From the IMG/VR virus record IMGVR_UViG_3300029267_004179, positions 1 to 64,000 of that record: a stretch of DNA of 64,000 nucleotides; one strand, written 5' to 3'. The DNA is from a virus. The notes under the pieces were generated by a model that was given only the letters and a program-made list of their open reading frames with translations, was not told the origin of the DNA and did no database searches. Within the stretch, counting starts at the first letter, position 1. The number at the start of each line of letters is the position of its first letter. Below are positions 1 to 64,000 of the stretch, in pieces. The position numbers were made by a program, and so were the translations under genes.

Positions 1-1
1 C

Positions 2-205
2 CTTACTATAAGCCCGATTGATTCTGGGCAAGAAATAAGTATAACAGACCAAAATCTTGTCGGGACAATTGTCAAATATAGCACTGGATGGTGCTGCTTT
101 GTTCGAAAGAATAATGGCGAAATGGTAGTTGTGAAAGATAATGTTGGAACAAAAGGAAAGGCAATGCAGGTTGTTATGGGGGAAATCAATGCCAACGAAC
201 ATTAG
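2..205 (+). CDS. 3' end of a hypothetical protein
   Basis: This frame is open from the window edge to a TAG and gives 67 residues with no start codon inside the window, so the gene begins upstream. The fragment reads like a small beta-rich protein (VGTIVKYSTGWCCFVRK) and is not recognised. The next gene starts inside its last codons, the tight packing typical of this block. Confidence 0.6.
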   Translation, partial: LTISPIDSGQEISITDQNLVGTIVKYSTGWCCFVRKNNGEMVVVKDNVGTKGKAMQVVMGEINANEH

Positions 206-335
206 AGAGCTTATGGATTTTTTTGATAGGGTAGGTGTTAAATGCAAAAGAAAATCCTCCAAACTCAATGGTGTTGTCATTATAGGTATGGATTCTGAAA
301 AAGTTTATTCATCAGGGGGTAATCCGTCTGCTTAA
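189..335 (+). CDS. Small hypothetical protein
   Basis: A 48-residue protein. The ATG at 189 is chosen over an in-frame ATG at 141 because a GGGGGAAA ribosome site lies just before it and because the upstream gene still occupies 141-205. The sequence has a short helix (RELMDFFDRVGVK) followed by a basic patch and a small beta section. Function is unknown. The overlap with the preceding gene suggests coupled translation. Confidence 0.5.
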   Translation: MPTNIRELMDFFDRVGVKCKRKSSKLNGVVIIGMDSEKVYSSGGNPSA

Positions 336-424
336 ATCTCGTTTATCTTCGATAAAATGGTGATTTTTTTACGCATTATATTTGGGTAGGAGTAGTTATG
401 GGAAGAGAATCGTTTTTCAAGTTA

Positions 425-451
425 GGACCGGGAAAGATTGGTTACCGGCCC
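425..451 (+). terminator. Hairpin ahead of the NADAR gene
   Basis: GGaCCGG at 425-431 pairs with CCGGcCC at 445-451, leaving one mismatch, and is followed by T-rich TGACTTTTCTTG. It lies in the 157-bp gap between two genes, so it could be a weak intrinsic terminator or a leader hairpin of the NADAR gene. Confidence 0.4.
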
Positions 452-492
452 TGACTTTTCTTGTTGTAACCATGAACAAAAGGAGGAAGTAG

Positions 493-1038
493 ATGACCCC
501 AATTAGCATTGGAGAATTAAAGAAAGCAATTAAGAGGGGTGAACCATTTGAATTTATTCCATTTTATGTGAGTGTTTTTAGCAACTGGTACCCTGCTATA
601 TTTGAAGAGGACGGAATTATATATCCAACGTCCGAGCACTATATGATGGCAAAGAAGGCAGAACTTTTTGAGGATTCCTTTATCTTGAAACAAATATTGG
701 ATACGGAGAATCCGGGAGTAGCAAAGGTTCTCGGTAGGCATGTGTCAAATTTTAACATCAAGATATGGAGAAAACATAGGTTTGATATAGTAGCTCAAGG
801 CGCTGCTTTGAAGTTCGTACAGAATCATGAGCTGAAACTTGAACTTCAGGCAACTAAAGGTAAAATTCTTGTCGAGGCCAGTCCGGTGGATAGGATATGG
901 GGGGTAGGTCTTGATAAGTCTGATAAGAAGGTTCATGACCCCTTTGAGTGGAGAGGTAAAAATCTGCTTGGTTTTGCTTTAATACGAGCAAGGCAGCTTA
1001 TAAGGAGTACAACGTGGAGAAGCAAAAACTTGAAGTAA
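493..1038 (+). CDS. NADAR-family (YbiA-like) N-glycosidase
   Basis: A 181-residue protein that matches the NADAR/DUF1768 fold over nearly its whole length. Visible family blocks are SNWYP (about 31-35), the YPTSEHYMMAKKAELF block (about 45-60), VLGRHV, KFVQN, and near the C-terminus EASPVDRIWGVGL followed by GKNLLG. Family members cleave N-glycosidic bonds in riboflavin intermediates, or remove ADP-ribose from nucleic-acid guanine next to ADP-ribosylating toxins. AGGAGG about 8 nt upstream fixes the start. The substrate here cannot be told from sequence. In a phage, protection against NAD- or ADP-ribose-based defence is a reasonable inference. The next gene overlaps its last 25 bases. Confidence 0.9.
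   Translation: MTPISIGELKKAIKRGEPFEFIPFYVSVFSNWYPAIFEEDGIIYPTSEHYMMAKKAELFEDSFILKQILDTENPGVAKVLGRHVSNFNIKIWRKHRFDIVAQGAALKFVQNHELKLELQATKGKILVEASPVDRIWGVGLDKSDKKVHDPFEWRGKNLLGFALIRARQLIRSTTWRSKNLK
1004..1036 (+). repeat. Duplicated ribosome-site/start cassette, copy 1
   Basis: GGAGTACAAC, then a start codon, then GGAGAAGCAAAAACTTGAAG. The same 33 bases recur at 1264-1296, differing only in the first base of the start codon (GTG here, ATG there). Both copies open the reading frame of a small gene with MEKQKLE. Confidence 0.9.
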
Positions 1039-1256
1039 CAGGTGTAGACATGAAAAACCATAGGGAAGTATCCGTTGACTTCTTTGATCTACTTAGTGCT
1101 GATCGAAAAAATTTTGTTATGGAATGTGTCGCTTGTTTCCAGTATAGAAACGGCAAGCGGAACCATGACGGTTCTTTAGGGGTAATTAGAATAACTCCAA
1201 AAGAATTGAATGATATTTTAGCATATGCCATGGAGCATAGTGAGCATATTACCTAA
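1014..1256 (+). CDS. Small hypothetical protein (GTG start)
   Basis: An 80-residue protein starting at GTG inside the 3' end of the NADAR gene, 7 nt after GGAG. The first seven residues (MEKQKLE) and the ribosome site duplicate those of the next gene, while the rest (VDFFDLLSADRKNFVME, ending ILAYAMEHSEH) is unrelated. It looks mostly helical. Function unknown. Confidence 0.7.
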   Translation: MEKQKLEVTGVDMKNHREVSVDFFDLLSADRKNFVMECVACFQYRNGKRNHDGSLGVIRITPKELNDILAYAMEHSEHIT

Positions 1257-1263
1257 AGTAACA

Positions 1264-1296
1264 GGAGTACAACATGGAGAAGCAAAAACTTGAAGC
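1264..1296 (+). repeat. Duplicated ribosome-site/start cassette, copy 2
   Basis: The second copy of the 33-base cassette, with an ATG start. See copy 1 at 1004-1036. Confidence 0.9.
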
Positions 1297-1513
1297 ACTT
1301 CTAAACAAGTGGCGAAAGCAGGAAAGAAGTCTTCAAATAACTACCGGCTGTGTTCGGGTGCGCCGGGATCGGGAACTACAGCTAAAGTATCTTCGGACCT
1401 GTATCTCCGATCTTGAACAAATTGTTCGGGAACGTGACAACTACTTTTGTCCATTTTGCGGTGGCAATTTGAGTGATATTGGAGAAATCAACTATGAACA
1501 ACACAAGGGTTAA
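1274..1513 (+). CDS. Small helical protein with one Cys pair
   Basis: A 79-residue protein beginning MEKQKLE like its upstream neighbour. A long basic helix (KWRKQERSLQ to ISDLEQIVRERD) precedes a single CPFCGGN pair at about 61-67, which is half of a zinc ribbon, so any metal site would need a partner. Function unknown. Confidence 0.7.
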   Translation: MEKQKLEALLNKWRKQERSLQITTGCVRVRRDRELQLKYLRTCISDLEQIVRERDNYFCPFCGGNLSDIGEINYEQHKG

Positions 1514-1539
1514 CAAATAGAATTATAGAGGAGGAAGTA

Positions 1540-1851
1540 ATGGATGAAAAATATGAAAACATGACACAGGAAGAAATATTTGATGGCCTTAAAAAAGGTA
1601 AATTTATGGGTAGGCCGGTTAAAGAATGGATTGAGATGGATTCGGAATATCTAAAGGCAGCACCGAAAGCTGAAGCATTATTAAAAGAAGTAGTTCGCTT
1701 GCGTGGGAAAGTATCAATATATGAAGATCGTATCCGGGGAATATGGTCTTTTGTCGAGTCGATGAGGGAAATGGAAAGAAAAGTAGGGATTAATCCTAAG
1801 AGTAAAGTGATAGGAAAACCGATAGAAGAATCACAAAAAAAGGGGGGATGA
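1540..1851 (+). CDS. Hypothetical coiled-coil protein
   Basis: A 103-residue charged, helical protein with strong GAGGAGG 8 nt before the ATG. An N-terminal acidic segment (MTQEEIFDGLKKGK) is followed by predicted coiled coil from about 45 to 85. It ends in ATGA overlap with the next gene, so the two are probably translated together. Function unknown. Confidence 0.75.
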   Translation: MDEKYENMTQEEIFDGLKKGKFMGRPVKEWIEMDSEYLKAAPKAEALLKEVVRLRGKVSIYEDRIRGIWSFVESMREMERKVGINPKSKVIGKPIEESQKKGG

Positions 1852-2507
1852 TGACAAAAGTTAAAAGTGGAAGAAAAAAATCATGTACGAATTGTGGGCT
1901 TTTAAAAAGCATAGGGCACAAATCAATAAACAGGCTGAACTTTGTGGATATGTATAGTGCAGGATATGGATTTTGCACTTGGAAACCTGAAGAAAACGAT
2001 TTGCCAGTTTCATGGGCTTGTAAGCTCACAAAACATATAATCAATTCGCTACACCTACCGATAGTTAAAAGGGTTATTAAACGTCGCTATGGTGATCCTG
2101 ATTTTTATTGCCCGAAGTGGAAGCCTGAAAAGGTTTGTGTTTGTTCTGACCGTTTTACTACCAAAGATGTAAACAGGAATGGTTTTTGCCGTTGGTGTCA
2201 TGGGTTTGTTGACGATGAAGGCTCAAGGGGTAGTTCCCCCTATCGATACAATAGGTCGAAAGAACTACCGAAAGAGGATGGCATGTATTGGCGGCAAGAA
2301 GTATATGGTCCGGGGGCGGTTGGATTCCGAAAGATAGTTTATTTGCACCGTGAAGAAATACATGATGGAGTATCCGTGTTTTGTGATGGATGGTTAATAA
2401 ACAGAAAGATTAAATACCGATGGACCGGCCCTGTTGAAGCGCCTGAAGACTATCGTGAAGAAGACTATCGTGAAGAAGACTATCATGAAGAACAAAAGGA
2501 ATGGTAG
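1848..2507 (+). CDS. Cys-rich protein with acidic C-terminal repeats
   Basis: A 219-residue protein. Cys residues form several pairs: CTNC (about 13-16), CVCSD and CRWC near the middle, plus isolated Cys in FCTW and YCPK, consistent with one or two zinc sites. The middle (EDGMYWRQEVYGPGAVGFRKI) looks like a small beta domain. The C-terminus carries three copies of DYREE/DYHEE encoded by a 15-nt tandem repeat. Overlaps the previous gene by ATGA. Function unknown. Confidence 0.75.
   Translation: MMTKVKSGRKKSCTNCGLLKSIGHKSINRLNFVDMYSAGYGFCTWKPEENDLPVSWACKLTKHIINSLHLPIVKRVIKRRYGDPDFYCPKWKPEKVCVCSDRFTTKDVNRNGFCRWCHGFVDDEGSRGSSPYRYNRSKELPKEDGMYWRQEVYGPGAVGFRKIVYLHREEIHDGVSVFCDGWLINRKIKYRWTGPVEAPEDYREEDYREEDYHEEQKEW
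2448..2492 (+). repeat. 15-nt tandem repeat, three copies
   Basis: GACTATCGTGAAGAA occurs at 2448-2462 and 2463-2477, and again with one change (CGT to CAT) at 2478-2492. It is in frame and encodes the acidic tail DYREE-DYREE-DYHEE. Confidence 0.95.
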
Positions 2508-2510
2508 CCA

Positions 2511-2621
2511 ATGAAAAGGACAAAATGGTTTCGTCTTGTTGATGATGGTGATTTTGTTTTAGGGTATTTTCACAACTTAATGAAAGCAAAGAGGGGTTTC
2601 AATGCTTTTGGTGAAAAATAA
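2511..2621 (+). CDS. Very small hypothetical protein
   Basis: A 36-residue frame (MKRTKWFRLVDDGDFVLGYF and 16 more) starting four bases after the previous stop. It keeps the gene packing and is basic and aromatic-rich. No strong ribosome site, so it would depend on coupling. Function unknown. Confidence 0.45.
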   Translation: MKRTKWFRLVDDGDFVLGYFHNLMKAKRGFNAFGEK

Positions 2622-2708
2622 ACTACAATGGTAGTTTATATTGAAACAATTAGTGATAAGGGATGGCAAAGGGCATCATTGCCGGAAAATAAACAGGAGA
2701 AGGTTGAT

Positions 2709-2975
2709 ATGAAAATTTATACTTATTATAGAGGAAAGGTCCATTCTCTTGAAGTTAAGGAAACAGAAAAGTTATTTATTGCCAACAAAGGAGCTGCCGC
2801 TTTTAGCTTTATTAGGAGATTTAGAAAGGATGGCTGTTGCTTAACACCTGTTGCTGCGGTGAATAAAGAAATTGGATTTCTTAAAGCGAGAATATCAGTT
2901 AAAAGAAGACATCTCATTGATGATGAGAAACGGCTTGATAAACTTCTTCACCTACTTGTCGAGACGTATAGTTGA
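2709..2975 (+). CDS. Hypothetical protein
   Basis: An 88-residue protein. The frame is open from an ATG at 2628, but AGGAGAAGG at 2695 sits just before the ATG at 2709, which is therefore the likelier start. It contains a beta-type N-terminus (MKIYTYYRGKVHSLEVKE) and a basic C-terminal helix (KRRHLIDDEKRLDKLLHLL). Function unknown. Confidence 0.65.
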   Translation: MKIYTYYRGKVHSLEVKETEKLFIANKGAAAFSFIRRFRKDGCCLTPVAAVNKEIGFLKARISVKRRHLIDDEKRLDKLLHLLVETYS

Positions 2976-3196
2976 TACGGTCTGAAAAAGATGTTCCATG
3001 GTGGAGGTGCAAACATCTACTTTGTGGTGTAAAGAGTTATGACGCTTGCCATCTTGGTTTCTTTCCACCTATACCTGCCGTGGTCAATGTAGAAGTTCCT
3101 TCCAGGTCAAAAATAAAAAAGCCGGAATGTTTTTATGGTGAGAATAAAATTTGTGATTGCTATACATCTATAGACAAGAGGACAAACAATGAATAA
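2972..3196 (+). CDS. Small Cys-rich protein (TTG start)
   Basis: A 74-residue frame beginning with TTG that overlaps the previous stop codon. Six Cys are spread along it (WWRCKHLLC, DACH, ECFYG, ICDCY), suggesting a metal-bound or compact fold. It overlaps the following gene by 8 bases. Function unknown. Confidence 0.6.
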   Translation: MIRSEKDVPWWRCKHLLCGVKSYDACHLGFFPPIPAVVNVEVPSRSKIKKPECFYGENKICDCYTSIDKRTNNE

Positions 3197-3605
3197 CTTT
3201 AAGGATGTAAAAAGAATGGAGAATAAGGCAAAGGTAATTTATTTTGCGGACGCTGGCGGTGACTTGGAAGAAGAAAAAGAAACAATAGAAAAACTACTCA
3301 AACGGAATGAAATCTTCTTCGATATAAAAGCTGTTGACCTACCACCTTTTGATGAGAAGTTTGATGTCTTGTTTTTTGATTGGGGTGGTATTTCTGTCGG
3401 TAATAGTATGCTTGAGCATTTCTGTCGTTATATCATAAATCATGCCGAAGACCATCCGGGAAATGTATATGTTATGACTTCTCAAATGACCGAAGCAGCA
3501 ATGATAGATGCCCTGTCTGTGATTCCAGATCGTCCTGAAAATATTTATTTGGACATCGGGCATGGCGATACATTGATGGCATTAAAGGTTTTTTCAAACC
3601 GGTAG
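3189..3605 (+). CDS. Hypothetical alpha/beta protein
   Basis: A 138-residue protein that looks like a small Rossmann-type fold: strand AKVIYFADAGGD, helix, strand FDVLFFDWGG, helix MLEHFCRYIINH, strand NVYVMTSQ, helix, strand ENIYLDIG. No catalytic motif is recognised. GAGGACAA precedes the ATG. Function unknown. Confidence 0.75.
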   Translation: MNNFKDVKRMENKAKVIYFADAGGDLEEEKETIEKLLKRNEIFFDIKAVDLPPFDEKFDVLFFDWGGISVGNSMLEHFCRYIINHAEDHPGNVYVMTSQMTEAAMIDALSVIPDRPENIYLDIGHGDTLMALKVFSNR

Positions 3606-3619
3606 TTGGAGGCATAAAA

Positions 3620-4132
3620 ATGTTAGTTAATTGTCCATTTTGTGAGAATAAAATAGTGGTTTGGATGCACAATGAAGATGTGAAATTTTTTCCTCACGTT
3701 ATACTATATGAAATCCGTTGTACTTGTGATTTGTTTTGTAATGCCGATTCGGTGGAAAGGTTGTGGAAGCAAGAAAACACCATTGTTTGTTCTAGCTATA
3801 GTCTTGAAGAAGCCATAAAAAGATGGAACAAATGGGCAGTGAAAACAAAGTCATATTTAAAAAAGAAAGAAGTGGAGGACAAAATGGTAATCCGTGGAAA
3901 CAAAATGTCAGAACAGGAGGGCAAGATGGCGGTACAGGAAAAAGTAAGGAAAACAGTTGGAATCAAGGTAGTTTACGCCATTCCGAGTGAGATGACTGCT
4001 CATGAACAAGCTGAATTAGAAGAAAAAATCAATACTGCCATGATAACAATTGGTGCAAAGTGGTATGCCCAAGGGGTCGAGTTGGCAACTATGGAAAGGG
4101 ATATAGCTTTCGATGTCCCTTATGGTAGTTGA
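3620..4132 (+). CDS. Protein with Lar-like zinc-finger N-terminus
   Basis: A 170-residue protein. Residues 1-75 have the layout of the Lar (restriction alleviation) family: NCPFCENK at the start, a second Cys pair in IRCTCDLFC, and the closing helix EEAIKRWNKWA. Classical Lar modulates host type I restriction, but most phage Lar-like proteins are uncharacterised. The remaining part (about 95-170) is a separate alpha/beta segment (VGIKVVYAIPSEMTAHEQAELEE). In-frame ATGs at 3884, 3905 and 3926, the first and third after GGAGG/GGAGGG stretches, could give a separate C-terminal product. Confidence 0.65.
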   Translation: MLVNCPFCENKIVVWMHNEDVKFFPHVILYEIRCTCDLFCNADSVERLWKQENTIVCSSYSLEEAIKRWNKWAVKTKSYLKKKEVEDKMVIRGNKMSEQEGKMAVQEKVRKTVGIKVVYAIPSEMTAHEQAELEEKINTAMITIGAKWYAQGVELATMERDIAFDVPYGS

Positions 4133-4145
4133 AGGAGGTATTTTC

Positions 4146-4454
4146 ATGATAGTAAACGGCCGCAATTATGGTCTATGGGGGCAGTTCGTTGAACGCAAAG
4201 AAGAGTTCATTGGTGGTACTTTGGAAGAAACGGACGGAAGGGAAACAATTACAACAAAGATAACCGGCATCGAGTTGAAGCCGAATGGCGATGATTCTGC
4301 TTTTTTTCAAATATGTGGGGAGGATTTTAGCTGTGGTTTTGACGCTCAATGTGGAGGGGTAGATGGGGCACATTCAGGGGAAGGATGGATTGCTTTTGCC
4401 TCTGTATATGGTCTATCCTTCAAGATAAAACAGAAAGGGGATGAAGATGGCTGA
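4146..4454 (+). CDS. Hypothetical beta-rich protein
   Basis: A 102-residue protein. AAGGAGGT at 4132-4139 fixes the ATG at 4146 rather than an upstream in-frame start at 4113 inside the previous gene. It is almost all beta (NYGLWGQFVERKEEFIGG, TITTKITGIELKPNGDDSAFFQI) with three Cys in the GEDFSCGFDAQCGG loop. It overlaps the next gene. Function unknown. Confidence 0.75.
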   Translation: MIVNGRNYGLWGQFVERKEEFIGGTLEETDGRETITTKITGIELKPNGDDSAFFQICGEDFSCGFDAQCGGVDGAHSGEGWIAFASVYGLSFKIKQKGDEDG

Positions 4455-4935
4455 AAAAGAAAATGAGAAAAAAGCAGTAGATCAAGCAATCCAGTTTAAT
4501 GATATGGCTGCGAAGTGTGAAACCTGCAAAGAATTGAAGCCTTATGGTAGTTATATTACTATCGGCAGTGATTGTATAAACCCTGATGTTAAGCCACATA
4601 TAGGATCATTTCATTGTCTTGACTGTTGCTTAAAATGCTATAGAAAAGGCTCTTGCTTTAAAAATATAGATACTCCTTGGCATGTTCTGGCTCCCTTGTG
4701 CCGTGTTGCCAAGTCGTTTTATTCTGTTGAAATGGAAGTCATGTCTGAAGTCGTAAATTCTTTTACTTCCACTATAGAATATAGTTCCAAGCAAATATCT
4801 ATAGTTCTTAGTTCTGAAGATACCACGTTGCCTGAAAGTAAAGTTAAAATAAATAGTGAAATTAACTTTATTCATAGGCTTTCACAAGTGTTTGTTGCCC
4901 TGAAGAGAAGATTGATATCCAAGAAAGAAGGTTAA
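4447..4935 (+). CDS. Cys-rich hypothetical protein
   Basis: A 162-residue protein from the ATG at 4447; a second ATG at 4441 touches the GGGG ribosome site and is less likely. The N-terminal half holds CETCKEL and a Cys cluster CLDCCLKCYRKGSC (about 55-70), consistent with two zinc sites. The C-terminal half is amphipathic and acidic. Function unknown. Confidence 0.7.
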   Translation: MAEKENEKKAVDQAIQFNDMAAKCETCKELKPYGSYITIGSDCINPDVKPHIGSFHCLDCCLKCYRKGSCFKNIDTPWHVLAPLCRVAKSFYSVEMEVMSEVVNSFTSTIEYSSKQISIVLSSEDTTLPESKVKINSEINFIHRLSQVFVALKRRLISKKEG

Positions 4936-4936
4936 T

Positions 4937-5173
4937 ATGAAGCTATATTTACTATATGGCTATGAACCGAAGACAAGGCTTATCGAAACCGTTAACGGGG
5001 AAGTTCCATTTATCGATTGGATTCAGGAGGAGATGAGAAGAATCAAAACGGCAAACCCAAACAGGGTAGTTATGATTGATGTGCAAGGGACCAATGCGGC
5101 ATTATTTGTTAATGATACCGGTTTTCGTAGGGTGGGGCAAACATTTCAATTTAAAGCTTCGATTGATGTTTAA
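4937..5173 (+). CDS. Hypothetical protein
   Basis: A 78-residue protein starting one base after the previous stop. It resembles a small alpha/beta domain: strand KLYLLYGY, helix FIDWIQEEMRRIKTA, strand NRVVMIDVQG, strand NAALFVND. Function unknown. Confidence 0.7.
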   Translation: MKLYLLYGYEPKTRLIETVNGEVPFIDWIQEEMRRIKTANPNRVVMIDVQGTNAALFVNDTGFRRVGQTFQFKASIDV

Positions 5174-5196
5174 TTGATAAAAAAAGGGGGGCAGCA

Positions 5197-5427
5197 ATGG
5201 CAACTAATTTTGCTATACATCATATAAAAGCAAAGATAAAGTTTAATACAGTATATAAATGTGCATCATGTAGTAATAAGGCTATAGGCAGGACTATGTT
5301 TGTTGAGTTTGACGGCTCATCTACAACTGAGCTGAAGGATATGGTAGATAGTATTCACCAGTCAGCTAATTATATGCCTGTTGGGTGGTCATTTAATGGT
5401 AAGTTTAATTGTGGGTGTGGTAGGTAA
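5197..5427 (+). CDS. Small zinc-ribbon-like protein
   Basis: A 76-residue protein with GGGGGG ahead of the ATG. A Cys pair near the N-terminus (YKCASCSNK) and one at the very end (FNCGCGR) bracket a beta/alpha core, the usual layout of a four-Cys zinc ribbon. Function unknown. Confidence 0.7.
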   Translation: MATNFAIHHIKAKIKFNTVYKCASCSNKAIGRTMFVEFDGSSTTELKDMVDSIHQSANYMPVGWSFNGKFNCGCGR

Positions 5428-5470
5428 ATGAAGATAGCATTTTCATTGCTTGCTTGTTTAAGGTGATGTT

Positions 5471-5680
5471 ATGACAGATGAAAAGGTGATTAAAGCTGCA
5501 GTCAATGTACTTATGAAGCCTATTTTAGACTTGCTACAAGATGATCCGCATATGTGGAGTATGCGGCCATGTAGTACCTGTAGGGCAATATCGTCTATGG
5601 TAGGAAAACCGTTTGGCTGTTATTTTTATGCTCAGAAAATGCGTGAACAAAAATGCAAAAAGGAGGATAGCAATGGATGA
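5471..5680 (+). CDS. Conserved-looking small Cys protein
   Basis: A 69-residue protein. The core DDPHMWSMRPCSTCRAIS, then GKPFGCYFYA, resembles a small protein type seen in other phages, with one CxxC pair and two further Cys (GCYF, EQKC) that could complete a zinc site. The last 8 bases overlap the next gene. Function unknown. Confidence 0.7.
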   Translation: MTDEKVIKAAVNVLMKPILDLLQDDPHMWSMRPCSTCRAISSMVGKPFGCYFYAQKMREQKCKKEDSNG

Positions 5681-7592
5681 TATTAAACTTCAGGCAAATA
5701 TGCAACGTGGTTCAAGAATGGGGGCTGATTTAAGAGAAAAATTCCTTGATGAAGCTATAGGTTTAAGAGAAAAATTCCTTGATGAGGCTGCAAAACAAAG
5801 TATAAAAACCACATCTACCGGTAGACCAAAAATCAATAACTTTGATAGGCTTCTTGACTGGGAGAACTTCGATAATCATATGTGTTCCTACATTTCCGGG
5901 CCGCAAGAAAAGTATGGAACATCTTTGAAGTTTAACGATCTATGTCACTATACCGGATTAAGGGTTATGACTTGGAATATCTTGAAGTATGCCCTTCGTC
6001 TGTGGAATATGGCCGGGAAGGTTAATGACTTTGAGAAGATCGCCCATTATGCACAAATGGCATGGACATTGAAAGAACAACAAAAAAGGAAACCACCATT
6101 TTTTTCTGAAGATACAGAAGGGGATTATGTAGTTGTCAGAGAAGAACCCATTAGCTTTTCAAATGTAACTGTAGATCAACTTCGTGAAGATAGTGATGAA
6201 TTCTTGAAAGTGAAGAAGGTTCTGGATAACTATCCTAAACTTAACAATCGAATTGGTGGACTGCTTGTTCATGTGGCTGTGGAGCAGTTGTGTGAGATTG
6301 CTTCTATTCCTCATAATAATACTTTCCCAGAGATTATTGATCGGATAGGCGGCATCCTTTCCACCGTCGATATGATCCATGCCGGGATGGATTTGCCTGA
6401 TGCCGTACAAGGGCTTGTTGATGAAAATAAGAAGCTGAAACAAAAGATTGAAAGACTACAAGCACTTGAAGCTGAAGCACTTGAAGCTGAACTTGAAAAC
6501 GCCTCTATGCTTAAAAAGAAAATCAAACACTTAACCAAAACAAATAAAGACCTATGCAAAAAGAATAGGGGTTTGGCCGGGCAGTTAAGGAAGGTAGAAG
6601 AGAAGGTGGAAAAGCTGAAGTCCTTGGCTGATAAAATGGATGTTGGATGTAGTGGACGATTTATAGAAAATTCGGTAGGCTCTGTGACTTCTCAAGAGCT
6701 GTCCCATGTTGTATTCGTTGGTGGTCCTGATGATGGGTATAGGATGGAACTGGAAGCAGCCAAATCATTAATCGATGCTGAAATCAAAACGGGTATTCCG
6801 ATTCGGAAAGATCCAAATTCTCTAAAATACTATCTTGTGAACCTTCAGGTTTACTATCCTATGAATGTTTACTATCCTATGAATGAGCATTCATTCAATA
6901 TGTTAGGGCTTGTTCTTTGGTATGCCGTCCCGAAAGAAATTTTTGATGTGATAAACAAATCAGACAACAAACAAATTGCACAATTCTTAATTTCCTTTTA
7001 TGAAGGATATAGAAGACTACCTGCAAACACAAATAAAATCCCTGAAGAGACTGACACCTTGAAGAAAAGGGTAGAAGAGTTGACAGTAAGGGTCAAAGAG
7101 TCGGAAAGTCAAAAGGCGGCACTTGCTATCAATGGCGATATGAAGGATAAAACAATTAAAAAACTTAAAGAATATTTCCTTTTTGATCCTCTTGATGATA
7201 CAGATGTTTTTTTTAAGAATGAAGGTGTATTCACGAACTACCAAAATTCGCCTGATGTTCTCTTTATCGGTGGGGTGCGTGATGGTGAAAGACTATCTGC
7301 TGAAGAAATAAAAAAAGAAATTTGCAAGGAGGGCTTTATAAGTCATGGTGATTTAATTACTTCCGACGATGGTTCTAAGTATGTTATCGTTAAAATTTCT
7401 TTCAACCAAAAACCCCTTGAATTTGGCGTATCCGCAAATGAAGTACTTAATCATACTTTTTTCTTTGCTATCCCTGAAGATAGCCATAAAAGCGTTAGTA
7501 TATCAAATTTCGTTTTAGAGAATCCAGGCGCAAGATTAAAGCTGTTTCTTGATAAACTTCAGCAATGGTATCGGGTGACTGATGATGGTTGA
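5673..7592 (+). CDS. Large multidomain hypothetical with duplicated VGGxxDG domains
   Basis: A 639-residue protein. AGGAGGAT at 5661 selects the ATG at 5673 over an in-frame start at 5613 in the previous gene. Order: repeat LREKFLDEA twice (about 20-40); a helical domain (about 50-240, including LRVMTWNILKYALRLW); coiled coil (about 250-340); a beta domain starting VVFVGGPDDGYR (about 345); a second coiled coil (about 455-500); and a second related beta domain starting VLFIGGVRDGER (about 530). The two beta domains look like a duplication of a small GGPxDG-type phage domain and both end in FYAxP-like strands. No enzymatic motif is seen. Three short in-frame tandem repeats are present. Confidence 0.75.
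   Translation: MDDIKLQANMQRGSRMGADLREKFLDEAIGLREKFLDEAAKQSIKTTSTGRPKINNFDRLLDWENFDNHMCSYISGPQEKYGTSLKFNDLCHYTGLRVMTWNILKYALRLWNMAGKVNDFEKIAHYAQMAWTLKEQQKRKPPFFSEDTEGDYVVVREEPISFSNVTVDQLREDSDEFLKVKKVLDNYPKLNNRIGGLLVHVAVEQLCEIASIPHNNTFPEIIDRIGGILSTVDMIHAGMDLPDAVQGLVDENKKLKQKIERLQALEAEALEAELENASMLKKKIKHLTKTNKDLCKKNRGLAGQLRKVEEKVEKLKSLADKMDVGCSGRFIENSVGSVTSQELSHVVFVGGPDDGYRMELEAAKSLIDAEIKTGIPIRKDPNSLKYYLVNLQVYYPMNVYYPMNEHSFNMLGLVLWYAVPKEIFDVINKSDNKQIAQFLISFYEGYRRLPANTNKIPEETDTLKKRVEELTVRVKESESQKAALAINGDMKDKTIKKLKEYFLFDPLDDTDVFFKNEGVFTNYQNSPDVLFIGGVRDGERLSAEEIKKEICKEGFISHGDLITSDDGSKYVIVKISFNQKPLEFGVSANEVLNHTFFFAIPEDSHKSVSISNFVLENPGARLKLFLDKLQQWYRVTDDG
5729..5788 (+). repeat. 33-nt-period direct repeat inside a gene
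   Basis: A 27-base unit encoding LREKFLDEA occurs at 5729-5755 and again at 5762-5788 with a single A/G change. The period of 33 nt keeps the frame. Confidence 0.9.
6462..6491 (+). repeat. 15-nt tandem repeat, two copies
   Basis: GCACTTGAAGCTGAA at 6462-6476 and 6477-6491, identical and in frame, encoding ALEAE-ALEAE in a coiled coil. Confidence 0.95.
6849..6884 (+). repeat. 18-nt tandem repeat, two copies
   Basis: GTTTACTATCCTATGAAT at 6849-6866 and 6867-6884, identical and in frame, encoding VYYPMN twice. Confidence 0.95.
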
Positions 7593-7660
7593 AAGGTATG
7601 GAAGAAATACTGTGATAAGGGGGATTTAAGAAGCTTAAAGTTTAAAAAATAACCTATTTC

Positions 7661-7703
7661 ATTTAGCCTGTATTAAATGATCTTTTTAAACTAATAGTAG
7701 GGT
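7661..7703 (+). promoter_or_regulatory. Recurrent intergenic element, copy F
   Basis: ATTTAGCC, then GATCTTTTTAAACTAATAG and TAGGGT. It lines up with the upstream halves of the copies at 46.6 kb (same strand) and 63.4 kb (other strand), but lacks the TATAGGGTAAAAATTTTATAGG half. It lies in the 162-bp gap before the gene block starting at 7755 and reads towards it. Confidence 0.6.
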
Positions 7704-7754
7704 GAGGCTTTATTATATTACAGAGCTTAAAACTTAAATAAGGAGGTTTGTACG

Positions 7755-7793
7755 ATGGCTGATGAGGAAATTTCATTAAAATGGATTTTATAA
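7755..7793 (+). CDS. 12-codon leader frame overlapping the next gene
   Basis: The strong site AGGAGGT at 7741 leads to ATG at 7755 and the peptide MADEEISLKWIL. Its stop codon lies 10 bases inside the next frame, whose ATG at 7781 has no ribosome site of its own. Either this is a coupling leader, or the two were one gene: one extra A in the AAAA run at 7778-7781 would join them as MADEEISLK-MDFIKD. Confidence 0.4.
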   Translation: MADEEISLKWIL

Positions 7794-8005
7794 AAGATAT
7801 GACTAAAGATATAGAAGTTACATGTGATGATTTTTTTGATATCTGCTCTGCTTCTGATTACTGTATGGCGGCATATTCAAATGCAAATATTTATTTTCGC
7901 AAGGATAATCTTCAGTTAATTGGGGTCCATATTCTTAAAAGCAATAGTTATTTTATCAATGCTGATTATTCTAAATTGTATTTAAAACCGGTAGAAGTGG
8001 CATAA
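7781..8005 (+). CDS. Hypothetical protein
   Basis: A 74-residue acidic protein (MDFIKDMTKDIEVTCDDFF, then CSASDYCMAA) with three Cys and a beta-rich C-terminus. It depends on the upstream 12-codon frame for initiation, or is its frameshifted continuation. Function unknown. Confidence 0.6.
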   Translation: MDFIKDMTKDIEVTCDDFFDICSASDYCMAAYSNANIYFRKDNLQLIGVHILKSNSYFINADYSKLYLKPVEVA

Positions 8006-8221
8006 TTGGTGAAAAAAGATATTGATCAGAGATATGGTGAGAGGATAGTCAGAAAGGGTGGTCAAATTCTTTTTGATCATCATATTTATACTTCCAGAAA
8101 ATTACAAGACAGAGTAGGTCATTGTGTCAAGGTAAAGGGATATGGGTATGGCGCTATAGATGTTTCTCTATTGTCCGAACAAACAACGGGCATTGGGGGA
8201 AAGGTGATTTTATATGTATGA
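8006..8221 (+). CDS. Hypothetical protein
   Basis: A 71-residue basic protein, starting at TTG (or GTG at 8009) immediately after the preceding stop. Beta-rich (GGQILFDHHIYTSRK, VGHCVKVKGYGYGAIDVS). The start is uncertain. Function unknown. Confidence 0.55.
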   Translation: MVKKDIDQRYGERIVRKGGQILFDHHIYTSRKLQDRVGHCVKVKGYGYGAIDVSLLSEQTTGIGGKVILYV

Positions 8222-8255
8222 TAGAGCATGAAGACAAACATGGGGGGAAGGTATA

Positions 8256-8510
8256 ATGGAGGCGATAAAGATTGAAGGGATGAATGTAGTTGTTGCTGAA
8301 AATCAAAATGAGTATGAGACAATTCATGGACATGTTGACCCGGATGATCCGCAGGGAGTTATCACATACTGCTTTAGGTTTTCAGAAGAAGAATTGGTGG
8401 AAATAGCAAAGACAAATAGGATATATGTTCAACTAATGACCTTTAAGTGCAATGTTCAACCGATAAATATAACTACCAAGAACCCAATTCAAAAGAGTAA
8501 GGACGATTAA
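8256..8510 (+). CDS. Hypothetical acidic protein
   Basis: An 84-residue protein preceded by GGGGGAAGG. Looks like a small alpha/beta domain: MEAIKIEGMNVVVAENQ, acidic loop HVDPDDPQG, helix SEEELVEIAKTN, strand IYVQLMTFK. Function unknown. Confidence 0.7.
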   Translation: MEAIKIEGMNVVVAENQNEYETIHGHVDPDDPQGVITYCFRFSEEELVEIAKTNRIYVQLMTFKCNVQPINITTKNPIQKSKDD

Positions 8511-8534
8511 GATGATTTTTATAATGTTTGGTCA

Positions 8535-8738
8535 GTGTTGTTCGGCAAGTGGTTCGATTTTTTATCAGAGAAAGACTTTACCTTCACGGTAGGCGGATGC
8601 TTCTTTTGTGATTGGGTATATACCCCAATATGGGATACTTTACAAGATGCTTTTGAATATGAAGAACCTGATCTTTCCTGCCTTGAACAACTATCCAAAG
8701 AGGCAAGAGAACTATTATTTTCAAAAATTGATATATAG
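8535..8738 (+). CDS. Hypothetical protein (GTG start)
   Basis: A 67-residue acidic, aromatic protein (KWFDFLSEKDFTFTV, GCFFCDW). An overlapping 27-codon frame from ATG at 8512 has the better ribosome site (AAGGAC) and may act as a coupling leader. Contains one CxxC pair. Function unknown. Confidence 0.55.
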   Translation: MLFGKWFDFLSEKDFTFTVGGCFFCDWVYTPIWDTLQDAFEYEEPDLSCLEQLSKEARELLFSKIDI

Positions 8739-8746
8739 GGGGTATT

Positions 8747-8983
8747 ATGGGGGTTATGAGGTGTGACAGAAACGGCTGCGGAATTATTATGTGTGATCGG
8801 TATTCTTATGAATATGGCTATATCTGTGATAGATGTTTTGAAGACCTTTTGGAACAGCTTGGCAGTGGGACAGTTGAAGATATTAAAGAGTTTATGTCTG
8901 AACCATTAAGGGTAGTGTCAAAGCAGTCGATTCGGAGTGAACTTGAGAAAATATTTGTAGATCAAAATGCTGCTGTTGAATAG
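8747..8983 (+). CDS. Small zinc-ribbon protein
   Basis: A 78-residue protein with GGGGG before the ATG. Six Cys: RCDRNGCGIIMCDR, then GYICDRCFEDL, the usual pairing of a small treble-clef or ribbon zinc fold at the N-terminus of a helical tail. Function unknown; DNA, RNA or protein binding are all possible. Confidence 0.7.
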   Translation: MGVMRCDRNGCGIIMCDRYSYEYGYICDRCFEDLLEQLGSGTVEDIKEFMSEPLRVVSKQSIRSELEKIFVDQNAAVE

Positions 8984-9034
8984 AGATATGAAGAGAAAAC
9001 ATATTTTGCACTTCTAAATAAGGAGGGGTTTATC

Positions 9035-9292
9035 ATGGATTGGGGATCATTTATGTTCAAGTTGGTTGAAGTGATTGGTGCTTATTTTGTTATTTCCGGT
9101 GTAATTACTTTTTTCTGTTGGCAATATGGAAAGGCACAAAAGAAACAGGCAGTTTATTATGAAAAGAAAGATCACTGGATTGGCTATTTTTACAGTGGTG
9201 CTTTTGGAGGTACAGGAAGGGTAGTTTATATATGCCTTATTCCAAGATTTCTTATTAGGATTGAAAGGAAAGGGCAAAACAAAAGAGTTTAA
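9035..9292 (+). CDS. Small membrane protein
   Basis: An 85-residue protein preceded by AAGGAGGGG. One hydrophobic segment (LVEVIGAYFVISGVITFFCW, about 10-30) is followed by a basic, aromatic cytoplasmic part. Possibly a second weak segment at VVYICLIPRFLI. Function unknown. Confidence 0.7.
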   Translation: MDWGSFMFKLVEVIGAYFVISGVITFFCWQYGKAQKKQAVYYEKKDHWIGYFYSGAFGGTGRVVYICLIPRFLIRIERKGQNKRV

Positions 9293-9311
9293 AATATAAA
9301 GGAGATAGCAA

Positions 9312-9692
9312 ATGAGCAACTATACTTTTGAAGAACTTGAGAAGCTTTCGGTAGCTGAGCTTGAAGCCCTTAAAAAAGAAAAGATGGTAGAACTTGCAGA
9401 AGTCAGACAGGGCAAGATGGTTCTGATTGGCAATATCCTGTCTTTCCAAGGGTTGATTGAAGTTGAAAAGAAAAAGATTCAATTCAATCGTAATAGTCTG
9501 AAAGAAGCTTTTTATCACCTGTATGATGGGACGGTCCCTGATTGTGAGCCTGTCTTGGTTCGTGGCTACTTTTCCGTTACACATGGGGGGTTTGTCTTCG
9601 GGTATAACTGTCAAGATGGTGGTGGTTATGTTAAATTGAAAGACCTATCGGAAGATACCATTATTAAGCCGGTCAGAATTTTGGAGGGATAA
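9312..9692 (+). CDS. Hypothetical coiled-coil protein
   Basis: A 126-residue protein with AAAGGAGAT ahead of the ATG. Residues 1-70 form a predicted coiled coil (YTFEELEKLSVAELEALKKE), followed by a beta segment (VLVRGYFSVTHGGFVFGYN). Function unknown. Confidence 0.7.
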   Translation: MSNYTFEELEKLSVAELEALKKEKMVELAEVRQGKMVLIGNILSFQGLIEVEKKKIQFNRNSLKEAFYHLYDGTVPDCEPVLVRGYFSVTHGGFVFGYNCQDGGGYVKLKDLSEDTIIKPVRILEG

Positions 9693-9717
9693 TCCAGAAG
9701 AAGCAAAGGGAAAAGTC

Positions 9718-9900
9718 ATGAAAAGGCAGTTTCAATTAATGTGCCGGTACAAAAAATACGAGTTCTGCCGTTATGTTGGGTGTTTGAAGTTAAGGGAATC
9801 TGTATGTATATTAAAAGATAGGAAGTGCATCTATACCGCAAAACAGCTTCATAAATTGCTTGAAGCCAAAGGGTTTGAAATTGTAAAGGAGGATAAATGA
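9718..9900 (+). CDS. Small Cys-containing protein
   Basis: A 60-residue basic protein with Cys in MCRYKKYEFCRYVGC and later VCILKDRKC, a spacing that could hold a metal. It ends in ATGA overlap with the next gene. Function unknown. Confidence 0.6.
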   Translation: MKRQFQLMCRYKKYEFCRYVGCLKLRESVCILKDRKCIYTAKQLHKLLEAKGFEIVKEDK

Positions 9901-10112
9901 AACAATGTAGTCATGAAAATACTCATCCTGAAGAGTGGCCGGATGGAGGCATAGAAGTCTGTGATGATTGCGGGATGTCCCGGCACGTTTGGGAGTGGGG
10001 TGAATCAGGATGGATAATGGTTCATGATATCCCAAAATGTAGAAAAAAATTACAAGAATATATAGACTGTATAAAAGCAATGCACTTGAAGAAGATTAAA
10101 AAAGACCTGTGA
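9897..10112 (+). CDS. Small zinc-ribbon protein
   Basis: A 71-residue protein with CSHENTH near the start and VCDDCGMSRH about 25 residues in, giving a His/Cys four-ligand site. The segment VWEWGESGWIM looks like the closing strand. Translation is probably coupled to the previous gene by ATGA. Function unknown. Confidence 0.65.
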   Translation: MKQCSHENTHPEEWPDGGIEVCDDCGMSRHVWEWGESGWIMVHDIPKCRKKLQEYIDCIKAMHLKKIKKDL

Positions 10113-10161
10113 TGATCATGCAAATTTTCAAGCCTATAAAAAAAAGATAACTCCTGATACA

Positions 10162-10338
10162 ATGGAAATTGATGATCCTTTTTATGATCATTCTCACGGA
10201 ATGAGTATTGATACTGAAATCACCTTATGCTCAGTAGTTTGTGAGGAATGGAACTATACCTTCATGAGTCCACGAAAACGCATTACATGCCCACTCTGTT
10301 TAGATATAATTAGACATTGCAAAACATATAAACTATAA
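10162..10338 (+). CDS. 58-residue Cys-pair protein
   Basis: A frame of 58 codons in an otherwise empty stretch. It has C23 and C27 followed by CPLC at 43-46 and a later C53, the spacing of a zinc ribbon. No clear ribosome site precedes the ATG, so expression is doubtful, but the motif is shared with many neighbours. Confidence 0.45.
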   Translation: MEIDDPFYDHSHGMSIDTEITLCSVVCEEWNYTFMSPRKRITCPLCLDIIRHCKTYKL

Positions 10339-10354
10339 ATATAAAGGAGTAGTT

Positions 10355-10627
10355 ATGAAACGGGATATGATAACCGATGAACAAATAGAGAGAGCAAAAG
10401 AACTAATAGTTGAGCGTCTTCATGCTGTAATTGAACAGAAAGGAAAAGACTCATTTGCTTCTGCTCAAGAATTACGTGGGGTCCTTAATACAGAAGTTGA
10501 TGAATTCAATAAGGAAGTAAGGGTTCATGGCAATTCACGTCGCCTTAAACATGAGTTATGTGATGTTGCCATTACCTGTATTTTTGGTATTGCTTGCATA
10601 AACGCTCAAAGGTCGAAGGGTAAATGA
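10355..10627 (+). CDS. MazG-like NTP pyrophosphohydrolase-like helix protein
   Basis: A 90-residue protein after AAAGGAG. The pattern ELRGVLNTEVDEFNKE followed by RLKHELCDVAITCIFGIA matches the two metal-binding halves of the all-alpha MazG-type fold (acidic E-x-x-E helix, then E-x-x-D helix). Known members hydrolyse (d)NTPs or lower (p)ppGpp. The protein is about the length of a minimal single MazG domain. The call rests on motif shape only. Confidence 0.5.
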   Translation: MKRDMITDEQIERAKELIVERLHAVIEQKGKDSFASAQELRGVLNTEVDEFNKEVRVHGNSRRLKHELCDVAITCIFGIACINAQRSKGK

Positions 10628-10675
10628 AGTTATTTTAAAGGAGGTACTATACCATATTCATGTGATCCGGCAGTC

Positions 10676-10837
10676 ATGGACCTTTTTAAAAGACAGACCT
10701 TTGAAAGGTTATTGAGATTTGTCAAACCGTCATACATGGAAATATTGTTTGGTGGGACAAGATTTGAAGGCAAAATTATTCAATTTGAAAGATATCAAGA
10801 TATTGAATACAAAGAATATCGTAATATGTGGGAGTAG
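10676..10837 (+). CDS. 53-residue hypothetical protein
   Basis: A frame of 53 codons filling the gap between two genes: MDLFKRQTFERLLRFV, then FGGTRFEGKIIQFERYQ. AAGGAGGT at 10638-10645 lies 30 bases upstream of this ATG but directly before an in-frame ATA, so a non-standard start adding about nine residues is possible. Overlaps the next gene if that starts at GTG 10828. Confidence 0.45.
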   Translation: MDLFKRQTFERLLRFVKPSYMEILFGGTRFEGKIIQFERYQDIEYKEYRNMWE

Positions 10838-10839
10838 TT

Positions 10840-11406
10840 TTGCTTAAATCGATTCACCATTATCCATTTGCTTATCCGTGTAGGGTTAAGGGATGTGCCA
10901 AAAAACGGTGTAATGGTAGGTGTTCTTTGCCTTCACACATAGAAAAGAATGGCAAATGTATATCTTTTACTTATGATAGGAGAAATGAATTGAAAACAAA
11001 TGTAGTGCATTTTCTTTTATATCAGAATCCTGAAGACTATGCTTGTGGTTCTTACGGAACCTTTCTTTCTGCTACAACAAATGAAAAACTTGTTACCTGT
11101 AAAACCTGCCTTGCTTTCCTAAAAAGAAGAGCAACCGGGAAAAAAAGGTATGTAGAAAGAATAAGGTCATCAAAAACAAAGATGGATTATTTCACTACTT
11201 CTAATATAATTGGAACAGAAGAAGTGAAATCAATGAGGGAGAACGGGTTTACTTTTCGGGAAATAGGGGATATACTTGGAGTGTCAAAACAAAGAGCATA
11301 TCAAATATTTTCAACTGATAAAAGTGTGCCAAAAAGGAACGCTGAAATATTTAAGGCGATATGGTGGAACGGGAAGAAGAAAATGATGCGTGTTAGAAAG
11401 GGGTAG
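10840..11406 (+). CDS. Zinc-finger/HTH putative transcription regulator
   Basis: A 188-residue basic protein. GGGAG five bases before TTG at 10840 favours that start, though the frame extends to GTG at 10828. The N-terminal third has a dense Cys cluster (CRVKGCAKKRCNGRC) and later CKTC, consistent with zinc binding. Near the C-terminus, FTFREIGDILGVSKQRAYQI is a clear helix-turn-helix of the sigma-70 region 4 type. It is the only recognisable DNA-binding HTH regulator ahead of the virion genes. A role in reading the recurrent intergenic elements is an inference from position. Confidence 0.65.
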   Translation: MLKSIHHYPFAYPCRVKGCAKKRCNGRCSLPSHIEKNGKCISFTYDRRNELKTNVVHFLLYQNPEDYACGSYGTFLSATTNEKLVTCKTCLAFLKRRATGKKRYVERIRSSKTKMDYFTTSNIIGTEEVKSMRENGFTFREIGDILGVSKQRAYQIFSTDKSVPKRNAEIFKAIWWNGKKKMMRVRKG

Positions 11407-11469
11407 ATAAGGAAGTCTTTAATACCACCTAAACTTTTTAAATAATCGGGAAGAAAGAAGAGTTGCGAA

Positions 11470-13788
11470 TTGACACCTGACGATCTATTAAACTTGACTA
11501 ATACAGCACGGCTTCTTGAATGGCAATATGAACTTGATACCTATAATGATAAAGAACTACGCAAGATTCAAAGGGCAGTAAATAAAGCCCGGAATCAGGT
11601 TGTCAGCTATGTTCAAGAGCGTGGAGATAAGATAAAGGAATGGAGTGAAAGACGGTCTGAACAGATAATTGATGAGATGGATCGTTTAACTACCGGTCTT
11701 CAAACACAACTTGGTGAAAGCATATCCAAAATGGCGACAGCTACTGCTGTTGCATCTATCCCTGCCTATAATGATATCCTATCTTTTGGTGGAAAAGTGG
11801 TTGGCTTTAATAATGTAGCTTTATCTGCCGCACAACTCAAATCAATAGTGGAAAAAACTCCTGTAGGTGGCAGACTTCTTCGTAATTCATTGAAGGATGG
11901 CACTCAAGGGTGGATGCAAAGAACATTTACTGCGAAGATGCAGGGGGAACTTCGTGAGGATTTACTCGCTGGTCGCTTGAGAGGTTTTGGACCAAGGGAA
12001 CTTGCAAAGGCGATCAGGGAGAAGTTTGATAATCTTTCTAAAAAAGAAATTATTACTCTTGCAAGAAGTTATAACCATGCCGCATCTACTAAAGCAATGG
12101 ACCTTGTTTATCAGCAGAATCAAGATGTTGTAAAAAGAGTAAAATGGACTGCTACTCTTGAAACAGGATATAAGAAAAAGGGCCGGGGAACTTGTATAAG
12201 ATGTGCTGTCCTTGATGGAAGGACATTTGAGCTTAACGACCACCCTCCTTGCCCGTTACATCCAAGGTGTAGATGCGTTTTGACTCCTGTTACCAAATCA
12301 TACAAAGAGCTTGGTCTTGATGTAGAGGAAGTAAAAGAAGGGTCAAGACCGTATACGAAGAGGACAAGGTATGAAAACATTGATGTGGGTAGGAGAAAAA
12401 AGATATTATCTATAGGCCAACATGAAGGCAATTATGGGTCTTGGTTTTATAAGCAAGGGCCAAAATTCCAAAAGGATATGGTAGGTCCGAATAGAGCAAA
12501 ACTCATCCGAACCGGAGAAATAGATTTTGATGATTTAATCCGAATAGACCCAAGAACCAATGAAGTAGTTGTATTGCGTCTTGATGAGTTGACTGGAGAT
12601 AAAGATTGGAGAAAAAGAATTGATTTGACTTCTGGATTAAGGGCTGAAGCAATAGCAGCAGAAAAAAGACAGGGAAGACTGTCAGCTAAAGCAAGGGCAA
12701 AGCTGACTAAAAAGCAAGAAGCTGATTACAAGACCAATATGATCATGAACAAGGAGAAGTGGACCATTGTCGATCTTACAGAAGCTGAAATTGCTGATAA
12801 AATAGGTGCAGATTGGATCAAAGGCACTCGACCATTTGATTTGTTTCTTGACAATGAATTTATTGAAGTTAAGACGGTTATCAGGCATAATCCAAAATTA
12901 GGACTCAATCATAAATTGCAAGTAGAGCCTGATGCAAGAATAAGAAAAGAAAAGTTTGCTAAAAAATATGGGGTACGACCGCATATTGTATCGATAGTTA
13001 AAGATCCTGATTCACCTTTATACGGGAAGATATTTTATCGAAGTGAAATAGGTGCGTGGCGTCTTAAAAACATGGAAGAAATTGCGGATTATGACGCCTT
13101 AAAAGCAAGGATATTGAAAGGTAGACGCAAAAAAGCACCCAAAGAAGCAATTAAGAAAATGCCGTCTGTTGAAACTTTAAAACAAGCAGAAGATTGGGGC
13201 AGAAAGAATCTTGCAGATGTAGTTGATTATGATGAACTGTCTCCGGAAGTTGCTCATATGTTCAATGAATATGCTGCTGGTGCAATTAAAAAAATGAATG
13301 TGAAGATCAAGCAGATTGTCTTCGATGAGGATTTATTTGATGACTTGACTCTTGGGTTATCAAAGGAAAATGGCACGCTAATATTCAATCCAAAGTCTAT
13401 TAGGACTAAAGAAAAACTTGAAGATTTAATGGAGTCTCAGTTTAAAGCTAATCAATTTACCACTTCTTCTCCCGGCCATGTTTGGCGACATGAGATTGCC
13501 CACCAAAGATATTTTCAGTTGGGTGGCACAGAGGAGATGGCAAATGCTGCTATCCCTAAAAAAGTTTTTGAGCAAATGAAAGAAGATATTAGTAAATGGA
13601 AGGGATGGTACAAAAAATACATTTCCAACTATGCTACTATGAGTGAAGGTGAATTTTATGCTGAAATTTTAGCATGGGAAATGGATGGCAGGTTTATTCA
13701 TCCTGTAATAAAAAAGTATATGGTTTCTATCGAAAGGAAGTTAAAAAAAAATCTCATAAAGAGGGTAGCTGCCGAAAACACAAAATGA
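11470..13788 (+). CDS. MuF-like minor head protein with nuclease-like and metalloprotease-like C-terminal domains
   Basis: A 772-residue protein from TTG; no ATG is in frame upstream. Residues 1-285 are the MuF/SPP1 gp7 type minor head domain, with the zinc motif CIRC (242-245), LDG, PPCP and HPRCRC. After it, about 430-520 looks like a PD-(D/E)xK nuclease core: PFDLF with D457, then E466-V-K468. Residues 575-772 carry HEIAH (674-678) and, about 50 residues later, SEGEFYAE (E728 or E732), the layout of a gluzincin-type zinc metalloprotease. MuF domains sit inside the capsid, so these domains could be packaged and ejected with the DNA. The normal MuF neighbours, portal and terminase, are not in this window. 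Confidence 0.8.
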   Translation: MTPDDLLNLTNTARLLEWQYELDTYNDKELRKIQRAVNKARNQVVSYVQERGDKIKEWSERRSEQIIDEMDRLTTGLQTQLGESISKMATATAVASIPAYNDILSFGGKVVGFNNVALSAAQLKSIVEKTPVGGRLLRNSLKDGTQGWMQRTFTAKMQGELREDLLAGRLRGFGPRELAKAIREKFDNLSKKEIITLARSYNHAASTKAMDLVYQQNQDVVKRVKWTATLETGYKKKGRGTCIRCAVLDGRTFELNDHPPCPLHPRCRCVLTPVTKSYKELGLDVEEVKEGSRPYTKRTRYENIDVGRRKKILSIGQHEGNYGSWFYKQGPKFQKDMVGPNRAKLIRTGEIDFDDLIRIDPRTNEVVVLRLDELTGDKDWRKRIDLTSGLRAEAIAAEKRQGRLSAKARAKLTKKQEADYKTNMIMNKEKWTIVDLTEAEIADKIGADWIKGTRPFDLFLDNEFIEVKTVIRHNPKLGLNHKLQVEPDARIRKEKFAKKYGVRPHIVSIVKDPDSPLYGKIFYRSEIGAWRLKNMEEIADYDALKARILKGRRKKAPKEAIKKMPSVETLKQAEDWGRKNLADVVDYDELSPEVAHMFNEYAAGAIKKMNVKIKQIVFDEDLFDDLTLGLSKENGTLIFNPKSIRTKEKLEDLMESQFKANQFTTSSPGHVWRHEIAHQRYFQLGGTEEMANAAIPKKVFEQMKEDISKWKGWYKKYISNYATMSEGEFYAEILAWEMDGRFIHPVIKKYMVSIERKLKKNLIKRVAAENTK

Positions 13789-13844
13789 TTGATGGCTAAA
13801 ATTGAAGGTCAGACAGGAAGTTTTGTTTATGAGAGGGAAAAGAA

Positions 13845-14018
13845 ATGACAACTAAAATTCTAAAGTGCGCTACATGTCTTTTTAAACCTACTCCACAATG
13901 GATTGACTTGAAAGCTGGTATGGGAAAACTGTCTTGTCCCCGATATAAAAGCGGTAAGGTTCCTGAATATGTAAGGAAATCAGAAAAATCTTGTGCAAGA
14001 TATAGGGAGAAGAAATGA
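13845..14018 (+). CDS. 57-residue Cys protein
   Basis: A frame of 57 codons after GAGGGAAAAG. KCATC at 8-11 and two later Cys (LSCPRY, KSCARY) make a possible zinc site. It overlaps the next gene by ATGA, so co-translation is likely. Function unknown. Confidence 0.6.
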   Translation: MTTKILKCATCLFKPTPQWIDLKAGMGKLSCPRYKSGKVPEYVRKSEKSCARYREKK

Positions 14019-14293
14019 TTAATATTTATGAGGGCAACAAGTGGAAAGGTGAAGTTAAAGTAAGTACTCTTAGGTTCATTTATGGTGTTGCTTCTGAGAT
14101 GGGCGATGCAGGCGCCTCTGGCATGAGGGGCATAATTGACTTTTTAAATCTTGGCTATACCGTTGATCCACAGTTAGTTGCAGAAATTATCATGTCTATC
14201 AAATTCCCAGAAGTAGATGGCATTGACAAGAGTATTTCTGATTTTTCAAATTTACTTAGTAAGTCCAAAAGACCAGTAACCCTTGCTGTATAA
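14015..14293 (+). CDS. Hypothetical protein
   Basis: A 92-residue protein coupled by ATGA to the preceding gene. Beta start (MINIYEGNKWKGEVKV) followed by helices, with a Gly-rich turn (GDAGASGMRG). Lies between the MuF and scaffold genes. Function unknown. Confidence 0.65.
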   Translation: MINIYEGNKWKGEVKVSTLRFIYGVASEMGDAGASGMRGIIDFLNLGYTVDPQLVAEIIMSIKFPEVDGIDKSISDFSNLLSKSKRPVTLAV

Positions 14294-14339
14294 AATATTA
14301 CTTTACTTTTATAATATTTGATTTTATAATAGCACCATT

Positions 14340-14495
14340 ATGAAATTGATTTTACAGAAACTTGAAGCTTTGCTTAATATTTTGAAGAGGGACAACTTTT
14401 CAGGGAAAGCAGTTTTTAGGTTTGAACTGATAATTAATAGTGGAGGTTTGAGAGATGTAAAAGTTTTTCAAATAAATGAAAAACAGATTAGTTGA
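14340..14495 (+). CDS. Weak 51-codon frame
   Basis: MKLILQKLEALLNILKRDNF and 31 more residues, in the 368-bp gap before the scaffold gene. No ribosome site is evident. It could be real but may be chance. Confidence 0.25.
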   Translation: MKLILQKLEALLNILKRDNFSGKAVFRFELIINSGGLRDVKVFQINEKQIS

Positions 14496-14508
14496 CGGAT
14501 TTCTTTTT

Positions 14509-14539
14509 AATCCCTTGCCTTGAGGGTAGGTAAGGATTT
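14509..14539 (+). promoter_or_regulatory. Leader hairpin upstream of the terminator
   Basis: AATCCCTTGCCT pairs with AGGTAAGGATT across a GAGGGT-type loop, allowing one bulge and a G-U pair. It lies directly before the terminator hairpin at 14549. Confidence 0.5.
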
Positions 14540-14548
14540 ATTTTAAAG

Positions 14549-14590
14549 CCCGTGTTGAGTCGCAAAGCGTCTTGGTGCGGGTTTTTTATT
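14549..14590 (+). terminator. Intrinsic terminator before the scaffold gene
   Basis: An 11-pair stem with several G-U pairs (CCCGTGTTGAG with CTTGGTGCGGG) is topped by CGC-AAA-GCG and followed by TTTTTTATT. It would separate the MuF transcript from the scaffold/coat transcript, or act as an attenuator for it. Confidence 0.75.
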
Positions 14591-14629
14591 GGTAGTTATT
14601 GGCCGGATGGTCATAAATTTAATGGTAGT

Positions 14630-14646
14630 TGCGGATGGTGTCCGCA
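14630..14646 (+). promoter_or_regulatory. Hairpin just before the scaffold ribosome site
   Basis: TGCGGA (14630-14635) pairs perfectly with TCCGCA (14641-14646). The GGAAGGAG ribosome site follows directly. Confidence 0.5.
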
Positions 14647-14661
14647 GGAAGGAGTCAAGTC

Positions 14662-15495
14662 ATGCCGTGGAAAGTAGATGAGAATGGACAAATTGAGGTA
14701 AAAGATGGCAATCCAGTATTCATTCATGGTGACAAGAGTGAAGCACCTTTTGATGGAGATGGCACAGTCAAGACGATTGCTGCTTTGAAGATGGAAAGCC
14801 AAACACGAAGGGAGAAGCTTCAAAGCTTTAAGAAAATAATGGAGCCTTTGAAGGATGTTGGTGTTAATATTGACACTGGTGAAGGCCTTGGTGACTATAT
14901 TAAATCTTCTGCTGATGCTGTTGAGACAGTTAAGAACTTTAATGATTCAGACCTTGTAAAGGCAGATGAGGTTGAAAAGATCAAGAAGTCACAAAAAGAT
15001 GCCTATGAAAAGAAGCTTGCTGACCAGGACAAAGCATACAAATCGGTCATTGAGAGAAAGGAAACCAGGATCAATAAACTTGACAAAACCCTGCGGGATA
15101 GACTTATTCGAAGTGAGTTTGAAAACAGTACTTTCATTCGGAAGAAAACAGTGCTGTTGCCTGAGTTTGCTTACAGCAACTTTGCAAAGAACTTTGAATT
15201 TGAGGAAAAAGATGGAATCCTTGTGCCTTTTGCTGTTGATGGTAAAGGGGATAGGATTTATTCTTTGAAGAATCCAGGTCAACTGGCAACCCCAGAAGAA
15301 GCAATTGAGATTTTGATCAATAGCCATCCTAATAAAGAAGGTTTGCTCAGAGGAAGTGATGTTGCTGGCGGTGGAGGGCAACCAAGTTTTGATGCTGGCG
15401 GCAGAACAACTATCCCGAAAGGTGACCCTGTTGCGTTTGGCGCAAATATTGAGGATATTGCTTCAGGCAAGAAAAGAGTAGCTGTAGATCAATAA
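14662..15495 (+). CDS. Capsid scaffolding protein (DUF6651-like)
   Basis: A 277-residue protein. GGAAGGAG selects ATG at 14662 (MPWKVDENGQIEVKDGNPVF); an upstream in-frame ATG at 14629 lies in the leader hairpin. The start followed by PFDGDGTVKTIAAL is typical of a phage protein family found just before coat genes. A long central coiled coil (about 55-160) and a Gly-rich, flexible C-terminus fit a scaffold that guides coat assembly and leaves or is cleaved. Position immediately before the coat gene supports this. Confidence 0.75.
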   Translation: MPWKVDENGQIEVKDGNPVFIHGDKSEAPFDGDGTVKTIAALKMESQTRREKLQSFKKIMEPLKDVGVNIDTGEGLGDYIKSSADAVETVKNFNDSDLVKADEVEKIKKSQKDAYEKKLADQDKAYKSVIERKETRINKLDKTLRDRLIRSEFENSTFIRKKTVLLPEFAYSNFAKNFEFEEKDGILVPFAVDGKGDRIYSLKNPGQLATPEEAIEILINSHPNKEGLLRGSDVAGGGGQPSFDAGGRTTIPKGDPVAFGANIEDIASGKKRVAVDQ

Positions 15496-15501
15496 ATTAA
15501 A

Positions 15502-15548
15502 GGCAGTCCGACTACCTCCATTTGGTTCCGGTAGTTGACAGGATTGCC
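15502..15548 (+). promoter_or_regulatory. Two-level stem-loop in the coat gene leader
   Basis: Outer stem GGCAGTCC with GGATTGCC (one G-U pair); inner stem ACTACC with GGTAGT around a 13-base loop. It ends 29 bases before the coat ATG, ahead of GAAGGAGG. Confidence 0.6.
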
Positions 15549-15577
15549 GAAACCATTAGACAGAAGGAGGTAGAACA

Positions 15578-16714
15578 ATGCCGAACGTATTAACCGCAGT
15601 TATTCCCCAACTTTTGGCCCAAGGACTCCTGGCACTCAGAAGCAATTCTGTTATGCCAAGGCTTGTTAACAACTCTTATGACACGATGGCTGCAATGCAG
15701 GGTGCAACCATCAATGTGCCTATCCCCTCTTCCATCGCAGTTCAGGCGGTGAATCCGGCAAACGTACCGCCTGTGACGCCTGACGTCCAGCCAACCTCTG
15801 TTCCTATTCAGTTGAGCAAATGGTATGAAGCACCTTTTTATCTTACCGATAAAGACCTGAAGGAGTGTATGGATGGAACAATTCCGATGCAGGCAAGCGA
15901 AGCCATAAAGGCTGTAGCGAACCAGGTTGATGGAGACATCATGGCTTTGTACGCTGATGTCTATGGCTTTGCCGGCACTCCTGGTTCTACTCCTTTTGCT
16001 GCTGATGTTTCCGAAGCTACCGAAGCAAGAAAGGTGCTCAACAATCAGCTGGCACCTCTTGATGATCGTCGGATGGTTATTGATCCTGATGCAGAGGCAG
16101 AAGCACTTGGTCTGAGGGCATTTCAGGATATGTCTTTTTCCGGTAGTGCTCAAGGGATTGTCGATGGTGAAATTAACCGGAAGTTGGGATTTGACTGGTT
16201 TATGGATCAGCTTATTCCTTCCCATACAGTAGGTACTGCTGCTGGTGGTGGCTATACCACAGATGCTGCTGGTTATGCTGTTGGTGTGAAAACTGTAACC
16301 ACCATCGCAGGTGCTGGTACTTTTGAAATTGGGGATGTTTTCACAATTGCAGGTGACACTCAGACCTATGTTGTGACGGCTACTTTGGCTGCCCCTGGCG
16401 CCTTGAACTTTGAGCCTGGACTGAAAGTTGCTATTCCTGCTGTCGCAACTGCTATTACCCTGAAGGGTGTAGCAAGCACAGCATATCCGCAGAATTTGGT
16501 CTTTCACAGGGATTGCTTTGCTTTTGCTTCCAGACCTCTTGCTGATAACACCGACGGTCTTGGCAACATCATTCAGGCTGCAGTTGATCCGGTCTCAGGA
16601 GTTGCGCTCCGTCTTGAAGTGAGCCGTGAGCACAAGCAAACCAGATACAGCTATGACATTCTGTATGGCTGTTCTACTGTCCGTGCACCTCTTGGTGTCA
16701 GACTTTGGGGATAA
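15578..16714 (+). CDS. Major capsid protein, P22 gp5-like
   Basis: A 378-residue protein with a strong GAAGGAGG site. It has the P22-type coat features: N-terminal helix LLAQGLLALRSNSVMPRLVN, the PIPSSIAV...QLSKWYEAPFYLTDKDL section, and the C-terminal NLVFHRDCFAFASRPLAD followed by RLEVSREHKQTRYSYDILYG. An inserted beta domain (about 235-305, TVTTIAGAGTFEIGDVFTI) matches the position of the P22 I-domain. It forms the HK97-fold shell. Codon use is G+C-richer than in the small genes, as often seen for highly expressed phage genes. Confidence 0.92.
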   Translation: MPNVLTAVIPQLLAQGLLALRSNSVMPRLVNNSYDTMAAMQGATINVPIPSSIAVQAVNPANVPPVTPDVQPTSVPIQLSKWYEAPFYLTDKDLKECMDGTIPMQASEAIKAVANQVDGDIMALYADVYGFAGTPGSTPFAADVSEATEARKVLNNQLAPLDDRRMVIDPDAEAEALGLRAFQDMSFSGSAQGIVDGEINRKLGFDWFMDQLIPSHTVGTAAGGGYTTDAAGYAVGVKTVTTIAGAGTFEIGDVFTIAGDTQTYVVTATLAAPGALNFEPGLKVAIPAVATAITLKGVASTAYPQNLVFHRDCFAFASRPLADNTDGLGNIIQAAVDPVSGVALRLEVSREHKQTRYSYDILYGCSTVRAPLGVRLWG

Positions 16715-16730
16715 TATGTTTTAATGGTTT

Positions 16731-16783
16731 GGATGCCGGCTTGCTTTTAACTCCGGTTATCATCAAATGGTTTGCTGGCATCC
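16731..16783 (+). promoter_or_regulatory. Long-range stem after the coat gene
   Basis: GGATGCCGGC (16731-16740) pairs with GCTGGCATCC (16774-16783) with one G-U pair across a 33-base loop. No T-run follows. Confidence 0.5.
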
Positions 16784-16840
16784 AATAACAGAGGAGTTTT
16801 CGCTTCACTGCGATGCTCAATATTACTCCTCCTTTTCCCT

Positions 16841-16870
16841 GACCGGTGGGAACTCAGCCTCCCACCGGTC
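16841..16870 (+). terminator. Perfect 11-bp hairpin downstream of the coat gene
   Basis: GACCGGTGGGA and TCCCACCGGTC pair perfectly around an 8-base loop. TATTCCC follows instead of a T-run, so it may stabilise the coat mRNA or serve as a processing or partial stop signal rather than a full terminator. Confidence 0.6.
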
Positions 16871-16903
16871 TATTCCCAAACAAACAAAATAAGAGAGGTA
16901 GAC

Positions 16904-17086
16904 ATGTTAGAAACAGTTAGAGTAAAATCAAGCAAGCATCCGAATGGTTTCTATGTAGTGAACAAAGAGGATTTTGATGATGAGACCATGGAACTTTTTG
17001 AATCGAAACCGAAGAAAAAGGCTGCGGAGAAAACTGAGCCTGAAAGAGTTTCAAGGAAAAAAGCAGCCAAAAAGGATAAAAAGTAA
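16904..17086 (+). CDS. Small Lys-rich head protein
   Basis: A 60-residue protein; GAGAGG before ATG 16904 selects this start over an in-frame ATG at 16772 that would cross the hairpin. A short beta motif (VRVKSSKHPNGFYVVNKEDF) is followed by a Lys/Glu tail ending KKAAKKDKK. Small proteins of this build often follow coat genes. The exact role is unknown. Stop and next start overlap (TAATG). Confidence 0.65.
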   Translation: MLETVRVKSSKHPNGFYVVNKEDFDDETMELFESKPKKKAAEKTEPERVSRKKAAKKDKK

Positions 17087-17406
17087 TGGCTCAAACACAT
17101 ATTCTGTTAAATAATGTGGCTGCTCTTGGTGCTGGTCCGTGGTTAAAGATTCCACCTTTAAGGCTTGAAAAGGGCAGTATTCCTTTTCAGCTCATTGGGG
17201 CTGCTTTTGTTGGGACAGTTTCTCTTGAAGCTACACTTGATGGCGATCAAGCAGTAGAAGAAGACACTGCAAGAGCAAGTTTGATAAATGGTGGAAGTTT
17301 TACCAATACAGATGTAGCAGATGTTCTTTTTGGTGCTTATCCCCATATTAGGGCAAATGTAACATCTTATACTGGTGGCAATTTGACAGTCCTTGTCCAC
17401 ATATAG
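17086..17406 (+). CDS. Putative virion beta-sandwich protein
   Basis: A 106-residue protein that is almost entirely beta (LEKGSIPFQLIGAAFVGTVS, then GGNLTVLVHI). Overlaps the previous stop by one base. Its position after the coat gene suggests a head decoration or accessory protein. No family is recognised with certainty. Confidence 0.6.
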   Translation: MAQTHILLNNVAALGAGPWLKIPPLRLEKGSIPFQLIGAAFVGTVSLEATLDGDQAVEEDTARASLINGGSFTNTDVADVLFGAYPHIRANVTSYTGGNLTVLVHI

Positions 17407-17415
17407 GAGTATATC

Positions 17416-17823
17416 ATGTCAGCCATGTCTTCTGTGATGGAGGTTGCTGTTATTAACTGGTTGCGTGGGGTAGCAATGCCCGCCGCACCTGCTTCCCTTG
17501 AAGTTGCGCTATATACTACTGATCCTCAAGATGATAATTCCGGTACAGAAGTGGCGGCAGGTCTTGGTTATGTTCGTCAGGCGATTGCCTTGACTGTTCC
17601 TGCTTCTGTTGTTGGTGTTGGTAGTAGTTGCACCAACACTTTAAATATTTTGTTTGGTCCTTGTATTGTTGGCCCATGGGGTAGTGTGACTTATTGGGCT
17701 GTTTTTGAAGTTGGTGGTGGTTTGCTATTCCTGCTTCATGGTTCTTTTGTTGCTGCGAAAGCTATCGCAGTTGGAGACTCTTATTCAATCCCTGCTGGCA
17801 CTTTAAACCTTTTGGCAAGGTGA
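17416..17823 (+). CDS. Phage virion protein with LYTTDP motif
   Basis: A 135-residue protein. The stretch VALYTTDPQDDNSGTEV followed by GYVRQAIAL is characteristic of a small beta protein found among structural genes of many phages, variously annotated as tail fibre or head protein. The remaining sequence is hydrophobic beta strands. Position in the head block favours a capsid-associated role. Confidence 0.65.
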   Translation: MSAMSSVMEVAVINWLRGVAMPAAPASLEVALYTTDPQDDNSGTEVAAGLGYVRQAIALTVPASVVGVGSSCTNTLNILFGPCIVGPWGSVTYWAVFEVGGGLLFLLHGSFVAAKAIAVGDSYSIPAGTLNLLAR

Positions 17824-17830
17824 TAAGACA

Positions 17831-18736
17831 GTGGGCTTCTTCCTACCAAAAGACAAACTTCCGAAAGATGCTATCAGGCGTCTCTTTGGGGATACCGACG
17901 CTGTTCAAATCCATGCAAGTATAGATGGTGTCGGTGACTTTGTTGGAGCTGCTAATGCTATTGCAGAAATAGTAGGCAGTGCCACTGGAAGTTTTGTTCA
18001 TGTCGGTCAACCTACTGATCCTGCTATAATTGAAATTGCTGAGACTTCTCCATGGTGGTCAAACATCTTTGATGGTGGTGGTGTTCTACCTGATCCTACC
18101 ATTCTTGAAATATCTGATACAAATGATCTTTGTTGTGGTGGTGGGATAGATGTTTATGATGAAGGAGTCCTTGTTCAGGCAGGAGTTGAGTGCCTTGATT
18201 TTATAGGTGCTGATGTAGCTGCGCAAGTTGGTGCCCCTTGTGTAAATATTTATATTCCTCCTCCATCGTATGTTTCGCATTGGAATACTAATGATGGAGT
18301 GACAAATGCTTTTGTTGGGGATGTAACTACAACTCCAAGATATGTTTCTTTGCCTACCATAGAAGGGATGCCGTTTTATGCTGCCCTTTGGGGTGGGGAC
18401 GGCGCAACCCATCCAACTACAAGAACATCCCCCTTATCTTGGACAACTCCTGAAGACTTCTCTTGCGCTGATTTAGCAACAAATCTTACAGCACAAGTCA
18501 CTGATCCATCCGGAATTATAGCTACTGTTACTGCCACTTTGAATGGAACAGGATTAACTACCAATGGTAACATATCAATTAATGTAACTGCTTTTGGGCC
18601 AGACAGTGACAAGTATCAGGCAAGAGCAACCATTTCTTTTAATGTTGCCGCTCAGCTACCGGCTTCTGGGGTTTTTACAGTGACTATAACTCATGATAAC
18701 CCAACTGATGGTGGACCATACGTATATGCCCAATGA
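17831..18736 (+). CDS. Putative virion protein (GTG start)
   Basis: A 301-residue protein with a GTG start eight bases after the previous stop. It is acidic and beta-rich; the last 100 residues (TAQVTDPSGIIATVTATLNG to GVFTVTITHDN) have Ig-like sandwich character. No Lys-rich or catalytic segment. Likely a surface or decoration protein, but unproven. It overlaps the next start by ATGA. Confidence 0.6.
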   Translation: MGFFLPKDKLPKDAIRRLFGDTDAVQIHASIDGVGDFVGAANAIAEIVGSATGSFVHVGQPTDPAIIEIAETSPWWSNIFDGGGVLPDPTILEISDTNDLCCGGGIDVYDEGVLVQAGVECLDFIGADVAAQVGAPCVNIYIPPPSYVSHWNTNDGVTNAFVGDVTTTPRYVSLPTIEGMPFYAALWGGDGATHPTTRTSPLSWTTPEDFSCADLATNLTAQVTDPSGIIATVTATLNGTGLTTNGNISINVTAFGPDSDKYQARATISFNVAAQLPASGVFTVTITHDNPTDGGPYVYAQ

Positions 18737-18936
18737 TAGGCGAAAGTATGCTTGAAAGAGAACCAGAAGTAGGTGATGTTGTTGAAAACGGACTTGAAGA
18801 AAGATTCAAGGTTATTCGGAAGGATGATCATTTTTTAGGACTTATAAAACAAGGTGAATTCAATCTTGAGTATATTTCAAGTATTATGTGGAGGGATTTA
18901 CAAGGTGATTGGAACAAATCTTTGACGATTATTTAA
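18733..18936 (+). CDS. Small acidic hypothetical protein
   Basis: A 67-residue protein coupled by ATGA to the previous gene; ATG 18748 is an alternative start. Beta-rich (EVGDVVENGLEERFKVIRKD). It ends just before the inverted copy of the recurrent element, so it closes the coat transcription unit. Function unknown. Confidence 0.6.
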   Translation: MIGESMLEREPEVGDVVENGLEERFKVIRKDDHFLGLIKQGEFNLEYISSIMWRDLQGDWNKSLTII

Positions 18937-18937
18937 G

Positions 18938-19014
18938 TTTTAAGGCCTATAAAATTTTTACCCTATATATAGGTATTAGTTTTTTATTTTATAGGTGTAG
19001 AATCTTAAATGAAA
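18938..19014 (-). promoter_or_regulatory. Recurrent intergenic element, copy A (inverted)
   Basis: Reading leftward this is a 77-base copy identical, base for base, to copy B at 36497-36573 (plus strand). It holds the palindrome CCTATATATAGG, an outer inverted pair CCTATAAAAT/ATTTTATAGG and the AGGCCT end. It points away from the genes to its right and into the 3' end of the preceding gene, unlike the other copies. Confidence 0.8.
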
Positions 19015-19026
19015 GATGGTGATAAT

Positions 19027-19299
19027 ATGAAAAAGCAAAAGATGTTAAAGGTAAGATGGGAAAATGGGGATATATTTGAGTTCAGAGAAGAAAAAGCAAG
19101 AGGACTTGCTGCTGCCGGGAAGTGTACCTTGCTTGGGGAAAATGAGGACACTGGCAATCCTGATACTATCCCTGTTTGGAAAGAGGTTGAGGATCAGGTA
19201 GAAATGGTCAGAAGCCTTTACGGTACGGATTCTGATGAACCGGAAAAACCAAAGAAAAAGAAAAAAGGAACCTTTGCGAGTCTTTTAGGCGGTGAATAA
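19027..19299 (+). CDS. Small hypothetical protein
   Basis: A 90-residue protein from ATG 19027; an in-frame ATG at 19009 lies inside the inverted repeat and has no ribosome site. Beta start (KMLKVRWENGDIFEFREE) followed by an acidic helix and a Lys-rich tail (PKKKKKGTFASLLGGE). First gene of the bracketed block. Function unknown. Confidence 0.65.
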   Translation: MKKQKMLKVRWENGDIFEFREEKARGLAAAGKCTLLGENEDTGNPDTIPVWKEVEDQVEMVRSLYGTDSDEPEKPKKKKKGTFASLLGGE

Positions 19300-19302
19300 C
19301 CA

Positions 19303-20319
19303 ATGATTTTTTACGACGCAACTACACAAACGGCGGTTATCACAGGAACTACCGCCGCTTTGAATACACCTGTTACCAAAAGGATATCCGGTCTTTATTG
19401 GATGACTACTGGAACCACTTTCGATTTTGCATTTGCTGATCTTGATTGGCCGAATGCCGAAAGCTATCCTTTGAATCAGGTGGAATGTGATTCGTCGGAT
19501 TTTGGCATACCAGATTACTTTTTACAAGGAGGACCAGCAGTTGCAACCGATATCACAGGATGGACCACTGCATGGGATGATATTGACGATAGTTATGCGG
19601 ATACTTTGGCAATTTCTGTTGCTAATTATCGACTGTGTGGTGGCCCTGCTACCTACAGAACACGACCTTTGGATTGGGGACCAGAAGCATGGAACGCCGC
19701 TGCACCGTTGGATGTTTTAATTGACACCTATACTGACGATGCCACTAATGGCGCAATGAATATAATTGAAAACTTCAACGGTGAAAGTCAAAGGGTTTAC
19801 TTGACTGGCGCTGCTTTTAATCCGGCTGTTTTCCTTGCTACTAATGAGTTGATGCAGTTTTGTGGTACTTTAAGGGTGCAAGATGGTGATTGGACTGCTT
19901 ATCTACCTCATAATGGCACAACTATTATTAATCCTAATTATGTTGCTACCGGTGCGGCAAATCAATATTATTATCGATTTTATACTACTGACGGCTCAAC
20001 AAGATCGGGTGGCTTGTTTACTTTCAATGGGTTGACGGAACTTATGCTTTCATCCGGGAATGTCTTAATTGATATTTCTTTAGATGCAGTTAATTGGTAT
20101 TCCTTAAATGCTGACTTTATTGCTCCACCGCTATTGAATGGTAGTGGGTGCAGAACAAATTCAGGAACAATTACTGCACCCACCATTGAATTTACACTTG
20201 CTTCATATACTACCAATAATGCGGTTGCTCCGGTCCCGGCCAATAGTATTATGTTGAGAATAACCATGCCGAACACTTCCGCAGCACAATTACAAAGTGC
20301 TCACTTGCAATGGTATTAA
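19303..20319 (+). CDS. Large beta-rich virion protein
   Basis: A 338-residue Thr/Asn/Gly/aromatic-rich protein with low Lys content, typical of extracellular phage adhesin or decoration proteins. Two beta-sandwich-like halves are suggested (about 1-150 and 170-338). No family is recognised. Lies at the start of the fibre-rich block. Confidence 0.65.
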   Translation: MIFYDATTQTAVITGTTAALNTPVTKRISGLYWMTTGTTFDFAFADLDWPNAESYPLNQVECDSSDFGIPDYFLQGGPAVATDITGWTTAWDDIDDSYADTLAISVANYRLCGGPATYRTRPLDWGPEAWNAAAPLDVLIDTYTDDATNGAMNIIENFNGESQRVYLTGAAFNPAVFLATNELMQFCGTLRVQDGDWTAYLPHNGTTIINPNYVATGAANQYYYRFYTTDGSTRSGGLFTFNGLTELMLSSGNVLIDISLDAVNWYSLNADFIAPPLLNGSGCRTNSGTITAPTIEFTLASYTTNNAVAPVPANSIMLRITMPNTSAAQLQSAHLQWY

Positions 20320-20321
20320 TT

Positions 20322-20519
20322 ATGGAATATTATTTGCTGCATTTTGATGAAATAATCATCTCTGAAGGCGATATAGGTGAAATGATAGAAGAAATAAAAA
20401 ACGTCTACTTCTTTTCAAGGTTCAGAAGCTTGGCATATGCCAATAAATATGGTAAAGTTCTTGCTGAAAAAATGAAAAACCACGAGTTTATTAAGGCTGA
20501 ATTAGTAAAGGTTGAATAA
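20322..20519 (+). CDS. Small hypothetical protein
   Basis: A 65-residue protein starting two bases after the previous stop (an in-frame ATG at 20310 overlaps it). Acidic start (MEYYLLHFDEIIISEGD) then helices (YANKYGKVLAEKMKN). Cytoplasmic in composition, unlike its neighbours. TAATG overlap with the next gene. Confidence 0.55.
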   Translation: MEYYLLHFDEIIISEGDIGEMIEEIKNVYFFSRFRSLAYANKYGKVLAEKMKNHEFIKAELVKVE

Positions 20520-20866
20520 TGGCTGCAAAAGTTATAAACTTTTTAAATGAGAAAGACCGGAAAGAAAAAGACAACTACGATGTCAAAATGCCCATGAAAT
20601 GTATGTCTTGTGGATATAAGTATGATAAAAGAGTAATCTTTGAAGAGTTTATGACTAAAATTGATGGTGAAGAATGTCCTCATTGTAGTATGGAAATGGC
20701 ACTTCCAAATGCCTTTTATCTACCTAAAGTGGGTGATGAGATTTACACTTGCTCCTGTGGAAGTGAAATCTTTTATGTTAGGAATAACGGGCTTGTTTGT
20801 TTGATATGTGGCTGTGTGACTACTTTTAAAAAACTTGCAGAAATGTATGATGAAATACACAGATAG
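20519..20866 (+). CDS. Double zinc-ribbon protein
   Basis: A 115-residue protein with two apparent ribbons: CMSCGYKYD pairing with CPHCSM (about 28-61), and CSCGSEIFY pairing with CLICGCVT (about 78-101). Such proteins bind nucleic acid or protein partners. It sits among virion genes, so an assembly or regulatory role is possible. Function unknown. Confidence 0.7.
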   Translation: MAAKVINFLNEKDRKEKDNYDVKMPMKCMSCGYKYDKRVIFEEFMTKIDGEECPHCSMEMALPNAFYLPKVGDEIYTCSCGSEIFYVRNNGLVCLICGCVTTFKKLAEMYDEIHR

Positions 20867-20875
20867 AGGATAACA

Positions 20876-21895
20876 ATGGCACTACCGTCTGACCCAACAA
20901 TGCTGAGAACAAGTTTCTTTCATGCCGGTGGGCAGAGAAGCTTTCACCGTGATGGGCAGCAAATATATGAGTCCTACTTTCCATCTTTGGGAGTTATATG
21001 GGCAGAACAAGTCAAGGTTCCATCCGTACCACTTCCATTAAATACGATAAGTCAGGCTCAAGTAGACGCTTGGATTACTACAAATCCTGGTATACTGCGG
21101 AAGTACAACATGTGGCCGTTGACACCTGATCCTGTTTCAAACAACCAAACATACTATATAGTTGATGTTCCTAATGGGGGAGTCCAAAAGCCGATAGTTC
21201 AAGAACAGCTTTTGACTGATCCGGCTACCGCTCAACCTTCTGGGGGCTTTGCTGTTCTTTTATTTCAAGGGGTAGGTGGTGCTACTCCCGGCGCTCCAAT
21301 TTCACCTACTGCTGGAAGGTGGTTTGTGTCGCCGGATGAAGGGTTTGTCCATTTTGAAGTTGGTTTTACTCCTGTCGATATGGGATGGGGTATCCCTGAA
21401 ATTATCTGCTATGTTTATATTGGGGATACACTTGAAGATATAGTGACTCCCGGTTCTACCGGTGGCGGTTATTGCGCTCCGTTGGTATCGGTAGGTCAAG
21501 GGCCGTCTTCCAAGACATCAAGATTCATGGTGATTAACCCAGGATGCCCCGCATATACGCCAATTTACACTGATAGGAACACTACTACTCCTTGTCCCAT
21601 CATGTTCAGCGGTGATGCCGGATATTTGAGAAGTGATGGAACAAGGTTTCAATATGATGAAGCGATAAATCTTTTTGTCATGAGAAATGCTATTGGCGGT
21701 CACATGATGCATCTTGAAAAGGTTCAGAACTTCTCATGGGTTTCTTCAAATCAGTTTTTAATCGATGTGCCTTTACAACATACTGACAGGCTGGTATTAT
21801 ATAGTCGTGGTGAAGATATATTACCTGAAGTTGTCTATAGTCAAGACTCAGATGGTGATCTCGATATAGACTTTACAAGATGCCCGGATTTATAG
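20876..21895 (+). CDS. Large beta-rich virion protein
   Basis: A 339-residue Gly/Pro/Thr-rich protein with an N-terminal segment resembling attachment regions of fibre proteins (FHAGGQRSFHRDGQQIYES) and beta repeats after it. Cys residues are few. No family is recognised. The ATAGGAGTT site that follows leads into the next gene. Confidence 0.65.
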   Translation: MALPSDPTMLRTSFFHAGGQRSFHRDGQQIYESYFPSLGVIWAEQVKVPSVPLPLNTISQAQVDAWITTNPGILRKYNMWPLTPDPVSNNQTYYIVDVPNGGVQKPIVQEQLLTDPATAQPSGGFAVLLFQGVGGATPGAPISPTAGRWFVSPDEGFVHFEVGFTPVDMGWGIPEIICYVYIGDTLEDIVTPGSTGGGYCAPLVSVGQGPSSKTSRFMVINPGCPAYTPIYTDRNTTTPCPIMFSGDAGYLRSDGTRFQYDEAINLFVMRNAIGGHMMHLEKVQNFSWVSSNQFLIDVPLQHTDRLVLYSRGEDILPEVVYSQDSDGDLDIDFTRCPDL

Positions 21896-21904
21896 GAGTT
21901 TATT

Positions 21905-22600
21905 ATGCCTATACACACTAAAGAAAGGCCGATGGGATCATCCATTCAGGATGTTTATAATACCATTCATGCCCCATATACGTGGGTTTATTCTGATGAA
22001 GCAAGTAGACTTGCCGCTATAGGTTTTGAGGCGTATGATGTTTATAAAAAGGCGCTTCAGCTTAATGACTATAGTGGTTGGATTCTTGTAAATCATAGTC
22101 CTCCTACTTGGATTGGTGAGTGTTCCGGTGGTATTCTTTCCTATACCGAAGATATCTTAACTGCCGCATGGACGCCGGACGGTCCTTTGGTTTATTATGA
22201 TGTAACTCATAATATGAACACCATGGATTATGTCATTTCGCTTCGGGATTCTACTACTGAAATCAGTCTTACCCCTCAGAAGTGGCGAGCTTTGACTTTG
22301 AATACCACAAGGGTTTGGGTGACTGCCGCCGCTGATCTTTCGATAGTCATGGTTGTGGTTGGTGGAAGTCTTGCAGGTTTGTTTGCACCGTTTACGGCAA
22401 CTTATACACCTACTGCCAGTTGGAGCAGATGGCAAGTCAACCATAACTTGGGTAGAAATCCACTACTTATAAGCTGTGAAAGCATTACCGGGGGTATAAT
22501 GAATCCGTGTAAAATAAGCTATATAGATGTGAATAATTTGGATGTTTATTTTGACCCGAAGGGAGCTTGGTGTCCTGCTGGAACTATAGTTTGCTATTAA
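21905..22600 (+). CDS. Putative tail-fibre-type adhesin subunit
   Basis: A 231-residue protein. The C-terminus follows a common fibre-tip pattern: WSRWQVNHNLGRNPLLISCE, then NPCKISYIDVNNLDVYF and GTIVCY, i.e. W-x-V-x-HNLGR-xP followed by alternating strands. This domain is frequent at the ends of phage fibre and receptor-binding proteins. The N-terminal 130 residues contain a linker (DVYNTIHAPYTWVYSDEASRL). Confidence 0.65.
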   Translation: MPIHTKERPMGSSIQDVYNTIHAPYTWVYSDEASRLAAIGFEAYDVYKKALQLNDYSGWILVNHSPPTWIGECSGGILSYTEDILTAAWTPDGPLVYYDVTHNMNTMDYVISLRDSTTEISLTPQKWRALTLNTTRVWVTAAADLSIVMVVVGGSLAGLFAPFTATYTPTASWSRWQVNHNLGRNPLLISCESITGGIMNPCKISYIDVNNLDVYFDPKGAWCPAGTIVCY

Positions 22601-22612
22601 AAGGAGGAGATA

Positions 22613-22801
22613 ATGTCATTGACCTTTACAATCAAATTGAAGAAACCGGCGGTAGAACAGGATATCCAATGCGATAGGATTGAATTTACGCATAATGGGG
22701 ATGTCATTTTTTGGGTAGGTGAAGACCCAAACGAAACAATAAAAAGAGTCCAAACAAACGGGACGTTTTTCTCTGTTAATCTGGTAGAAGTGCCGGAATA
22801 A
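22613..22801 (+). CDS. Small beta protein
   Basis: A 62-residue protein after AAAAGGAGGAG. It reads as one small beta barrel or sheet (SLTFTIKLKKPAVEQDIQ, then DVIFWVGEDP). Lies between two virion genes. Function unknown. Confidence 0.6.
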   Translation: MSLTFTIKLKKPAVEQDIQCDRIEFTHNGDVIFWVGEDPNETIKRVQTNGTFFSVNLVEVPE

Positions 22802-22810
22802 GGAGTAGTC

Positions 22811-24214
22811 ATGAGTAACGATCTTCCGAGAAGTAGTGTAGAGCTTGCCAATAAAGAGGTGTTTTGCAGCTTCTATACAAGAGATGAAAAGTATAGACCT
22901 GTAAACATGCGTGATTTAAGGCGCAGGGATTATTCTGTTGTCTGGTGTAAAACACTTCCGGTTAGATGGGATTATATTCGGGATAATAACGCAAGATGTT
23001 TCCCTTTTCCCAAAGGGCTGATTATTCCCGGCCAAGCGGATAAAAGATGTGATTTGCAGTTCTACAAGAATCAGCAAACTTTTGACATTCTTCCGCAATG
23101 GTCATTGCCGTCAGGGGTAGGTAATACCTATACTGTTTCCGGCACCTTTGGGACTTTTGGGGATTTAGCAAATAGAACCCGTTTTTTATCTACATCTATA
23201 GGCGCTCAATGGCCGACTGTCACAGATACTCCGAATGATTGGGTGGTTCATTTCCTTACCGGAGATATGGCTGGTAAGTCAAGGAAGCTGTGTTCTTATG
23301 ATCAAGTTACAGGGGAAGTCAACGTGGTTCACTCCACTTCTGGTAAGGCACCTTTTCCCGGATGGGGAAACAGGGGGATACAAATTGGGGATACTTTCAA
23401 AATCAGAAAAAGAAGTGGTGGTAATACTACTCCTGTAAACTGCTGCAACTGGGAATTGACTTCTAAGGTTTTTAAATCCCCTAATTCGAACAGTGCCTTG
23501 AGTTTGTACAAATCAGTCCGATTTAAATATGTTGCGGCATCTGTTGACCCAAATGTAATTGGTGATTTTGCACCTGCCGGGTATCCCATCTTTGATTCCG
23601 ATACTTTAACTATGGCATGGAGGGAAATTCATTATCACTGGCAGCCTTGGATTCAGAAGATCATGCCGTCTGATATATTTCCTTCTGCCGCAATCAATAC
23701 TCATGGCCGGTGGCCTATACAAAATGGCGCAACAACTATCGATAGTGTTACAAGGGTTTTACTTGGTACTTATCAAGTTCCTGGTACTTCTACCAATGTT
23801 CCAATTTATGTTTTTGATATTTCATATAATGGTGGTGCTTTTACAAAAAGATACGAGCTACCCACCTTATATACGATAGGAAATATGCCCCGTGGTTATC
23901 GGGTTGAGATGTGGGTGTCAACCCGAAGGAATATGTATATGCCAAGAGTAAGGTGGGGTAGAGGTCATAATCTTTCCTTTGCTGATTATTACTATCAGCT
24001 GATAGGAAATTATGTCTATGTCGATCATCGGTGGTGGGGAGGGCTGTCGGTAGATAACCAAGGCAGAAATCATATTCAATTCAATAGCCCTGTATGGTTA
24101 CGGGCAAGAAACCAGAAGACAGGAGGGGTCACGGACTTTAGCAGACAGCATATTATAGCAAAGTTTAGAGCGCACAAAGCAAGACTTTGGAACTACCCAA
24201 TGATCCAAATATAG
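22811..24214 (+). CDS. Large virion protein
   Basis: A 467-residue protein, Trp/Tyr/Arg-rich, with many short strands (NTYTVSGTFGTFGDLANRTR; RVEMWVSTRRNMYMPRVRWG). No family is recognised. It is chemically unlike the acidic neighbours: basic and aromatic, as would suit a protein contacting glycans or nucleic acid, but that is inference. Confidence 0.65.
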   Translation: MSNDLPRSSVELANKEVFCSFYTRDEKYRPVNMRDLRRRDYSVVWCKTLPVRWDYIRDNNARCFPFPKGLIIPGQADKRCDLQFYKNQQTFDILPQWSLPSGVGNTYTVSGTFGTFGDLANRTRFLSTSIGAQWPTVTDTPNDWVVHFLTGDMAGKSRKLCSYDQVTGEVNVVHSTSGKAPFPGWGNRGIQIGDTFKIRKRSGGNTTPVNCCNWELTSKVFKSPNSNSALSLYKSVRFKYVAASVDPNVIGDFAPAGYPIFDSDTLTMAWREIHYHWQPWIQKIMPSDIFPSAAINTHGRWPIQNGATTIDSVTRVLLGTYQVPGTSTNVPIYVFDISYNGGAFTKRYELPTLYTIGNMPRGYRVEMWVSTRRNMYMPRVRWGRGHNLSFADYYYQLIGNYVYVDHRWWGGLSVDNQGRNHIQFNSPVWLRARNQKTGGVTDFSRQHIIAKFRAHKARLWNYPMIQI

Positions 24215-24219
24215 GAAAG

Positions 24220-24435
24220 ATGATGTTAGAAAAGTTCAAGAATGTATTGGGGGCGGGTGTAGGAATTTACGGTAACTCTGTGGTGGTGAGGGCGGTCAAC
24301 ATCGAATGGAGCTATCCTCAAGATTCAGTTCAACTATCCTGGGGATATTCTGTAATAGCGAGAGTGGTCAACAACGCCGGGGAACCTGTGGTAGATGTAG
24401 TTCAACTACACACCCCAAACCCACTAATGTCGTGA
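24220..24435 (+). CDS. Short repeat protein ending at an internal TGA
   Basis: A 71-residue frame after GGAAAG. Residues from about 25 on are two 24-residue repeats with matching positions (VRAVNI...PQDSVQL and ARVVNN...VVDVVQL). A third repeat follows in the same frame after TGA (VVNIMRKQPEDLVQQLDV) and then stops. The TGA falls exactly where the first two repeats have Arg, as a CGA/AGA to TGA change would give. Probably a decayed gene lying inside the inverted-repeat element. Confidence 0.45.
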   Translation: MMLEKFKNVLGAGVGIYGNSVVVRAVNIEWSYPQDSVQLSWGYSVIARVVNNAGEPVVDVVQLHTPNPLMS

Positions 24436-24518
24436 GTGGTTAACATCATGCGGAAACAACCGGAAGATCTTGTGCAACAACTCGACGTTTGACCCGCCCC
24501 CAATAGATTCTTGAACTT
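24232..24518. repeat. 27-bp inverted repeat enclosing three 72-nt units
   Basis: The left arm 24232-24258 and right arm 24492-24518 are reverse complements with a single mismatch (26 of 27). Between them three units start at 24294, 24366 and 24438, an exact 72-nt period, each with GGTYAACA followed 34 bases later by GTTCAAC or GTGCAAC. The element ends 18 bases before the next gene. Structured RNA, small mobile element or invertible segment are all possible. Confidence 0.75.
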
Positions 24519-24536
24519 AAACGGTAGGAGAAGGAA

Positions 24537-27500
24537 ATGGGACTTTTAGATAAACGAACAGTAATTTGTTTAGACTTTCATGATGCATTGGTAGCATTGC
24601 CTGTCGGTCCTACTTCCGGTGATGCTTATATCTGTTCTGTCGCTGGTAATGGTTGGACTTTGAATTACTTCTACTGGTATGACGGTGCCGCTTGGATAGA
24701 AGAAATACCTGCTTTTGGACAGGTTGCTTCCTTGTCTACTCCTGTTGAAATCAGGTGGTTTGATGGGACCGGATGGGTGTCGATGGGAGCTGCCGGTGGT
24801 TACTGGTCAAGAGATATAGGTAACGGGATCATCTACCCTACCACATTGACTGATCGGGTTACTATAGGCCACCAATTGCCTCCTATATCTGCCGGTATGC
24901 GGTTAAGTATTGGGGATGGGATTCAAACTACCTGTAATGGTGGTAATTCGGTGATGCTTTCTTATGATGGTGAGGACTGTTATTATGAGACACGATCTAC
25001 CGATATGTCAGAAGGAGTTATTTTTAATGCTGATGGGGCAGTCCCAAATAGGTCCGGTATTCTTTCTAATATCTTTTCTGGCGGGTATCCTTTAGGATGG
25101 GGAAATAATAGACTTTTCATTTTCGATTCAAGAACAAATCCGATTACTGTAAGATGTAACAGCTATAATATGATTGAGATGAGAATGCCGGTTGCTGCCG
25201 GTGTTCCCGGTTTTCTTTTGAGAAGTGGTCCGGTCATATCTACCGCTTTATTTTATATGACAAATGAAGATCAAGCGAACATCGAAATGGGTGCAAGTAA
25301 TGCTATCAATTGGCTTGATGGTGATGCAGAAGGGGATGGAGTTGACTTTTCAATCTTTATGGATGGTAATGACGCCATAGGAATTAATGGATCAACAAGG
25401 GCAATTACTTTTAATGCCGTCTATTCTTTCCCTACTTCTGATGGTTTAGCTTCTCAGGTCTTAACCACAAATGGTTTAGGTGTGGTGTCTTGGCAAAATG
25501 CCGGTGGAACCGGTTACTGGTCAAGAACATTAACAGTCATTCATCCTACCACTATCACTGATAATGTATCTATAGGCAATACTACTGGTAATGGGTACCA
25601 ATTTTTTGTATCAACAGAGATTGGGCTTGTGGATACGATTATTTTGAATCAATCAGGAAATTTTGTCCAATTTGGGGATATGGATGGTGGTGGTCACGAT
25701 ATAGCCTTCAAAGGGGATAATGCCTATATTGACTTCTACCCTATTGGCTCAGACCGTGTAATGAGGTTAAGCGGTAGTGAAGGGCTTCAATTATGGTCCG
25801 TCAATGCTGCCAATCCTTCTACTGTTGCTTCTTTGCATTTAAGACATACACGGGGAAATTATGTTGGTGGTCCTGATTATACTCAAAACAATGATGTTTT
25901 AGGAACCATCGACTTCTGTGGTCATAACAATGCAAACAATGTCGGCGCTTTTATTCAGTCAGAAGCAACTACTAATTGGACCTTGCTTCCACTTCCTAAT
26001 TGTCCTGCTGATATGTCATTTTGGACTACTCCTGATGACAATACCCAAATACCGCTTGAAAGACTGACTCTTCACGATGATGGGACTATTACTTTCAATA
26101 CTGCCTATACTTTCCCGAATGCTGATGGTGCAGCCGGTAGGGTATTGCAAACAAATGGTTTAGGAGTTCTATCGTGGGCTGTTGCTGGTGGGGCAGGGTA
26201 TTGGAGTCAAACGGGTACGGTAGTTCATCCGACAACCATCACTGATCAAGTAGCAATTCAACAAACAACTGCTTATGGAGCTACCCCAAGACCGTTGACG
26301 ATAGGAGGGGCCGGTGCCTATGGCGGTACGGCTCATTTGACAGGTGCTTCCCCACGGCTTGAACTATATGCTTCTGGCCTTACTGCCACTTATCGAGCTT
26401 ATGATATTGTGCCTTATGGTGATGCCTTACATATCAGAAATCTTGATGATGCCTATGCCGTTGGGGTAGATTTATTCGAAGGAAACCGGGATGGGGTAAA
26501 CCTGTTTGGAACCGGTGCTGCTGCGATAGTTCAAATTGCGACGGCAGGGGTCATTTTTCATAATGCCTATACTTTTCCTAATGCTGATGGTACTGCTGAT
26601 ACTGTTTTAATGACGGATGGAGCAGGAGATGTCGAATGGGTGAATCCCGGAACCTTTGCTGTTAATCAGGCAGCTCATGGCTTTACTGCTGCAACACCTA
26701 TATACTGGACCGGTGCGGCATGGGCTGCGGCTCAATCTGATGATCCTGATACGGTAGGAACTCATGTTGTGGTAGAAGTTGTCGATGCCGCAAATTTCCG
26801 AGCAGCAAATAATGGCAGGCATACAATAACCGGTCATGGCTTAACTGTTGGGGAATATTATTTTGTTTCAGACGCTGTAGCAGGCACTTTAACAGACACA
26901 GAGCCCACAACCTATAGTAACCCCTTAGTTTTTATCGAAGATGCTAATACAGCCCACATCCTGCCGTTTAGAGCAAGCCAATATCAACCAGCCACACAAG
27001 ATGGCTGGACTTTATTTTCTGGTACATTTACCTATATTTCAGCTACCAGCTTTTCAGTTTCAAATACTGCTGCTAATCAGGCTATTTTTAAAGTTGGTAG
27101 ACCTATTACATATCGAATTTCACCGGGAACATGGGATTATGGCATAGTGACAGCATATGTTGCCGGGACAATTACTCTGGCAGGTGCTTCTATGGCTGCG
27201 GGTGATGATGAGATGAAATGGGGTGATCTTGGAAAAGTTCAACATCTATCCTTTGCTGTTAATGGGGAGTTTGCTGATGCTGCCGAAAGTGACTTACTTG
27301 AAAATGATTTGAACTACTTTTTTAAATGGAAAGGTGGCTTGTCATATTGCGTTTTAATAAGTCATATTCTAACGGTAGACGATAGTGGTGTTGGCGGTCC
27401 TGCTACTGACAATCCTTTTGCCAATGTGACTATTGGAAGCAAAAGTGGAGTAATGTCTGATGTTTGTTCTTCAAATGGTGGTGATGGGTTAAGAGTAAGA

Positions 27501-27656
27501 ACTACTTGGCAGGAAACAACAAATGATATCAATGTGGCAAATTATCAAATTGATTTCGGTGATGATATAGAAATTAAAGCAACCCCGGCAGGTAGTGCTG
27601 GTGAGAATCTGGATGCTGCAAATCTAACCTTACAAGCAATTTTCGTATATGAATAA
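24537..27656 (+). CDS. Long repeat-containing tail-fibre-like protein
   Basis: A 1039-residue protein. Three modules begin with YWS near residues 86, 323 and 551, each followed by a PTTxTDxVxIG pattern, and separated by a fibre linker of the form AYTFPNADGxAxxVLQTNGLGVLSW. This linker type is common in long phage fibres with repeated beta helices. The C-terminal domain (about 820-1039) is paralogous to the separate 227-residue protein at 29218. GGTAGGAGAAGG precedes the ATG. Likely a trimeric adhesin, though whether it sits on head or tail is open. Confidence 0.8.
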   Translation: MGLLDKRTVICLDFHDALVALPVGPTSGDAYICSVAGNGWTLNYFYWYDGAAWIEEIPAFGQVASLSTPVEIRWFDGTGWVSMGAAGGYWSRDIGNGIIYPTTLTDRVTIGHQLPPISAGMRLSIGDGIQTTCNGGNSVMLSYDGEDCYYETRSTDMSEGVIFNADGAVPNRSGILSNIFSGGYPLGWGNNRLFIFDSRTNPITVRCNSYNMIEMRMPVAAGVPGFLLRSGPVISTALFYMTNEDQANIEMGASNAINWLDGDAEGDGVDFSIFMDGNDAIGINGSTRAITFNAVYSFPTSDGLASQVLTTNGLGVVSWQNAGGTGYWSRTLTVIHPTTITDNVSIGNTTGNGYQFFVSTEIGLVDTIILNQSGNFVQFGDMDGGGHDIAFKGDNAYIDFYPIGSDRVMRLSGSEGLQLWSVNAANPSTVASLHLRHTRGNYVGGPDYTQNNDVLGTIDFCGHNNANNVGAFIQSEATTNWTLLPLPNCPADMSFWTTPDDNTQIPLERLTLHDDGTITFNTAYTFPNADGAAGRVLQTNGLGVLSWAVAGGAGYWSQTGTVVHPTTITDQVAIQQTTAYGATPRPLTIGGAGAYGGTAHLTGASPRLELYASGLTATYRAYDIVPYGDALHIRNLDDAYAVGVDLFEGNRDGVNLFGTGAAAIVQIATAGVIFHNAYTFPNADGTADTVLMTDGAGDVEWVNPGTFAVNQAAHGFTAATPIYWTGAAWAAAQSDDPDTVGTHVVVEVVDAANFRAANNGRHTITGHGLTVGEYYFVSDAVAGTLTDTEPTTYSNPLVFIEDANTAHILPFRASQYQPATQDGWTLFSGTFTYISATSFSVSNTAANQAIFKVGRPITYRISPGTWDYGIVTAYVAGTITLAGASMAAGDDEMKWGDLGKVQHLSFAVNGEFADAAESDLLENDLNYFFKWKGGLSYCVLISHILTVDDSGVGGPATDNPFANVTIGSKSGVMSDVCSSNGGDGLRVRTTWQETTNDINVANYQIDFGDDIEIKATPAGSAGENLDAANLTLQAIFVYE

Positions 27657-29101
27657 TGTCTATACTACTGACACATAGGGAATCCGGTGGATTCGGAAAT
27701 GATACCAAAACCTCTTTTTATCTTCGGTCAAACGAGATAGCTACCGGTGGTAACAGGTTTGCCGATCATTCTTCTGATGAAAATATTATCCGAACACCTA
27801 CCGGAAGTAATGTTGTTCATTCGATAGTGCAAGTGCCACCTATGGCAGGGATGACTTCTTCTATCTTTCTTCCAGGTGGTGGTGCTGCTTGTGGGGAGTA
27901 CATCTATGTTGAAGAATCTGATTCTTTCCGGTTTAGTAATGATTCGTTTACCATTGATCTTTGGTTGTATGCTGTTAGTGCTGCTACCGGTTTTGGTGGT
28001 ATATTTGGCGCTGCAACTTTTCCTACTGCTGCTGCTATGTATCAGTTATATTTTGAAACGTCCGATAACACGTTGAATTTTTACAACAACTATACTGGTG
28101 CTGGTTCTGAAAGACTTGCAAGTCCACCTATCCTTTTGAATACTTGGTATCACTTGACCATAGCAAGGGAGGGGATGAACTGGTATATGTTTCTTGATAA
28201 CAATTTGGTTGATACCCTTACTCTTAATTGGAGTACCGATCTACCCGTTGGTGCTGATTTTACCATCGGAAGGCCGTATTCTGCCGGATTGGATAGTCAT
28301 TACTTTGGCGGGTACATAAATGATTTAAGAATATCAAGCGGCATATGCAGGAATAAAAGAACACTTCATGTTCCAGACAGAAGGTGGGGGCATAGGCAAC
28401 AATATACCGGTGGGGAAAATTGTGTTTTGTTGATTACTGCCGAAGAAGAAATGGCTACCGCAACTACCTTTACCGAATGGTCAAGAAGCAGACACACGGT
28501 AAATATTTTTGGAACCGCTATGACTCCTGATCCAAATAATCGGGTAGTTGGCGCTTATTCATGGGATGATAACGGGACTCAAGCACCATTGAATCACACC
28601 TACTTTCGGATCAACGACAGCCTTGGTGATTTCGGACCTGCCGCAGCGGAAGATTATACTATCGATTGTTGGTTATGGTTGGACAGTGTTCAGACCGGAA
28701 TGGGGTCATGGGGTTTATTCACTACGGATGTTTATACTGCGGCAACAGTTATCAATGTCTTACTTATCGGCGCTCCTACGGGGATGGCCCTTTACAATAG
28801 TGGAGCTGCAAGAATTAACGGTGGTGCTGCTCCTTTCGATACTTGGTTTCATTTTGCCCTTGTAAGAAGTGTTAATGTTTGGACTATGTATTATAACGGT
28901 ACTCCTGTCGGTGGAACTTGGAATGATGGCGGTATAAACTTCAATTGCCCGAGTCATGCACTTGTTATGTGTAGGCATTGGGAGACCAGAAGATATTTAA
29001 ACGGTAAGATAGATAACTTTAGGGTAACAAAAGGTGAAGCGTTGTGGACCGCCAATTTTGCGGGTAGTTTACCTACCGAAAGAAGATATTATGAAGGATA
29101 G
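27656..29101 (+). CDS. Virion protein with two LamG/ConA-like domains
   Basis: A 481-residue protein whose start overlaps the previous stop (TAATG). Two concanavalin/laminin-G type jelly rolls: the first about 85-225 (FTIDLWLYAV, NTWYHLTIAREG, GYINDLRISSGIC), the second about 320-470 (YTIDCWLWLDS, DTWFHFALVRS, GKIDNFRVTKGEAL). This domain binds carbohydrate or protein ligands on phage surfaces. Paralogous to the protein at 29903. Confidence 0.85.
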   Translation: MSILLTHRESGGFGNDTKTSFYLRSNEIATGGNRFADHSSDENIIRTPTGSNVVHSIVQVPPMAGMTSSIFLPGGGAACGEYIYVEESDSFRFSNDSFTIDLWLYAVSAATGFGGIFGAATFPTAAAMYQLYFETSDNTLNFYNNYTGAGSERLASPPILLNTWYHLTIAREGMNWYMFLDNNLVDTLTLNWSTDLPVGADFTIGRPYSAGLDSHYFGGYINDLRISSGICRNKRTLHVPDRRWGHRQQYTGGENCVLLITAEEEMATATTFTEWSRSRHTVNIFGTAMTPDPNNRVVGAYSWDDNGTQAPLNHTYFRINDSLGDFGPAAAEDYTIDCWLWLDSVQTGMGSWGLFTTDVYTAATVINVLLIGAPTGMALYNSGAARINGGAAPFDTWFHFALVRSVNVWTMYYNGTPVGGTWNDGGINFNCPSHALVMCRHWETRRYLNGKIDNFRVTKGEALWTANFAGSLPTERRYYEG

Positions 29102-29228
29102 AGTTGTTCTCAATGAAGGGGTTTGCCCCGGTTGTAAACGAAAGATAATTTGGATGTATGTATTACCTGATTTTTGTCCACATTGCAATAGAAAAATAAA
29201 GATAAAGGGGAAAGTAGATGTCAAGTAA
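29091..29228 (+). CDS. 45-residue zinc ribbon
   Basis: A small frame overlapping both neighbours. CPGCKRK and CPHCNRK lie 18 residues apart, giving a minimal four-Cys ribbon in a Lys-rich protein. The start at 29091 is preferred over an upstream in-frame codon inside the LamG gene. Function unknown. Confidence 0.6.
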   Translation: MKDRVVLNEGVCPGCKRKIIWMYVLPDFCPHCNRKIKIKGKVDVK

Positions 29229-29901
29229 TTGCGTCTTGCCGACAACTCCAACAATGGAAACACCTCCTTTTCAGCTTGAATGGAAAGCCGGTGTTAGAAG
29301 TGGACTTGCTTTCATTTCAACAAGTTCTTTTTCGGTAACTCATCAAGCCGGTGTGACCGATGAAATGTATACTGCTGGTAGACCTATAAGATACCGGCAA
29401 ACAGGAGCATGGCGTTATGGAATCATCACCTCATATGCCGCCGGAACCGTTGTTATTAGTGGGGCTTCTCTTGTTGATCTACCAGGATTGACAGAACTGC
29501 AATATGGACCTACCCAAAAAGTTTTACAAATCAACTTTGCGGTAGGCGGTAACTTTGCTGCGGTAGCTACAAACCAGATCATTGAGGACTATTTGAACAC
29601 TTACTTCCGGTGGGGGATGGCTACTTCATATTGTGTTCGGATAAGCACAAGGGTTACACAGATTGATACCGGTGGTCTTCAACCGAATGTCAATTTTAGG
29701 ATTGCTGGTAGTAATGTCGGTTCGGCAAATGCCGGTGCTGGCCTGGATGTAGCTTTGACTTGGGTAGATACAGTTGTGGATTTAACAGTAGCAAATATGG
29801 AAGTGAGCTTTGATGATGCTATCGAGATTACTACCGATGCTTCTGGAGGCAACAATGATGCTTCCGATCTAACATTAGTGGCTACCTTTGTGATGGTATA
29901 A
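29218..29901 (+). CDS. Virion protein paralogous to the fibre C-terminal domain
   Basis: A 227-residue protein after GGGGAAAG. From about residue 20 it follows the C-terminal 220 residues of the 1039-residue fibre: W-x-xG start, ISTSSFSVTHQAG, GRPIRYRQTGAWRYGIITSY, QKVLQINFAVGGNFA, SYCVRIS, ending TLVATFVMV. It probably forms the same oligomeric cap or attachment unit as a free subunit. Confidence 0.75.
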   Translation: MSSNCVLPTTPTMETPPFQLEWKAGVRSGLAFISTSSFSVTHQAGVTDEMYTAGRPIRYRQTGAWRYGIITSYAAGTVVISGASLVDLPGLTELQYGPTQKVLQINFAVGGNFAAVATNQIIEDYLNTYFRWGMATSYCVRISTRVTQIDTGGLQPNVNFRIAGSNVGSANAGAGLDVALTWVDTVVDLTVANMEVSFDDAIEITTDASGGNNDASDLTLVATFVMV

Positions 29902-29902
29902 A

Positions 29903-31936
29903 ATGACAATTCTTGCTAACATACATAATGTTTCTGATCAAAATATATCTGTAGCAGAGCATACAACGAAGCTACTCTGCCCGTTTGACGGATCGTTTAA
30001 TGATATTTCCGATTTTTTTGTTGAACCTGTTCTTATCGGTGGAACTACTCCTACTATCAGCAATGCTCAATTAAAAATTATCGATTCTTCTTATGCTGCT
30101 TCATTCACCGGAACAAACAATGAGTATATTGACTACGGTGATCTTGAACAGTATGAAATGAGAACAAAGGACTTTTGTATTGATTTTTGGATGTATGCAC
30201 CTGCTCAACCGAATAATCCTTGTGGGGTAGCAAGTAAAATATCAGGCGGTTTTGTCGGATGGTTGGTCCAGATTAATGGCGGTTTCGTAAGACTTTATGC
30301 TTCAGGTGGAGTTATCGATATTTCCGATCCGGTAGCACATTCAATAAATACGTGGGTCCACTATGCCCTTAATCGTCAACGGGTAGCTGCTGCTTCAACA
30401 AGGGTAAGTATTTTTAGAGATGGGAAAAGAGTTGTGACAGGTTTGACTGGTGCTGTTGCTGATATTGATGCTCCCGGCGGTGTAGCAATGGAGATAGGCC
30501 GTCAAGGTGGTTGGGCGGCAAGGACTTTTTCAGGATACATTCAAAACTTCAGATTAAGGGTAGGTCACCATGGATGGACAAATAATTTTCATCCACCGGA
30601 TAGGTATTATAGAAGGAAAACAGAAGGGACAAAACTTTTAATCCACTCCCATAATCAACCTAATAATTCACTCCATATTATGGATAGTTCTTGTCAGGGA
30701 AATGCCGGCGCTGGTCATATTATAAACCGGCTTGCTGCTACAGTAGAACATTCAACTGCTCAAGCTGTTTTTGATATTAGTTCTGTTTACTTTAACGGTA
30801 CCGGTGCGATGGACTTTCCTGATAGTAATGATTGGGATTTTGGCAGTGGTGATTTTACCATCGAAGCATGGGTTTATGATATTTCCCTTGTGGGTCAGAC
30901 TATTATCTTTGAGCATTATCTTGCACCCAATGGGTGGGCTTTTTATCTGAATGCCGGGAATTTAAGATTTTGGGATAGTGTTAATGGGGTGGTTTTAAAC
31001 ACACCGGGAATTGTGATTAATACTTGGCATCATGTGGTAGTTTGCAAGGTAGGTGCGTTTATTTCTTTATATATCGATGGTACATATTTGGCTGGGACTG
31101 CTGCACCGGGTGCTACCGGTACTCCTGCCGGTGCAAGAAACCTTGATTTTGGATCAAGACAAAACGCTTCTCAGTGGTTTACCGGATATATAGACCAAGC
31201 AAGAATAATCAAGGGGCAAGGAGTCTATCCTTCAGGTGTAAATTTTACAATTCCGAATACTTCTTTCATTGAAGTGAATACAAATGGGAATGATACAAAC
31301 ACCGAACTTTTAATCCAAAGCAACACAACAAATGGTAGTACTGTTTTTGATGATAATTCAATATCCCCCACTAATCATACTATAGTTGCAAACGGCACAG
31401 CAATTCATTCAACAGCCATTGCTTCTCCGCTAAATCAAAGTTCAGTAATTGATTTTAATACCGGGGCAGGATATTTATCTTGTGGACATCATGTCAATTT
31501 TGCTTTACTTGAAAATGAATGGTGTGTTGACTTCTGGATTTATCCTACAGTAGTTGCCGGTAATTGGGCAGTCATAGAACAGTTGACCGGTGGCATTTCT
31601 CCCGGTTGGACTATATGGCAACAAAACACAAATCTTATTTTTCTATCAGGTGGGGCAAACAGATTAACCGGCACAAACATTTTAACTTTGAATAATTGGC
31701 ATCACATAGCTTTGACTTTGTTTCGAGGCCAATTACAGTTTTGGAGGGATGGTACGATATTTACACCGAAAGCACCTATCACACTGATAGCTGAATCAAA
31801 CGGAGCCGATCAGTTAAATATCGGTAGTAGATCAGGTGGAGCGCCATTTACCGGGTATATGGCTGAAGTAAGGTTATCACGAAACGTAAGGCGATTTATT
31901 TATGAGGGGGCGGCACCTGTTAGGCCGTATTACTAA
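29903..31936 (+). CDS. Virion protein with three LamG/ConA-like domains
   Basis: A 677-residue protein. Three jelly-roll domains: about 60-225 (DFCIDFWMYAPA, NTWVHYALNRQR, GYIQNFRLRVGH), about 300-440 (DFTIEAWVYDIS, TWHHVVVCKVG, GYIDQARIIKGQG) and about 515-665 (EWCVDFWIYPTV, NNWHHIALTLFR, GYMAEVRLSRN). The array suggests multivalent glycan binding on the virion surface. Its stop overlaps the next ATG. Confidence 0.85.
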   Translation: MTILANIHNVSDQNISVAEHTTKLLCPFDGSFNDISDFFVEPVLIGGTTPTISNAQLKIIDSSYAASFTGTNNEYIDYGDLEQYEMRTKDFCIDFWMYAPAQPNNPCGVASKISGGFVGWLVQINGGFVRLYASGGVIDISDPVAHSINTWVHYALNRQRVAAASTRVSIFRDGKRVVTGLTGAVADIDAPGGVAMEIGRQGGWAARTFSGYIQNFRLRVGHHGWTNNFHPPDRYYRRKTEGTKLLIHSHNQPNNSLHIMDSSCQGNAGAGHIINRLAATVEHSTAQAVFDISSVYFNGTGAMDFPDSNDWDFGSGDFTIEAWVYDISLVGQTIIFEHYLAPNGWAFYLNAGNLRFWDSVNGVVLNTPGIVINTWHHVVVCKVGAFISLYIDGTYLAGTAAPGATGTPAGARNLDFGSRQNASQWFTGYIDQARIIKGQGVYPSGVNFTIPNTSFIEVNTNGNDTNTELLIQSNTTNGSTVFDDNSISPTNHTIVANGTAIHSTAIASPLNQSSVIDFNTGAGYLSCGHHVNFALLENEWCVDFWIYPTVVAGNWAVIEQLTGGISPGWTIWQQNTNLIFLSGGANRLTGTNILTLNNWHHIALTLFRGQLQFWRDGTIFTPKAPITLIAESNGADQLNIGSRSGGAPFTGYMAEVRLSRNVRRFIYEGAAPVRPYY

Positions 31937-32118
31937 TGGAAAAGACAAAAGTATTGATAGAAAAAGAAGTGTTGATGATGCTCATTATTGCGCTTAATTG
32001 GGAGCTTGATCCTACTTTCATGCATGAAGTGCGTGGAAAGTCTTTAAAGCTTGGTGTGAGAATACTTGGGGATAGCTCTAAAATGTTTGAATATGGCAGG
32101 GACAGGGACTGGCTTTAA
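31936..32118 (+). CDS. Small helical hypothetical protein
   Basis: A 60-residue protein whose ATG overlaps the LamG stop (TAATG). Helical, with a Leu/Met-rich stretch (VLMMLIIALNWELD) too charged at its ends for a clear membrane segment. Function unknown. Confidence 0.55.
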   Translation: MEKTKVLIEKEVLMMLIIALNWELDPTFMHEVRGKSLKLGVRILGDSSKMFEYGRDRDWL

Positions 32119-32206
32119 AAATAGCTTTATTAGTTGGGAAATATCTTATATAATAAGTGGAAAGTATCGGGAATAAACTTTTAACCTTAACGATGGAGGG
32201 TAGAAA

Positions 32207-32812
32207 ATGACTATAGGAATGATTAATCAGGATATTTTCAACATGGCGTCTTTTATGGAAAGTCTTGGGGAAGTAAAAGGCTCTGGAAAATTCAACTATG
32301 CATGTATTAAGAATAGAAGGAAGATTCAACAGGAACTTCGTGATATTCAAAGGGTCGCAAGAGAAATTCAAATGAACGAAGAGTATCTTGCCTTTGAAGA
32401 AAAAAGGGTAAAACTTTTCAATTATTATGCCAAAAAAAATCAGGATGGAAGTCCTATAGTTAATATTGAAAATGGTAGACAGGTCTGGGACATCCCGAAA
32501 GAAAAAGAAAAAGCATTTGAAAAGGCAAGGGATGAGCTACTTGAAAATAACAAGGTGGTGATGGAAATGCACACCAACTGTCAGCGTAAGGTTCAGGACT
32601 TTTTGAATGAGCCTCTTGAACTTGAACTACATAAGATTCGGCCGGATGATATCCCTGATGGTTTAACGGTAAATCAAACAGATGTGATCTACCTTTTTGT
32701 CGATGAAGATAAGGGTAGATGCCCTTACTGTAAAAGGGTATATGCAAAGAATGTAAAATGCCATTCTGCTGGCGCTTCTGCCAAGGGCAACGCTATGTGT
32801 GGTGGCGGTTGA
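32207..32812 (+). CDS. Helical protein with C-terminal zinc motif
   Basis: A 201-residue protein after GATGGAGGG. A long coiled coil (about 30-130, IQQELRDIQRVAREIQMNEE) leads to LELHKIRPDDIPDGLTVNQ, a pattern I associate with a DUF1617-type phage protein, then a tail with CPYCKRVYAKNVKCH and a terminal MCGGG. It stands out among secreted-type virion proteins as cytoplasmic in composition. Confidence 0.6.
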   Translation: MTIGMINQDIFNMASFMESLGEVKGSGKFNYACIKNRRKIQQELRDIQRVAREIQMNEEYLAFEEKRVKLFNYYAKKNQDGSPIVNIENGRQVWDIPKEKEKAFEKARDELLENNKVVMEMHTNCQRKVQDFLNEPLELELHKIRPDDIPDGLTVNQTDVIYLFVDEDKGRCPYCKRVYAKNVKCHSAGASAKGNAMCGGG

Positions 32813-32844
32813 AAACTAACAAAAAATAATCGGGGTGAATAACC

Positions 32845-35349
32845 ATGTCTATTATTACAAGCTATCCATTTTCAAATGGTTCTGAATATACTTTTCCTAA
32901 TTCGATAGAGGTGACTGGAGGTAAAGCCCAGCTTGTACTTATAGATAATGCAGGGCAAGTTTTTAATCAACCATTTGATAGCCCAACTGGGTTTACTTTG
33001 GATAGTTCGAAAGCAGAGGTTGTTAATGGTGGGGTATGGCAAAAAGACCAACGACCCGATGCTGGCTTTAGCTTCCGGGCTACCTATAAAAGTTCTATCG
33101 ATGCGGACGTGGGTGACGGCGTGTTGACCGGAACTGGAGTAGGTGGCCCGGTTATAACCGATGGCAAGCTTAATTTGTCAGGAGGGGCAGTTCCTAAATA
33201 TGTTGATTATGATGCTACCTTGAATGCGGATAGTGACCCTTCATTCCAATCCGGTTGTGTAAGGTTCAATGTTACTCCTGATTATACAGGTAGTCCTGCC
33301 GATATTCAGGCGTTCTTTTATATTGCAAACACAGCCGGTTCAAATAATAATGCTGTTGGTTTCTTCCATAGTAATGATGGAAATATTTATTATTCAATTA
33401 GAGATAATGCTGGAGTTTTTATATTTGGAAATATTCTTTTAGGTGCTTGGGCACCCACCTCTGGCGTTGAGTATGAAATGGAGTTCAATTGGTCTATCCA
33501 TCCGACTATTCCAGCACAAACGGAAGTGCGACTTTTTATTGATGGTATTCAATTTGGAGCTACCGGTACTGCTGCTATAGGAACACGTGATACAAACATG
33601 ACCCTTTTACGGATTGGAAATGGTCCGTTGGGTGCTTGGAATACAGATTGTTTTATACGGGATTTTGTTTATTTTCCGGCAGTACAACATGATTCTAATT
33701 ATACTCCTAAGAATAAACATAATGCAAATACACTTACTGCCACCTATACCACCAATGAGGATGGTGTTTATGGCGATGGTGTTCTAACAGGGACTTTAAA
33801 TGGAGCTGCTGCCGTGGTAGGTAATCGTCTTGATCTTACCGGCATGGTTCAAACGGATTATTGTGATTATACTGCCGTTGGAAATGCAGATAGTCAACAA
33901 AGAGGTTGTATCCGATTTAAATTAACGCCGAATTATTCCGGTAGTCCTGCTCAAGACCAATGCTTTTTCAGAATATACGAATTACCAGCTTTTGATGATA
34001 ATGGAATTTGGATTCGTCATCTTGCTGCCGGGAATTTGCATATTAGGATAGAAAATTCAACCGGGGCAAATATAGTCAATAATAATCAAGGTGTTTGGAA
34101 TCCTGTTTCTGGTACTACGTATGAGTTTGAACTTAATTTTGATGTGACTCTTGGCAGAACTCAACTCTTCATTGATGGTGTTCAGTTTGGGGCTACACGA
34201 GCCAATGTAGGAGTAAGGGATCAAGCTACAACCACCGGTTTGAGAATTGGGAATGATGAAGCTTTAGGATATTGGTCTGATTATTACATTGAAGACTTTC
34301 AGTATTTTTATTCACCACAACATATAAAAGACTATACTCCTGCTGTGGCTGCTTTACCTGAGCTTCTTTATGCTGAGTCACTTATACAGCTACCATCATT
34401 TACCTATACAGGACTTGGGGCAATTCAGAACTTTTCAGATATGACATCTACCGAGATTGCAACCCCAAGATATAATTTCAACGGATTTTATTGGAATGGT
34501 TCTGCTTGGGTTTCTTCTAATGGGACTTATGCACAATCAAACGATATTGCTACAATGGCTGCAAATATTTCTTCATTGCCGGGGACTGATACTCCCGTTT
34601 TAAAAATTATTTTTCCTGATGGCAATATATTAAATTCGGTTTCCGATTTAAATCTTGAATATACCGGACAAATATTTTCAACTTCAAATCCAAAAATATA
34701 CCCTAATGAGCTTTTAAATGCAGAAGGGCTTGTTGATTTTGCCGCTACCATAACTGCTGCCGGCGCTGATGATGTTCGATTCACTATATCTGTTGATGGG
34801 GTAGAAATGTGGTGGGCCGGTGCTGCTTGGGCTGCATCAACCGGTTATGCCGATACAAACGATGCCGCAACTATCCTTGCCAATGCAGCCTCTTTTACTC
34901 TTTTGATTGCTGCTGGCGCTCAAATAAGACCGGTTGTTCATCTACATAGTAATGCCGGGGATACAACTCCTGATATTGATCTGCTCACAATCGAATTTGA
35001 TTTTTTGAATCCTCCTGATCCTGATCCGTTGAAGTGCATGATTTCCGGTTATGCTATCGATGCCGGCGGCAATGTCTGTCCGAATGCTGCGTTGGTCTTC
35101 ACACCTTCTGATAGTGGCGTTTTGGATACCAAAAATTACTTTATTACGAAGGATGGGATTAATAATGCAGCTGATGTAAACGGGTATTTTGAGCAGGAAA
35201 TTATTCGACAAGCCGAGTATTATCCAGATGGGATAACAATTAATGTCAGTATAAAACCTACTGGTGGGACAAACCATATAATTGAAAATCTTGTAATTCC
35301 TGATCAAGGAGCGATTGACTTTAATGAGCTTGTCAAAGCAAACAGTTAA
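32845..35349 (+). CDS. Large virion protein with duplicated ConA-like domains
   Basis: An 834-residue protein. Two related jelly-roll domains lie at about 80-290 and 310-500: both open with GDGVLTGT, continue with a GC(V/I)RF segment and the TPxYxGSPA motif, and close with LFIDG(I/V)QFGAT and LRIGN. Two further similar beta domains carry FYWNGSAWVSSNGTYAQSND and MWWAGAAWAASTGYADTND (about 550-700), so they too are a duplication. A C-terminal carboxypeptidase-regulatory-like beta domain (about 730-834) ends it. Likely an adhesin. Confidence 0.8.
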   Translation: MSIITSYPFSNGSEYTFPNSIEVTGGKAQLVLIDNAGQVFNQPFDSPTGFTLDSSKAEVVNGGVWQKDQRPDAGFSFRATYKSSIDADVGDGVLTGTGVGGPVITDGKLNLSGGAVPKYVDYDATLNADSDPSFQSGCVRFNVTPDYTGSPADIQAFFYIANTAGSNNNAVGFFHSNDGNIYYSIRDNAGVFIFGNILLGAWAPTSGVEYEMEFNWSIHPTIPAQTEVRLFIDGIQFGATGTAAIGTRDTNMTLLRIGNGPLGAWNTDCFIRDFVYFPAVQHDSNYTPKNKHNANTLTATYTTNEDGVYGDGVLTGTLNGAAAVVGNRLDLTGMVQTDYCDYTAVGNADSQQRGCIRFKLTPNYSGSPAQDQCFFRIYELPAFDDNGIWIRHLAAGNLHIRIENSTGANIVNNNQGVWNPVSGTTYEFELNFDVTLGRTQLFIDGVQFGATRANVGVRDQATTTGLRIGNDEALGYWSDYYIEDFQYFYSPQHIKDYTPAVAALPELLYAESLIQLPSFTYTGLGAIQNFSDMTSTEIATPRYNFNGFYWNGSAWVSSNGTYAQSNDIATMAANISSLPGTDTPVLKIIFPDGNILNSVSDLNLEYTGQIFSTSNPKIYPNELLNAEGLVDFAATITAAGADDVRFTISVDGVEMWWAGAAWAASTGYADTNDAATILANAASFTLLIAAGAQIRPVVHLHSNAGDTTPDIDLLTIEFDFLNPPDPDPLKCMISGYAIDAGGNVCPNAALVFTPSDSGVLDTKNYFITKDGINNAADVNGYFEQEIIRQAEYYPDGITINVSIKPTGGTNHIIENLVIPDQGAIDFNELVKANS

Positions 35350-35358
35350 GGTGAGGCC

Positions 35359-35880
35359 ATGGCGATTATAGTTGAAGATGGAACAGTAGTAGCAGGAGCA
35401 AATTCATATGTGGATATTCCTTATGTTGATGTTTACACTAACGATCTTGGACTATCATGGACCGGTTCTGCCACCGATAAGGAAAGAGCAATAAAAAGAG
35501 GGATGAGATACCTTGAAGGACTTGTTTGGGAAGGGACAAAAACAAATAGGGACAATCCTCTTGAATGGCCGAGATATGATGTCACCGATAAGAATGGATA
35601 TTGCATTGATAGTGATGTTGTTCCTGAAGTAGTTAAAAAAGCACTTTGTGAAGCATCGGTTCTTGAGCTTGCAACTCCTGGAATCCTCCAGCCGAACATG
35701 GGTAGTGCTGATGGGAAAGAGATTAAACGGGAAAAGGTAGATGTCCTTGAAACAGAATATTTTGAAGGTCAAAAATATGGAAAAAAGGAGACTACTCAGT
35801 TCACGATCATTTTAGACTTGTTAACTGGCTTGCTTTCAAATGAATTTTCCGGTGCTTTTTTTGATGTTGTAAGGACATAG
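35359..35880 (+). CDS. DnaT-like head-tail connector protein
   Basis: A 173-residue protein with the signature start IVEDGTVVAGANSYVDI, then RGMRYLEGL, PLEWPRYDV and VVPEVVKKALCEASVLELA. This is the DnaT-like (gp6-type adaptor) family that forms a ring below the portal. GGTGAGG precedes the ATG. It normally follows the coat gene; here about 16 kb of adhesin genes separates them. Confidence 0.85.
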   Translation: MAIIVEDGTVVAGANSYVDIPYVDVYTNDLGLSWTGSATDKERAIKRGMRYLEGLVWEGTKTNRDNPLEWPRYDVTDKNGYCIDSDVVPEVVKKALCEASVLELATPGILQPNMGSADGKEIKREKVDVLETEYFEGQKYGKKETTQFTIILDLLTGLLSNEFSGAFFDVVRT

Positions 35881-35884
35881 TAAA

Positions 35885-36490
35885 ATGGCCGACTATACAA
35901 GACAAGTTCAAGGTGCCTATGATCTGATCAAAAGAAAGGGTCTCTTGATAGCTGTGAGAAGATATACAGCTTCAACTGGTGGTACTTATAATCCGATCAT
36001 AGATGAGAAGGTAATTTATGAGGCTGAACTTAACGGGGCCGTAGGGATTGGTGATCTTGCTTTAACAATTCAAAATCAAACCGGTGTCTTCCCTGCTACC
36101 GGTGGGGAAATACAAATAGATAATGAGCAGATTAGCTATACAGCTGCTGCTGGAAATGTCTTGGCCGGATTGACAAGAGGAATTAATGGGACTTCTCCTG
36201 CTGCTCATTTAGACTTAGCAAAGGTTTATCTAATTCAAGCAAGGGATATTTATTCTGATTATTCTACATATGCTGTTTTAACAAATTATGAAGACAGGCA
36301 TATAGATGGTACTTTAATTCAGGAAGGGGATTTAAAGGCTTTGATTTCTCCTTTCAATTTGGCTGTTGTTATCAAGGTGACTGATAAGTTGGTTGTGGAT
36401 GGGATTGTATGGAATATTGTCCGTGTTCCAAAAGTAGCACCGGCAGGAATGTCTCAAGTTGTGTTATATAAACTTCAGATTAGATCATAG
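35885..36490 (+). CDS. Head-closure-like protein with inserted beta module
   Basis: A 201-residue protein following the connector, the normal place of the head-closure (stopper) protein. The C-terminal part (DGTLIQEGDLKALISPFNLA, DGIVWNIVRVPKV) matches the closure fold. An inserted segment (about 45-110) ends LAGLTRGINGTSPAAHLD, a module repeated in the tail tube protein. Confidence 0.75.
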   Translation: MADYTRQVQGAYDLIKRKGLLIAVRRYTASTGGTYNPIIDEKVIYEAELNGAVGIGDLALTIQNQTGVFPATGGEIQIDNEQISYTAAAGNVLAGLTRGINGTSPAAHLDLAKVYLIQARDIYSDYSTYAVLTNYEDRHIDGTLIQEGDLKALISPFNLAVVIKVTDKLVVDGIVWNIVRVPKVAPAGMSQVVLYKLQIRS

Positions 36491-36496
36491 AGTTTG

Positions 36497-36573
36497 TTTC
36501 ATTTAAGATTCTACACCTATAAAATAAAAAACTAATACCTATATATAGGGTAAAAATTTTATAGGCCTTAAAA
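36497..36573 (+). promoter_or_regulatory. Recurrent intergenic element, copy B
   Basis: 77 bases identical to the inverse of copy A (18938-19014). It reads rightward and ends 12 bases before the GTG of the tail-completion gene. Dyad features: CCTATAAAAT...ATTTTATAGG outside and CCTATATATAGG inside. Confidence 0.85.
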
Positions 36574-36585
36574 GGGGAATAAGAA

Positions 36586-37077
36586 GTGATTGACCCAAAG
36601 TTAAAAGGTAGAATTACAAGAAATGCAAATCGGTTTTCAAGAAACCTTGAATTGATGGCTTCCTTTGCAGAAAACAATGTGGAGCAAATCATCAGGAAGT
36701 CAGTTATTGATTTATTCGGAAAACTTGTAGAAAGAACACCTGTCGATACCGGTCATGCAAGAGCAAATTGGAATATTGACACCAAATTTGATCCTTCTTT
36801 GGTTACAAGAGTAGTTGCGTCAGATGTAAGAAAGTCAAGAAAAGCAGGAGCGGCAGGTAAATCAAACGAAGTAAAGTCAATTACAGCACAAAAGGCAAGA
36901 GAATTTGAATACAATATCGTGGATCAGGTTATAGTTATTTATAACAATGTCCCTTATATTGAAGCGTTGGAAAACGGCCATAGTAAACAAGCAGCGCAGG
37001 GATTTATAGCAATGACAGTAAAGGAGTTTTCAGATCAGTTTTCAGCGAATGCAAGGCAACTTGCAGGGGAAATATAA
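36586..37077 (+). CDS. Tail completion/neck protein, HK97 gp10-like
   Basis: A 163-residue protein starting at GTG after AAGGGG. It carries the family pattern: ERTPVDTGHARANWNI, then VIVIYNNVPYIEALENGHSKQA and a closing helix (MTVKEFSDQF). It joins head to tail in siphoviruses. First gene after recurrent element B and directly followed by the tail terminator. Confidence 0.85.
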   Translation: MIDPKLKGRITRNANRFSRNLELMASFAENNVEQIIRKSVIDLFGKLVERTPVDTGHARANWNIDTKFDPSLVTRVVASDVRKSRKAGAAGKSNEVKSITAQKAREFEYNIVDQVIVIYNNVPYIEALENGHSKQAAQGFIAMTVKEFSDQFSANARQLAGEI

Positions 37078-37512
37078 ATGAATGTAGAAGATATCAGGGA
37101 AGCTTTCAATGGGTTTTTGAATGCGAATTGGACTAAAACTCCTATAGCATGGCCGAATAGGGATTTTGATATTGAAACTGATTCAAATTCAAAGGGGGAA
37201 TTCATCAGGGCTTTTACAAGACTTGGCAACGCCTATATCGGGGAGATAGGTGAGCGTACTACCGGAGCAGTCGGACATAGGTCAGGAATCTTTATGGTTT
37301 CTGTTTATGTTTTAAAGAATACGGGAACAAAGGTTGCTCTTGGATATGCTAAAGATTTGGAGGACTTGTTTAGAAGGGAAGACTTGAATCTTGTAGTAAA
37401 TGATAACTGCGGTTGTATCATAGATGAACCATACACTTATGAGATGGGGCCGGATGATCAGCACTACGGGGTTATGGTGGTTGTTCCTTTCAGCACGTTC
37501 ACTGGCGATTAA
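37078..37512 (+). CDS. Tail terminator protein
   Basis: A 144-residue protein starting immediately after the neck gene. Features of the DUF4128-like/gpU-type terminator: short N-terminal helices, WPNRDF, IRAFTRLGNAYIGEIGE, GIFMVSVYVLKNTG and DLFRRED. It caps the tail tube. Position between neck and tube genes agrees. Confidence 0.8.
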   Translation: MNVEDIREAFNGFLNANWTKTPIAWPNRDFDIETDSNSKGEFIRAFTRLGNAYIGEIGERTTGAVGHRSGIFMVSVYVLKNTGTKVALGYAKDLEDLFRREDLNLVVNDNCGCIIDEPYTYEMGPDDQHYGVMVVVPFSTFTGD

Positions 37513-37545
37513 CTTTTAACCTATTCTACCCATAGGAGGTACATT

Positions 37546-38940
37546 ATGGCTTCTTGTTCAGACATCGGAATTAGCAGGAAAAAGAAGGTGTTTGCCGTAA
37601 TTGAGAGTACTTGCGGCACACTTGAATTTCCGGCTACTACAGATGCGGTAATCCCTGCCGGTGATGCGATGATAAATCAAGTCCCGGCATTTGTTAACAG
37701 CGAAGAAATTGTTGACAGCCTTGATATTATGGATCAATTCCAGTCTGCAAATCCGCCCGGTACGTGGGAGGTTCCTATGTACTTGAGGCCGGATGCTACT
37801 CTTGGCAATGATCCACAAGGGGATGCCTTTTTTCAATCAATGCAGGGGAGTAAGAACCCTGCAACTACTTGTGCTGTTGATGATGTGGCTGGTGTTGCTA
37901 TCCCGGATACCACCATTGACTTTGACACATTGGCTGGTGGCAACCTGCCCGAAAGGGGAGTTATCACTCTTGGTGCTGAAAACATCCACTATACCGGTAT
38001 CACTTGGACTTCTTCTACTGCTGGAACCATTACTGGATGTACGAGAGGATATAACGGCACCGTGGCTGCGGCCCATCTCGATGGTGCTGCTATTACCCTT
38101 TCATCTGTTTTCTATAAACAAACCACCGATCCACCTGCATTTTCCTTGTGGATTGAATCAGATCATTTTATTCAGGGGCTTTCCGGTGCTACCGTTAACA
38201 CTGCCACACTTGCTATCTCAAATGAAGGTGCTACTATGATTACCTTTTCCGGTGAAGGTATGCAAATGGTATGGGCCGGTACGGATGAGCTTGCTGCAAA
38301 TGCTCTTGCTGCCCAAGCAGATATCGTTGTTGTCGAATCGAAGAAATATTCTCCAGGAGCAAGAATTTACAACTATACTACCGGTGATGATAATGCCGGT
38401 GCTGGCTTTGAAATTCTTTCCATCGACTATACCACCGATACCATCACCATGGGAACAAATGTTCCTGTTGGTGGTTGGACCCTTGCTGATGTTATTAAGG
38501 GTTTTCTACCTGCAGTTACGGAAGTTGGAAGTCCTATTGAATCAAGGTATACCGCAATTGACCTTGACGGTGTTGCCGGTGTTCTGCGGACAACCGACTT
38601 CAACTACTCTGTCCCGAAGCAGTATATCACTGATGAAGTGGGTATCACCTTTCCGCAGTCCTTTGTGCCGGATACACGGGATATAACTTCTTCAATGAAT
38701 ATCTACTTCAGACAGGCCGATGCCGCATATTTTTATGATGGCTTTCAGGGGAATGAAAAGGCTGTCGGGATTGCTTTTGGTGAGCAGACCGGCACCAATC
38801 GGCATTTTGACTTTTATCATCCAAGAGTCAAAATTCAAACCCCTGAAGTCTCTTCTGATGGACCTACCTTGGTGTTGACTATGGGTATGACTGCCCTTGG
38901 CACCAATGGTGAAGATTCTTTAGAGATTGGTGTTCATTAA
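37546..38940 (+). CDS. Major tail tube protein
   Basis: A 464-residue protein after AGGAGGT. N-terminus RKKKVFAVIESTCGTLEFP followed by the AMINQVPAFVNSEEIVDS part is typical of long siphovirus tube proteins. An inserted beta module (about 110-180) ends TGCTRGYNGTVAAAHLDGA, shared with the head-closure protein. The length is large for a tube subunit, consistent with added surface domains. Position before the tail chaperones supports the call. Confidence 0.85.
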   Translation: MASCSDIGISRKKKVFAVIESTCGTLEFPATTDAVIPAGDAMINQVPAFVNSEEIVDSLDIMDQFQSANPPGTWEVPMYLRPDATLGNDPQGDAFFQSMQGSKNPATTCAVDDVAGVAIPDTTIDFDTLAGGNLPERGVITLGAENIHYTGITWTSSTAGTITGCTRGYNGTVAAAHLDGAAITLSSVFYKQTTDPPAFSLWIESDHFIQGLSGATVNTATLAISNEGATMITFSGEGMQMVWAGTDELAANALAAQADIVVVESKKYSPGARIYNYTTGDDNAGAGFEILSIDYTTDTITMGTNVPVGGWTLADVIKGFLPAVTEVGSPIESRYTAIDLDGVAGVLRTTDFNYSVPKQYITDEVGITFPQSFVPDTRDITSSMNIYFRQADAAYFYDGFQGNEKAVGIAFGEQTGTNRHFDFYHPRVKIQTPEVSSDGPTLVLTMGMTALGTNGEDSLEIGVH

Positions 38941-38946
38941 TCGTTG

Positions 38947-39047
38947 GTCCTACACTACCCTCTATGTTTAGGACAAGGTAGTTCTTGATGGTGGATAGGC
39001 TTGATATCAGCTGATAAAGCAGGGCTTCCCGACCTGCTTTCCACCAT
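38947..39047 (+). promoter_or_regulatory. Structured leader between tail tube and chaperone genes
   Basis: ACTACC (38954-38959) pairs with GGTAGT (38977-38982), and GTCCTA (38947-38952) with TAGGAC (38969-38974); the two are interleaved, so they are alternatives or a pseudoknot. Further on, AAAGCAGG/CCTGCTTT (39016-39040) is nested in ATGGTGG/CCACCAT (38988-39047). Confidence 0.55.
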
Positions 39048-39087
39048 TATCTTTATTAATCGGGACAGCAAAAAAGGAGAACGGGAA

Positions 39088-39525
39088 ATGGCATTTAAAA
39101 TTAATGTTGAAGCGGAAATTAACAAGATAGTTCTGCGGGGTAAAAAAGGTGAAAAGATCGCATCTTTTGATGTTAAACTGCTCCAACCTGCCGAATTTGA
39201 AAAAATTATCAAGAAACATCAAGATTATATCTGGGATTCACCTACCAGAAGGGCAAAAAAGGAAAGGTTCACCGAGCCTAATTTTTCAGCAATTTCCGAA
39301 GATCGATTTTGTAAACTGATTATTGATTGGCAAGGAATTGTTGGTCCTGATGGCAAAGAATTTCCTTGCACAGAGGAAAACAAAAAGATAGTTTATCAAA
39401 ACAACCCTGCTTTGGTTGAGTGGTTTTTCAGTCAAATAGAAGAGTTAACCACCTTGCAAGTTGATAAGCTTAAAGGAGAGGAAAAAAACTCAGGGAATGG
39501 GCCGAATGGAGAGAAAGAAAAGTAG
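39088..39525 (+). CDS. Tail assembly chaperone, short form (gpG-like)
   Basis: A 145-residue acidic/basic protein; AAAAGGAGAA selects ATG 39088 over an in-frame codon at 39001. It lies between tail tube and tape measure like lambda G and binds the tape measure during tail assembly. The sequence (VKLLQPAEFEKIIKKH, QIEELTTLQVDKLKG) is mostly helical. Near its end is a slippery A AAA AAC at 39483-39489. Confidence 0.8.
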   Translation: MAFKINVEAEINKIVLRGKKGEKIASFDVKLLQPAEFEKIIKKHQDYIWDSPTRRAKKERFTEPNFSAISEDRFCKLIIDWQGIVGPDGKEFPCTEENKKIVYQNNPALVEWFFSQIEELTTLQVDKLKGEEKNSGNGPNGEKEK

Positions 39526-39899
39526 TCAATTGTGAGGATTGTGAACTTTTGTATAAAGGTGAGCCACCATGCGAAGAATGCGACAAACCAGAACTTCTAC
39601 CGGAGAATTATCAAGCATGGCAACTATGGAATCTTGCTTCTTTACATGGCCGGCCACCTTCTTTTTCAGGCATTCACCCAATATCCCATAGTGAATTAAT
39701 AAGTATCTGTGAAACACATGATGTAGGCAAGGAAATATACGACAAAATTTTAATTATTGAAAGTGTTGAGTTACCTTTAATTAGAAAAAAACAAGAAGAC
39801 GAAGCTGAAAAAAGAAAAAAGCATTTGGCTGCTAAAAGGCCGCCAACTACCAGGGGCAGAAGGTCATTCACTCCAAAAAGACCTATCAGGAGAAGGTAA
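39088..39899 (+). CDS. Tail assembly chaperone, frameshifted long form (gpGT-like)
   Basis: A -1 shift at A AAA AAC (39483-39489) joins the first 134 codons to the frame ending at 39899, giving about 270 residues. The joined reading LKGEEKKLREWAEWRERK continues into CEDC, then CEECDKPELLPENYQAWQLWN, a Cys-rich zinc-type segment found in the long form of such chaperones. The downstream frame has no good start or ribosome site of its own, which supports frameshifting. The basic tail is RRSFTPKRPIRRR. It ends in TAATG with the tape measure. Confidence 0.85.
39483..39489 (+). promoter_or_regulatory. Programmed -1 ribosomal slippery site
   Basis: Heptamer A AAA AAC, in the phase X XXY YYZ relative to the upstream gene (codons GAA AAA AAC). 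The -1 frame is open from here to 39899. Confidence 0.8.
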
Positions 39900-42800
39900 T
39901 GTTTGCCGGTTATAAAATAGAAGTTGATACCAAGACTGCCAATATTGCTACCGCAAAATTAAGGAACAATCTTAAAGGTGTTGGTGGGCAAGCTAAAATC
40001 AGCGAAAAGGAAATGAGACGCCTTGAGTCAAGAATGAAAAAGGGTCTTGGTGCTGGTAAAGCTGCAAAGGATATGGAGTCATTGGCAAGAGCTACCAAAA
40101 TGACCCGCCTTGAAGTTGCCCGTTTTCAAGCAAAGGTAGGAAATTATTCCGGTGCTTTGGCTACTCTTTCTGGCGGTGCCAAAAAAGCCTATAATTCTTT
40201 GTTCAGTTTGAAAACTATGTTTGCATCTATGGGTGCTGCTATGGCTACCGGCGCAATCATCACTGCCGGTAAGAACTTCGAACAAACAATGGCGATAGTT
40301 CGAGGTGTCACTGGCGCTACCATAGAAGAGTTTGATGAGTTGTCTGCTGCTGCCCGCAGAATGGGTGAACAAACAGAATGGTCTGCAACACAAGCTGGTG
40401 ATTCACTTCGATTTCTTGCTATGGCCGGTTTTACCGTACAAGAAGCAATCACTGCCCTTCCATCTACCCTTAATCTTGCTACTGCTGGAAACCTTGAGCT
40501 TGGCCGTGCTGCCGATATTGCATCTAATGCTATGACTGCATTAGGGCTTTCTGCGGAAGACCTTTCAAGAGTTAATGATGTCTTTGTCGCTACAGCTACC
40601 AGAAGTAATTCAACTGTTGAAATGCTTGCTGAATCCTTTAAATATGTTGCGCCTACCGCAAAAGCACTGGGTTATGAAGTTGAAGAGCTTAATGCTTATC
40701 TTGGAAAGTTGCATGATGCTGGCATTCAAGGTTCTATGGCAGGTACACAATTAAATCAAGCTATGCTAAGAACTCATAAAGTCTTTAAGAAGCTTGGTAT
40801 AGATGGTGAAGGAAAGAGTTTGCTTGATGCTCTTGAGGCAATGAAAGAGGCACAATGGGGTGTCAACGAAGTAATGGGGGTCTTCGCCGGTCGTGGTGGC
40901 AGGGCTATCCTTACATTGATGGATATGACCGATGGTATTAATAGTTTAACAGAAGCAAATAAAAACTCTGCCGGGGAAGCAAAACGACTTGCAGATATAA
41001 TGCGGGATACTGTTCACGGTAGTTTTAAAAGGGTCGCTTCTGTTATTGAATCGGTAATGCTTGATATATTTGAAGAGTATAAAGGTAGCTTAAAAGAACT
41101 TTTACAAGATACTGCCGAATGGATAGAACAAAACAAGACTGGCCTTGTTGGGTTTGTGACTGCTCTTGGAGAAGGGGCAAAAACAGCTACTGATTCTCTT
41201 GCAGCTATTGGTGGTTCTCTTGATGCTATCAGAAAGAGTTCTGGTTTTATTGGAGATTCATTTTCCGACCATCCTGAAATCTTGACCTTTGGCATGATGG
41301 GTCTTTTCCTTTTTGGAGTTCAAGGCGGTGCTGTTGTAGGCACACTTGCAATGGTTGTTAATTATTTGAATGATGCCTCCAAAATGGCTGGAATGATAGC
41401 CGGTGGTGCTGTTGATTTTTCTACTTTTATGGATAGTAATAATAAGGATATGAAGGAGTTAATTGTGGCATTTGAAAGGGGCGGCAATGCCGGTGTTGAA
41501 TTTGTAGAAAAGCAGAGAAGAATCAAGGAACTTCAAATTTATTACGCTGACTTAAGAACAGAACTTAAGAAGACAACTGATATGCAAGATAGTTGGAGAG
41601 GAAGTTTTGTCAGTTCTTTTTATACAAAAGGTGACGACCCATATTCAAAGGAACTTGAAAAGACAAAAACAAAGATAATAGAAGTTAAGGCTGAGTTGGG
41701 TTTACTTCAAGCTCAGTCTGAAAATTATATAGATGTTTGGCAACATAAAGCTCAAGATATTTCAGCCCCATTAAGAAAACAAACAACTGAAACACTTCTT
41801 GCTTCTAAAGCAATGAAAGCATATAATGACAGTATTTATGCAATGAGGGGTAAACAAGAAGTAGTACCGGCAGACAACAGTAAATCTTTGGCTAAAATGG
41901 AAAAATATATCGAGGAAGTAAAAACCTTAAATATGTCCGCAAGGGAAGCGGATTTATATGATCAACAAAAGTGGTATGAAGAAAGACTCACTCATTTTGA
42001 AAAGTACGGTGGTGACATTGAAGCTCTTAACAAAGCAAACAACAAAACTATATCTGAAATAAATAAGAAGTACAGAAAAGACGCAATCAATGCTGATAAA
42101 AAAGCTTATGATAAACGCCTCAAGGCGATGGAAGATTATAAAAAGGGAATTCAGTCATATGCTGATGATTGGGCAGATATAAACAAAGAACTTGCGGTAG
42201 GTTTTGCTATTTCCCCCGAAGCAAACGAAGAAAGAACTGATTTTATGGAAGTGCAAAACGAATGGGACAGTATCACAGTTGATATTGAAAATGCAGCAAA
42301 AGAAGCAAGAGAAATCTGGAGGGATGCCTCTGAAGATATATCGGAAGACCTGTCTGATGCTTTCGGTAGTTTTATTGATGGGACTTATGATTCATGGGAT
42401 GATCTTGTTGACCATATGATGTCTACCTTTCAAGGTGCTGCTACTGAAATAGCAAATAAACAAATTAAAATGCTCTTTACTGATCCTGGCGGTGAAGAAA
42501 TAAAAATGACTGAGATGGAAAAGTATGCTGCTGGTGGAGGTGCCATTGCTTCTGCATTTCAGGCTTATCAAAGTGCAAAACAAGGACAGGCAGGTGCAGC
42601 TATAGCTCAAGGCGTAGGTGCAGCATTGATGGCCTATGCTGCGGCGTCTGGGAGTGCCTATGTTATGATGGCGGCGGCAGTGGTGTCTGCTTTGGGTGGT
42701 CTTTTTGGTTCTCCTTCAGGTGGTGGTGGAATGAGACAATGGCAAGTAAGATATGATCCTTATAGGAGAATGACAGATGAAGAGCTTGCCATAGCGAAGA

Positions 42801-45800
42801 GGGAAGCATATGAACGTGGTGAGTATTATGAGCCCAGATATGCAAGGGGAAAGGAATCAGCCGAAGGTGGTCTTTGGATACTCCCGATAATTGACAGGGA
42901 GGGCAAGCCAGTAGAAGGAACATATGACTGGAGAAGGCCGGTTGCTGAAGCTTTGCCAGCACCACAGACAGGATTTTGGGAAGCGTGGGGAGAAGGGTTT
43001 GAGCCTGTTGGTGATTCAAAGCAAAGGGCTATGATTGATGAAATCAACGAAACAATAGGCAAGGTTCAATCTGAAATATGGGATACTGTTAATGAATGGT
43101 TGAAAAACTTTTCCGATGCTGTTCAAGAGTCATTCCGTGCAAGAATGGAGACGATAGTTGTTAAGCTGTTTGATGTAACAAGAGGCGAAACGCTTTTTGT
43201 TACCACTGAAGATTACACCTATTGGATGAAAGAAGTGAGTCAACATGCTCAAGAAAAGTTTTTTCTTGCTATCCTTAACCCATTACGATTCACAATAATA
43301 GATGTTTTTGAAGAACTGGAAGAAAAATTTGGCAAACAAATAATAGGTGGATTCAATGTTGAAACTATACTTCAGGATGGAGAAATAGTTGATACGATAA
43401 GGAACTTTACAACTCAAGCGTTCGGGGTAAGTGCCAATTCTGTAATGGGGCGGTATTTAAGGTTTCTTGAAGAGTCAATGCAAAAGGAAGAAATGACACC
43501 TGAAGAAGTGGATAAATTAATGCAGGTTCTTGCACAATTTAATGCAGCTTATACTAAAATGATGGAAGTTTATCAAGGGGTCATTGATCATACACAAAGT
43601 ATTATATCTGATAGAACAGAATATGAACAGGCTTTATATGATATTCAAGAGTACTACCAAGATGCCTATGACACCTTAAAGGAGCTTGGTGCAAGTGAAG
43701 AACTACTTCTTGGCATTCGTGAGCAGGAAAGACAGGCAAATGAAAAGATAGTAAATGAGTTTGCAAAGGGTAGAAAAGAAATTGAATCAGAAATGAATCA
43801 GTATATTGAAGCTATCACAAATCCACTTGAAGGACTTGCGCTCGAATTGGATACGGTAAACACTCAATTTGATGCTTGGATAAGTAGCCTAAAGGAGCTT
43901 GGTGCAAGTCAAGCGGAATTGGAACATGCCGAGGTGGAAAGGCATAGAGCCATTACTGCTGCAATAGAGAGTTATTATGGTAGTCTTTTAACGAGCTTGG
44001 TCAGTCCATTTCAAGAATTGGCAAAAAGTATTGAAGAACTTCAAGCTGAAATATCCGGCGCTTCTGAAGTAGATGTCCTTTCGAAAAAGTTAAATGAAAT
44101 GAGAAAGGAAATGGGGATTGCCGGTGCAGAAGATTTGTTTGATTTTGGATGGCTTGGTGAAAACTTGGTAAAGAAAATTGAAACAGGTATAAGTGAACCG
44201 GCAAAGGAAGCTGTTGCCGCCTTATTTGGTGAAGGAAATGATCCGGGTGGTAATATAATAAGACCTTGGGATAGACATCCAGAACTTGGACCTACACCGG
44301 GAGTTATCAGTCCTTCTGCTGAACCGGAAGTTGCCGAGAATCAAGGAAAACAAGCTGCTGAAGTACTCAAAGAATACATTACTTCATGGACGCTTGGACT
44401 CCTTGAAAAAGGATCGATGGTTACAGAAGAAGCAATGAATGAAGCAATAGCAATGTGGTACCGGAATAATAGAGAGTTGGCAGGAATAGAAGCAATAAAT
44501 GAAGAGATGATCACCGATCTTATTTCATCCTTAATGGGTAGTCTTGTCGAACCTTATGTTGAGGCTGCAAGGCAAGAAAAGTTTGGGCAGGTTTATAGTG
44601 AGGCTGTTGATTTTATAAAAAGGGAAATTCAAAGAGTATTTATAAGTGAAACCGGGGCTGGTGAAAAGACTTTCGCAGAGGCAGATGTAGAGCAAATAAA
44701 GAAACAGATATGGACAAAAATGACTCAGGCAATTCCTGATGTTGATGTTATCAGAAATATCTTCTCTTCCATTTGGGATAGGTTATGGGAAGAATATACA
44801 GGGGGATATGCCGGTGTTGCTGGCGGCGTCGGGATTGATAAGGGGTTTGAAGGTCAAATTGATAGTTCTGTTAAGGCGCTTGTTGAAGAAGGTGTATCTC
44901 AGGAAGATATAGTTGAATACTTAACTGTCCTGCGGGATTACTACAAGTCATTCTTTAAACAATTAAAGGATGATTGGGGAAAATGGGATAGTGTTAAAAC
45001 AAACGCAGAAGAGGCAATTAATTTGATATCTACTGCATTAGAGCCTCAACGGTCGGTTTTGCAGAAGATACCCCAACTTATGGGTGAAAGCATAGAAGAT
45101 ATTGATGACTATATAAACAATCTTAATGAATGGGTAACTGAAGCAAAGGCAGTTAAGACAAGTTTTGAAACATTTGCAAAAGGAGTACAGGAAGCAAAAT
45201 TTAATATTAAAAAGACAACCTACCTTGCCGGTAAGACAATTGAAGAGCAGGTAGGCGCTTATGATGACTATTTAAGTCTTGCATATAGTGAACTCCAAGG
45301 TGCTTATTATGGTGACCGTCCTGAAGAAGCCTTGGAGCTGATGAGCAGAATGCAAACACTTTTGATGGAAAGGTATAATCTTGAAAATCAATTAATTGAG
45401 GAGACCTACGGTAATATGAAAAACATAGAAGCCATAGTGACTTCAATAACAGACAAAATTCGGCAATTACGATATTCAGAATATAATTTACAGCTGCCGG
45501 TACAAAAGGCAGAGATTGCGACGGAAGATTATGCTACACTCCTTCAAGCTGCTCGAAGTGGAGATGCTGCGGATATTAATAAATATATTGGATTTATTGA
45601 TACCTATTTGCGACAATCCATGGATGCTTATAAATCGAACGAACAGTACCAAGAAATTTGGGAACAAGTAAACGATGATCTTGAAAGCCTTAATCTTACA
45701 ATGCAAGCCTATACTTCCGAAGATACCATTTATTTGCAGAAGCTTAATGAGGCTGCCGACTATACCAACAATTGGCTTGAAAAAATCCAAGAGCATGCTG

Positions 45801-46546
45801 AGGAAGAAGGAGAAGAGATGGGTCAAATTATAGGCGACCAGTCTGATACCCTTAAAAAACTACTCGGTAGATCGGGAGTTATAAACAGAAGTCTTGAAAC
45901 GATAAACAATTCGATAAGTAATGTAGCATTGGCAATCAATAATCTTGAAGACCATTTGGCTTCAGCTATAGAAGGGATGGAAGGCGGCGGCGGTCTTGGC
46001 GGGTATACAGGTGGTTTATCCGAGTCTGACAGATCGATTTTGAACGAACTTGCTACTCGATACTTTGATCCTGGTACGGGAGCCGAAGCGTTTACTGAAA
46101 GCATAAGTGAATTGGCGGTTCTTTATCAGCAATTGATGGCGGGTGGTGCAGATGCTTGGAGTGCTGCTGCATCTACATTTGGTTTGACAACCGAAAGATA
46201 CCGGGCTGATTTTGAACTACTCAAAAGTATTCTTCATTTTCAGGGCGGCGGTATGGCTAAAGGCCCGGATGAAGGGTATCCAGCTATATTGCATGGCATT
46301 GAGGCAGTTATCCCTATGAATGGTGCAAATATTCCTGTCCAAATAGTTGGTGGTGGAAAGGATGCCACTTTGTTGGATGAGGTCAAAAAATCAAATCTTC
46401 TTCTTTCGGCATTGCTTAACAAGGATAGCAAGGTTGATGTTCATATAGGAAATGAGAAATTTAAAGGAACTATCCGGAAAGAAGCGAATCAGCTTATGGT
46501 TGAGGTCCATGACCGTGGCGCTTATGGCAAAATGGTTGTGCCTTAA
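39899..46546 (+). CDS. Tail tape measure protein
   Basis: A 2215-residue protein. N-terminal alpha helices, then a TP901-type core (about 115-330: MTGAGxx-like MAIVRGVTGATIEEFDEL, RFLAMAGFTVQEAITALPS, GIQGSMAGTQLNQAMLR), a hydrophobic stretch near 460-495 (ILTFGMMGLFLFGVQGGAVVG), and long coiled coils to about 2080. It closes with the motif GYPAILHGIEAVIPM typical of tape measure ends. By the lambda relation of about 0.15 nm per residue the tail would be some 330 nm. Confidence 0.93.
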   Translation: MFAGYKIEVDTKTANIATAKLRNNLKGVGGQAKISEKEMRRLESRMKKGLGAGKAAKDMESLARATKMTRLEVARFQAKVGNYSGALATLSGGAKKAYNSLFSLKTMFASMGAAMATGAIITAGKNFEQTMAIVRGVTGATIEEFDELSAAARRMGEQTEWSATQAGDSLRFLAMAGFTVQEAITALPSTLNLATAGNLELGRAADIASNAMTALGLSAEDLSRVNDVFVATATRSNSTVEMLAESFKYVAPTAKALGYEVEELNAYLGKLHDAGIQGSMAGTQLNQAMLRTHKVFKKLGIDGEGKSLLDALEAMKEAQWGVNEVMGVFAGRGGRAILTLMDMTDGINSLTEANKNSAGEAKRLADIMRDTVHGSFKRVASVIESVMLDIFEEYKGSLKELLQDTAEWIEQNKTGLVGFVTALGEGAKTATDSLAAIGGSLDAIRKSSGFIGDSFSDHPEILTFGMMGLFLFGVQGGAVVGTLAMVVNYLNDASKMAGMIAGGAVDFSTFMDSNNKDMKELIVAFERGGNAGVEFVEKQRRIKELQIYYADLRTELKKTTDMQDSWRGSFVSSFYTKGDDPYSKELEKTKTKIIEVKAELGLLQAQSENYIDVWQHKAQDISAPLRKQTTETLLASKAMKAYNDSIYAMRGKQEVVPADNSKSLAKMEKYIEEVKTLNMSAREADLYDQQKWYEERLTHFEKYGGDIEALNKANNKTISEINKKYRKDAINADKKAYDKRLKAMEDYKKGIQSYADDWADINKELAVGFAISPEANEERTDFMEVQNEWDSITVDIENAAKEAREIWRDASEDISEDLSDAFGSFIDGTYDSWDDLVDHMMSTFQGAATEIANKQIKMLFTDPGGEEIKMTEMEKYAAGGGAIASAFQAYQSAKQGQAGAAIAQGVGAALMAYAAASGSAYVMMAAAVVSALGGLFGSPSGGGGMRQWQVRYDPYRRMTDEELAIAKREAYERGEYYEPRYARGKESAEGGLWILPIIDREGKPVEGTYDWRRPVAEALPAPQTGFWEAWGEGFEPVGDSKQRAMIDEINETIGKVQSEIWDTVNEWLKNFSDAVQESFRARMETIVVKLFDVTRGETLFVTTEDYTYWMKEVSQHAQEKFFLAILNPLRFTIIDVFEELEEKFGKQIIGGFNVETILQDGEIVDTIRNFTTQAFGVSANSVMGRYLRFLEESMQKEEMTPEEVDKLMQVLAQFNAAYTKMMEVYQGVIDHTQSIISDRTEYEQALYDIQEYYQDAYDTLKELGASEELLLGIREQERQANEKIVNEFAKGRKEIESEMNQYIEAITNPLEGLALELDTVNTQFDAWISSLKELGASQAELEHAEVERHRAITAAIESYYGSLLTSLVSPFQELAKSIEELQAEISGASEVDVLSKKLNEMRKEMGIAGAEDLFDFGWLGENLVKKIETGISEPAKEAVAALFGEGNDPGGNIIRPWDRHPELGPTPGVISPSAEPEVAENQGKQAAEVLKEYITSWTLGLLEKGSMVTEEAMNEAIAMWYRNNRELAGIEAINEEMITDLISSLMGSLVEPYVEAARQEKFGQVYSEAVDFIKREIQRVFISETGAGEKTFAEADVEQIKKQIWTKMTQAIPDVDVIRNIFSSIWDRLWEEYTGGYAGVAGGVGIDKGFEGQIDSSVKALVEEGVSQEDIVEYLTVLRDYYKSFFKQLKDDWGKWDSVKTNAEEAINLISTALEPQRSVLQKIPQLMGESIEDIDDYINNLNEWVTEAKAVKTSFETFAKGVQEAKFNIKKTTYLAGKTIEEQVGAYDDYLSLAYSELQGAYYGDRPEEALELMSRMQTLLMERYNLENQLIEETYGNMKNIEAIVTSITDKIRQLRYSEYNLQLPVQKAEIATEDYATLLQAARSGDAADINKYIGFIDTYLRQSMDAYKSNEQYQEIWEQVNDDLESLNLTMQAYTSEDTIYLQKLNEAADYTNNWLEKIQEHAEEEGEEMGQIIGDQSDTLKKLLGRSGVINRSLETINNSISNVALAINNLEDHLASAIEGMEGGGGLGGYTGGLSESDRSILNELATRYFDPGTGAEAFTESISELAVLYQQLMAGGADAWSAAASTFGLTTERYRADFELLKSILHFQGGGMAKGPDEGYPAILHGIEAVIPMNGANIPVQIVGGGKDATLLDEVKKSNLLLSALLNKDSKVDVHIGNEKFKGTIRKEANQLMVEVHDRGAYGKMVVP

Positions 46547-46565
46547 TCTTAAAATTAACCGTGTT

Positions 46566-46640
46566 AATTTAGCTTATATTAAACGATCTGATAAAAACTA
46601 ATATAAGGGTATAGGGTAAAAATTTTATAGGGGTTAAAAA
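46566..46640 (+). promoter_or_regulatory. Recurrent intergenic element, copy C
   Basis: Contains ATTTAGCTTATATTAAACGA (cf. copy F), then AAAAACTAATATAAGGG, TATAGGGTAAAAATTTTATA and GGGGTTAAAAAGG. Ends five bases before the ATG of the distal tail gene. Confidence 0.8.
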
Positions 46641-46644
46641 GGAA

Positions 46645-47916
46645 ATGCTTTTAATTGAAGTCACCATAAACGGAACAGTAAATTATCTTTCGATGGAAGG
46701 TATTGAATTGACGAGATGGTGGGATAACAAAGTGATTTCATTTACTGCTCCTAATTACACCATTAAGGATACTTATGGTGGTTATGTAGATGTTGAATTC
46801 GGAAACATAGAATTTTCACCCGATCTTTTTCTTTCTCCTAATTGGCCTCCTCCTGCTGAATGCCCTATAGTTGTGAAATATACAGATACCGACGAAGCAA
46901 GTGCAGAGGTTCTTTTTGATGGTACCTGCTATATCAGGAAAATAAACAGGGAATCAATAGTATATGACATCTTCGATGAAGCGTTTGATATAAATCTTTT
47001 GGATACTGCTGTTGATTACAATGGGGATACCGTACCGTTACCAAGAGCTTTTGGGACTGTTACTTTTGTCAATCCGGTAAGACTACCGGATGCCGGTGGT
47101 TTCCCGATATGGCATAAAGGGAATATTCAAGGAGTACTTGGAACTAATTATTTCTGTTATGATGACGGAATAGATGTTTCAGTTAATTTCACCGATCTTG
47201 GCACTACCCTACAACAAAACGTAGGGCTTGCCGGGGAACTTACATTATCAGGAGTTGGCCTTGAAACGACTCTTGACCAAGTTATGAGTTGGGGAGCTAT
47301 AACTAAACTTGGTCTTGCCTATGATAATTCCGTTGGCAGGGTAGTGAGTCCACCAATTAATTATTGGGCGGCAGGGCAGGATAAAATAATATCTTTTTTA
47401 TCAGATATATGCTTGTTTTTCACTCATCTTAATTATATCAGGAATAACACTCTTTATCTTGTAGATATGTTTCAAGATAATGGAACAAGAACTATTACTG
47501 AGTTTGAGTTCTTTCCTGCCGAGTATGATTATGAAGTCCCGATAAGGATAATAAAATCCGCATGGGAGAATCGCTTTTCTGTTTCTGAAACGATAGGGCA
47601 ATATGTTAAGCATGTTCCTGATAAAACAGAAAGGACAACTGCTTTTCCGTATGGCAATTTAATGGAAGTAACACCATTCGATGATATCAAGTCAAATATA
47701 GAAGCTGCACTTGACAATATATTACTTGTTCATCCAAAACCACGAGCAAGAGTTTCATTGCCTCTTTTGGGTAGTTTGCCTGTTCCCGGTGAAGCGATAA
47801 CTCTTGAAGATACTTCACTTGCTGAAGATACAGATGTAGTTATAAGGTGCAGAAAAATTACTTACGATTTTAATAATGATGAAGTTGTAGTAGAAGGTGA
47901 AGGGACACTGACATAA
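46645..47916 (+). CDS. Distal tail/baseplate protein
   Basis: A 423-residue beta-rich protein directly downstream of the tape measure, where siphoviruses place distal tail and hub proteins. Features: VNYLSMEGIELTRWWDNKV start, long alternating strands, and a C-terminal section (RKITYDFNNDEVVVEGEGTL) of hub-like style. No family is named with certainty. Shares TAATG with the next gene. Confidence 0.7.
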   Translation: MLLIEVTINGTVNYLSMEGIELTRWWDNKVISFTAPNYTIKDTYGGYVDVEFGNIEFSPDLFLSPNWPPPAECPIVVKYTDTDEASAEVLFDGTCYIRKINRESIVYDIFDEAFDINLLDTAVDYNGDTVPLPRAFGTVTFVNPVRLPDAGGFPIWHKGNIQGVLGTNYFCYDDGIDVSVNFTDLGTTLQQNVGLAGELTLSGVGLETTLDQVMSWGAITKLGLAYDNSVGRVVSPPINYWAAGQDKIISFLSDICLFFTHLNYIRNNTLYLVDMFQDNGTRTITEFEFFPAEYDYEVPIRIIKSAWENRFSVSETIGQYVKHVPDKTERTTAFPYGNLMEVTPFDDIKSNIEAALDNILLVHPKPRARVSLPLLGSLPVPGEAITLEDTSLAEDTDVVIRCRKITYDFNNDEVVVEGEGTLT

Positions 47917-48887
47917 TGAAAGTAATTTATCCTGATAAAGTAACCGGCTTGACTCCATCATCTACCCCACTAACAGGGACAATAACCTTGACAAATGGTG
48001 GTAATGCGCTTCTTGGTGTCGGCACTTCTTTTACTACCGAGTTAACAAGTCAACAAGGGGATCAAATATATTTAGATGCTGATGGAGTGATAGTTGAGGT
48101 TGATGTGGTTGCAACTGATCTTTTAGCTTCATTAACTGCTAATTACACTGGCGCTGGCGGTTCTGGGCCGGGAAGTATATATGAAGAAAAAGCGCTTTTC
48201 CCAAAGGAAAATGTTTCTGATGATCATCCAAAGAAACCGTGGAAATCCGTATCAGATGATGCGACAATGCATGTGGCTGTTTCTGGCGGTAGTAATGCAA
48301 TAGCAATCTTTGCAACAAATGCTGAAACAATAACAGTTACAGTTATGAATGATATTGAAACGATTACTTTATGGGGGCCAGAAATATATGACTTACAGGG
48401 GATAGATACTTATTATGAACTAATCACAGATACCGGTGAAAGATGGTATGTGCTTTGGGTAGATTATCCTTATCAAGCAAATCCTGTTAGTATAGTAGTT
48501 GATTTTGAATCACCGTCTGCAACAAGGGTAGGAATAATCAGAGCCGGTGCTACATATACTTTCCCAGACCCCAGATGGGGTTTGAGTGAAGGACTTGTTG
48601 ACTACTCGATAATTAAGGAATTAAGCAATGGTGCTACCTATATTCGCAAAAGAGATATAGTGAGAAAGTTTGATGGCGATATTACTATGGTAAGGGACCG
48701 TGATTTTTATAAGTTTATGCACAAGGTAATTAAGACAAAAGGACCGGGACCGCTTGCCTGGAAGGTATCAACTAATTTATCAAATTTCGATTGGGCTGTA
48801 TTTGCAAGACCGCAAAACATGCCGAGGGGAAGTCACACTTTCCCCGCTTGGAGTCGTGTCAATTTTCAATTACTTGAAGTTGTGTAG
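47916..48887 (+). CDS. Distal tail protein
   Basis: A 323-residue protein. Residues 20-75 form a small beta domain with the common pattern GTITLTNGGNALLGVGTSFT followed by a Q(Q)GDxI turn, often seen in phage tip proteins. The rest resembles tail-tip subunits (IDTYYELITDTGERWYVL, RAGATYTFPDPRWGLSEG). Translationally coupled to the preceding gene. Confidence 0.7.
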   Translation: MKVIYPDKVTGLTPSSTPLTGTITLTNGGNALLGVGTSFTTELTSQQGDQIYLDADGVIVEVDVVATDLLASLTANYTGAGGSGPGSIYEEKALFPKENVSDDHPKKPWKSVSDDATMHVAVSGGSNAIAIFATNAETITVTVMNDIETITLWGPEIYDLQGIDTYYELITDTGERWYVLWVDYPYQANPVSIVVDFESPSATRVGIIRAGATYTFPDPRWGLSEGLVDYSIIKELSNGATYIRKRDIVRKFDGDITMVRDRDFYKFMHKVIKTKGPGPLAWKVSTNLSNFDWAVFARPQNMPRGSHTFPAWSRVNFQLLEVV

Positions 48888-48896
48888 GAGAATAAA

Positions 48897-49277
48897 ATGG
48901 GATCATATACTTGGAATGTCTTTCCGTTATCAGGGACTGCTAATTTTGAAGGAACTGCAAGGACTGCACTTGAGCAATGGAGAACCAATGCCAGTCTTAT
49001 GGATAATGAGATAACTACAGCAAGGAGTACTTATCCGTCATTAAACGCAAGACTTGATGATATCCTTGGTAGTATCCCTCCTGGTACTATTACCTATGGG
49101 CAGTTGGACATCTTGAATGCTCCTACCGATACCTATCAACTTACCTATAATTTAGCAAGTGATAAGATGGAATGGGTAGTTCCTGGAGCTGCCGCTGATC
49201 CTGGCGATGTGCGTTTTGAAGCTGCTGATCCGAAACAATATCTTAATGAAAAATTAAGACAAAGATTTTTATTATAG
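48897..49277 (+). CDS. Small tail-tip or fibre-attachment protein
   Basis: A 126-residue protein after AGGAGAAT. Start SYTWNVFPLSGTANFEGTAR, Ala/Ser-rich helix, then DILNAPTDTYQLTYNLASDK, the linker style of fibre base proteins. It ends in a basic tail (KQYLNEKLRQRFLL). Confidence 0.65.
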   Translation: MGSYTWNVFPLSGTANFEGTARTALEQWRTNASLMDNEITTARSTYPSLNARLDDILGSIPPGTITYGQLDILNAPTDTYQLTYNLASDKMEWVVPGAAADPGDVRFEAADPKQYLNEKLRQRFLL

Positions 49278-49286
49278 GAGGATAGT

Positions 49287-50021
49287 ATGCCTTTTGCTTA
49301 TAATCGACTTGTTGAATGCAAAGCTATCGCAAATAGTGTTCAGACACAGTTTGCGAATCCGGCAGGAAAAACAACCTATATCAGAAGCATATCTATCCAC
49401 AATGCTGCTGCTGTTACTATTCCATTCGGATTGTATAATGTTCCTGATGTGGCCGGTGCAGTAGGTGTTGCTGGTGCTACAAATTGTTTCTATCTCAACA
49501 CAATAGGACTACAACCGGGTGAGATATTAACTTTTGAATTTACTCCTCCAGGCATTATATTGGAGGATTTGAATGATACTATTCAAACCTACGCTTCTGA
49601 CTTGACGGGTGCTTTGTCCTTTCAGATGTTCGGTGCTATTGAAACTACTATAGCACCGACTTTTAACTATAAGCGAATTATAGAGATGCAAGCCTTACCA
49701 CTTGTAACAACTACGATCTTTGCCAATCCCGCAGCAACAACCACTTATATAAAACTTCTGATTCTTTGCAACCTTGACCCATCATCGAATTATGTGAGGG
49801 TTTGGAATGTTCCTGATGCTGCTGGTGCTGTTGGGGTAGTAAGTGATGGAACGCAGATTTTTGGTGATTCTGTTTTGGGGATGGCGGCAGAAGAAACAGT
49901 GATAATGGAGTTCCTTGATGGCGGCTTGATGTTAGAGGATTTAAATGATACAATACAGGCAATTTCAGTTGCACCTACTACATGGAGTCCCACCATACAA
50001 GCATTTGGAGCGCAAGAATAA
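49287..50021 (+). CDS. Tandem-duplicated beta virion protein
   Basis: A 244-residue protein made of two copies of about 118 residues: both have FANPA, TTYI, a NVPDxAGAVGV strand, a glycine turn, and end LEDLNDTIQ. Identity between halves is moderate. A beta-sandwich tail-tip or fibre attachment protein is likely. Confidence 0.75.
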   Translation: MPFAYNRLVECKAIANSVQTQFANPAGKTTYIRSISIHNAAAVTIPFGLYNVPDVAGAVGVAGATNCFYLNTIGLQPGEILTFEFTPPGIILEDLNDTIQTYASDLTGALSFQMFGAIETTIAPTFNYKRIIEMQALPLVTTTIFANPAATTTYIKLLILCNLDPSSNYVRVWNVPDAAGAVGVVSDGTQIFGDSVLGMAAEETVIMEFLDGGLMLEDLNDTIQAISVAPTTWSPTIQAFGAQE

Positions 50022-50030
50022 GGAGAAGTC

Positions 50031-50684
50031 ATGAAACGGATTTACTTCAATGATAGTGATTTGGTTATCTATGCCCCAAATTGGGTGTCCGATCTTCGTA
50101 AAAAACCAAATAGTACAAAGAATACTCAGTTGGCAAGGATTCTTGATGGTAGTTTATCGGAAACGGCTGATACTGTTAAAGATCAAAATGATGAAGATGT
50201 TGAAATCATCGAAGTTGAACCGATAGAAGTTCTTAATCAAGGGGTAGACAATGCCGGGGTGCCGTGGCTTGAGACTGAGGATGATATCGAAGATAAGTTG
50301 GATGATTTTGACATATTTGTTTGTGTTCCTGCATATCTTCATATCACTTTTAATACTGATTTTGTAGTAAAAAACGATGGTACCGATACTGTTGAGTTTG
50401 ATATAGCTTTCAGGGAAGGAAGTGATCCTGCTTCAACCTTGATAGATACTGATGATGATTTTCAGGTGGTGATGACAGAGCTTGATTACGAGTCGGTTTA
50501 TGATATTTTCACATTAACCGGGATATCCGGTGGTGAGAAAAAGGGCATCGAATATACAACTACCGGAAATCCAAAAAGGATACATATATCAGAAACCGAC
50601 TTGAAAGAAATAGTTGTTGATGGAACAGAAATGAAAGTAATTTTGGTTGGAAATGAATCAATAACCGTTTACAGGGAGTTATAA
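50031..50684 (+). CDS. Acidic virion-associated protein
   Basis: A 217-residue protein after AAGGAGAAG. Two halves: an acidic helical N-terminus (DDEDVEIIEVEPIEVL-like, DNAGVPWLETEDDIEDKL) and a beta domain (VKNDGTDTVEFDIAFREG, KEIVVDGTEMKVILVGN). Its place among tail-tip genes suggests a structural role. No family recognised. Confidence 0.65.
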   Translation: MKRIYFNDSDLVIYAPNWVSDLRKKPNSTKNTQLARILDGSLSETADTVKDQNDEDVEIIEVEPIEVLNQGVDNAGVPWLETEDDIEDKLDDFDIFVCVPAYLHITFNTDFVVKNDGTDTVEFDIAFREGSDPASTLIDTDDDFQVVMTELDYESVYDIFTLTGISGGEKKGIEYTTTGNPKRIHISETDLKEIVVDGTEMKVILVGNESITVYREL

Positions 50685-50685
50685 A

Positions 50686-52308
50686 ATGGGAATTACAACG
50701 TCATATAAGCCCGAGCAAACAATGCTGAAAGAAATTCAGGATGGCAATCCTGCGGTCAGAACATGGGAAGCATTGAGGGATAATCTTCATGAAATAAGAA
50801 ATGACACAGGCACTTTGAATAGCACTGTAGTAGGCGATATCTATATTACTGGTGATACAGTCTTGTCTGAACCCTTGTTGTGTAATGACCTATATGTTTT
50901 AAATGAAGCAGAGCTTGACTGTGGCGGGTTTGAAGTTCTTGTTCTGGGAAACCTTGTTATAAGGTCGGCAGAACTCATCAACTGTTTGAAGCTTGAGGTT
51001 TATGGAACGATTGATATCAATCGGGCTGTTGGAGATACTTCTTTCACAAATCTACTTTACTGTGATGAAACGAACTGTCATGGTCAAGCGTGGTTTTACT
51101 ATACGGAATGGGATAGAGCGGCAGGTGTAATTATTGAGCCCGCACCTACCGACTATATAAAACCACAATTGTTTGAAAGTGCTTTTTCATGGATAACTGC
51201 TTCAAACAATTATGCTGCTGCTTTTAGGTTCGCAGAAATTCATGTTGCCGGTACTTTCGGTTTTGCTTCAATTGGTGCAAATGCCTTTGCTCAATATTGT
51301 TGTCATCCGACAAAACTTTTTGTTAAGGGCGATATGAATATGTTCACTTGTACCCAACTCTTCCTTGCTGGAAGAGATATAACTACCCCTACTTCATGGA
51401 ATGTTGTCGGATCATTCACCCATAATCTTGCTGCTTTTACTTTAAACTTGACAGGCGGCGCTGGCGGCGCTGGCGTAATCGCCACTCATGCCGGTGCTGG
51501 TGGGGAGTTTAATGGTCCACCAAACCAAACTGTAGGTGGTGCTACTGCTGGAACTTATAATGGTGGTGGTACGGGATATCGTGGAACCGGTGCTGGTGCT
51601 GCCGGTAGTCAAAAAGGTGGTGCAGGTGGTGCAGGTATTAATGGTCCCGGCGCTGGTGGGGGCGGTGGAGGCGGTGCTACTGACTTCAACTTTTATTATG
51701 GTAGTGGTGATCTTGGTTTAACATTCAACATGACATCACGTGGTGGTAATGGTGGAGCTGGTGGAGGTATAGGTGGTAATTCCGATGGTGGTGATGGCGG
51801 TGATGGTGGTGATGTAGCTGTTAGGTATACTGCCAATCAAATGACAATGCCTTTTACTGTTACTGGCGGGACCGGTGGTGCTGCTGGTGGCATTGGAGCT
51901 GCCGGTGCTAATGGTGCTGCCGGTAGCTCAAGTCATATTGTCGGAGCAGTTTTTGCCGGATATCGACCTGATATTCCAGTTCCTACTACTGCTGATGGTG
52001 CAACTACTGCTACTCTTTCATGGAATGTTCCTGCTGATGATGATGGTGACAATCTTGATTTCCAAGTAGAAGTAGAAGAAAAATATACTCCATTTGTTTT
52101 TGTGACAATTTATCAAGATGATAGTGATGCGAGTCCAGGTAAATTTTCTGGCGCTCCCCCTTATGCTCAAGGCGTAGGGAGTGTTACTTACACACCCGGT
52201 GGGTTAACTTCAGGGCAATTGTACCGTTGGAGAGTAAGGGCTTTCAAAGATACTTCCACTTCTACATATAGTATTTTTACACAATGGCGTGAATTTTATG
52301 CTACTTAG
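50686..52308 (+). CDS. Gly-rich fibre protein with FN3 domain
   Basis: A 540-residue protein. About 1-245 is a beta-helix-like attachment part. About 245-425 is very rich in Gly (tracts such as GAGGGGGGGA and GGDGGDGGD), the composition of polyglycine-II adhesin tips. The last 105 residues form a fibronectin-III domain (TATLSWNVPADDDGDN, GLTSGQLYRWRVRAF). Likely a receptor-binding protein whose Gly-rich region holds variable loops. Confidence 0.8.
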   Translation: MGITTSYKPEQTMLKEIQDGNPAVRTWEALRDNLHEIRNDTGTLNSTVVGDIYITGDTVLSEPLLCNDLYVLNEAELDCGGFEVLVLGNLVIRSAELINCLKLEVYGTIDINRAVGDTSFTNLLYCDETNCHGQAWFYYTEWDRAAGVIIEPAPTDYIKPQLFESAFSWITASNNYAAAFRFAEIHVAGTFGFASIGANAFAQYCCHPTKLFVKGDMNMFTCTQLFLAGRDITTPTSWNVVGSFTHNLAAFTLNLTGGAGGAGVIATHAGAGGEFNGPPNQTVGGATAGTYNGGGTGYRGTGAGAAGSQKGGAGGAGINGPGAGGGGGGGATDFNFYYGSGDLGLTFNMTSRGGNGGAGGGIGGNSDGGDGGDGGDVAVRYTANQMTMPFTVTGGTGGAAGGIGAAGANGAAGSSSHIVGAVFAGYRPDIPVPTTADGATTATLSWNVPADDDGDNLDFQVEVEEKYTPFVFVTIYQDDSDASPGKFSGAPPYAQGVGSVTYTPGGLTSGQLYRWRVRAFKDTSTSTYSIFTQWREFYAT

Positions 52309-52316
52309 GAACTGAT

Positions 52317-52625
52317 ATGTTATTACCAAAAAAAACAGAAAAGAAGCCGAAAAAAGAAGGTAAAATAATAGATGAAATAAAAGGCATCCATGATCTTGAA
52401 TTTCAAGCTAAAATTGATGCAGAAATTCTTTTACAAGTAAAAGAAATACAAAAGGATGTCTTGAGATACAATAGAGCTATGGAAGTATATAATGGAATAA
52501 TAGCAGAGAAGGAGCGAATTGCAAAAATTACCTCAAAAAGAATTAAAGAAAGTATCAGCTCAAACCGAAAAGTATTTTCGAAAAGAAAGAAAACAAATAA
52601 ACAAAATATAAAGAATAGGAGGTAA
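52317..52625 (+). CDS. Small basic coiled-coil protein
   Basis: A 102-residue Lys/Glu-rich helix (EKKPKKEGKIIDEIKG, QAKIDAEILLQVKEIQKDVL). No membrane or zinc motif. Might be a tail accessory or assembly factor. Function unknown. Confidence 0.6.
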   Translation: MLLPKKTEKKPKKEGKIIDEIKGIHDLEFQAKIDAEILLQVKEIQKDVLRYNRAMEVYNGIIAEKERIAKITSKRIKESISSNRKVFSKRKKTNKQNIKNRR

Positions 52626-52627
52626 TC

Positions 52628-52900
52628 ATGGAACAACCAATGACAGATGCAGAATATGATGCTCAGTATGATGCAAACACTTTGGCGAGAGCAAAGAATA
52701 TCTTAAAGGATCAGAGTAGAAAAAGTGCCGCTGAAAAAGCAGCAAAAAGGATGGTAGAAAAAGAACAAAAAGAAGCTGATTCCTTAAGGGAGATTGCTGC
52801 CGGGAACGGCATTACACCTTCACAAAAAACTTCTTCGCCATTGACTGATGGTCTTCAAGGAGCAATGGATTCGGCTTATGGCGGGAAACGCTATCGGTAG
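52628..52900 (+). CDS. Small helical protein
   Basis: A 90-residue protein starting two bases after the previous stop, with GGAGG in front. Asp/Ala-rich N-terminus (AEYDAQYDANTLARAK), a helix, and a flexible Ser/Gly tail. Function unknown. Confidence 0.6.
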   Translation: MEQPMTDAEYDAQYDANTLARAKNILKDQSRKSAAEKAAKRMVEKEQKEADSLREIAAGNGITPSQKTSSPLTDGLQGAMDSAYGGKRYR

Positions 52901-52911
52901 GTGGGGTAGTT

Positions 52912-53037
52912 ATGCCATTCGAAAGTAAAAAACAAGAAAAATGGATGAGAATAAACACGCCCAAATTGTATAAAGCTTGGGTTCGGAAATATGGTCATTA
53001 TAAACCGAAGAAGAAGAAATCATCCAAAAAGAAATGA
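52912..53037 (+). CDS. 41-residue basic phage protein
   Basis: MPFESKKQEKWMRINTPKLY followed by a Lys-rich tail. The start resembles a very small phage protein type (F-x-SKKQ-x-KWM-x-x-N-x-P-x-L) seen near structural genes. Preceded by GTGGGG. Function unknown. Confidence 0.65.
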   Translation: MPFESKKQEKWMRINTPKLYKAWVRKYGHYKPKKKKSSKKK

Positions 53038-53052
53038 CTGAGGGGGGAGGTC

Positions 53053-53928
53053 ATGACAATAGATAATATTTTTCAGCCTATCGTAATTGCAGGTCATGAA
53101 GTTAACTATGATTTTTTGCAATTAACACCTATTACTCACAATGTAAAAGACTCCTTCACGTTCTCCTACGGCGGGTTTACTTGGGTTATATGCACTAATG
53201 TAGATCAAGGACCGAACGGTGGTGGTTTGACGGTTTTTAAAGAAGTAAATGGTATTTTGACTTTCCATGCAAATCTTTTTACCGGCAGATACAAAATGTG
53301 GGCTCCGAGAGTGGTCATTGAAGACGATGTGCTATACGTTTTGGTTACTGACACACAAGGGACCGGGAATGAGCCTGACTGGTACAACCACATGAGGGCT
53401 TTTAAGTTTCAGTATGCTATCTTCAGTCCTACCAATTGGTGTAGCAATCCGGGGAAAATTGTTGTAGGTGATGACTCCTTCGGGATTATAGATGTTGAAC
53501 TGTTCAAAATCGGGGAGTTCTACTACCTTTGCTATGTCATTATGGACTGGCACCAAGGGGAATGGTGGGACTTATGGTGTTCTTGTGCTAATAACTGGTC
53601 CGGCCCATTTACTTCTCCAAATAAGGTTAACTTTTCGGGAGCGACAGAACACGGAATAGAAGAAGCGCCTTGTTATAATAAAGATGATGGAATGTTTTAT
53701 TTTTCAGTCAACGACAGTGCTACCATTTCATCTTTAAGGAGAGGTTATTTAATAAGCAGCGGTATAAATGCAGACGGTTCACAAATCCTGAATTTGAGCG
53801 AGGATGATATGTTTAGGATGCAAGATGTCAGTGGTGGACTATGTACCCATCCTGATTTTTGGAAAGGAAAAATAAGAGCAACTGGAAAAGGTGTTCATGG
53901 ATATCACATAATGGAGCAAATCATCTGA
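53053..53928 (+). CDS. GH43-like five-bladed beta-propeller (glycan hydrolase or binder)
   Basis: A 291-residue protein after GGGGGGAGG. Blades follow the GH43/62 layout: first blade VKDSFTFSYGGFTWVICTN, second KMWAPRVVIEDDVLYVLVTD, third FGIIDVELFKIGEFYYLCYV, fourth GIEEAPCYNKDDGMFYFSV. Candidate catalytic residues are the Asp in the first blade, the Asp of IID, and the Glu of EEAP, the order seen in the family. No signal peptide. It could cut or bind host surface glycan as a tail-associated enzyme. Activity is not shown by sequence alone. Confidence 0.7.
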   Translation: MTIDNIFQPIVIAGHEVNYDFLQLTPITHNVKDSFTFSYGGFTWVICTNVDQGPNGGGLTVFKEVNGILTFHANLFTGRYKMWAPRVVIEDDVLYVLVTDTQGTGNEPDWYNHMRAFKFQYAIFSPTNWCSNPGKIVVGDDSFGIIDVELFKIGEFYYLCYVIMDWHQGEWWDLWCSCANNWSGPFTSPNKVNFSGATEHGIEEAPCYNKDDGMFYFSVNDSATISSLRRGYLISSGINADGSQILNLSEDDMFRMQDVSGGLCTHPDFWKGKIRATGKGVHGYHIMEQII

Positions 53929-53941
53929 TCGGAGCTGTAAA

Positions 53942-54298
53942 ATGCCTACCAAAAAAGACGATCCTTTCTTAAAGTTGGCTACCGCTGTTGAAAAATTAAC
54001 AGGTAATCATCTTTGTGCTGGCGATAACTGCCCCAACTTCATAGGAGTAAAAGCATCTCAAAAAACATTTCAAGTGATTGTAATTTCTTTGATGGGAGTA
54101 TTATGTATAATGGCAGGGGCAGTTATGCTTCAGCTTGCCGCATTTAAGGATGATTACAAAAATGATTATGCTAAGGTACAAGATGTTATAACAAGGGTAG
54201 GTGTGGTAGAAAAAGACATAGAAACGCTTGAGATAAAAACAGACAATATCAATGCTCGTGTCTATAACCTTCAAATAAAAAATGCAAGGACTCCATAA
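53942..54298 (+). CDS. Single-pass membrane protein with coiled coil
   Basis: A 118-residue protein. One membrane segment (VIVISLMGVLCIMAGAVML, about 45-65) separates an N-terminal part carrying CAGDNCP from a C-terminal coiled coil (YAKVQDVITRVGVVEKDIE). The layout suits a holin-partner or spanin-like protein. It stands directly before the PAS gene. Function unknown. Confidence 0.65.
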   Translation: MPTKKDDPFLKLATAVEKLTGNHLCAGDNCPNFIGVKASQKTFQVIVISLMGVLCIMAGAVMLQLAAFKDDYKNDYAKVQDVITRVGVVEKDIETLEIKTDNINARVYNLQIKNARTP

Positions 54299-54299
54299 A

Positions 54300-55334
54300 A
54301 TGTCATTCTTATCGAATCTTATTTCAGGTATCACCGGCAAGAAGCTTGAAGAATCGGAACGACTTGTGGATGAAGCAAAATTAAGGATTCAATCGGCTTC
54401 TCAGGAATTACTTGAAGCAGCTTCAGAAGCAAAAGAACAAAGAGACCAGCTTGCTTTAAGTGAAAAAAAGTATAGGAATTTATTTCACAATTCACCGGTA
54501 GGTATGTTCAGGTTAAGTAACGATGGAACAAAATTCCTTGAAGTCAACAATAGGTCTGTTGAAATTCTTGGCTATGATAGTGTTGAAGACTTGATGAATG
54601 TTCATCCGATTACTATTTGTGCGTCCGCTGACGTTTTTCATCGCATCCAATCAATACTTGATAACAAAGGAAGGGTTATCAAATATATCTTTTGTGGTCG
54701 GAAAAAGAATGGAGAAATTGTCACATTGGAATCATCCATGAAGGTCTACCCACACGAAGATTACACTGAAGGGACTGTGATTGATGTCACTGAAAGGGTG
54801 AGAATAGCAAAGCTGAAGCAATATGCCTATGAACTTGCCAATCAAATGGTTGATCTTGCGTGGTATAAGGATAGTAATTTGAAGTTTTTGTTTATTAATG
54901 CTTCCGGTTTAAAAGTCCTTTTCGGCCCGGATATGAAGCTTTCTGATGTAGAAGGATTAAGCGATATAGATGTTGTCAGAAAACATTACAAGGGAAATTA
55001 TGATTCAAATCTTGTCGGAGAAGTCTGTCAAGCTACCGATAAGAAAACTATCGAAGCACGGAAACCATCCCGATTTATTGAAATTGCTAAAAATTTGGCA
55101 GGAGTAGAAGTCTGGCTTGATGTTTTTAAGGTGCCTTGTTTTGCTACTGATGGAAAATTTGTATCAATAGTTGGAAATGCAAGGCTTATACATGAGAATA
55201 TGCGGAGTGAATGTTCTTCTTTTTTAAAAGAGAAGATGGAAGAAGGCAAGGTTGATTTGGTTGCTGGGAAATTTTATCACCTAAAAGAATTTGAATATGC
55301 CGAACTAAGGGAAAGCATAATCGATAAATCTTGA
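54300..55334 (+). CDS. Double PAS-domain protein
   Basis: A 344-residue protein; ATG 54300 follows AAGGACTCC and is preferred over an in-frame ATG at 54282 inside the previous gene. Residues 1-55 are an amphipathic helix/coiled coil (LVDEAKLRIQSASQELLEAA). PAS 1, about 57-170: SEKKYRNLFHNSPVGMFRLS, FLEVNNRSVEILGYDSVEDL, KNGEIVTLESS, closing TEGTVIDVTERV. PAS 2, about 178-298: ANQMVDLAWYKDSNLKFLFI and SRFIEIAKNL to SIVGNARLI. There is no histidine kinase, GGDEF or other output domain. PAS domains sense ligands, redox or light, or mediate dimerisation. Confidence 0.85.
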   Translation: MSFLSNLISGITGKKLEESERLVDEAKLRIQSASQELLEAASEAKEQRDQLALSEKKYRNLFHNSPVGMFRLSNDGTKFLEVNNRSVEILGYDSVEDLMNVHPITICASADVFHRIQSILDNKGRVIKYIFCGRKKNGEIVTLESSMKVYPHEDYTEGTVIDVTERVRIAKLKQYAYELANQMVDLAWYKDSNLKFLFINASGLKVLFGPDMKLSDVEGLSDIDVVRKHYKGNYDSNLVGEVCQATDKKTIEARKPSRFIEIAKNLAGVEVWLDVFKVPCFATDGKFVSIVGNARLIHENMRSECSSFLKEKMEEGKVDLVAGKFYHLKEFEYAELRESIIDKS

Positions 55335-55346
55335 AAAGAATCATCA

Positions 55347-55422
55347 TCATTTAAGATTCTATCAGCATAAAATAAAAAACTAATATAAGGGTATAGGGTA
55401 AAAATTTTATAGGCCTTAAAAA
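55347..55422 (+). promoter_or_regulatory. Recurrent intergenic element, copy D
   Basis: TCATTTAAGATTCTA start as in copies A and B, core ACTAATATAAGGGTATAGGG as in copy C, then TAAAAATTTTATAGGCC and TTAAAAAGG. It ends 16 bases before the endolysin ATG, dividing the PAS gene from the endolysin/holin pair. Confidence 0.8.
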
Positions 55423-55438
55423 GGAAATAAGGAAGCCG

Positions 55439-55867
55439 ATGGGAATCTTATTTAAACATTTTTCAGAAGTTCCTGAACGATTATGGAAATGGGATAATTT
55501 CAAACCGAATGAGTATTATCTTTTTTGCCCGTGTTGCGGGGAGTTCTACCTTGATTTTGAAAGTATGGATCGACTTCAAGCTGCAAGGGATAATATCGGT
55601 AGTCCTATTCGAATTAACAGTGGGCATCGATGTCCTATTCATAATGCAAGGGTAGGTGGCGCTCCATTATCTCAGCACAAAAAAATTGCTTTTGATATTT
55701 CTGTTTTTAATAGCGACAAAAAGAAAGTCCTTGAAGGATTAAAAAAAGCAGGTTTTACCACATACGGGTTCTATAAAACTTTTGTTCATACTGATATTCG
55801 TAAGGGTAGAATGTGGTATGGAAAAGGAGGTAAAGAGGCATGGATGGGATTAATTGGGCAGACGTGA
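55439..55867 (+). CDS. M15-family peptidoglycan peptidase (endolysin)
   Basis: A 142-residue protein. Peptidase M15 (D-Ala-D-Ala carboxypeptidase-like) features: FCPCCGEFYLDF, INSGHRCPIHNARVGG, the zinc motif SQHKKIAFDI (H80, D86) and FVHTDIR (H117, D119). Compared with the usual S-x-H-x-x-G-x-A-x-D, the Gly is Ile here. Would cut peptide cross-links in murein. No signal peptide, so release would need the holin that overlaps it. Confidence 0.85.
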   Translation: MGILFKHFSEVPERLWKWDNFKPNEYYLFCPCCGEFYLDFESMDRLQAARDNIGSPIRINSGHRCPIHNARVGGAPLSQHKKIAFDISVFNSDKKKVLEGLKKAGFTTYGFYKTFVHTDIRKGRMWYGKGGKEAWMGLIGQT

Positions 55868-56370
55868 TAGGGGTAGGGGCATCTGCTGCCACCGGCGGCA
55901 TTTTTGGACTCGTTGGTAGTCTTGTCGGCGCTGTTGGCAAATATTTCCAAAAGAAACAGGAACAGTCGTTTCTTCGGGAAAAATGGGATTATGAAACAAA
56001 GCTTCTTGAATTGAACATGAAAAAAGGAATACAAGAGTTTGATCATGAAATGGCATTAACCGCTCAACAAGGATCATGGTCGGGGCTTGAAGCATCGTAT
56101 AAGCATGATGCATCTATAGGGCCAGTTCACAAGTGGGTAAATGATATAGTAAAGTTGTTTAGGCCGGTCTTAACTATCGCACTTTGGATTTTATGCGGAA
56201 TAATCTTTTGGTGGTTTGGGCAGAAGGAGTTTTCTGAAACCCTTTCATCAGAAGATATTTTTATTTTAAAAAGATATATGATCCATACCACCTTCTTTGC
56301 TGCTGGTTCTGCTGCAATGTGGTGGTTCGGAGAACGGTCTTTAACTCCACCTGATATGAAACACAAATAG
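55840..56370 (+). CDS. GTA-type 3TM holin
   Basis: A 176-residue protein overlapping the endolysin by 28 bases. An N-terminal hydrophobic segment (VIGVGASAATGGIFGLVGSL), a charged middle helix, then two membrane spans (LTIALWILCGIIFWWFG; HTTFFAAGSAAMWWFG) and the ending MWWFGERSLTPPDMKHK. The closing WWFGxRS pattern is typical of the 3TM holin family described in gene-transfer-agent release. It would permit endolysin exit. Confidence 0.8.
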   Translation: MDGINWADVIGVGASAATGGIFGLVGSLVGAVGKYFQKKQEQSFLREKWDYETKLLELNMKKGIQEFDHEMALTAQQGSWSGLEASYKHDASIGPVHKWVNDIVKLFRPVLTIALWILCGIIFWWFGQKEFSETLSSEDIFILKRYMIHTTFFAAGSAAMWWFGERSLTPPDMKHK

Positions 56371-56378
56371 GTGATGCT

Positions 56379-56705
56379 ATGTTTAAAAAATACAAAGAAT
56401 GGTCGATAGTAAAGAAGATTACCGCTATCTGTGGGTTGATAACTGCCTTGGCAGGGGTCGTGACTCTTCTTTTTACTATCGATCATCGATTTGCTAAGAG
56501 TAGTGAGCTGAAGAAAGTCAAAACAAGGCTTGAGCATAAGATTGAAAGTGATCATTATCAGTGGTTGGAGCAAAGATCATATACTTTAAAGGATAGATAT
56601 ATTAATAAGCCTATGCCGCAGTCTGTGAAAGAAGAAATACGGAAAATTGAAGATGATTTGAAGTGGTTAAGGGAGAAGATTAAAAGCCTGATGAAAGATG
56701 ATTAA
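56379..56705 (+). CDS. Spanin-like single-pass protein
   Basis: A 108-residue protein after GTGATG. One N-terminal membrane segment (ICGLITALAGVVTLLFTI, about 17-34) and a long periplasm-facing coiled coil (SSELKKVKTRLEHKIESD). This is the layout of an i-spanin, but no embedded lipoprotein partner is seen. Its stop codon faces that of the minus-strand gene ending at 56702. Confidence 0.6.
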   Translation: MFKKYKEWSIVKKITAICGLITALAGVVTLLFTIDHRFAKSSELKKVKTRLEHKIESDHYQWLEQRSYTLKDRYINKPMPQSVKEEIRKIEDDLKWLREKIKSLMKDD

Positions 56706-56709
56706 TCAT
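56698..56709. terminator. Palindrome at convergent gene ends
   Basis: ATGATTAATCAT, a perfect 12-bp palindrome, contains the stop codons of both converging genes. No stable GC stem, so it is a marginal terminator at best. Confidence 0.35.
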
Positions 56710-56926
56710 TGTGAACAAAACACAGATCACCTATATGATCTTCCCATAATTGAACGTGTGCTTGTACTTCAGGATCATCTTCCAGCCCTTTTTCTTTGAT
56801 GATATCTTTTAATTCTTGAACTATTTCTTCTGTGACAAGTAGTCCTTTTATTATCTTGGATGTTTTCTCTGAATAACTTTTTCTATTTTTGAGCGGGTTT
56901 GGGAAAAAAGCAATAGTAGCACCCAT
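56702..56926 (-). CDS. Small acidic hypothetical protein
   Basis: A 74-residue protein, the last gene of the leftward unit. Start MGATIAFFPNPLKNRKS, acidic helix (EEIVQELKDIIKEKGLED) and an aromatic end. Function unknown. Confidence 0.6.
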   Translation of the reverse strand: MGATIAFFPNPLKNRKSYSEKTSKIIKGLLVTEEIVQELKDIIKEKGLEDDPEVQAHVQLWEDHIGDLCFVHND

Positions 56927-56927
56927 T

Positions 56928-57173
56928 TCACTTTCCTTTCTTCTTTTTTGGCGTCTTGGCCTGAAAGATTCTTGATCTTGCTTCTACAAGTTTTTCTATA
57001 ACAACATCAACTTCTTCTTTTTTAAAAATCATCGAGTCCCAAATTGTAGTGCCTGGGTGTTTAATTTTTAGCAGAATCCTTTTGACATCATCTCCTCCTC
57101 TTGGGATATATTTAGACGCTTCTACTATGAGTTTGTCTCTTTTTAACTTTTTTTTCTTTCTTATTCTTTCCAT
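56928..57173 (-). CDS. Small basic hypothetical protein
   Basis: An 81-residue Lys/Arg-rich protein (MERIRKKKKLKRDKLIVEA), with KKKKGK at the end and a helix KKEEVDVVIEKLVEA. Might bind nucleic acid. Function unknown. Confidence 0.6.
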   Translation of the reverse strand: MERIRKKKKLKRDKLIVEASKYIPRGGDDVKRILLKIKHPGTTIWDSMIFKKEEVDVVIEKLVEARSRIFQAKTPKKKKGK

Positions 57174-57189
57174 AAAGTTTCCTTTTTTG

Positions 57190-57600
57190 TCAAATTACCC
57201 ATTCACTTGGCCTTCTGATTTTAAAGTCGCCATAGAAGTCTCTGCTTGAAGGATTATCTTCAGAAGAAAAACCTTCTTCACCTTCTATACCTACCTCATA
57301 TTTTTCATCCAATTCTTTGTTGGTAAATTGCTTAAAGAATGAATTAAGGATACGGAAGAGCTTTTCATAGACAATAATCTTGTTTGCTACTTCTTTCATA
57401 ATTTCATCGAAATGGGTGCAATACTCAGGAGAGATTACTGGGGTGTCATTAGATTTAAATCTAATGGCTTCATTTGTCCCATCTGTTAAATATTCTATGC
57501 GAAATAAACCATCATCTATATAGTCAAAAGTAAAGTCTTCATATTTATCATGTATGAAGTCGAATAGATCACATTGAAGCATTACAAGTTTTGTTTCCAT
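57190..57600 (-). CDS. Hypothetical protein
   Basis: A 136-residue acidic protein; AGGAGGAA before ATG at 57600 selects this start over an in-frame codon at 57651. Features: METKLVMLQCDLFDF, a beta pair (FRIEYLTDGTNEAIRF), a helix (HFDEIMKEVANKIIVYEKL). Function unknown. Confidence 0.65.
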   Translation of the reverse strand: METKLVMLQCDLFDFIHDKYEDFTFDYIDDGLFRIEYLTDGTNEAIRFKSNDTPVISPEYCTHFDEIMKEVANKIIVYEKLFRILNSFFKQFTNKELDEKYEVGIEGEEGFSSEDNPSSRDFYGDFKIRRPSEWVI

Positions 57601-57610
57601 TATATTCCTC

Positions 57611-57838
57611 CTATTGTATTGTGACTTCTTCAACTGAAAAGAAATCACCAAGATGGGTTTTTACATTTTCAATTAGAAGCCTTGAGTCTTCTTTGTCTTT
57701 TCCTTCCGGCATATTATCTGTTACTTCTATCATTTGGTTGATGAAAGTTTCATCAATTATCTCTTCTCCAGGTTCCCCGAATTTAAACCCAAGAGGATTT
57801 GGTCGGAATTTAAAAAGTAGTTTTTTCATAATTATCAC
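57611..57838 (-). CDS. Hypothetical acidic protein
   Basis: A 75-residue protein from GTG at 57838 (or ATG at 57829); neither has a strong ribosome site. Acidic, alpha/beta (FKFGEPGEEIIDETFINQM, VKTHLGDFFSVEEVTIQ). Function unknown. Confidence 0.55.
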   Translation of the reverse strand: MIIMKKLLFKFRPNPLGFKFGEPGEEIIDETFINQMIEVTDNMPEGKDKEDSRLLIENVKTHLGDFFSVEEVTIQ

Positions 57839-57866
57839 TTGTGCTATAGTGTGTGTATAGTTCTTT

Positions 57867-58229
57867 TTATATCTTCAAGTTTTTGTTTTTGTCCTGAATT
57901 CTTTTCCGTCTTGCTCGTTCTTTTTCAGCATCCTCTTTTAGACTTTTTAACTCAAGACAAATAGCCTTAACATTCCCGGCAGTTTCTAAGATAATTGTGT
58001 TATCATATACTACTTTAAGTTCGAATATGTTGGGCTTTATACTATAAACCCCTATATAGCTGTTAGTATCAGATATGATTTGGTTTCCTCTTGTTTCGGG
58101 GTTCATTCTAAGTCTAATTATTTCTTTTTTATACCTATTTATCTGACGGTTGATTGTTTGTTTGTTTTCTTCCAAACTTATCCGTAGTCTTGCATCTTCT
58201 TTTGAAAGGTCAAACTTTTCATTTGGCAT
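57867..58229 (-). CDS. Hypothetical coiled-coil protein
   Basis: A 120-residue protein after AAAGGAG. N- and C-terminal charged helices (NKQTINRQINRYKKEIIRL; SLKEDAEKERARRKRIQDK) flank a beta hairpin (YIGVYSIKPNIFELKVVYD). Function unknown. Confidence 0.65.
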   Translation of the reverse strand: MPNEKFDLSKEDARLRISLEENKQTINRQINRYKKEIIRLRMNPETRGNQIISDTNSYIGVYSIKPNIFELKVVYDNTIILETAGNVKAICLELKSLKEDAEKERARRKRIQDKNKNLKI

Positions 58230-58277
58230 TTTAGAACTCCTTTTGTTGAAGCCATTAATCGAACAACTATATCTAAT

Positions 58278-58469
58278 TTATTCATAAACCTTGCGGCAAT
58301 GTCTGTCTTTCCAAGGTTGTTGGGTTTTTGCGTATCTATAGCATTTATCTCCATAAACACCCTTTGCTCCATAGTGGGCGAAACCACATAGTGGACAGCT
58401 ACTATAATCACCTATATTAAAAATCCATTCACAGGAAGCACAAACCCTTAATTTTGCGTGTTGACCCAT
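58278..58469 (-). CDS. Small zinc-ribbon protein
   Basis: A 63-residue protein with CASCEW at 10-13 and CPLCGF at 25-28, a compact ribbon, followed by a Tyr/Lys-rich tail with two more Cys. Function unknown. Confidence 0.65.
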   Translation of the reverse strand: MGQHAKLRVCASCEWIFNIGDYSSCPLCGFAHYGAKGVYGDKCYRYAKTQQPWKDRHCRKVYE

Positions 58470-58472
58470 AGT

Positions 58473-58871
58473 CTAATCCATTGGCGTCATATACCCTTCG
58501 GTAATTTGATATAATTCACATCTGAACACAGTACAGCTACTTGTATTTCTTTTTTCGCAATTGGAACAGAAGATATAGCAGTGTTCAAGTTTTTCTTTCA
58601 GCTCATCACATTCATTTTCACAGGTATCATATTTTTCTTTTAGTTCATTGACTTCTTTTTCATATTCGAGTTTTTCACTTCCAATGATCTCAATAATCCC
58701 TATTAGATCATCAGTTATTGATCTAATAGCATAGGTGTTAATCACAATCTCCTGCAACCGGTTAAAGTTTTCTTTTCTGATTACAGGAACACATTTTAAT
58801 TCTGTAGCCATTTTGATTATTTTTTCTTCTGCTTCTTTTATGGTTTTTAATATTTCAGATGTTTTTATCAT
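58473..58871 (-). CDS. Coiled-coil protein with Cys-rich tail
   Basis: A 132-residue protein after GGAGG. Long helix (ILKTIKEAEEKIIKMATEL, KLEYEKEVNELKEKYDT) then a Cys cluster (CENEC, CYIFCSNCEKRNTSSC, RCELY) that probably binds zinc. Its ATG overlaps the previous stop by ATGA. Confidence 0.65.
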   Translation of the reverse strand: MIKTSEILKTIKEAEEKIIKMATELKCVPVIRKENFNRLQEIVINTYAIRSITDDLIGIIEIIGSEKLEYEKEVNELKEKYDTCENECDELKEKLEHCYIFCSNCEKRNTSSCTVFRCELYQITEGYMTPMD

Positions 58872-59167
58872 TTAATCCTCCAGCATCTTATTCCCAAATG
58901 CCCATTTTCAACCACCTTTCGGCAGGTGAAATCCATATGCTTTTCAATTCTGCATTTCTTTGCTTTCTTCCGGCGAATAACACTCTGTTTAATGTTCATA
59001 ATGGTGAAACATTGATCACGATATGTTTTTGTCTTGATAAAGAAAGATTCACCGATGCTCATTTTATGGAAAGGGTATTTATTGAATGGCCTTGGTTTAT
59101 TCTTTGGTCCTCTTTTGATTTTTGGTAATGGTATTCCAGATTCAACAGTAGGCATATGGATAGTCAT
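58868..59167 (-). CDS. Conserved-type small phage protein
   Basis: A 99-residue protein after GGGGGAT. The layout GIPLPKIKRG, then KYPFHKMSIGESFFIKT and a closing CRKVVENGHLGIRCWRIK is that of a small basic protein common in tailed phages (a Y-P-F-x-x-M-x-x-G-x-S-F pattern), of unknown role. ATGA overlaps on both sides. Confidence 0.7.
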   Translation of the reverse strand: MTIHMPTVESGIPLPKIKRGPKNKPRPFNKYPFHKMSIGESFFIKTKTYRDQCFTIMNIKQSVIRRKKAKKCRIEKHMDFTCRKVVENGHLGIRCWRIK

Positions 59168-59496
59168 ATATCCCCCATCTTTCCTTTTGCTTCTTCGTCA
59201 AGAAAAATCTTTTCACCCTTTGAAATGATGGTGAAAGACAGATCAGGATTCCCGTAAAGAATATAGTGTGCAAGGGTTTTATACTTGTCTTCCCGGTCAG
59301 CAAAGAAGGATTCAACCTTATGATCATCCCATGATGCAGGGATAACTATCGGGATATTTAAGCTAATTTCCATTTTGGCATATCTTTTAATTAAAATACA
59401 TTGATCGCTATGTACTTCGCCTACCCTTGACAAACATCCACGGCATATACAATCAACATCCCCTACGGCTTTTTCAGTTACGATATAATCCGACAT
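59164..59496 (-). CDS. Hypothetical protein with N-terminal Cys motif
   Basis: A 110-residue protein after AAGGAGT. DCICRGCLSR (about 15-24) and HSDQC suggest a small zinc knuckle before an alpha/beta domain (SLNIPIVIPASWDDHK, LSFTIISKGEKIFLDEEA). Function unknown. Confidence 0.65.
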   Translation of the reverse strand: MSDYIVTEKAVGDVDCICRGCLSRVGEVHSDQCILIKRYAKMEISLNIPIVIPASWDDHKVESFFADREDKYKTLAHYILYGNPDLSFTIISKGEKIFLDEEAKGKMGDI

Positions 59497-59524
59497 CTTA
59501 ACTACTCCTTACAAAGTCTGATTT

Positions 59525-59832
59525 TTACCAATTCTTCGGCATGACCATAGATGTGGAGCCCTTTACTTGCTGTGATGATGGGCCGGAAGCAACTACAATT
59601 TCATCAACCCTTTTTTCAAGATTCCCTAAACTGAAGATATATGGAACATATTCAACACACAGTTCACACCGGTAAAAGGTTTCTTCATCATTGTTGACAA
59701 GTAGTCCTTTATCGAATAATTTGCAAATATTGTTACTACGATCAATAGGGCAATCACCACATTCTTTTTCTTTTTGTTTGTAGGTATCTGCCGGTTGAAC
59801 TTTATGTATTTTTTAGAGTCATCGGTTATCAT
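59525..59832 (-). pseudogene. Zinc-type gene split by a frameshift
   Basis: ATG at 59832, after AGGAGAAAAG, starts MITDDSKK and then shifts frame at a run of six A (about 59813-59818). One extra A, or a -1 slip, joins it to IHKVQPADTYKQKEKECGDC and then a Cys-pair protein (CPIDRSNNIC, RCELCVEY) that ends at 59525, about 100 residues in all. The unshifted reading continues instead into a hydrophobic frame ending at 59626. The heptamer is not classical, so a missing base (real or from sequencing) is likelier than programmed slippage. Confidence 0.55.
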
Positions 59833-60010
59833 TACTTTTCTCCTGAGAAACATGTGATCCACATAATGGGCATTTTGGAAGTCCTTTATTTTCACAATCT
59901 TCTATGTCACAATCTTCTATATATCCTTGCCAAGAGCAGCTTTCATTACAGCATATACACCGAATACCAGGTAGGTGGTTATTAACAAAAGTTTTACTTT
60001 CTATTTTCAT
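59819..60010 (-). CDS. Small Cys-rich protein
   Basis: A 63-residue protein after AAGGAAC. CICCNESC, two later Cys in DCDIEDCENKG and CPLCGSH make up to two zinc sites. It overlaps the downstream frameshifted gene by 14 bases. Function unknown. Confidence 0.6.
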   Translation of the reverse strand: MKIESKTFVNNHLPGIRCICCNESCSWQGYIEDCDIEDCENKGLPKCPLCGSHVSQEKSNDNR

Positions 60011-60146
60011 CAATCAAGTTCCTTAGTTTTTTCAACTCCATTTTAATCAGTACCCAGTCTTTCATTGGAGATTCGTTGGTTCAGAATGCTTCTGAAAATA
60101 GCTTGTCGAGTCTCTGTTCATATTTTGGCAAGGGCTTAATTTTCAT
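59994..60146 (-). pseudogene. Small gene interrupted by TGA
   Basis: After GGAG, ATG at 60146 opens MKIKPLPKYEQRLDKLFSEA-F, then TGA at 60084-60082, then the same frame goes on TNESPMKDWVLIKMELKKLR to a TAA inside the next gene. Read through, it is 50 residues of consistent helical composition. A CGA to TGA change (Arg to stop) would explain it. Confidence 0.45.
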
Positions 60147-60730
60147 TTTATTTTACTCCACAATTCCTTTCTGAAAATATAGATATTGGCTTTTGTTCTA
60201 CCTACTTTCAATGCTTCTTTTTTTGTCCACATAAAAATATCAACAGATCGTGTTATCTTCTTGCCTGTCCTTTTTGACTTGAATCCCATTCGATCATCGA
60301 ACATAAAGATACCATACCCTTCAATCCAGATATAATCACCACGATTAAGTAACATCACCTTTTCAATATCTCTTGAGATAGCACAAATGCCTTGAGCCAC
60401 GTTGGTTTGAAAGGCAGTTGTAAAAGGTGTATCATCTGTTTCATCAATGGAAGGACTATATGCAGTCACTTCTACCTGTGGGATGCAAAGAGCAAGGAGT
60501 TTTTGGGAGAATATTGTGTCTTTGATTATGGATAGTTGTCGGTTGGTCTCGGTCACTTCTGAATTGACTTTTTTAAGGATGTCAAAGTTGTTTTGGTTAA
60601 AATCAGACGGAGCAGTAAGAAATTTGGTATCGTAAAGTATATTCATAATGGCGATTGTCAGTATAGTAATTAATATAGCCAAAACTACAATTATATAATT
60701 TTGGGCTTTATCCCCAATGCTTGCTTTCAT
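60143..60730 (-). CDS. Membrane-anchored 3D-domain protein
   Basis: A 195-residue protein after AAAGGAG. A single N-terminal membrane segment (IIVVLAILITILTIAIMNIL, 13-32), a helical linker, then a 3D (double-psi barrel, RlpA/MltA-like) domain: VEVTAYSPSIDETDDTPF (87-104), GICAISRDI with D121, GDYIWIEGYG, then DDRM (D145/D146) and SVDIFMW with D164. These three Asp positions define the family, which includes murein transglycosylases. It could remodel peptidoglycan at entry or release, or serve as an exclusion protein. Confidence 0.75.
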   Translation of the reverse strand: MKASIGDKAQNYIIVVLAILITILTIAIMNILYDTKFLTAPSDFNQNNFDILKKVNSEVTETNRQLSIIKDTIFSQKLLALCIPQVEVTAYSPSIDETDDTPFTTAFQTNVAQGICAISRDIEKVMLLNRGDYIWIEGYGIFMFDDRMGFKSKRTGKKITRSVDIFMWTKKEALKVGRTKANIYIFRKELWSKIK

Positions 60731-60748
60731 CCAAACTCCTTTATATTT

Positions 60749-60979
60749 TTATTTTTCTTCTACTACTGAACAATCACTTGGACCGCCTACCCATGAGTCA
60801 AGATAAGATTGTGCTTCTTGTTGTGATTCAAATTCAACCGGTGTTTCGCCTTGTCCTTCAGGACTTTTTTCAAAAAAGCCAAGTCCTAATATTTCACCTA
60901 CAAATAGCCCACTTGTTTTTTTGATCTTATGCAAAACGGCATGGTTGTTGTTCCTTTCATTGCCATATTTTGTTTTCAT
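60749..60979 (-). CDS. Small hypothetical protein
   Basis: A 76-residue protein coupled by ATGA to its upstream neighbour. Mixed sequence (NNHAVLHKIKKTSGLF; FESQQEAQSYLDSWV). Function unknown. Confidence 0.55.
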   Translation of the reverse strand: MKTKYGNERNNNHAVLHKIKKTSGLFVGEILGLGFFEKSPEGQGETPVEFESQQEAQSYLDSWVGGPSDCSVVEEK

Positions 60980-61242
60980 TCAAAATCATTCATATTTTTA
61001 TTTTTATTTTTAAGCTCAAGAAGTATGTCGGCTAATACTTCTTGGATCGCTTTGACATCTGCTTGTAGCTCATCAACCTTCTGTTGATTTTCTATCGCTA
61101 TAGTTTTGGTCGTGATGTATTTAGGCTTGTTGGTGGTCTTGTTGAGCATGATGTTTTCAAACCAAAGAATAAAGGGAAAGACAATAGTGGCAGTAATAAA
61201 AACAATAAGAACACTCTTCCATATATCCTTTTTAAGTTTCAT
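60976..61242 (-). CDS. Single-pass membrane coiled-coil protein
   Basis: An 88-residue protein after AGGGGAT. One membrane segment (VLIVFITATIVFPFILWF, 11-28) and a coiled coil (QQKVDELQADVKAIQEVLAD). Resembles the plus-strand protein at 56379 in layout but not in sequence. Function unknown. Confidence 0.65.
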   Translation of the reverse strand: MKLKKDIWKSVLIVFITATIVFPFILWFENIMLNKTTNKPKYITTKTIAIENQQKVDELQADVKAIQEVLADILLELKNKNKNMNDFE

Positions 61243-61255
61243 ATCTATCCCCTGT

Positions 61256-61483
61256 TTATAAATACTTTACAACATATCCGATTAGGTCAGAGACTCCATG
61301 CCCCATTTCACATCCTGCGTGACAACTTATCAGAGCCAGTGGTTGACCTATAAGGATTTCCGGCATAGTATACCCATGAACAACAGCTACCAATATCTGT
61401 TGGGCATGGTTCTCGTTGGTGCAGCTATCGTCATACACCTTTCCACATAACCGGCATCTATACTGGAATATTGCTGTTTTCAT
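61256..61483 (-). CDS. Small His/Cys protein
   Basis: A 75-residue protein; AAGGGGTAG selects ATG at 61483. It begins MKTAIFQYRCRLCGKVYDD and has later CTNENH, a hydrophobic core, then ISCHAGCEMGHGVSDLIGY. The Cys/His spacing fits a zinc site, and the ending resembles a recurring small phage protein. Function unknown. Confidence 0.7.
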   Translation of the reverse strand: MKTAIFQYRCRLCGKVYDDSCTNENHAQQILVAVVHGYTMPEILIGQPLALISCHAGCEMGHGVSDLIGYVVKYL

Positions 61484-61505
61484 ATCTACCCCTTGAACTA
61501 TGGCC

Positions 61506-61592
61506 TCAATCACTTATGAAGTAATAATGTAAAAAAAGATTAGTCAAGACTGCTGCAAGAAAACAGGAAATTACAAAGGTAGCAATATACAT
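61506..61592 (-). CDS. 28-residue membrane peptide
   Basis: MYIATFVISCFLAAVLTNLF plus eight residues, preceded by AAGGGGAA. A single hydrophobic span with a short tail. It overlaps the 36-codon frame at 61540-61650. Possible tiny membrane protein. Confidence 0.4.
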   Translation of the reverse strand: MYIATFVISCFLAAVLTNLFLHYYFISD

Positions 61593-61650
61593 TTCCCCTT
61601 ACAGCTTCTTCACTAATTTTTTTATTTAAGAAGTCATTAATCTTTTTCAT
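61540..61650 (-). CDS. 36-residue hypothetical protein
   Basis: MKKINDFLNKKISEEAVRGN, then YCYLCNFLFSC with a CxxC pair. Its ATG overlaps the upstream stop (TAATG). Overlaps the membrane peptide in another frame; at most one may be dominant. Confidence 0.4.
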   Translation of the reverse strand: MKKINDFLNKKISEEAVRGNVYCYLCNFLFSCSSLD

Positions 61651-61874
61651 TATTTATCATATTCTTTCCTTATTCCTATGGCGTTAATTCTCATAGTAAG
61701 CCCTTTAATATCACGACTTATTTCTTGTAATGAATGGTTCATCTCTTCCATTGTTTGGCTTATTTGATAAAGACCGACTTCTTTTTGAGTTTGAAGCCCT
61801 ACCGATGTTTCTACTAATTCAGTTTTGGGCGAGGCTTCCTGTACTCCTTTTGACATTATTAGTGGAATTAACAC
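61650..61874 (-). CDS. Helical protein, possible continuation of the prepilin-like frame
   Basis: A 74-residue frame from GTG at 61874, which overlaps the stop of the upstream frame (GTGTTAA). It begins hydrophobic (MLIPLIM) then runs as a coiled coil (YQISQTMEEMNHSLQEISRD). One extra T in the TTTTT run near 61879 would fuse it to the prepilin-like peptide as VVF-SVLIPLIMSKG, giving about 100 residues with one full membrane span. Either a coupled gene or the body of a frameshifted one. Confidence 0.55.
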   Translation of the reverse strand: MLIPLIMSKGVQEASPKTELVETSVGLQTQKEVGLYQISQTMEEMNHSLQEISRDIKGLTMRINAIGIRKEYDK

Positions 61875-61954
61875 AGAAAAACAACACCAAGAATAGCAAA
61901 CACAATCATCAATTCCATAAAAGTTGCACCTTTACTACCCATATTTATTTTCAC
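61868..61954 (-). CDS. Type IV prepilin-like N-terminal peptide
   Basis: GTG at 61954 lies nine bases after GGGGAGG, inside the 3' end of the preceding gene. The peptide is MKINMGSKG, then ATFMELMIVFAILGVVFLC, stop. A short basic leader ending in Gly, followed by a hydrophobic helix with Glu at position 5, is the prepilin peptidase signature (G, F/A-T-L-x-E-L-M-I-V). Only 28 residues long unless frameshifted into the next frame. Confidence 0.5.
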   Translation of the reverse strand: MKINMGSKGATFMELMIVFAILGVVFLC

Positions 61955-62363
61955 AGCCTGTATCCTCCCCGATCATATTTTTAAAACCATATTTGACTGC
62001 TACGGCTTTAAAGAGTGGTAAACCATATTGTGCATAATAACTATCAGCGGAATCTTTTAATTTGTCATCAAGAACCCAAAGCCACATCTTAACAACGGCA
62101 AACATAAAACTTGCAGAAATACCTCTTTTGTTCAATGCCTTTTCAAACCCAAAAGCTATATCGCTTTCCAGTTGCTTTAATACATTTTCTTCTGTGAACT
62201 CTTTCGGCGTCCAACTTTTACCTTCTACCAACTCCATGCCAAGTAGGTCAAGTTTGTCTTCAGGGAAATAATCTGCAAGACGCCGGAAGTCACGTCCATC
62301 AAAGCAACGCCTTTCAAGCTCTTTAGTCTTAAGGGCAGTATAGATGTCTTTGAGTGTTTTCAT
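61935..62363 (-). CDS. Conserved phage hypothetical protein
   Basis: A 142-residue protein after AAGGAAG. The sections RCFDGRDFRRLADYFPED, ENVLKQLESDIAFGFEKAL, NKRGISASFMFAVVKMW and YGLPLFKAVAVKYGFKN follow a protein type recurrent in tailed phages; its role is not known to me. Helical, soluble. ATGA overlap with its upstream neighbour. Confidence 0.75.
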   Translation of the reverse strand: MKTLKDIYTALKTKELERRCFDGRDFRRLADYFPEDKLDLLGMELVEGKSWTPKEFTEENVLKQLESDIAFGFEKALNKRGISASFMFAVVKMWLWVLDDKLKDSADSYYAQYGLPLFKAVAVKYGFKNMIGEDTGCENKYG

Positions 62364-62584
62364 TTTTCAAGCTTCCTTAATGTAATTACGTTTTCCATGG
62401 TTGTCCTGACATGACCCTTAATATCCGGGGTTATTCTGGTTTCAATTCTAAGGACGAAATATAGCTCTTCACTATCCATAAATCTTACACGCCTCCCGTG
62501 AGGTGGATTAAAGATAACATTCGTTACCCTTTGAAGTTGAGTTCCCTTTTCATTGACAAAGACCGTTTCTTTCTTGTATCTCAT
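62360..62584 (-). CDS. Small beta-type hypothetical protein
   Basis: A 74-residue basic protein after AAGAAGG (MRYKKETVFVNEKGTQLQ, ELYFVLRIETRITPD). Probably a small barrel. Function unknown. Confidence 0.6.
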   Translation of the reverse strand: MRYKKETVFVNEKGTQLQRVTNVIFNPPHGRRVRFMDSEELYFVLRIETRITPDIKGHVRTTMENVITLRKLEK

Positions 62585-62586
62585 GA

Positions 62587-62772
62587 TTACACCTTCTTAT
62601 AAAAAAACTTCCGTGGGATGGAGGGAGACCTATTTTTTTTGACAAGAACACCTTTTTGAACCATGCCTTCAAGCAAATCGTGTTGGTAGCATTTAAGCTC
62701 TGATGGAGTATACCAAACTTCACATTCCATTCTTTTGAGAATTTTGTTCTGTACTTTGCTTAATCTTTTCAT
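62587..62772 (-). CDS. Small winged-helix-like protein
   Basis: A 61-residue basic protein. KVQNKILKRMECEVWYTPSE, then LLEGMVQKGVLVKKN and an FFYKK end follow a winged helix-turn-helix (replacement of the recognition pattern TPSEL...MVQKGVLV). Likely nucleic-acid binding. A strong hairpin (62782-62806) stands just before its ATG. Confidence 0.55.
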   Translation of the reverse strand: MKRLSKVQNKILKRMECEVWYTPSELKCYQHDLLEGMVQKGVLVKKNRSPSIPRKFFYKKV

Positions 62773-62781
62773 ATGTGTAAT

Positions 62782-62806
62782 AACCGGGGCAATAGATGCC
62801 CCGGTT
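62782..62806. terminator. Perfect 10-bp GC hairpin
   Basis: AACCGGGGCA and TGCCCCGGTT around ATAGA. No T-run on either side. On the leftward transcript it lies between two genes, just upstream of the 62772 ATG, so partial termination, attenuation or RNA processing fits. Confidence 0.65.
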
Positions 62807-62833
62807 CCTTTACCTGTTAAGATACAGTGGGTA

Positions 62834-63076
62834 TTACCTTCTCACCCTTCCATCATCTTCACTTTCCCTGCTTTTTCTTATGGTGATTATATCTTTCCTG
62901 ATTTTTGTCGCAGCTTTGATCAGCACCATCATTTCTTTCCTTACTCTGGTCGCTGCAGCCTTGACGCCGGCATCAAACTTTAATGCATCGTTTTTGATTC
63001 CATGGATTTTCTCTTCATTGAAATAATCAGTGAATAGTTCGTCGATGCCTTCTTTTATTTTGACTTTTTGCCCCAT
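62834..63076 (-). CDS. Histone-H1-like (Hc1-type) small protein
   Basis: An 80-residue protein after AAAGGAAG. The segment AGVKAAATRVRKEMMVLIKA followed by ATKIRKDIITIRKS resembles the KAAGTRARKxLxELKxLxKxxRKxI pattern of bacterial histone-H1-like proteins found in several phages. It could compact or organise DNA. The match is by pattern only. Confidence 0.55.
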   Translation of the reverse strand: MGQKVKIKEGIDELFTDYFNEEKIHGIKNDALKFDAGVKAAATRVRKEMMVLIKAATKIRKDIITIRKSRESEDDGRVRR

Positions 63077-63136
63077 AATGCTTCCTTTCTTTGTATCTGT
63101 TATAGTTAATTGGCTAATAAAACAACAAATCAGTCA

Positions 63137-63370
63137 TCACCTCCTTTTACGCCTTATTCTTTTCAAACTACTTGTCCTTTTCTTTTTACTGCTTGGTGGC
63201 ATACTCCTTATTTCTCCACAGTCATAAGCATAATTTGCCCATAGCCTACACTTTGTGCATTTTTTAAGCTTTGGGTGATTCACATCTCCCGGCTTTCTTT
63301 TCGACATCTCTATACAAACTTTTAAGTTAACATGAATTTGCCTTCTTTTGCAATAAAAGTAATTATCCAT
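63137..63370 (-). CDS. Small basic Cys protein, first gene of the leftward unit
   Basis: A 77-residue protein, first after recurrent element E. YCKRRQIHVNLKVC, CTKCRLW and YDCGE give five Cys likely to bind zinc; the tail is very basic (KKKRTSSLKRIRRKRR). A nucleic-acid binding early product is plausible. Confidence 0.65.
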   Translation of the reverse strand: MDNYFYCKRRQIHVNLKVCIEMSKRKPGDVNHPKLKKCTKCRLWANYAYDCGEIRSMPPSSKKKRTSSLKRIRRKRR

Positions 63371-63396
63371 AATCTGTTAAGACTTTCTTATTTCCC

Positions 63397-63469
63397 TTTT
63401 AAGGCCTATAAAATTTTTACCCTATACCCTACTATTAGTTTCAAAAGATCACATACCCTGTGTTAAATT
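63397..63469 (-). promoter_or_regulatory. Recurrent intergenic element, copy E
   Basis: Reading leftward: GATCTTTTGAAACTAATAGT as in copy F, then AGGGTATAGGGTAAAAATTT and TATAGGCCTTAAAAGGG as in copies B and D. It ends 26 bases upstream of the 63370 ATG and is the only promoter-like element for the leftward genes. Confidence 0.8.
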
Positions 63470-63496
63470 GCAAATAGCTATGTTTGTATTTATTAT

Positions 63497-63513
63497 AAGC
63501 CTTAAAGGGGCTT
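63497..63513 (+). terminator. Weak hairpin
   Basis: AAGCC pairs with GGCTT around a short loop and is followed by TATTTGTT. Possible weak terminator for the plus strand. Confidence 0.3.
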
Positions 63514-63630
63514 TATTTGTTAATTAAAATTATTAGCTAAAATCTTGTCTGTTGATTAGTATAGTTAATAGGGTTTAAGTTTAAAGATATTTTAAGTTAA
63601 CCAAAACATCCTTATGAATGCTTGTTTTCA

Positions 63631-63691
63631 TAAAAGAAAAAAAAGAAGAAAAAAAAGAAGAAAAAAAAGAAGAAAAAAGAAAGAAAGAAAG
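63631..63691 (+). repeat. Purine-only tract
   Basis: About 60 bases of only A and G, mostly repeats of GAAGAAAAAAAA, then GAAA units. Low-complexity purine DNA of this length can form triplex or curved DNA. The apparent Lys/Glu frame over it is not evidence of a gene. Confidence 0.85.
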
Positions 63692-63842
63692 GTTTATAAA
63701 GAAAGAAAGAATAAAAGAAGAAAATAAAAGAAGAAAACAAAAGAAGAAAATAAAAGAAAAAATGACTGTCAACTACCATGAAAAAATGGATACGTTTGAA
63801 CAGAAGTAGTAAACAAACTTGTTGTTAGCAGAAGTAGTTGTT

Positions 63843-63877
63843 CAGCCTTCGGCTGTCTTCGCATGACATAGTCATGC
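63843..63877 (+). terminator. Two adjacent hairpins
   Basis: CAGCC-TTC-GGCTG (63843-63855) and GCATGAC-ATA-GTCATGC (63861-63877), both perfect, then TACGATTTTT. Could end transcription arriving from the left, or mark a leader. Confidence 0.5.
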
Positions 63878-64000
63878 TACGATTTTTAATTGCTATAAAT
63901 TTTGCTCAAAATATTCTTTTAAAATCCATATAGACTTTTAAGTTTTTTAAGACTATAAAGAATCTTTCTACTAAAAAGTTTTTGCGATATCAGCATCGTT

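What the first reader, a model, noticed from the sequence alone, without database searches (positions are those of the whole stretch)
54300..55334. Phage-encoded double PAS protein inside the lysis region
Two PAS domains and a coiled coil without any output domain lie between a membrane coiled-coil protein and the endolysin/holin pair, separated from the latter by a recurrent regulatory element. PAS sensors are rare in phages. It may sense host state and tune lysis, or interfere with host PAS signalling proteins by mixed dimers.
Basis: partly seen in the sequence, partly recalled or inferred. Interest (0 to 1): 0.75.

Follow-up and report, generated by a model that had tools for sequence, protein, structure and literature searches.

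The report
Phage double-PAS protein beside lysis genes
A virus of bacteria carries a signal-sensing (PAS) protein with no output part next to the genes that burst the host cell, and similar or fold-like sensor proteins sit beside lysis genes in several unrelated phages, which suggests, without proving it, that some phages use a sensor to time host lysis.

Summary
ORF 54300-55334 (344 aa) is an N-terminal coiled coil, two PAS domains (PF13188 2.9e-8; PF08448 8.5e-5), a short helix-hairpin tail and no output domain. It starts one base after a membrane coiled-coil gene and is followed by a repeat element and an M15 endolysin. The host phage is a 104-kb tailed phage. No sequence relative was found in 50,697 phage records, and related viral records lack it. 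Location-blind searches gave two leads. A profile scan of viral contigs found a 286-kb viral contig whose membrane-anchored PAS protein resembles PAS2, including a shared insertion, and overlaps a holin-like gene near a GH108 endolysin. A fold search with the predicted structure found unannotated membrane-anchored PAS-like proteins of Cellulophaga phages, which lie beside endolysins or holin-like genes. A profile built largely from bacterial relatives of PAS2 matches VqmA and phage VqmA, whose ligand triggers lysis, but the VqmA output domain is absent here. Best reading: an accessory PAS sensor/adaptor of the lysis module acting through the coiled-coil membrane protein. Ligand, partner and effect are untested. 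The likeness to the Cellulophaga proteins rests on fold alone, and a chance cargo position remains possible.

The parts
53942..54298 (+). 118-aa single-TM protein (TM 45-63) with a coiled-coil-like C-terminal half; ends 1 nt before ATG 54300 of the PAS gene
   Evidence: coiled coil read from the sequence; no Pfam hit
54300..55334 (+). double-PAS protein, 344 aa (alternative start ATG 54282)
54300..54488 (+). N-terminal helix / coiled coil (residues 1-63)
   Evidence: AF2 helix 2-63; heptad register 0.61 vs 0.30 hydrophobic
54468..54800 (+). PAS1
   Evidence: PF13188 2.9e-8, PF13426 6e-7; PF13188 4.6e-10 in the genome search
54840..55190 (+). PAS2, 'WYKD' PAS_4 subgroup that includes VqmA; putative pocket residues C243, V275, K277
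55191..55331 (+). C-terminal tail: helix 299-314, beta hairpin 318-328
   Evidence: AF2; similarity of the tail alone to L167 is not significant
55347..55431 (+). genome-wide repeat element; 22-bp core identical in 9 copies in 104 kb
55439..55867 (+). M15 peptidase endolysin
   Evidence: Pfam 5.3e-19, phrog_17373, phrog_894
55840..56370 (+). TM protein that travels with the endolysin (phrog_6637), putative holin
56379..56705 (+). small single-TM protein (TM 14-32), coiled-coil-like tail; weak match to 'hol-like chemotaxis' phrog_8369

Best explanation
The gene encodes a cytoplasmic, probably dimeric PAS sensor/adaptor belonging to the phage's lysis module. Most likely mechanism: the coiled coil docks the two PAS domains on the membrane coiled-coil protein encoded just upstream (holin or antiholin). 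A small molecule or redox/energy state sensed by PAS2 (VqmA-type pocket) or PAS1 then changes that contact and shifts the time of holin triggering. In relatives the same idea would appear as one polypeptide: TM anchor plus PAS. Shown here: domain make-up, lack of an output domain, gene order, and the same position of a PAS or PAS-like protein in several other phages. Inferred: membrane docking, ligand, direction and size of the effect on lysis.
For: Two PAS domains over curated cut-offs and a PAS-type model. A 1-nt gap to the TM coiled-coil gene suggests translational coupling. L167, found by a scan blind to location, has TM segments plus a PAS like PAS2 (E=2e-9, 25% identity). It shares an 8-residue insertion absent from the bacterial PAS domains of this type that were aligned. 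It overlaps a holin-like gene (phrog_199, 5e-5) and lies near a GH108 endolysin. The fold search, also blind to location, hit phi19:1 R9ZZL0 (1.2e-4) and phi18:3 S0A2B2 (5.8e-3), assigned by length and organism to gp108 and gp090. These have a hydrophobic segment, a helix and a PAS-like domain. They sit next to a holin-like gene (gp107) or two genes from the endolysin. A homolog in phi38:2 overlaps its M15 endolysin inside a small-TM / PAS / endolysin / spanin-like cassette. A profile with bacterial relatives matches VqmA and VqmA_Phage among the best solved structures, and VqmA_Phage controls lysis (PMC8284805).
Against: Related viral records lack any PAS hit, so the gene is accessory. Sequence comparison does not join the Cellulophaga family to the window protein; only the fold does, from a model with a shallow alignment. 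The window protein has no TM of its own, and nothing shows that it touches the membrane protein. The repeat element could mark a transcription boundary between the PAS gene and the endolysin. The space between tail and lysis genes also collects cargo genes.
Confidence: 0.42

Rival explanations
1. Cargo (moron) gene: a host-derived PAS-PAS fragment kept in the permissive gap between tail and lysis genes; its function is unrelated to lysis, e.g. modulation of host metabolism or motility.
For: Absent from related records; nearest bacterial matches are ordinary PAS domains of histidine kinases and cyclases at about 24-33% identity; a repeat element separates it from the endolysin.
Against: PAS or PAS-like proteins found by searches blind to location also lie beside lysis genes; codon usage is fully phage-like, so the gene is not a recent import.
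Confidence: 0.27
2. Decoy or dominant-negative partner: the coiled coil plus PAS pair forms mixed dimers with a host sensor kinase or diguanylate cyclase and silences it.
For: Coiled coil running into a PAS domain and no output domain; bacterial relatives are PAS-kinase and PAS-GGDEF proteins.
Against: Low identity to any known host protein; TM-anchored relatives next to holins are not explained; the host is unknown.
Confidence: 0.17
3. Virion or assembly protein: PAS domains used only as dimerisation modules in a tail-associated or scaffolding protein.
For: Follows the tail genes on the same strand.
Against: Neighbouring Cellulophaga structural genes are marked as found by proteomics, but the PAS-like genes are not; no structural PHROG matches.
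Confidence: 0.07
4. Regulator of late gene expression working together with the phage-encoded sigma factor rather than on the holin.
For: The phage encodes a sigma-70 region 2 protein and nine copies of an intergenic element, one between the PAS gene and the endolysin.
Against: No DNA-binding domain in the PAS protein; the element is genome-wide.
Confidence: 0.07

Closest known systems
VqmA / VqmA_Phage (vibriophage VP882), PDB 6ugl, 6kju, 6ide, 7dwm
   Same: PAS2 falls in the same PAS_4 subgroup; the pocket lysine (K-x-P motif) is kept; both are phage-borne PAS proteins linked to lysis (PMC8284805)
   Different: No HTH/LuxR DNA-binding domain; two PAS domains; the two pocket phenylalanines of VqmA are Cys and Val here; PAS2 alone matches VqmA_Phage only weakly (E=0.002); the profile match leans on bacterial rows, and the window + L167 profile alone finds no PDB match
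L167 PAS protein (IMGVR_UViG_3300004151_000006, 286 kb)
   Same: PAS2-like domain with the same 8-residue insertion; overlaps a holin-like gene, endolysin nearby
   Different: One PAS domain, with TM segments in the same chain
phrog_10199 / phrog_31932, Cellulophaga phages phi18:3, phi38:2, Ingeline, phi19:1, Nekkels
   Same: PAS-like fold after a hydrophobic segment and helix; beside holin-like or endolysin genes
   Different: Similarity to the window protein by fold only; single PAS-like domain; functions unannotated
PAS-containing sensor histidine kinases and diguanylate cyclases, bacterial and phage
   Same: PAS sequence type; coiled coil running into PAS
   Different: The catalytic output domain is missing here
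T4 RI/T antiholin-holin lysis inhibition (own knowledge)
   Same: A sensor-like protein would delay or trigger holin action
   Different: No sequence relation tested or seen; a different sensor fold

Membership tests
PAS domain superfamily | PAS profile match over curated cut-off | tested here: met
   (PF13188, PF13426, PF08448)
PAS domain superfamily | PAS fold | tested here: met
   AF2 model and Foldseek to PAS structures; the model rests on a shallow alignment and PAS1 is of modest confidence
LOV (flavin) PAS | conserved Cys motif NCRFLQ | tested here: not met
   no match in the sequence
Heme PAS (FixL/DosP type) | heme-ligating His at the right position | tested here: inconclusive
   His 102 and 114 lie in PAS1; no reliable alignment to FixL or DosP was made
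VqmA quorum receptor | HTH DNA-binding domain after PAS | tested here: not met
   no HTH; chain ends about 45 aa after PAS2
VqmA quorum receptor | DPO-contacting residues F67, F99, K101 (positions from own knowledge) | tested here: not met
   only the Lys is kept; aligned residues here are C243, V275, K277
Sensor histidine kinase / GGDEF protein | HisKA-HATPase or GGDEF/EAL output domain | tested here: not met
Holin/antiholin | membrane segment in the PAS protein itself | tested here: not met
   no TM; maximum hydropathy 1.03
Holin/antiholin | effect on lysis timing | not testable with these tools
   needs a phage-host pair
Lysis-associated PAS group proposed here | PAS or PAS-like protein without output domain beside holin-like or endolysin genes | tested here: met
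   window, L167 and Cellulophaga phages phi18:3, phi38:2/phiSM and phi19:1/Nekkels; the Ingeline locus shows the same small-TM neighbour but no annotated endolysin

The most novel reading that the evidence does not exclude
PAS sensors without output domains are a recurrent, previously undescribed part of phage lysis cassettes. They gate the holin directly, as one chain (TM-PAS) or as a split pair (TM coiled coil + coiled coil-PAS-PAS), in response to a small molecule or redox state, so that lysis time depends on host condition or density without transcription.
Probability: 0.27. Interest if true: 0.82.

Novelty: new variant of a known kind. Interest (0 to 1): 0.6.

Why it matters
How phages decide when to lyse is known in a few models (holin clocks, T4 lysis inhibition, quorum-sensing phages acting through transcription). 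A sensor domain built into the lysis cassette would be a direct, post-translational way to couple lysis to host state. The Cellulophaga phages are cultured isolates with host strains, so the idea can be tested now. It also gives a candidate function to two PHROG families of unknown function.

Tried and rejected
Direct relatives of the full protein: none in phages, viral contigs or bacterial genomes. Relatives of the upstream TM protein: none. Single-sequence AlphaFold2 model: too poor to use (pLDDT 40). C-terminal tail as a shared motif with L167: not significant on its own (496 of 3000 shuffles as good), so not claimed. VqmA membership: rejected because the output domain and two of three pocket residues are missing. 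LOV photoreceptor: rejected for lack of the Cys motif. The repeat element as a lysis-specific switch: rejected, 9 copies genome-wide and three of them in inverted orientation with no gene in that direction just downstream. Literature: no paper found that links PAS domains with holins or endolysins in a lysis cassette.

Full report
Observation. The window is bases 1-64000 of a 104,019-base IMG/VR virus record with tailed-phage structural genes: MuF-like head protein, major head protein phrog_283, tape measure. The ORF at 54282/54300-55334 is intact, and ATG 54300 has a good ribosome-binding site. Pfam finds PAS1 and PAS2 over curated cut-offs and nothing after them. AlphaFold2, given a 5-row alignment, predicts a long N-terminal helix, two PAS-type folds and a helix-hairpin tail (mean pLDDT 70.9, pTM 0.50). 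Codon usage is that of the phage.

Surroundings. Upstream, one base away, is a 118-aa single-TM protein whose C-terminal half reads as coiled coil. Downstream are the repeat element, an M15 endolysin, a conserved TM protein that accompanies endolysins in other viral contigs, and a small single-TM protein. The repeat element has an identical 22-bp core in nine copies over 104 kb on both strands. It is therefore a genome-wide element; a link with the phage's own sigma-70 region 2 protein is possible but untested.

Relatives by sequence. No close relative exists in 50,697 phage records, IMG/VR or one genome per 84,980 species, within the limits of those scans. Plasmid PAS proteins match at about 23-33% identity and are parts of kinases, cyclases or EAL proteins. 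Records related by head protein or by the TM/endolysin genes have no PAS hit (positive control). An alignment-based scan of viral contigs, blind to gene context, returned one relative: L167, in a 286-kb contig. Its 300-aa protein has TM segments and then a PAS domain like PAS2 (E=2e-9), including an 8-residue insertion missing from the aligned bacterial PAS domains of this type. Its gene overlaps a holin-like gene (phrog_199) and a GH108 endolysin gene lies about 2 kb away on the other strand.

Relatives by fold. Foldseek against predicted viral structures gave phage and giant-virus histidine kinases first, then short PAS-only proteins. Two come from cultured Cellulophaga phages, and their lengths match single genes: R9ZZL0 (240 aa) fits phi19:1 gp108 and S0A2B2 (172 aa) fits phi18:3 gp090. 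This assignment is by organism and length. Both genes are annotated hypothetical. gp108 overlaps gp107, a small TM protein with weak holin similarity, and a lysozyme gene is 1.5 kb downstream. gp090 lies between a small TM gene and gp091-endolysin. A gp090 homolog in phi38:2 and phiSM overlaps the M15 endolysin, with a small TM protein before and spanin-like genes after. Ingeline and Nekkels carry relatives in similar positions. The two PHROG families are related to each other (E=4e-6). Sequence profiles do not connect them to the window protein, so shared ancestry is not claimed, only fold and position.

How it may work. A PAS pair on a coiled coil without output domain must act by contact. 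The nearest encoded partner is the TM coiled-coil protein one base upstream; in relatives the TM anchor and PAS are one chain. The simplest reading is a sensor that shifts holin triggering. PAS2 belongs to the subgroup that includes VqmA, the receptor for the autoinducer DPO, and VqmA_Phage, which starts lysis in VP882 (PMC8284805). That match depends on a profile made mostly of bacterial PAS domains; the window and L167 rows alone find no PDB relative. The pocket lysine is kept while the two phenylalanines are Cys and Val, so DPO itself is not expected. The identity of the pocket residues in VqmA is from my own knowledge.

Weight of the gene-order argument. The window was chosen by a reader who saw the location, so it does not count as independent evidence. 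L167 and the Cellulophaga genes were found without regard to location and lie beside lysis genes. That is a handful of cases, some of them related to each other, and the tail-lysis gap is a common site for cargo. I put the lysis-control reading at 0.42 and the cargo reading at 0.27.

Verdict. Real feature, ordinary domains, unusual setting that recurs. New variant of a known kind: PAS proteins in phages and control of lysis are each known, but an output-less PAS as a recurrent member of lysis cassettes was not found in the literature searched (open-access papers only).

Noticed in passing
window 36544, 46610, 55392 (+); 18946, 63405 (-); L001:4783 (+), 12238 (-); L002:6195 (+); L003:4928 (-): Nine copies of an intergenic element with an identical 22-bp core TATAGGGTAAAAATTTTATAGG in 104 kb, often 14-35 nt before a start codon but three times inverted. 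Function unknown; not found in any other fetched locus.
   Followed up: partly
L001:10876-12147: Phage-encoded sigma-70 region 2 protein (Pfam 5e-7) with a lysine-rich tail; a repeat element copy lies just after it.
   Followed up: partly
L002:11-3235: DNA polymerase III alpha subunit whose C-terminus is a uracil-DNA glycosylase superfamily domain (PF03167, 1e-25): a polymerase-UDG fusion.
   Followed up: no
L001:15292-16344: Radical SAM enzyme (Pfam 1.5e-12) followed by an uncharacterised gene; possible base or small-molecule modification.
   Followed up: no
L170 (LR756501.1, 735-kb phage) 4007-6220: What reads as a complete PAS histidine kinase with a receiver domain, encoded by a huge phage.
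   Followed up: no
L004: An endolysin relative lies near two reverse transcriptase-like ORFs (2652-3827 and 14058-15548) and a recombinase-like ORF in a GC-rich contig; possibly a provirus with retroelements.
   Followed up: no
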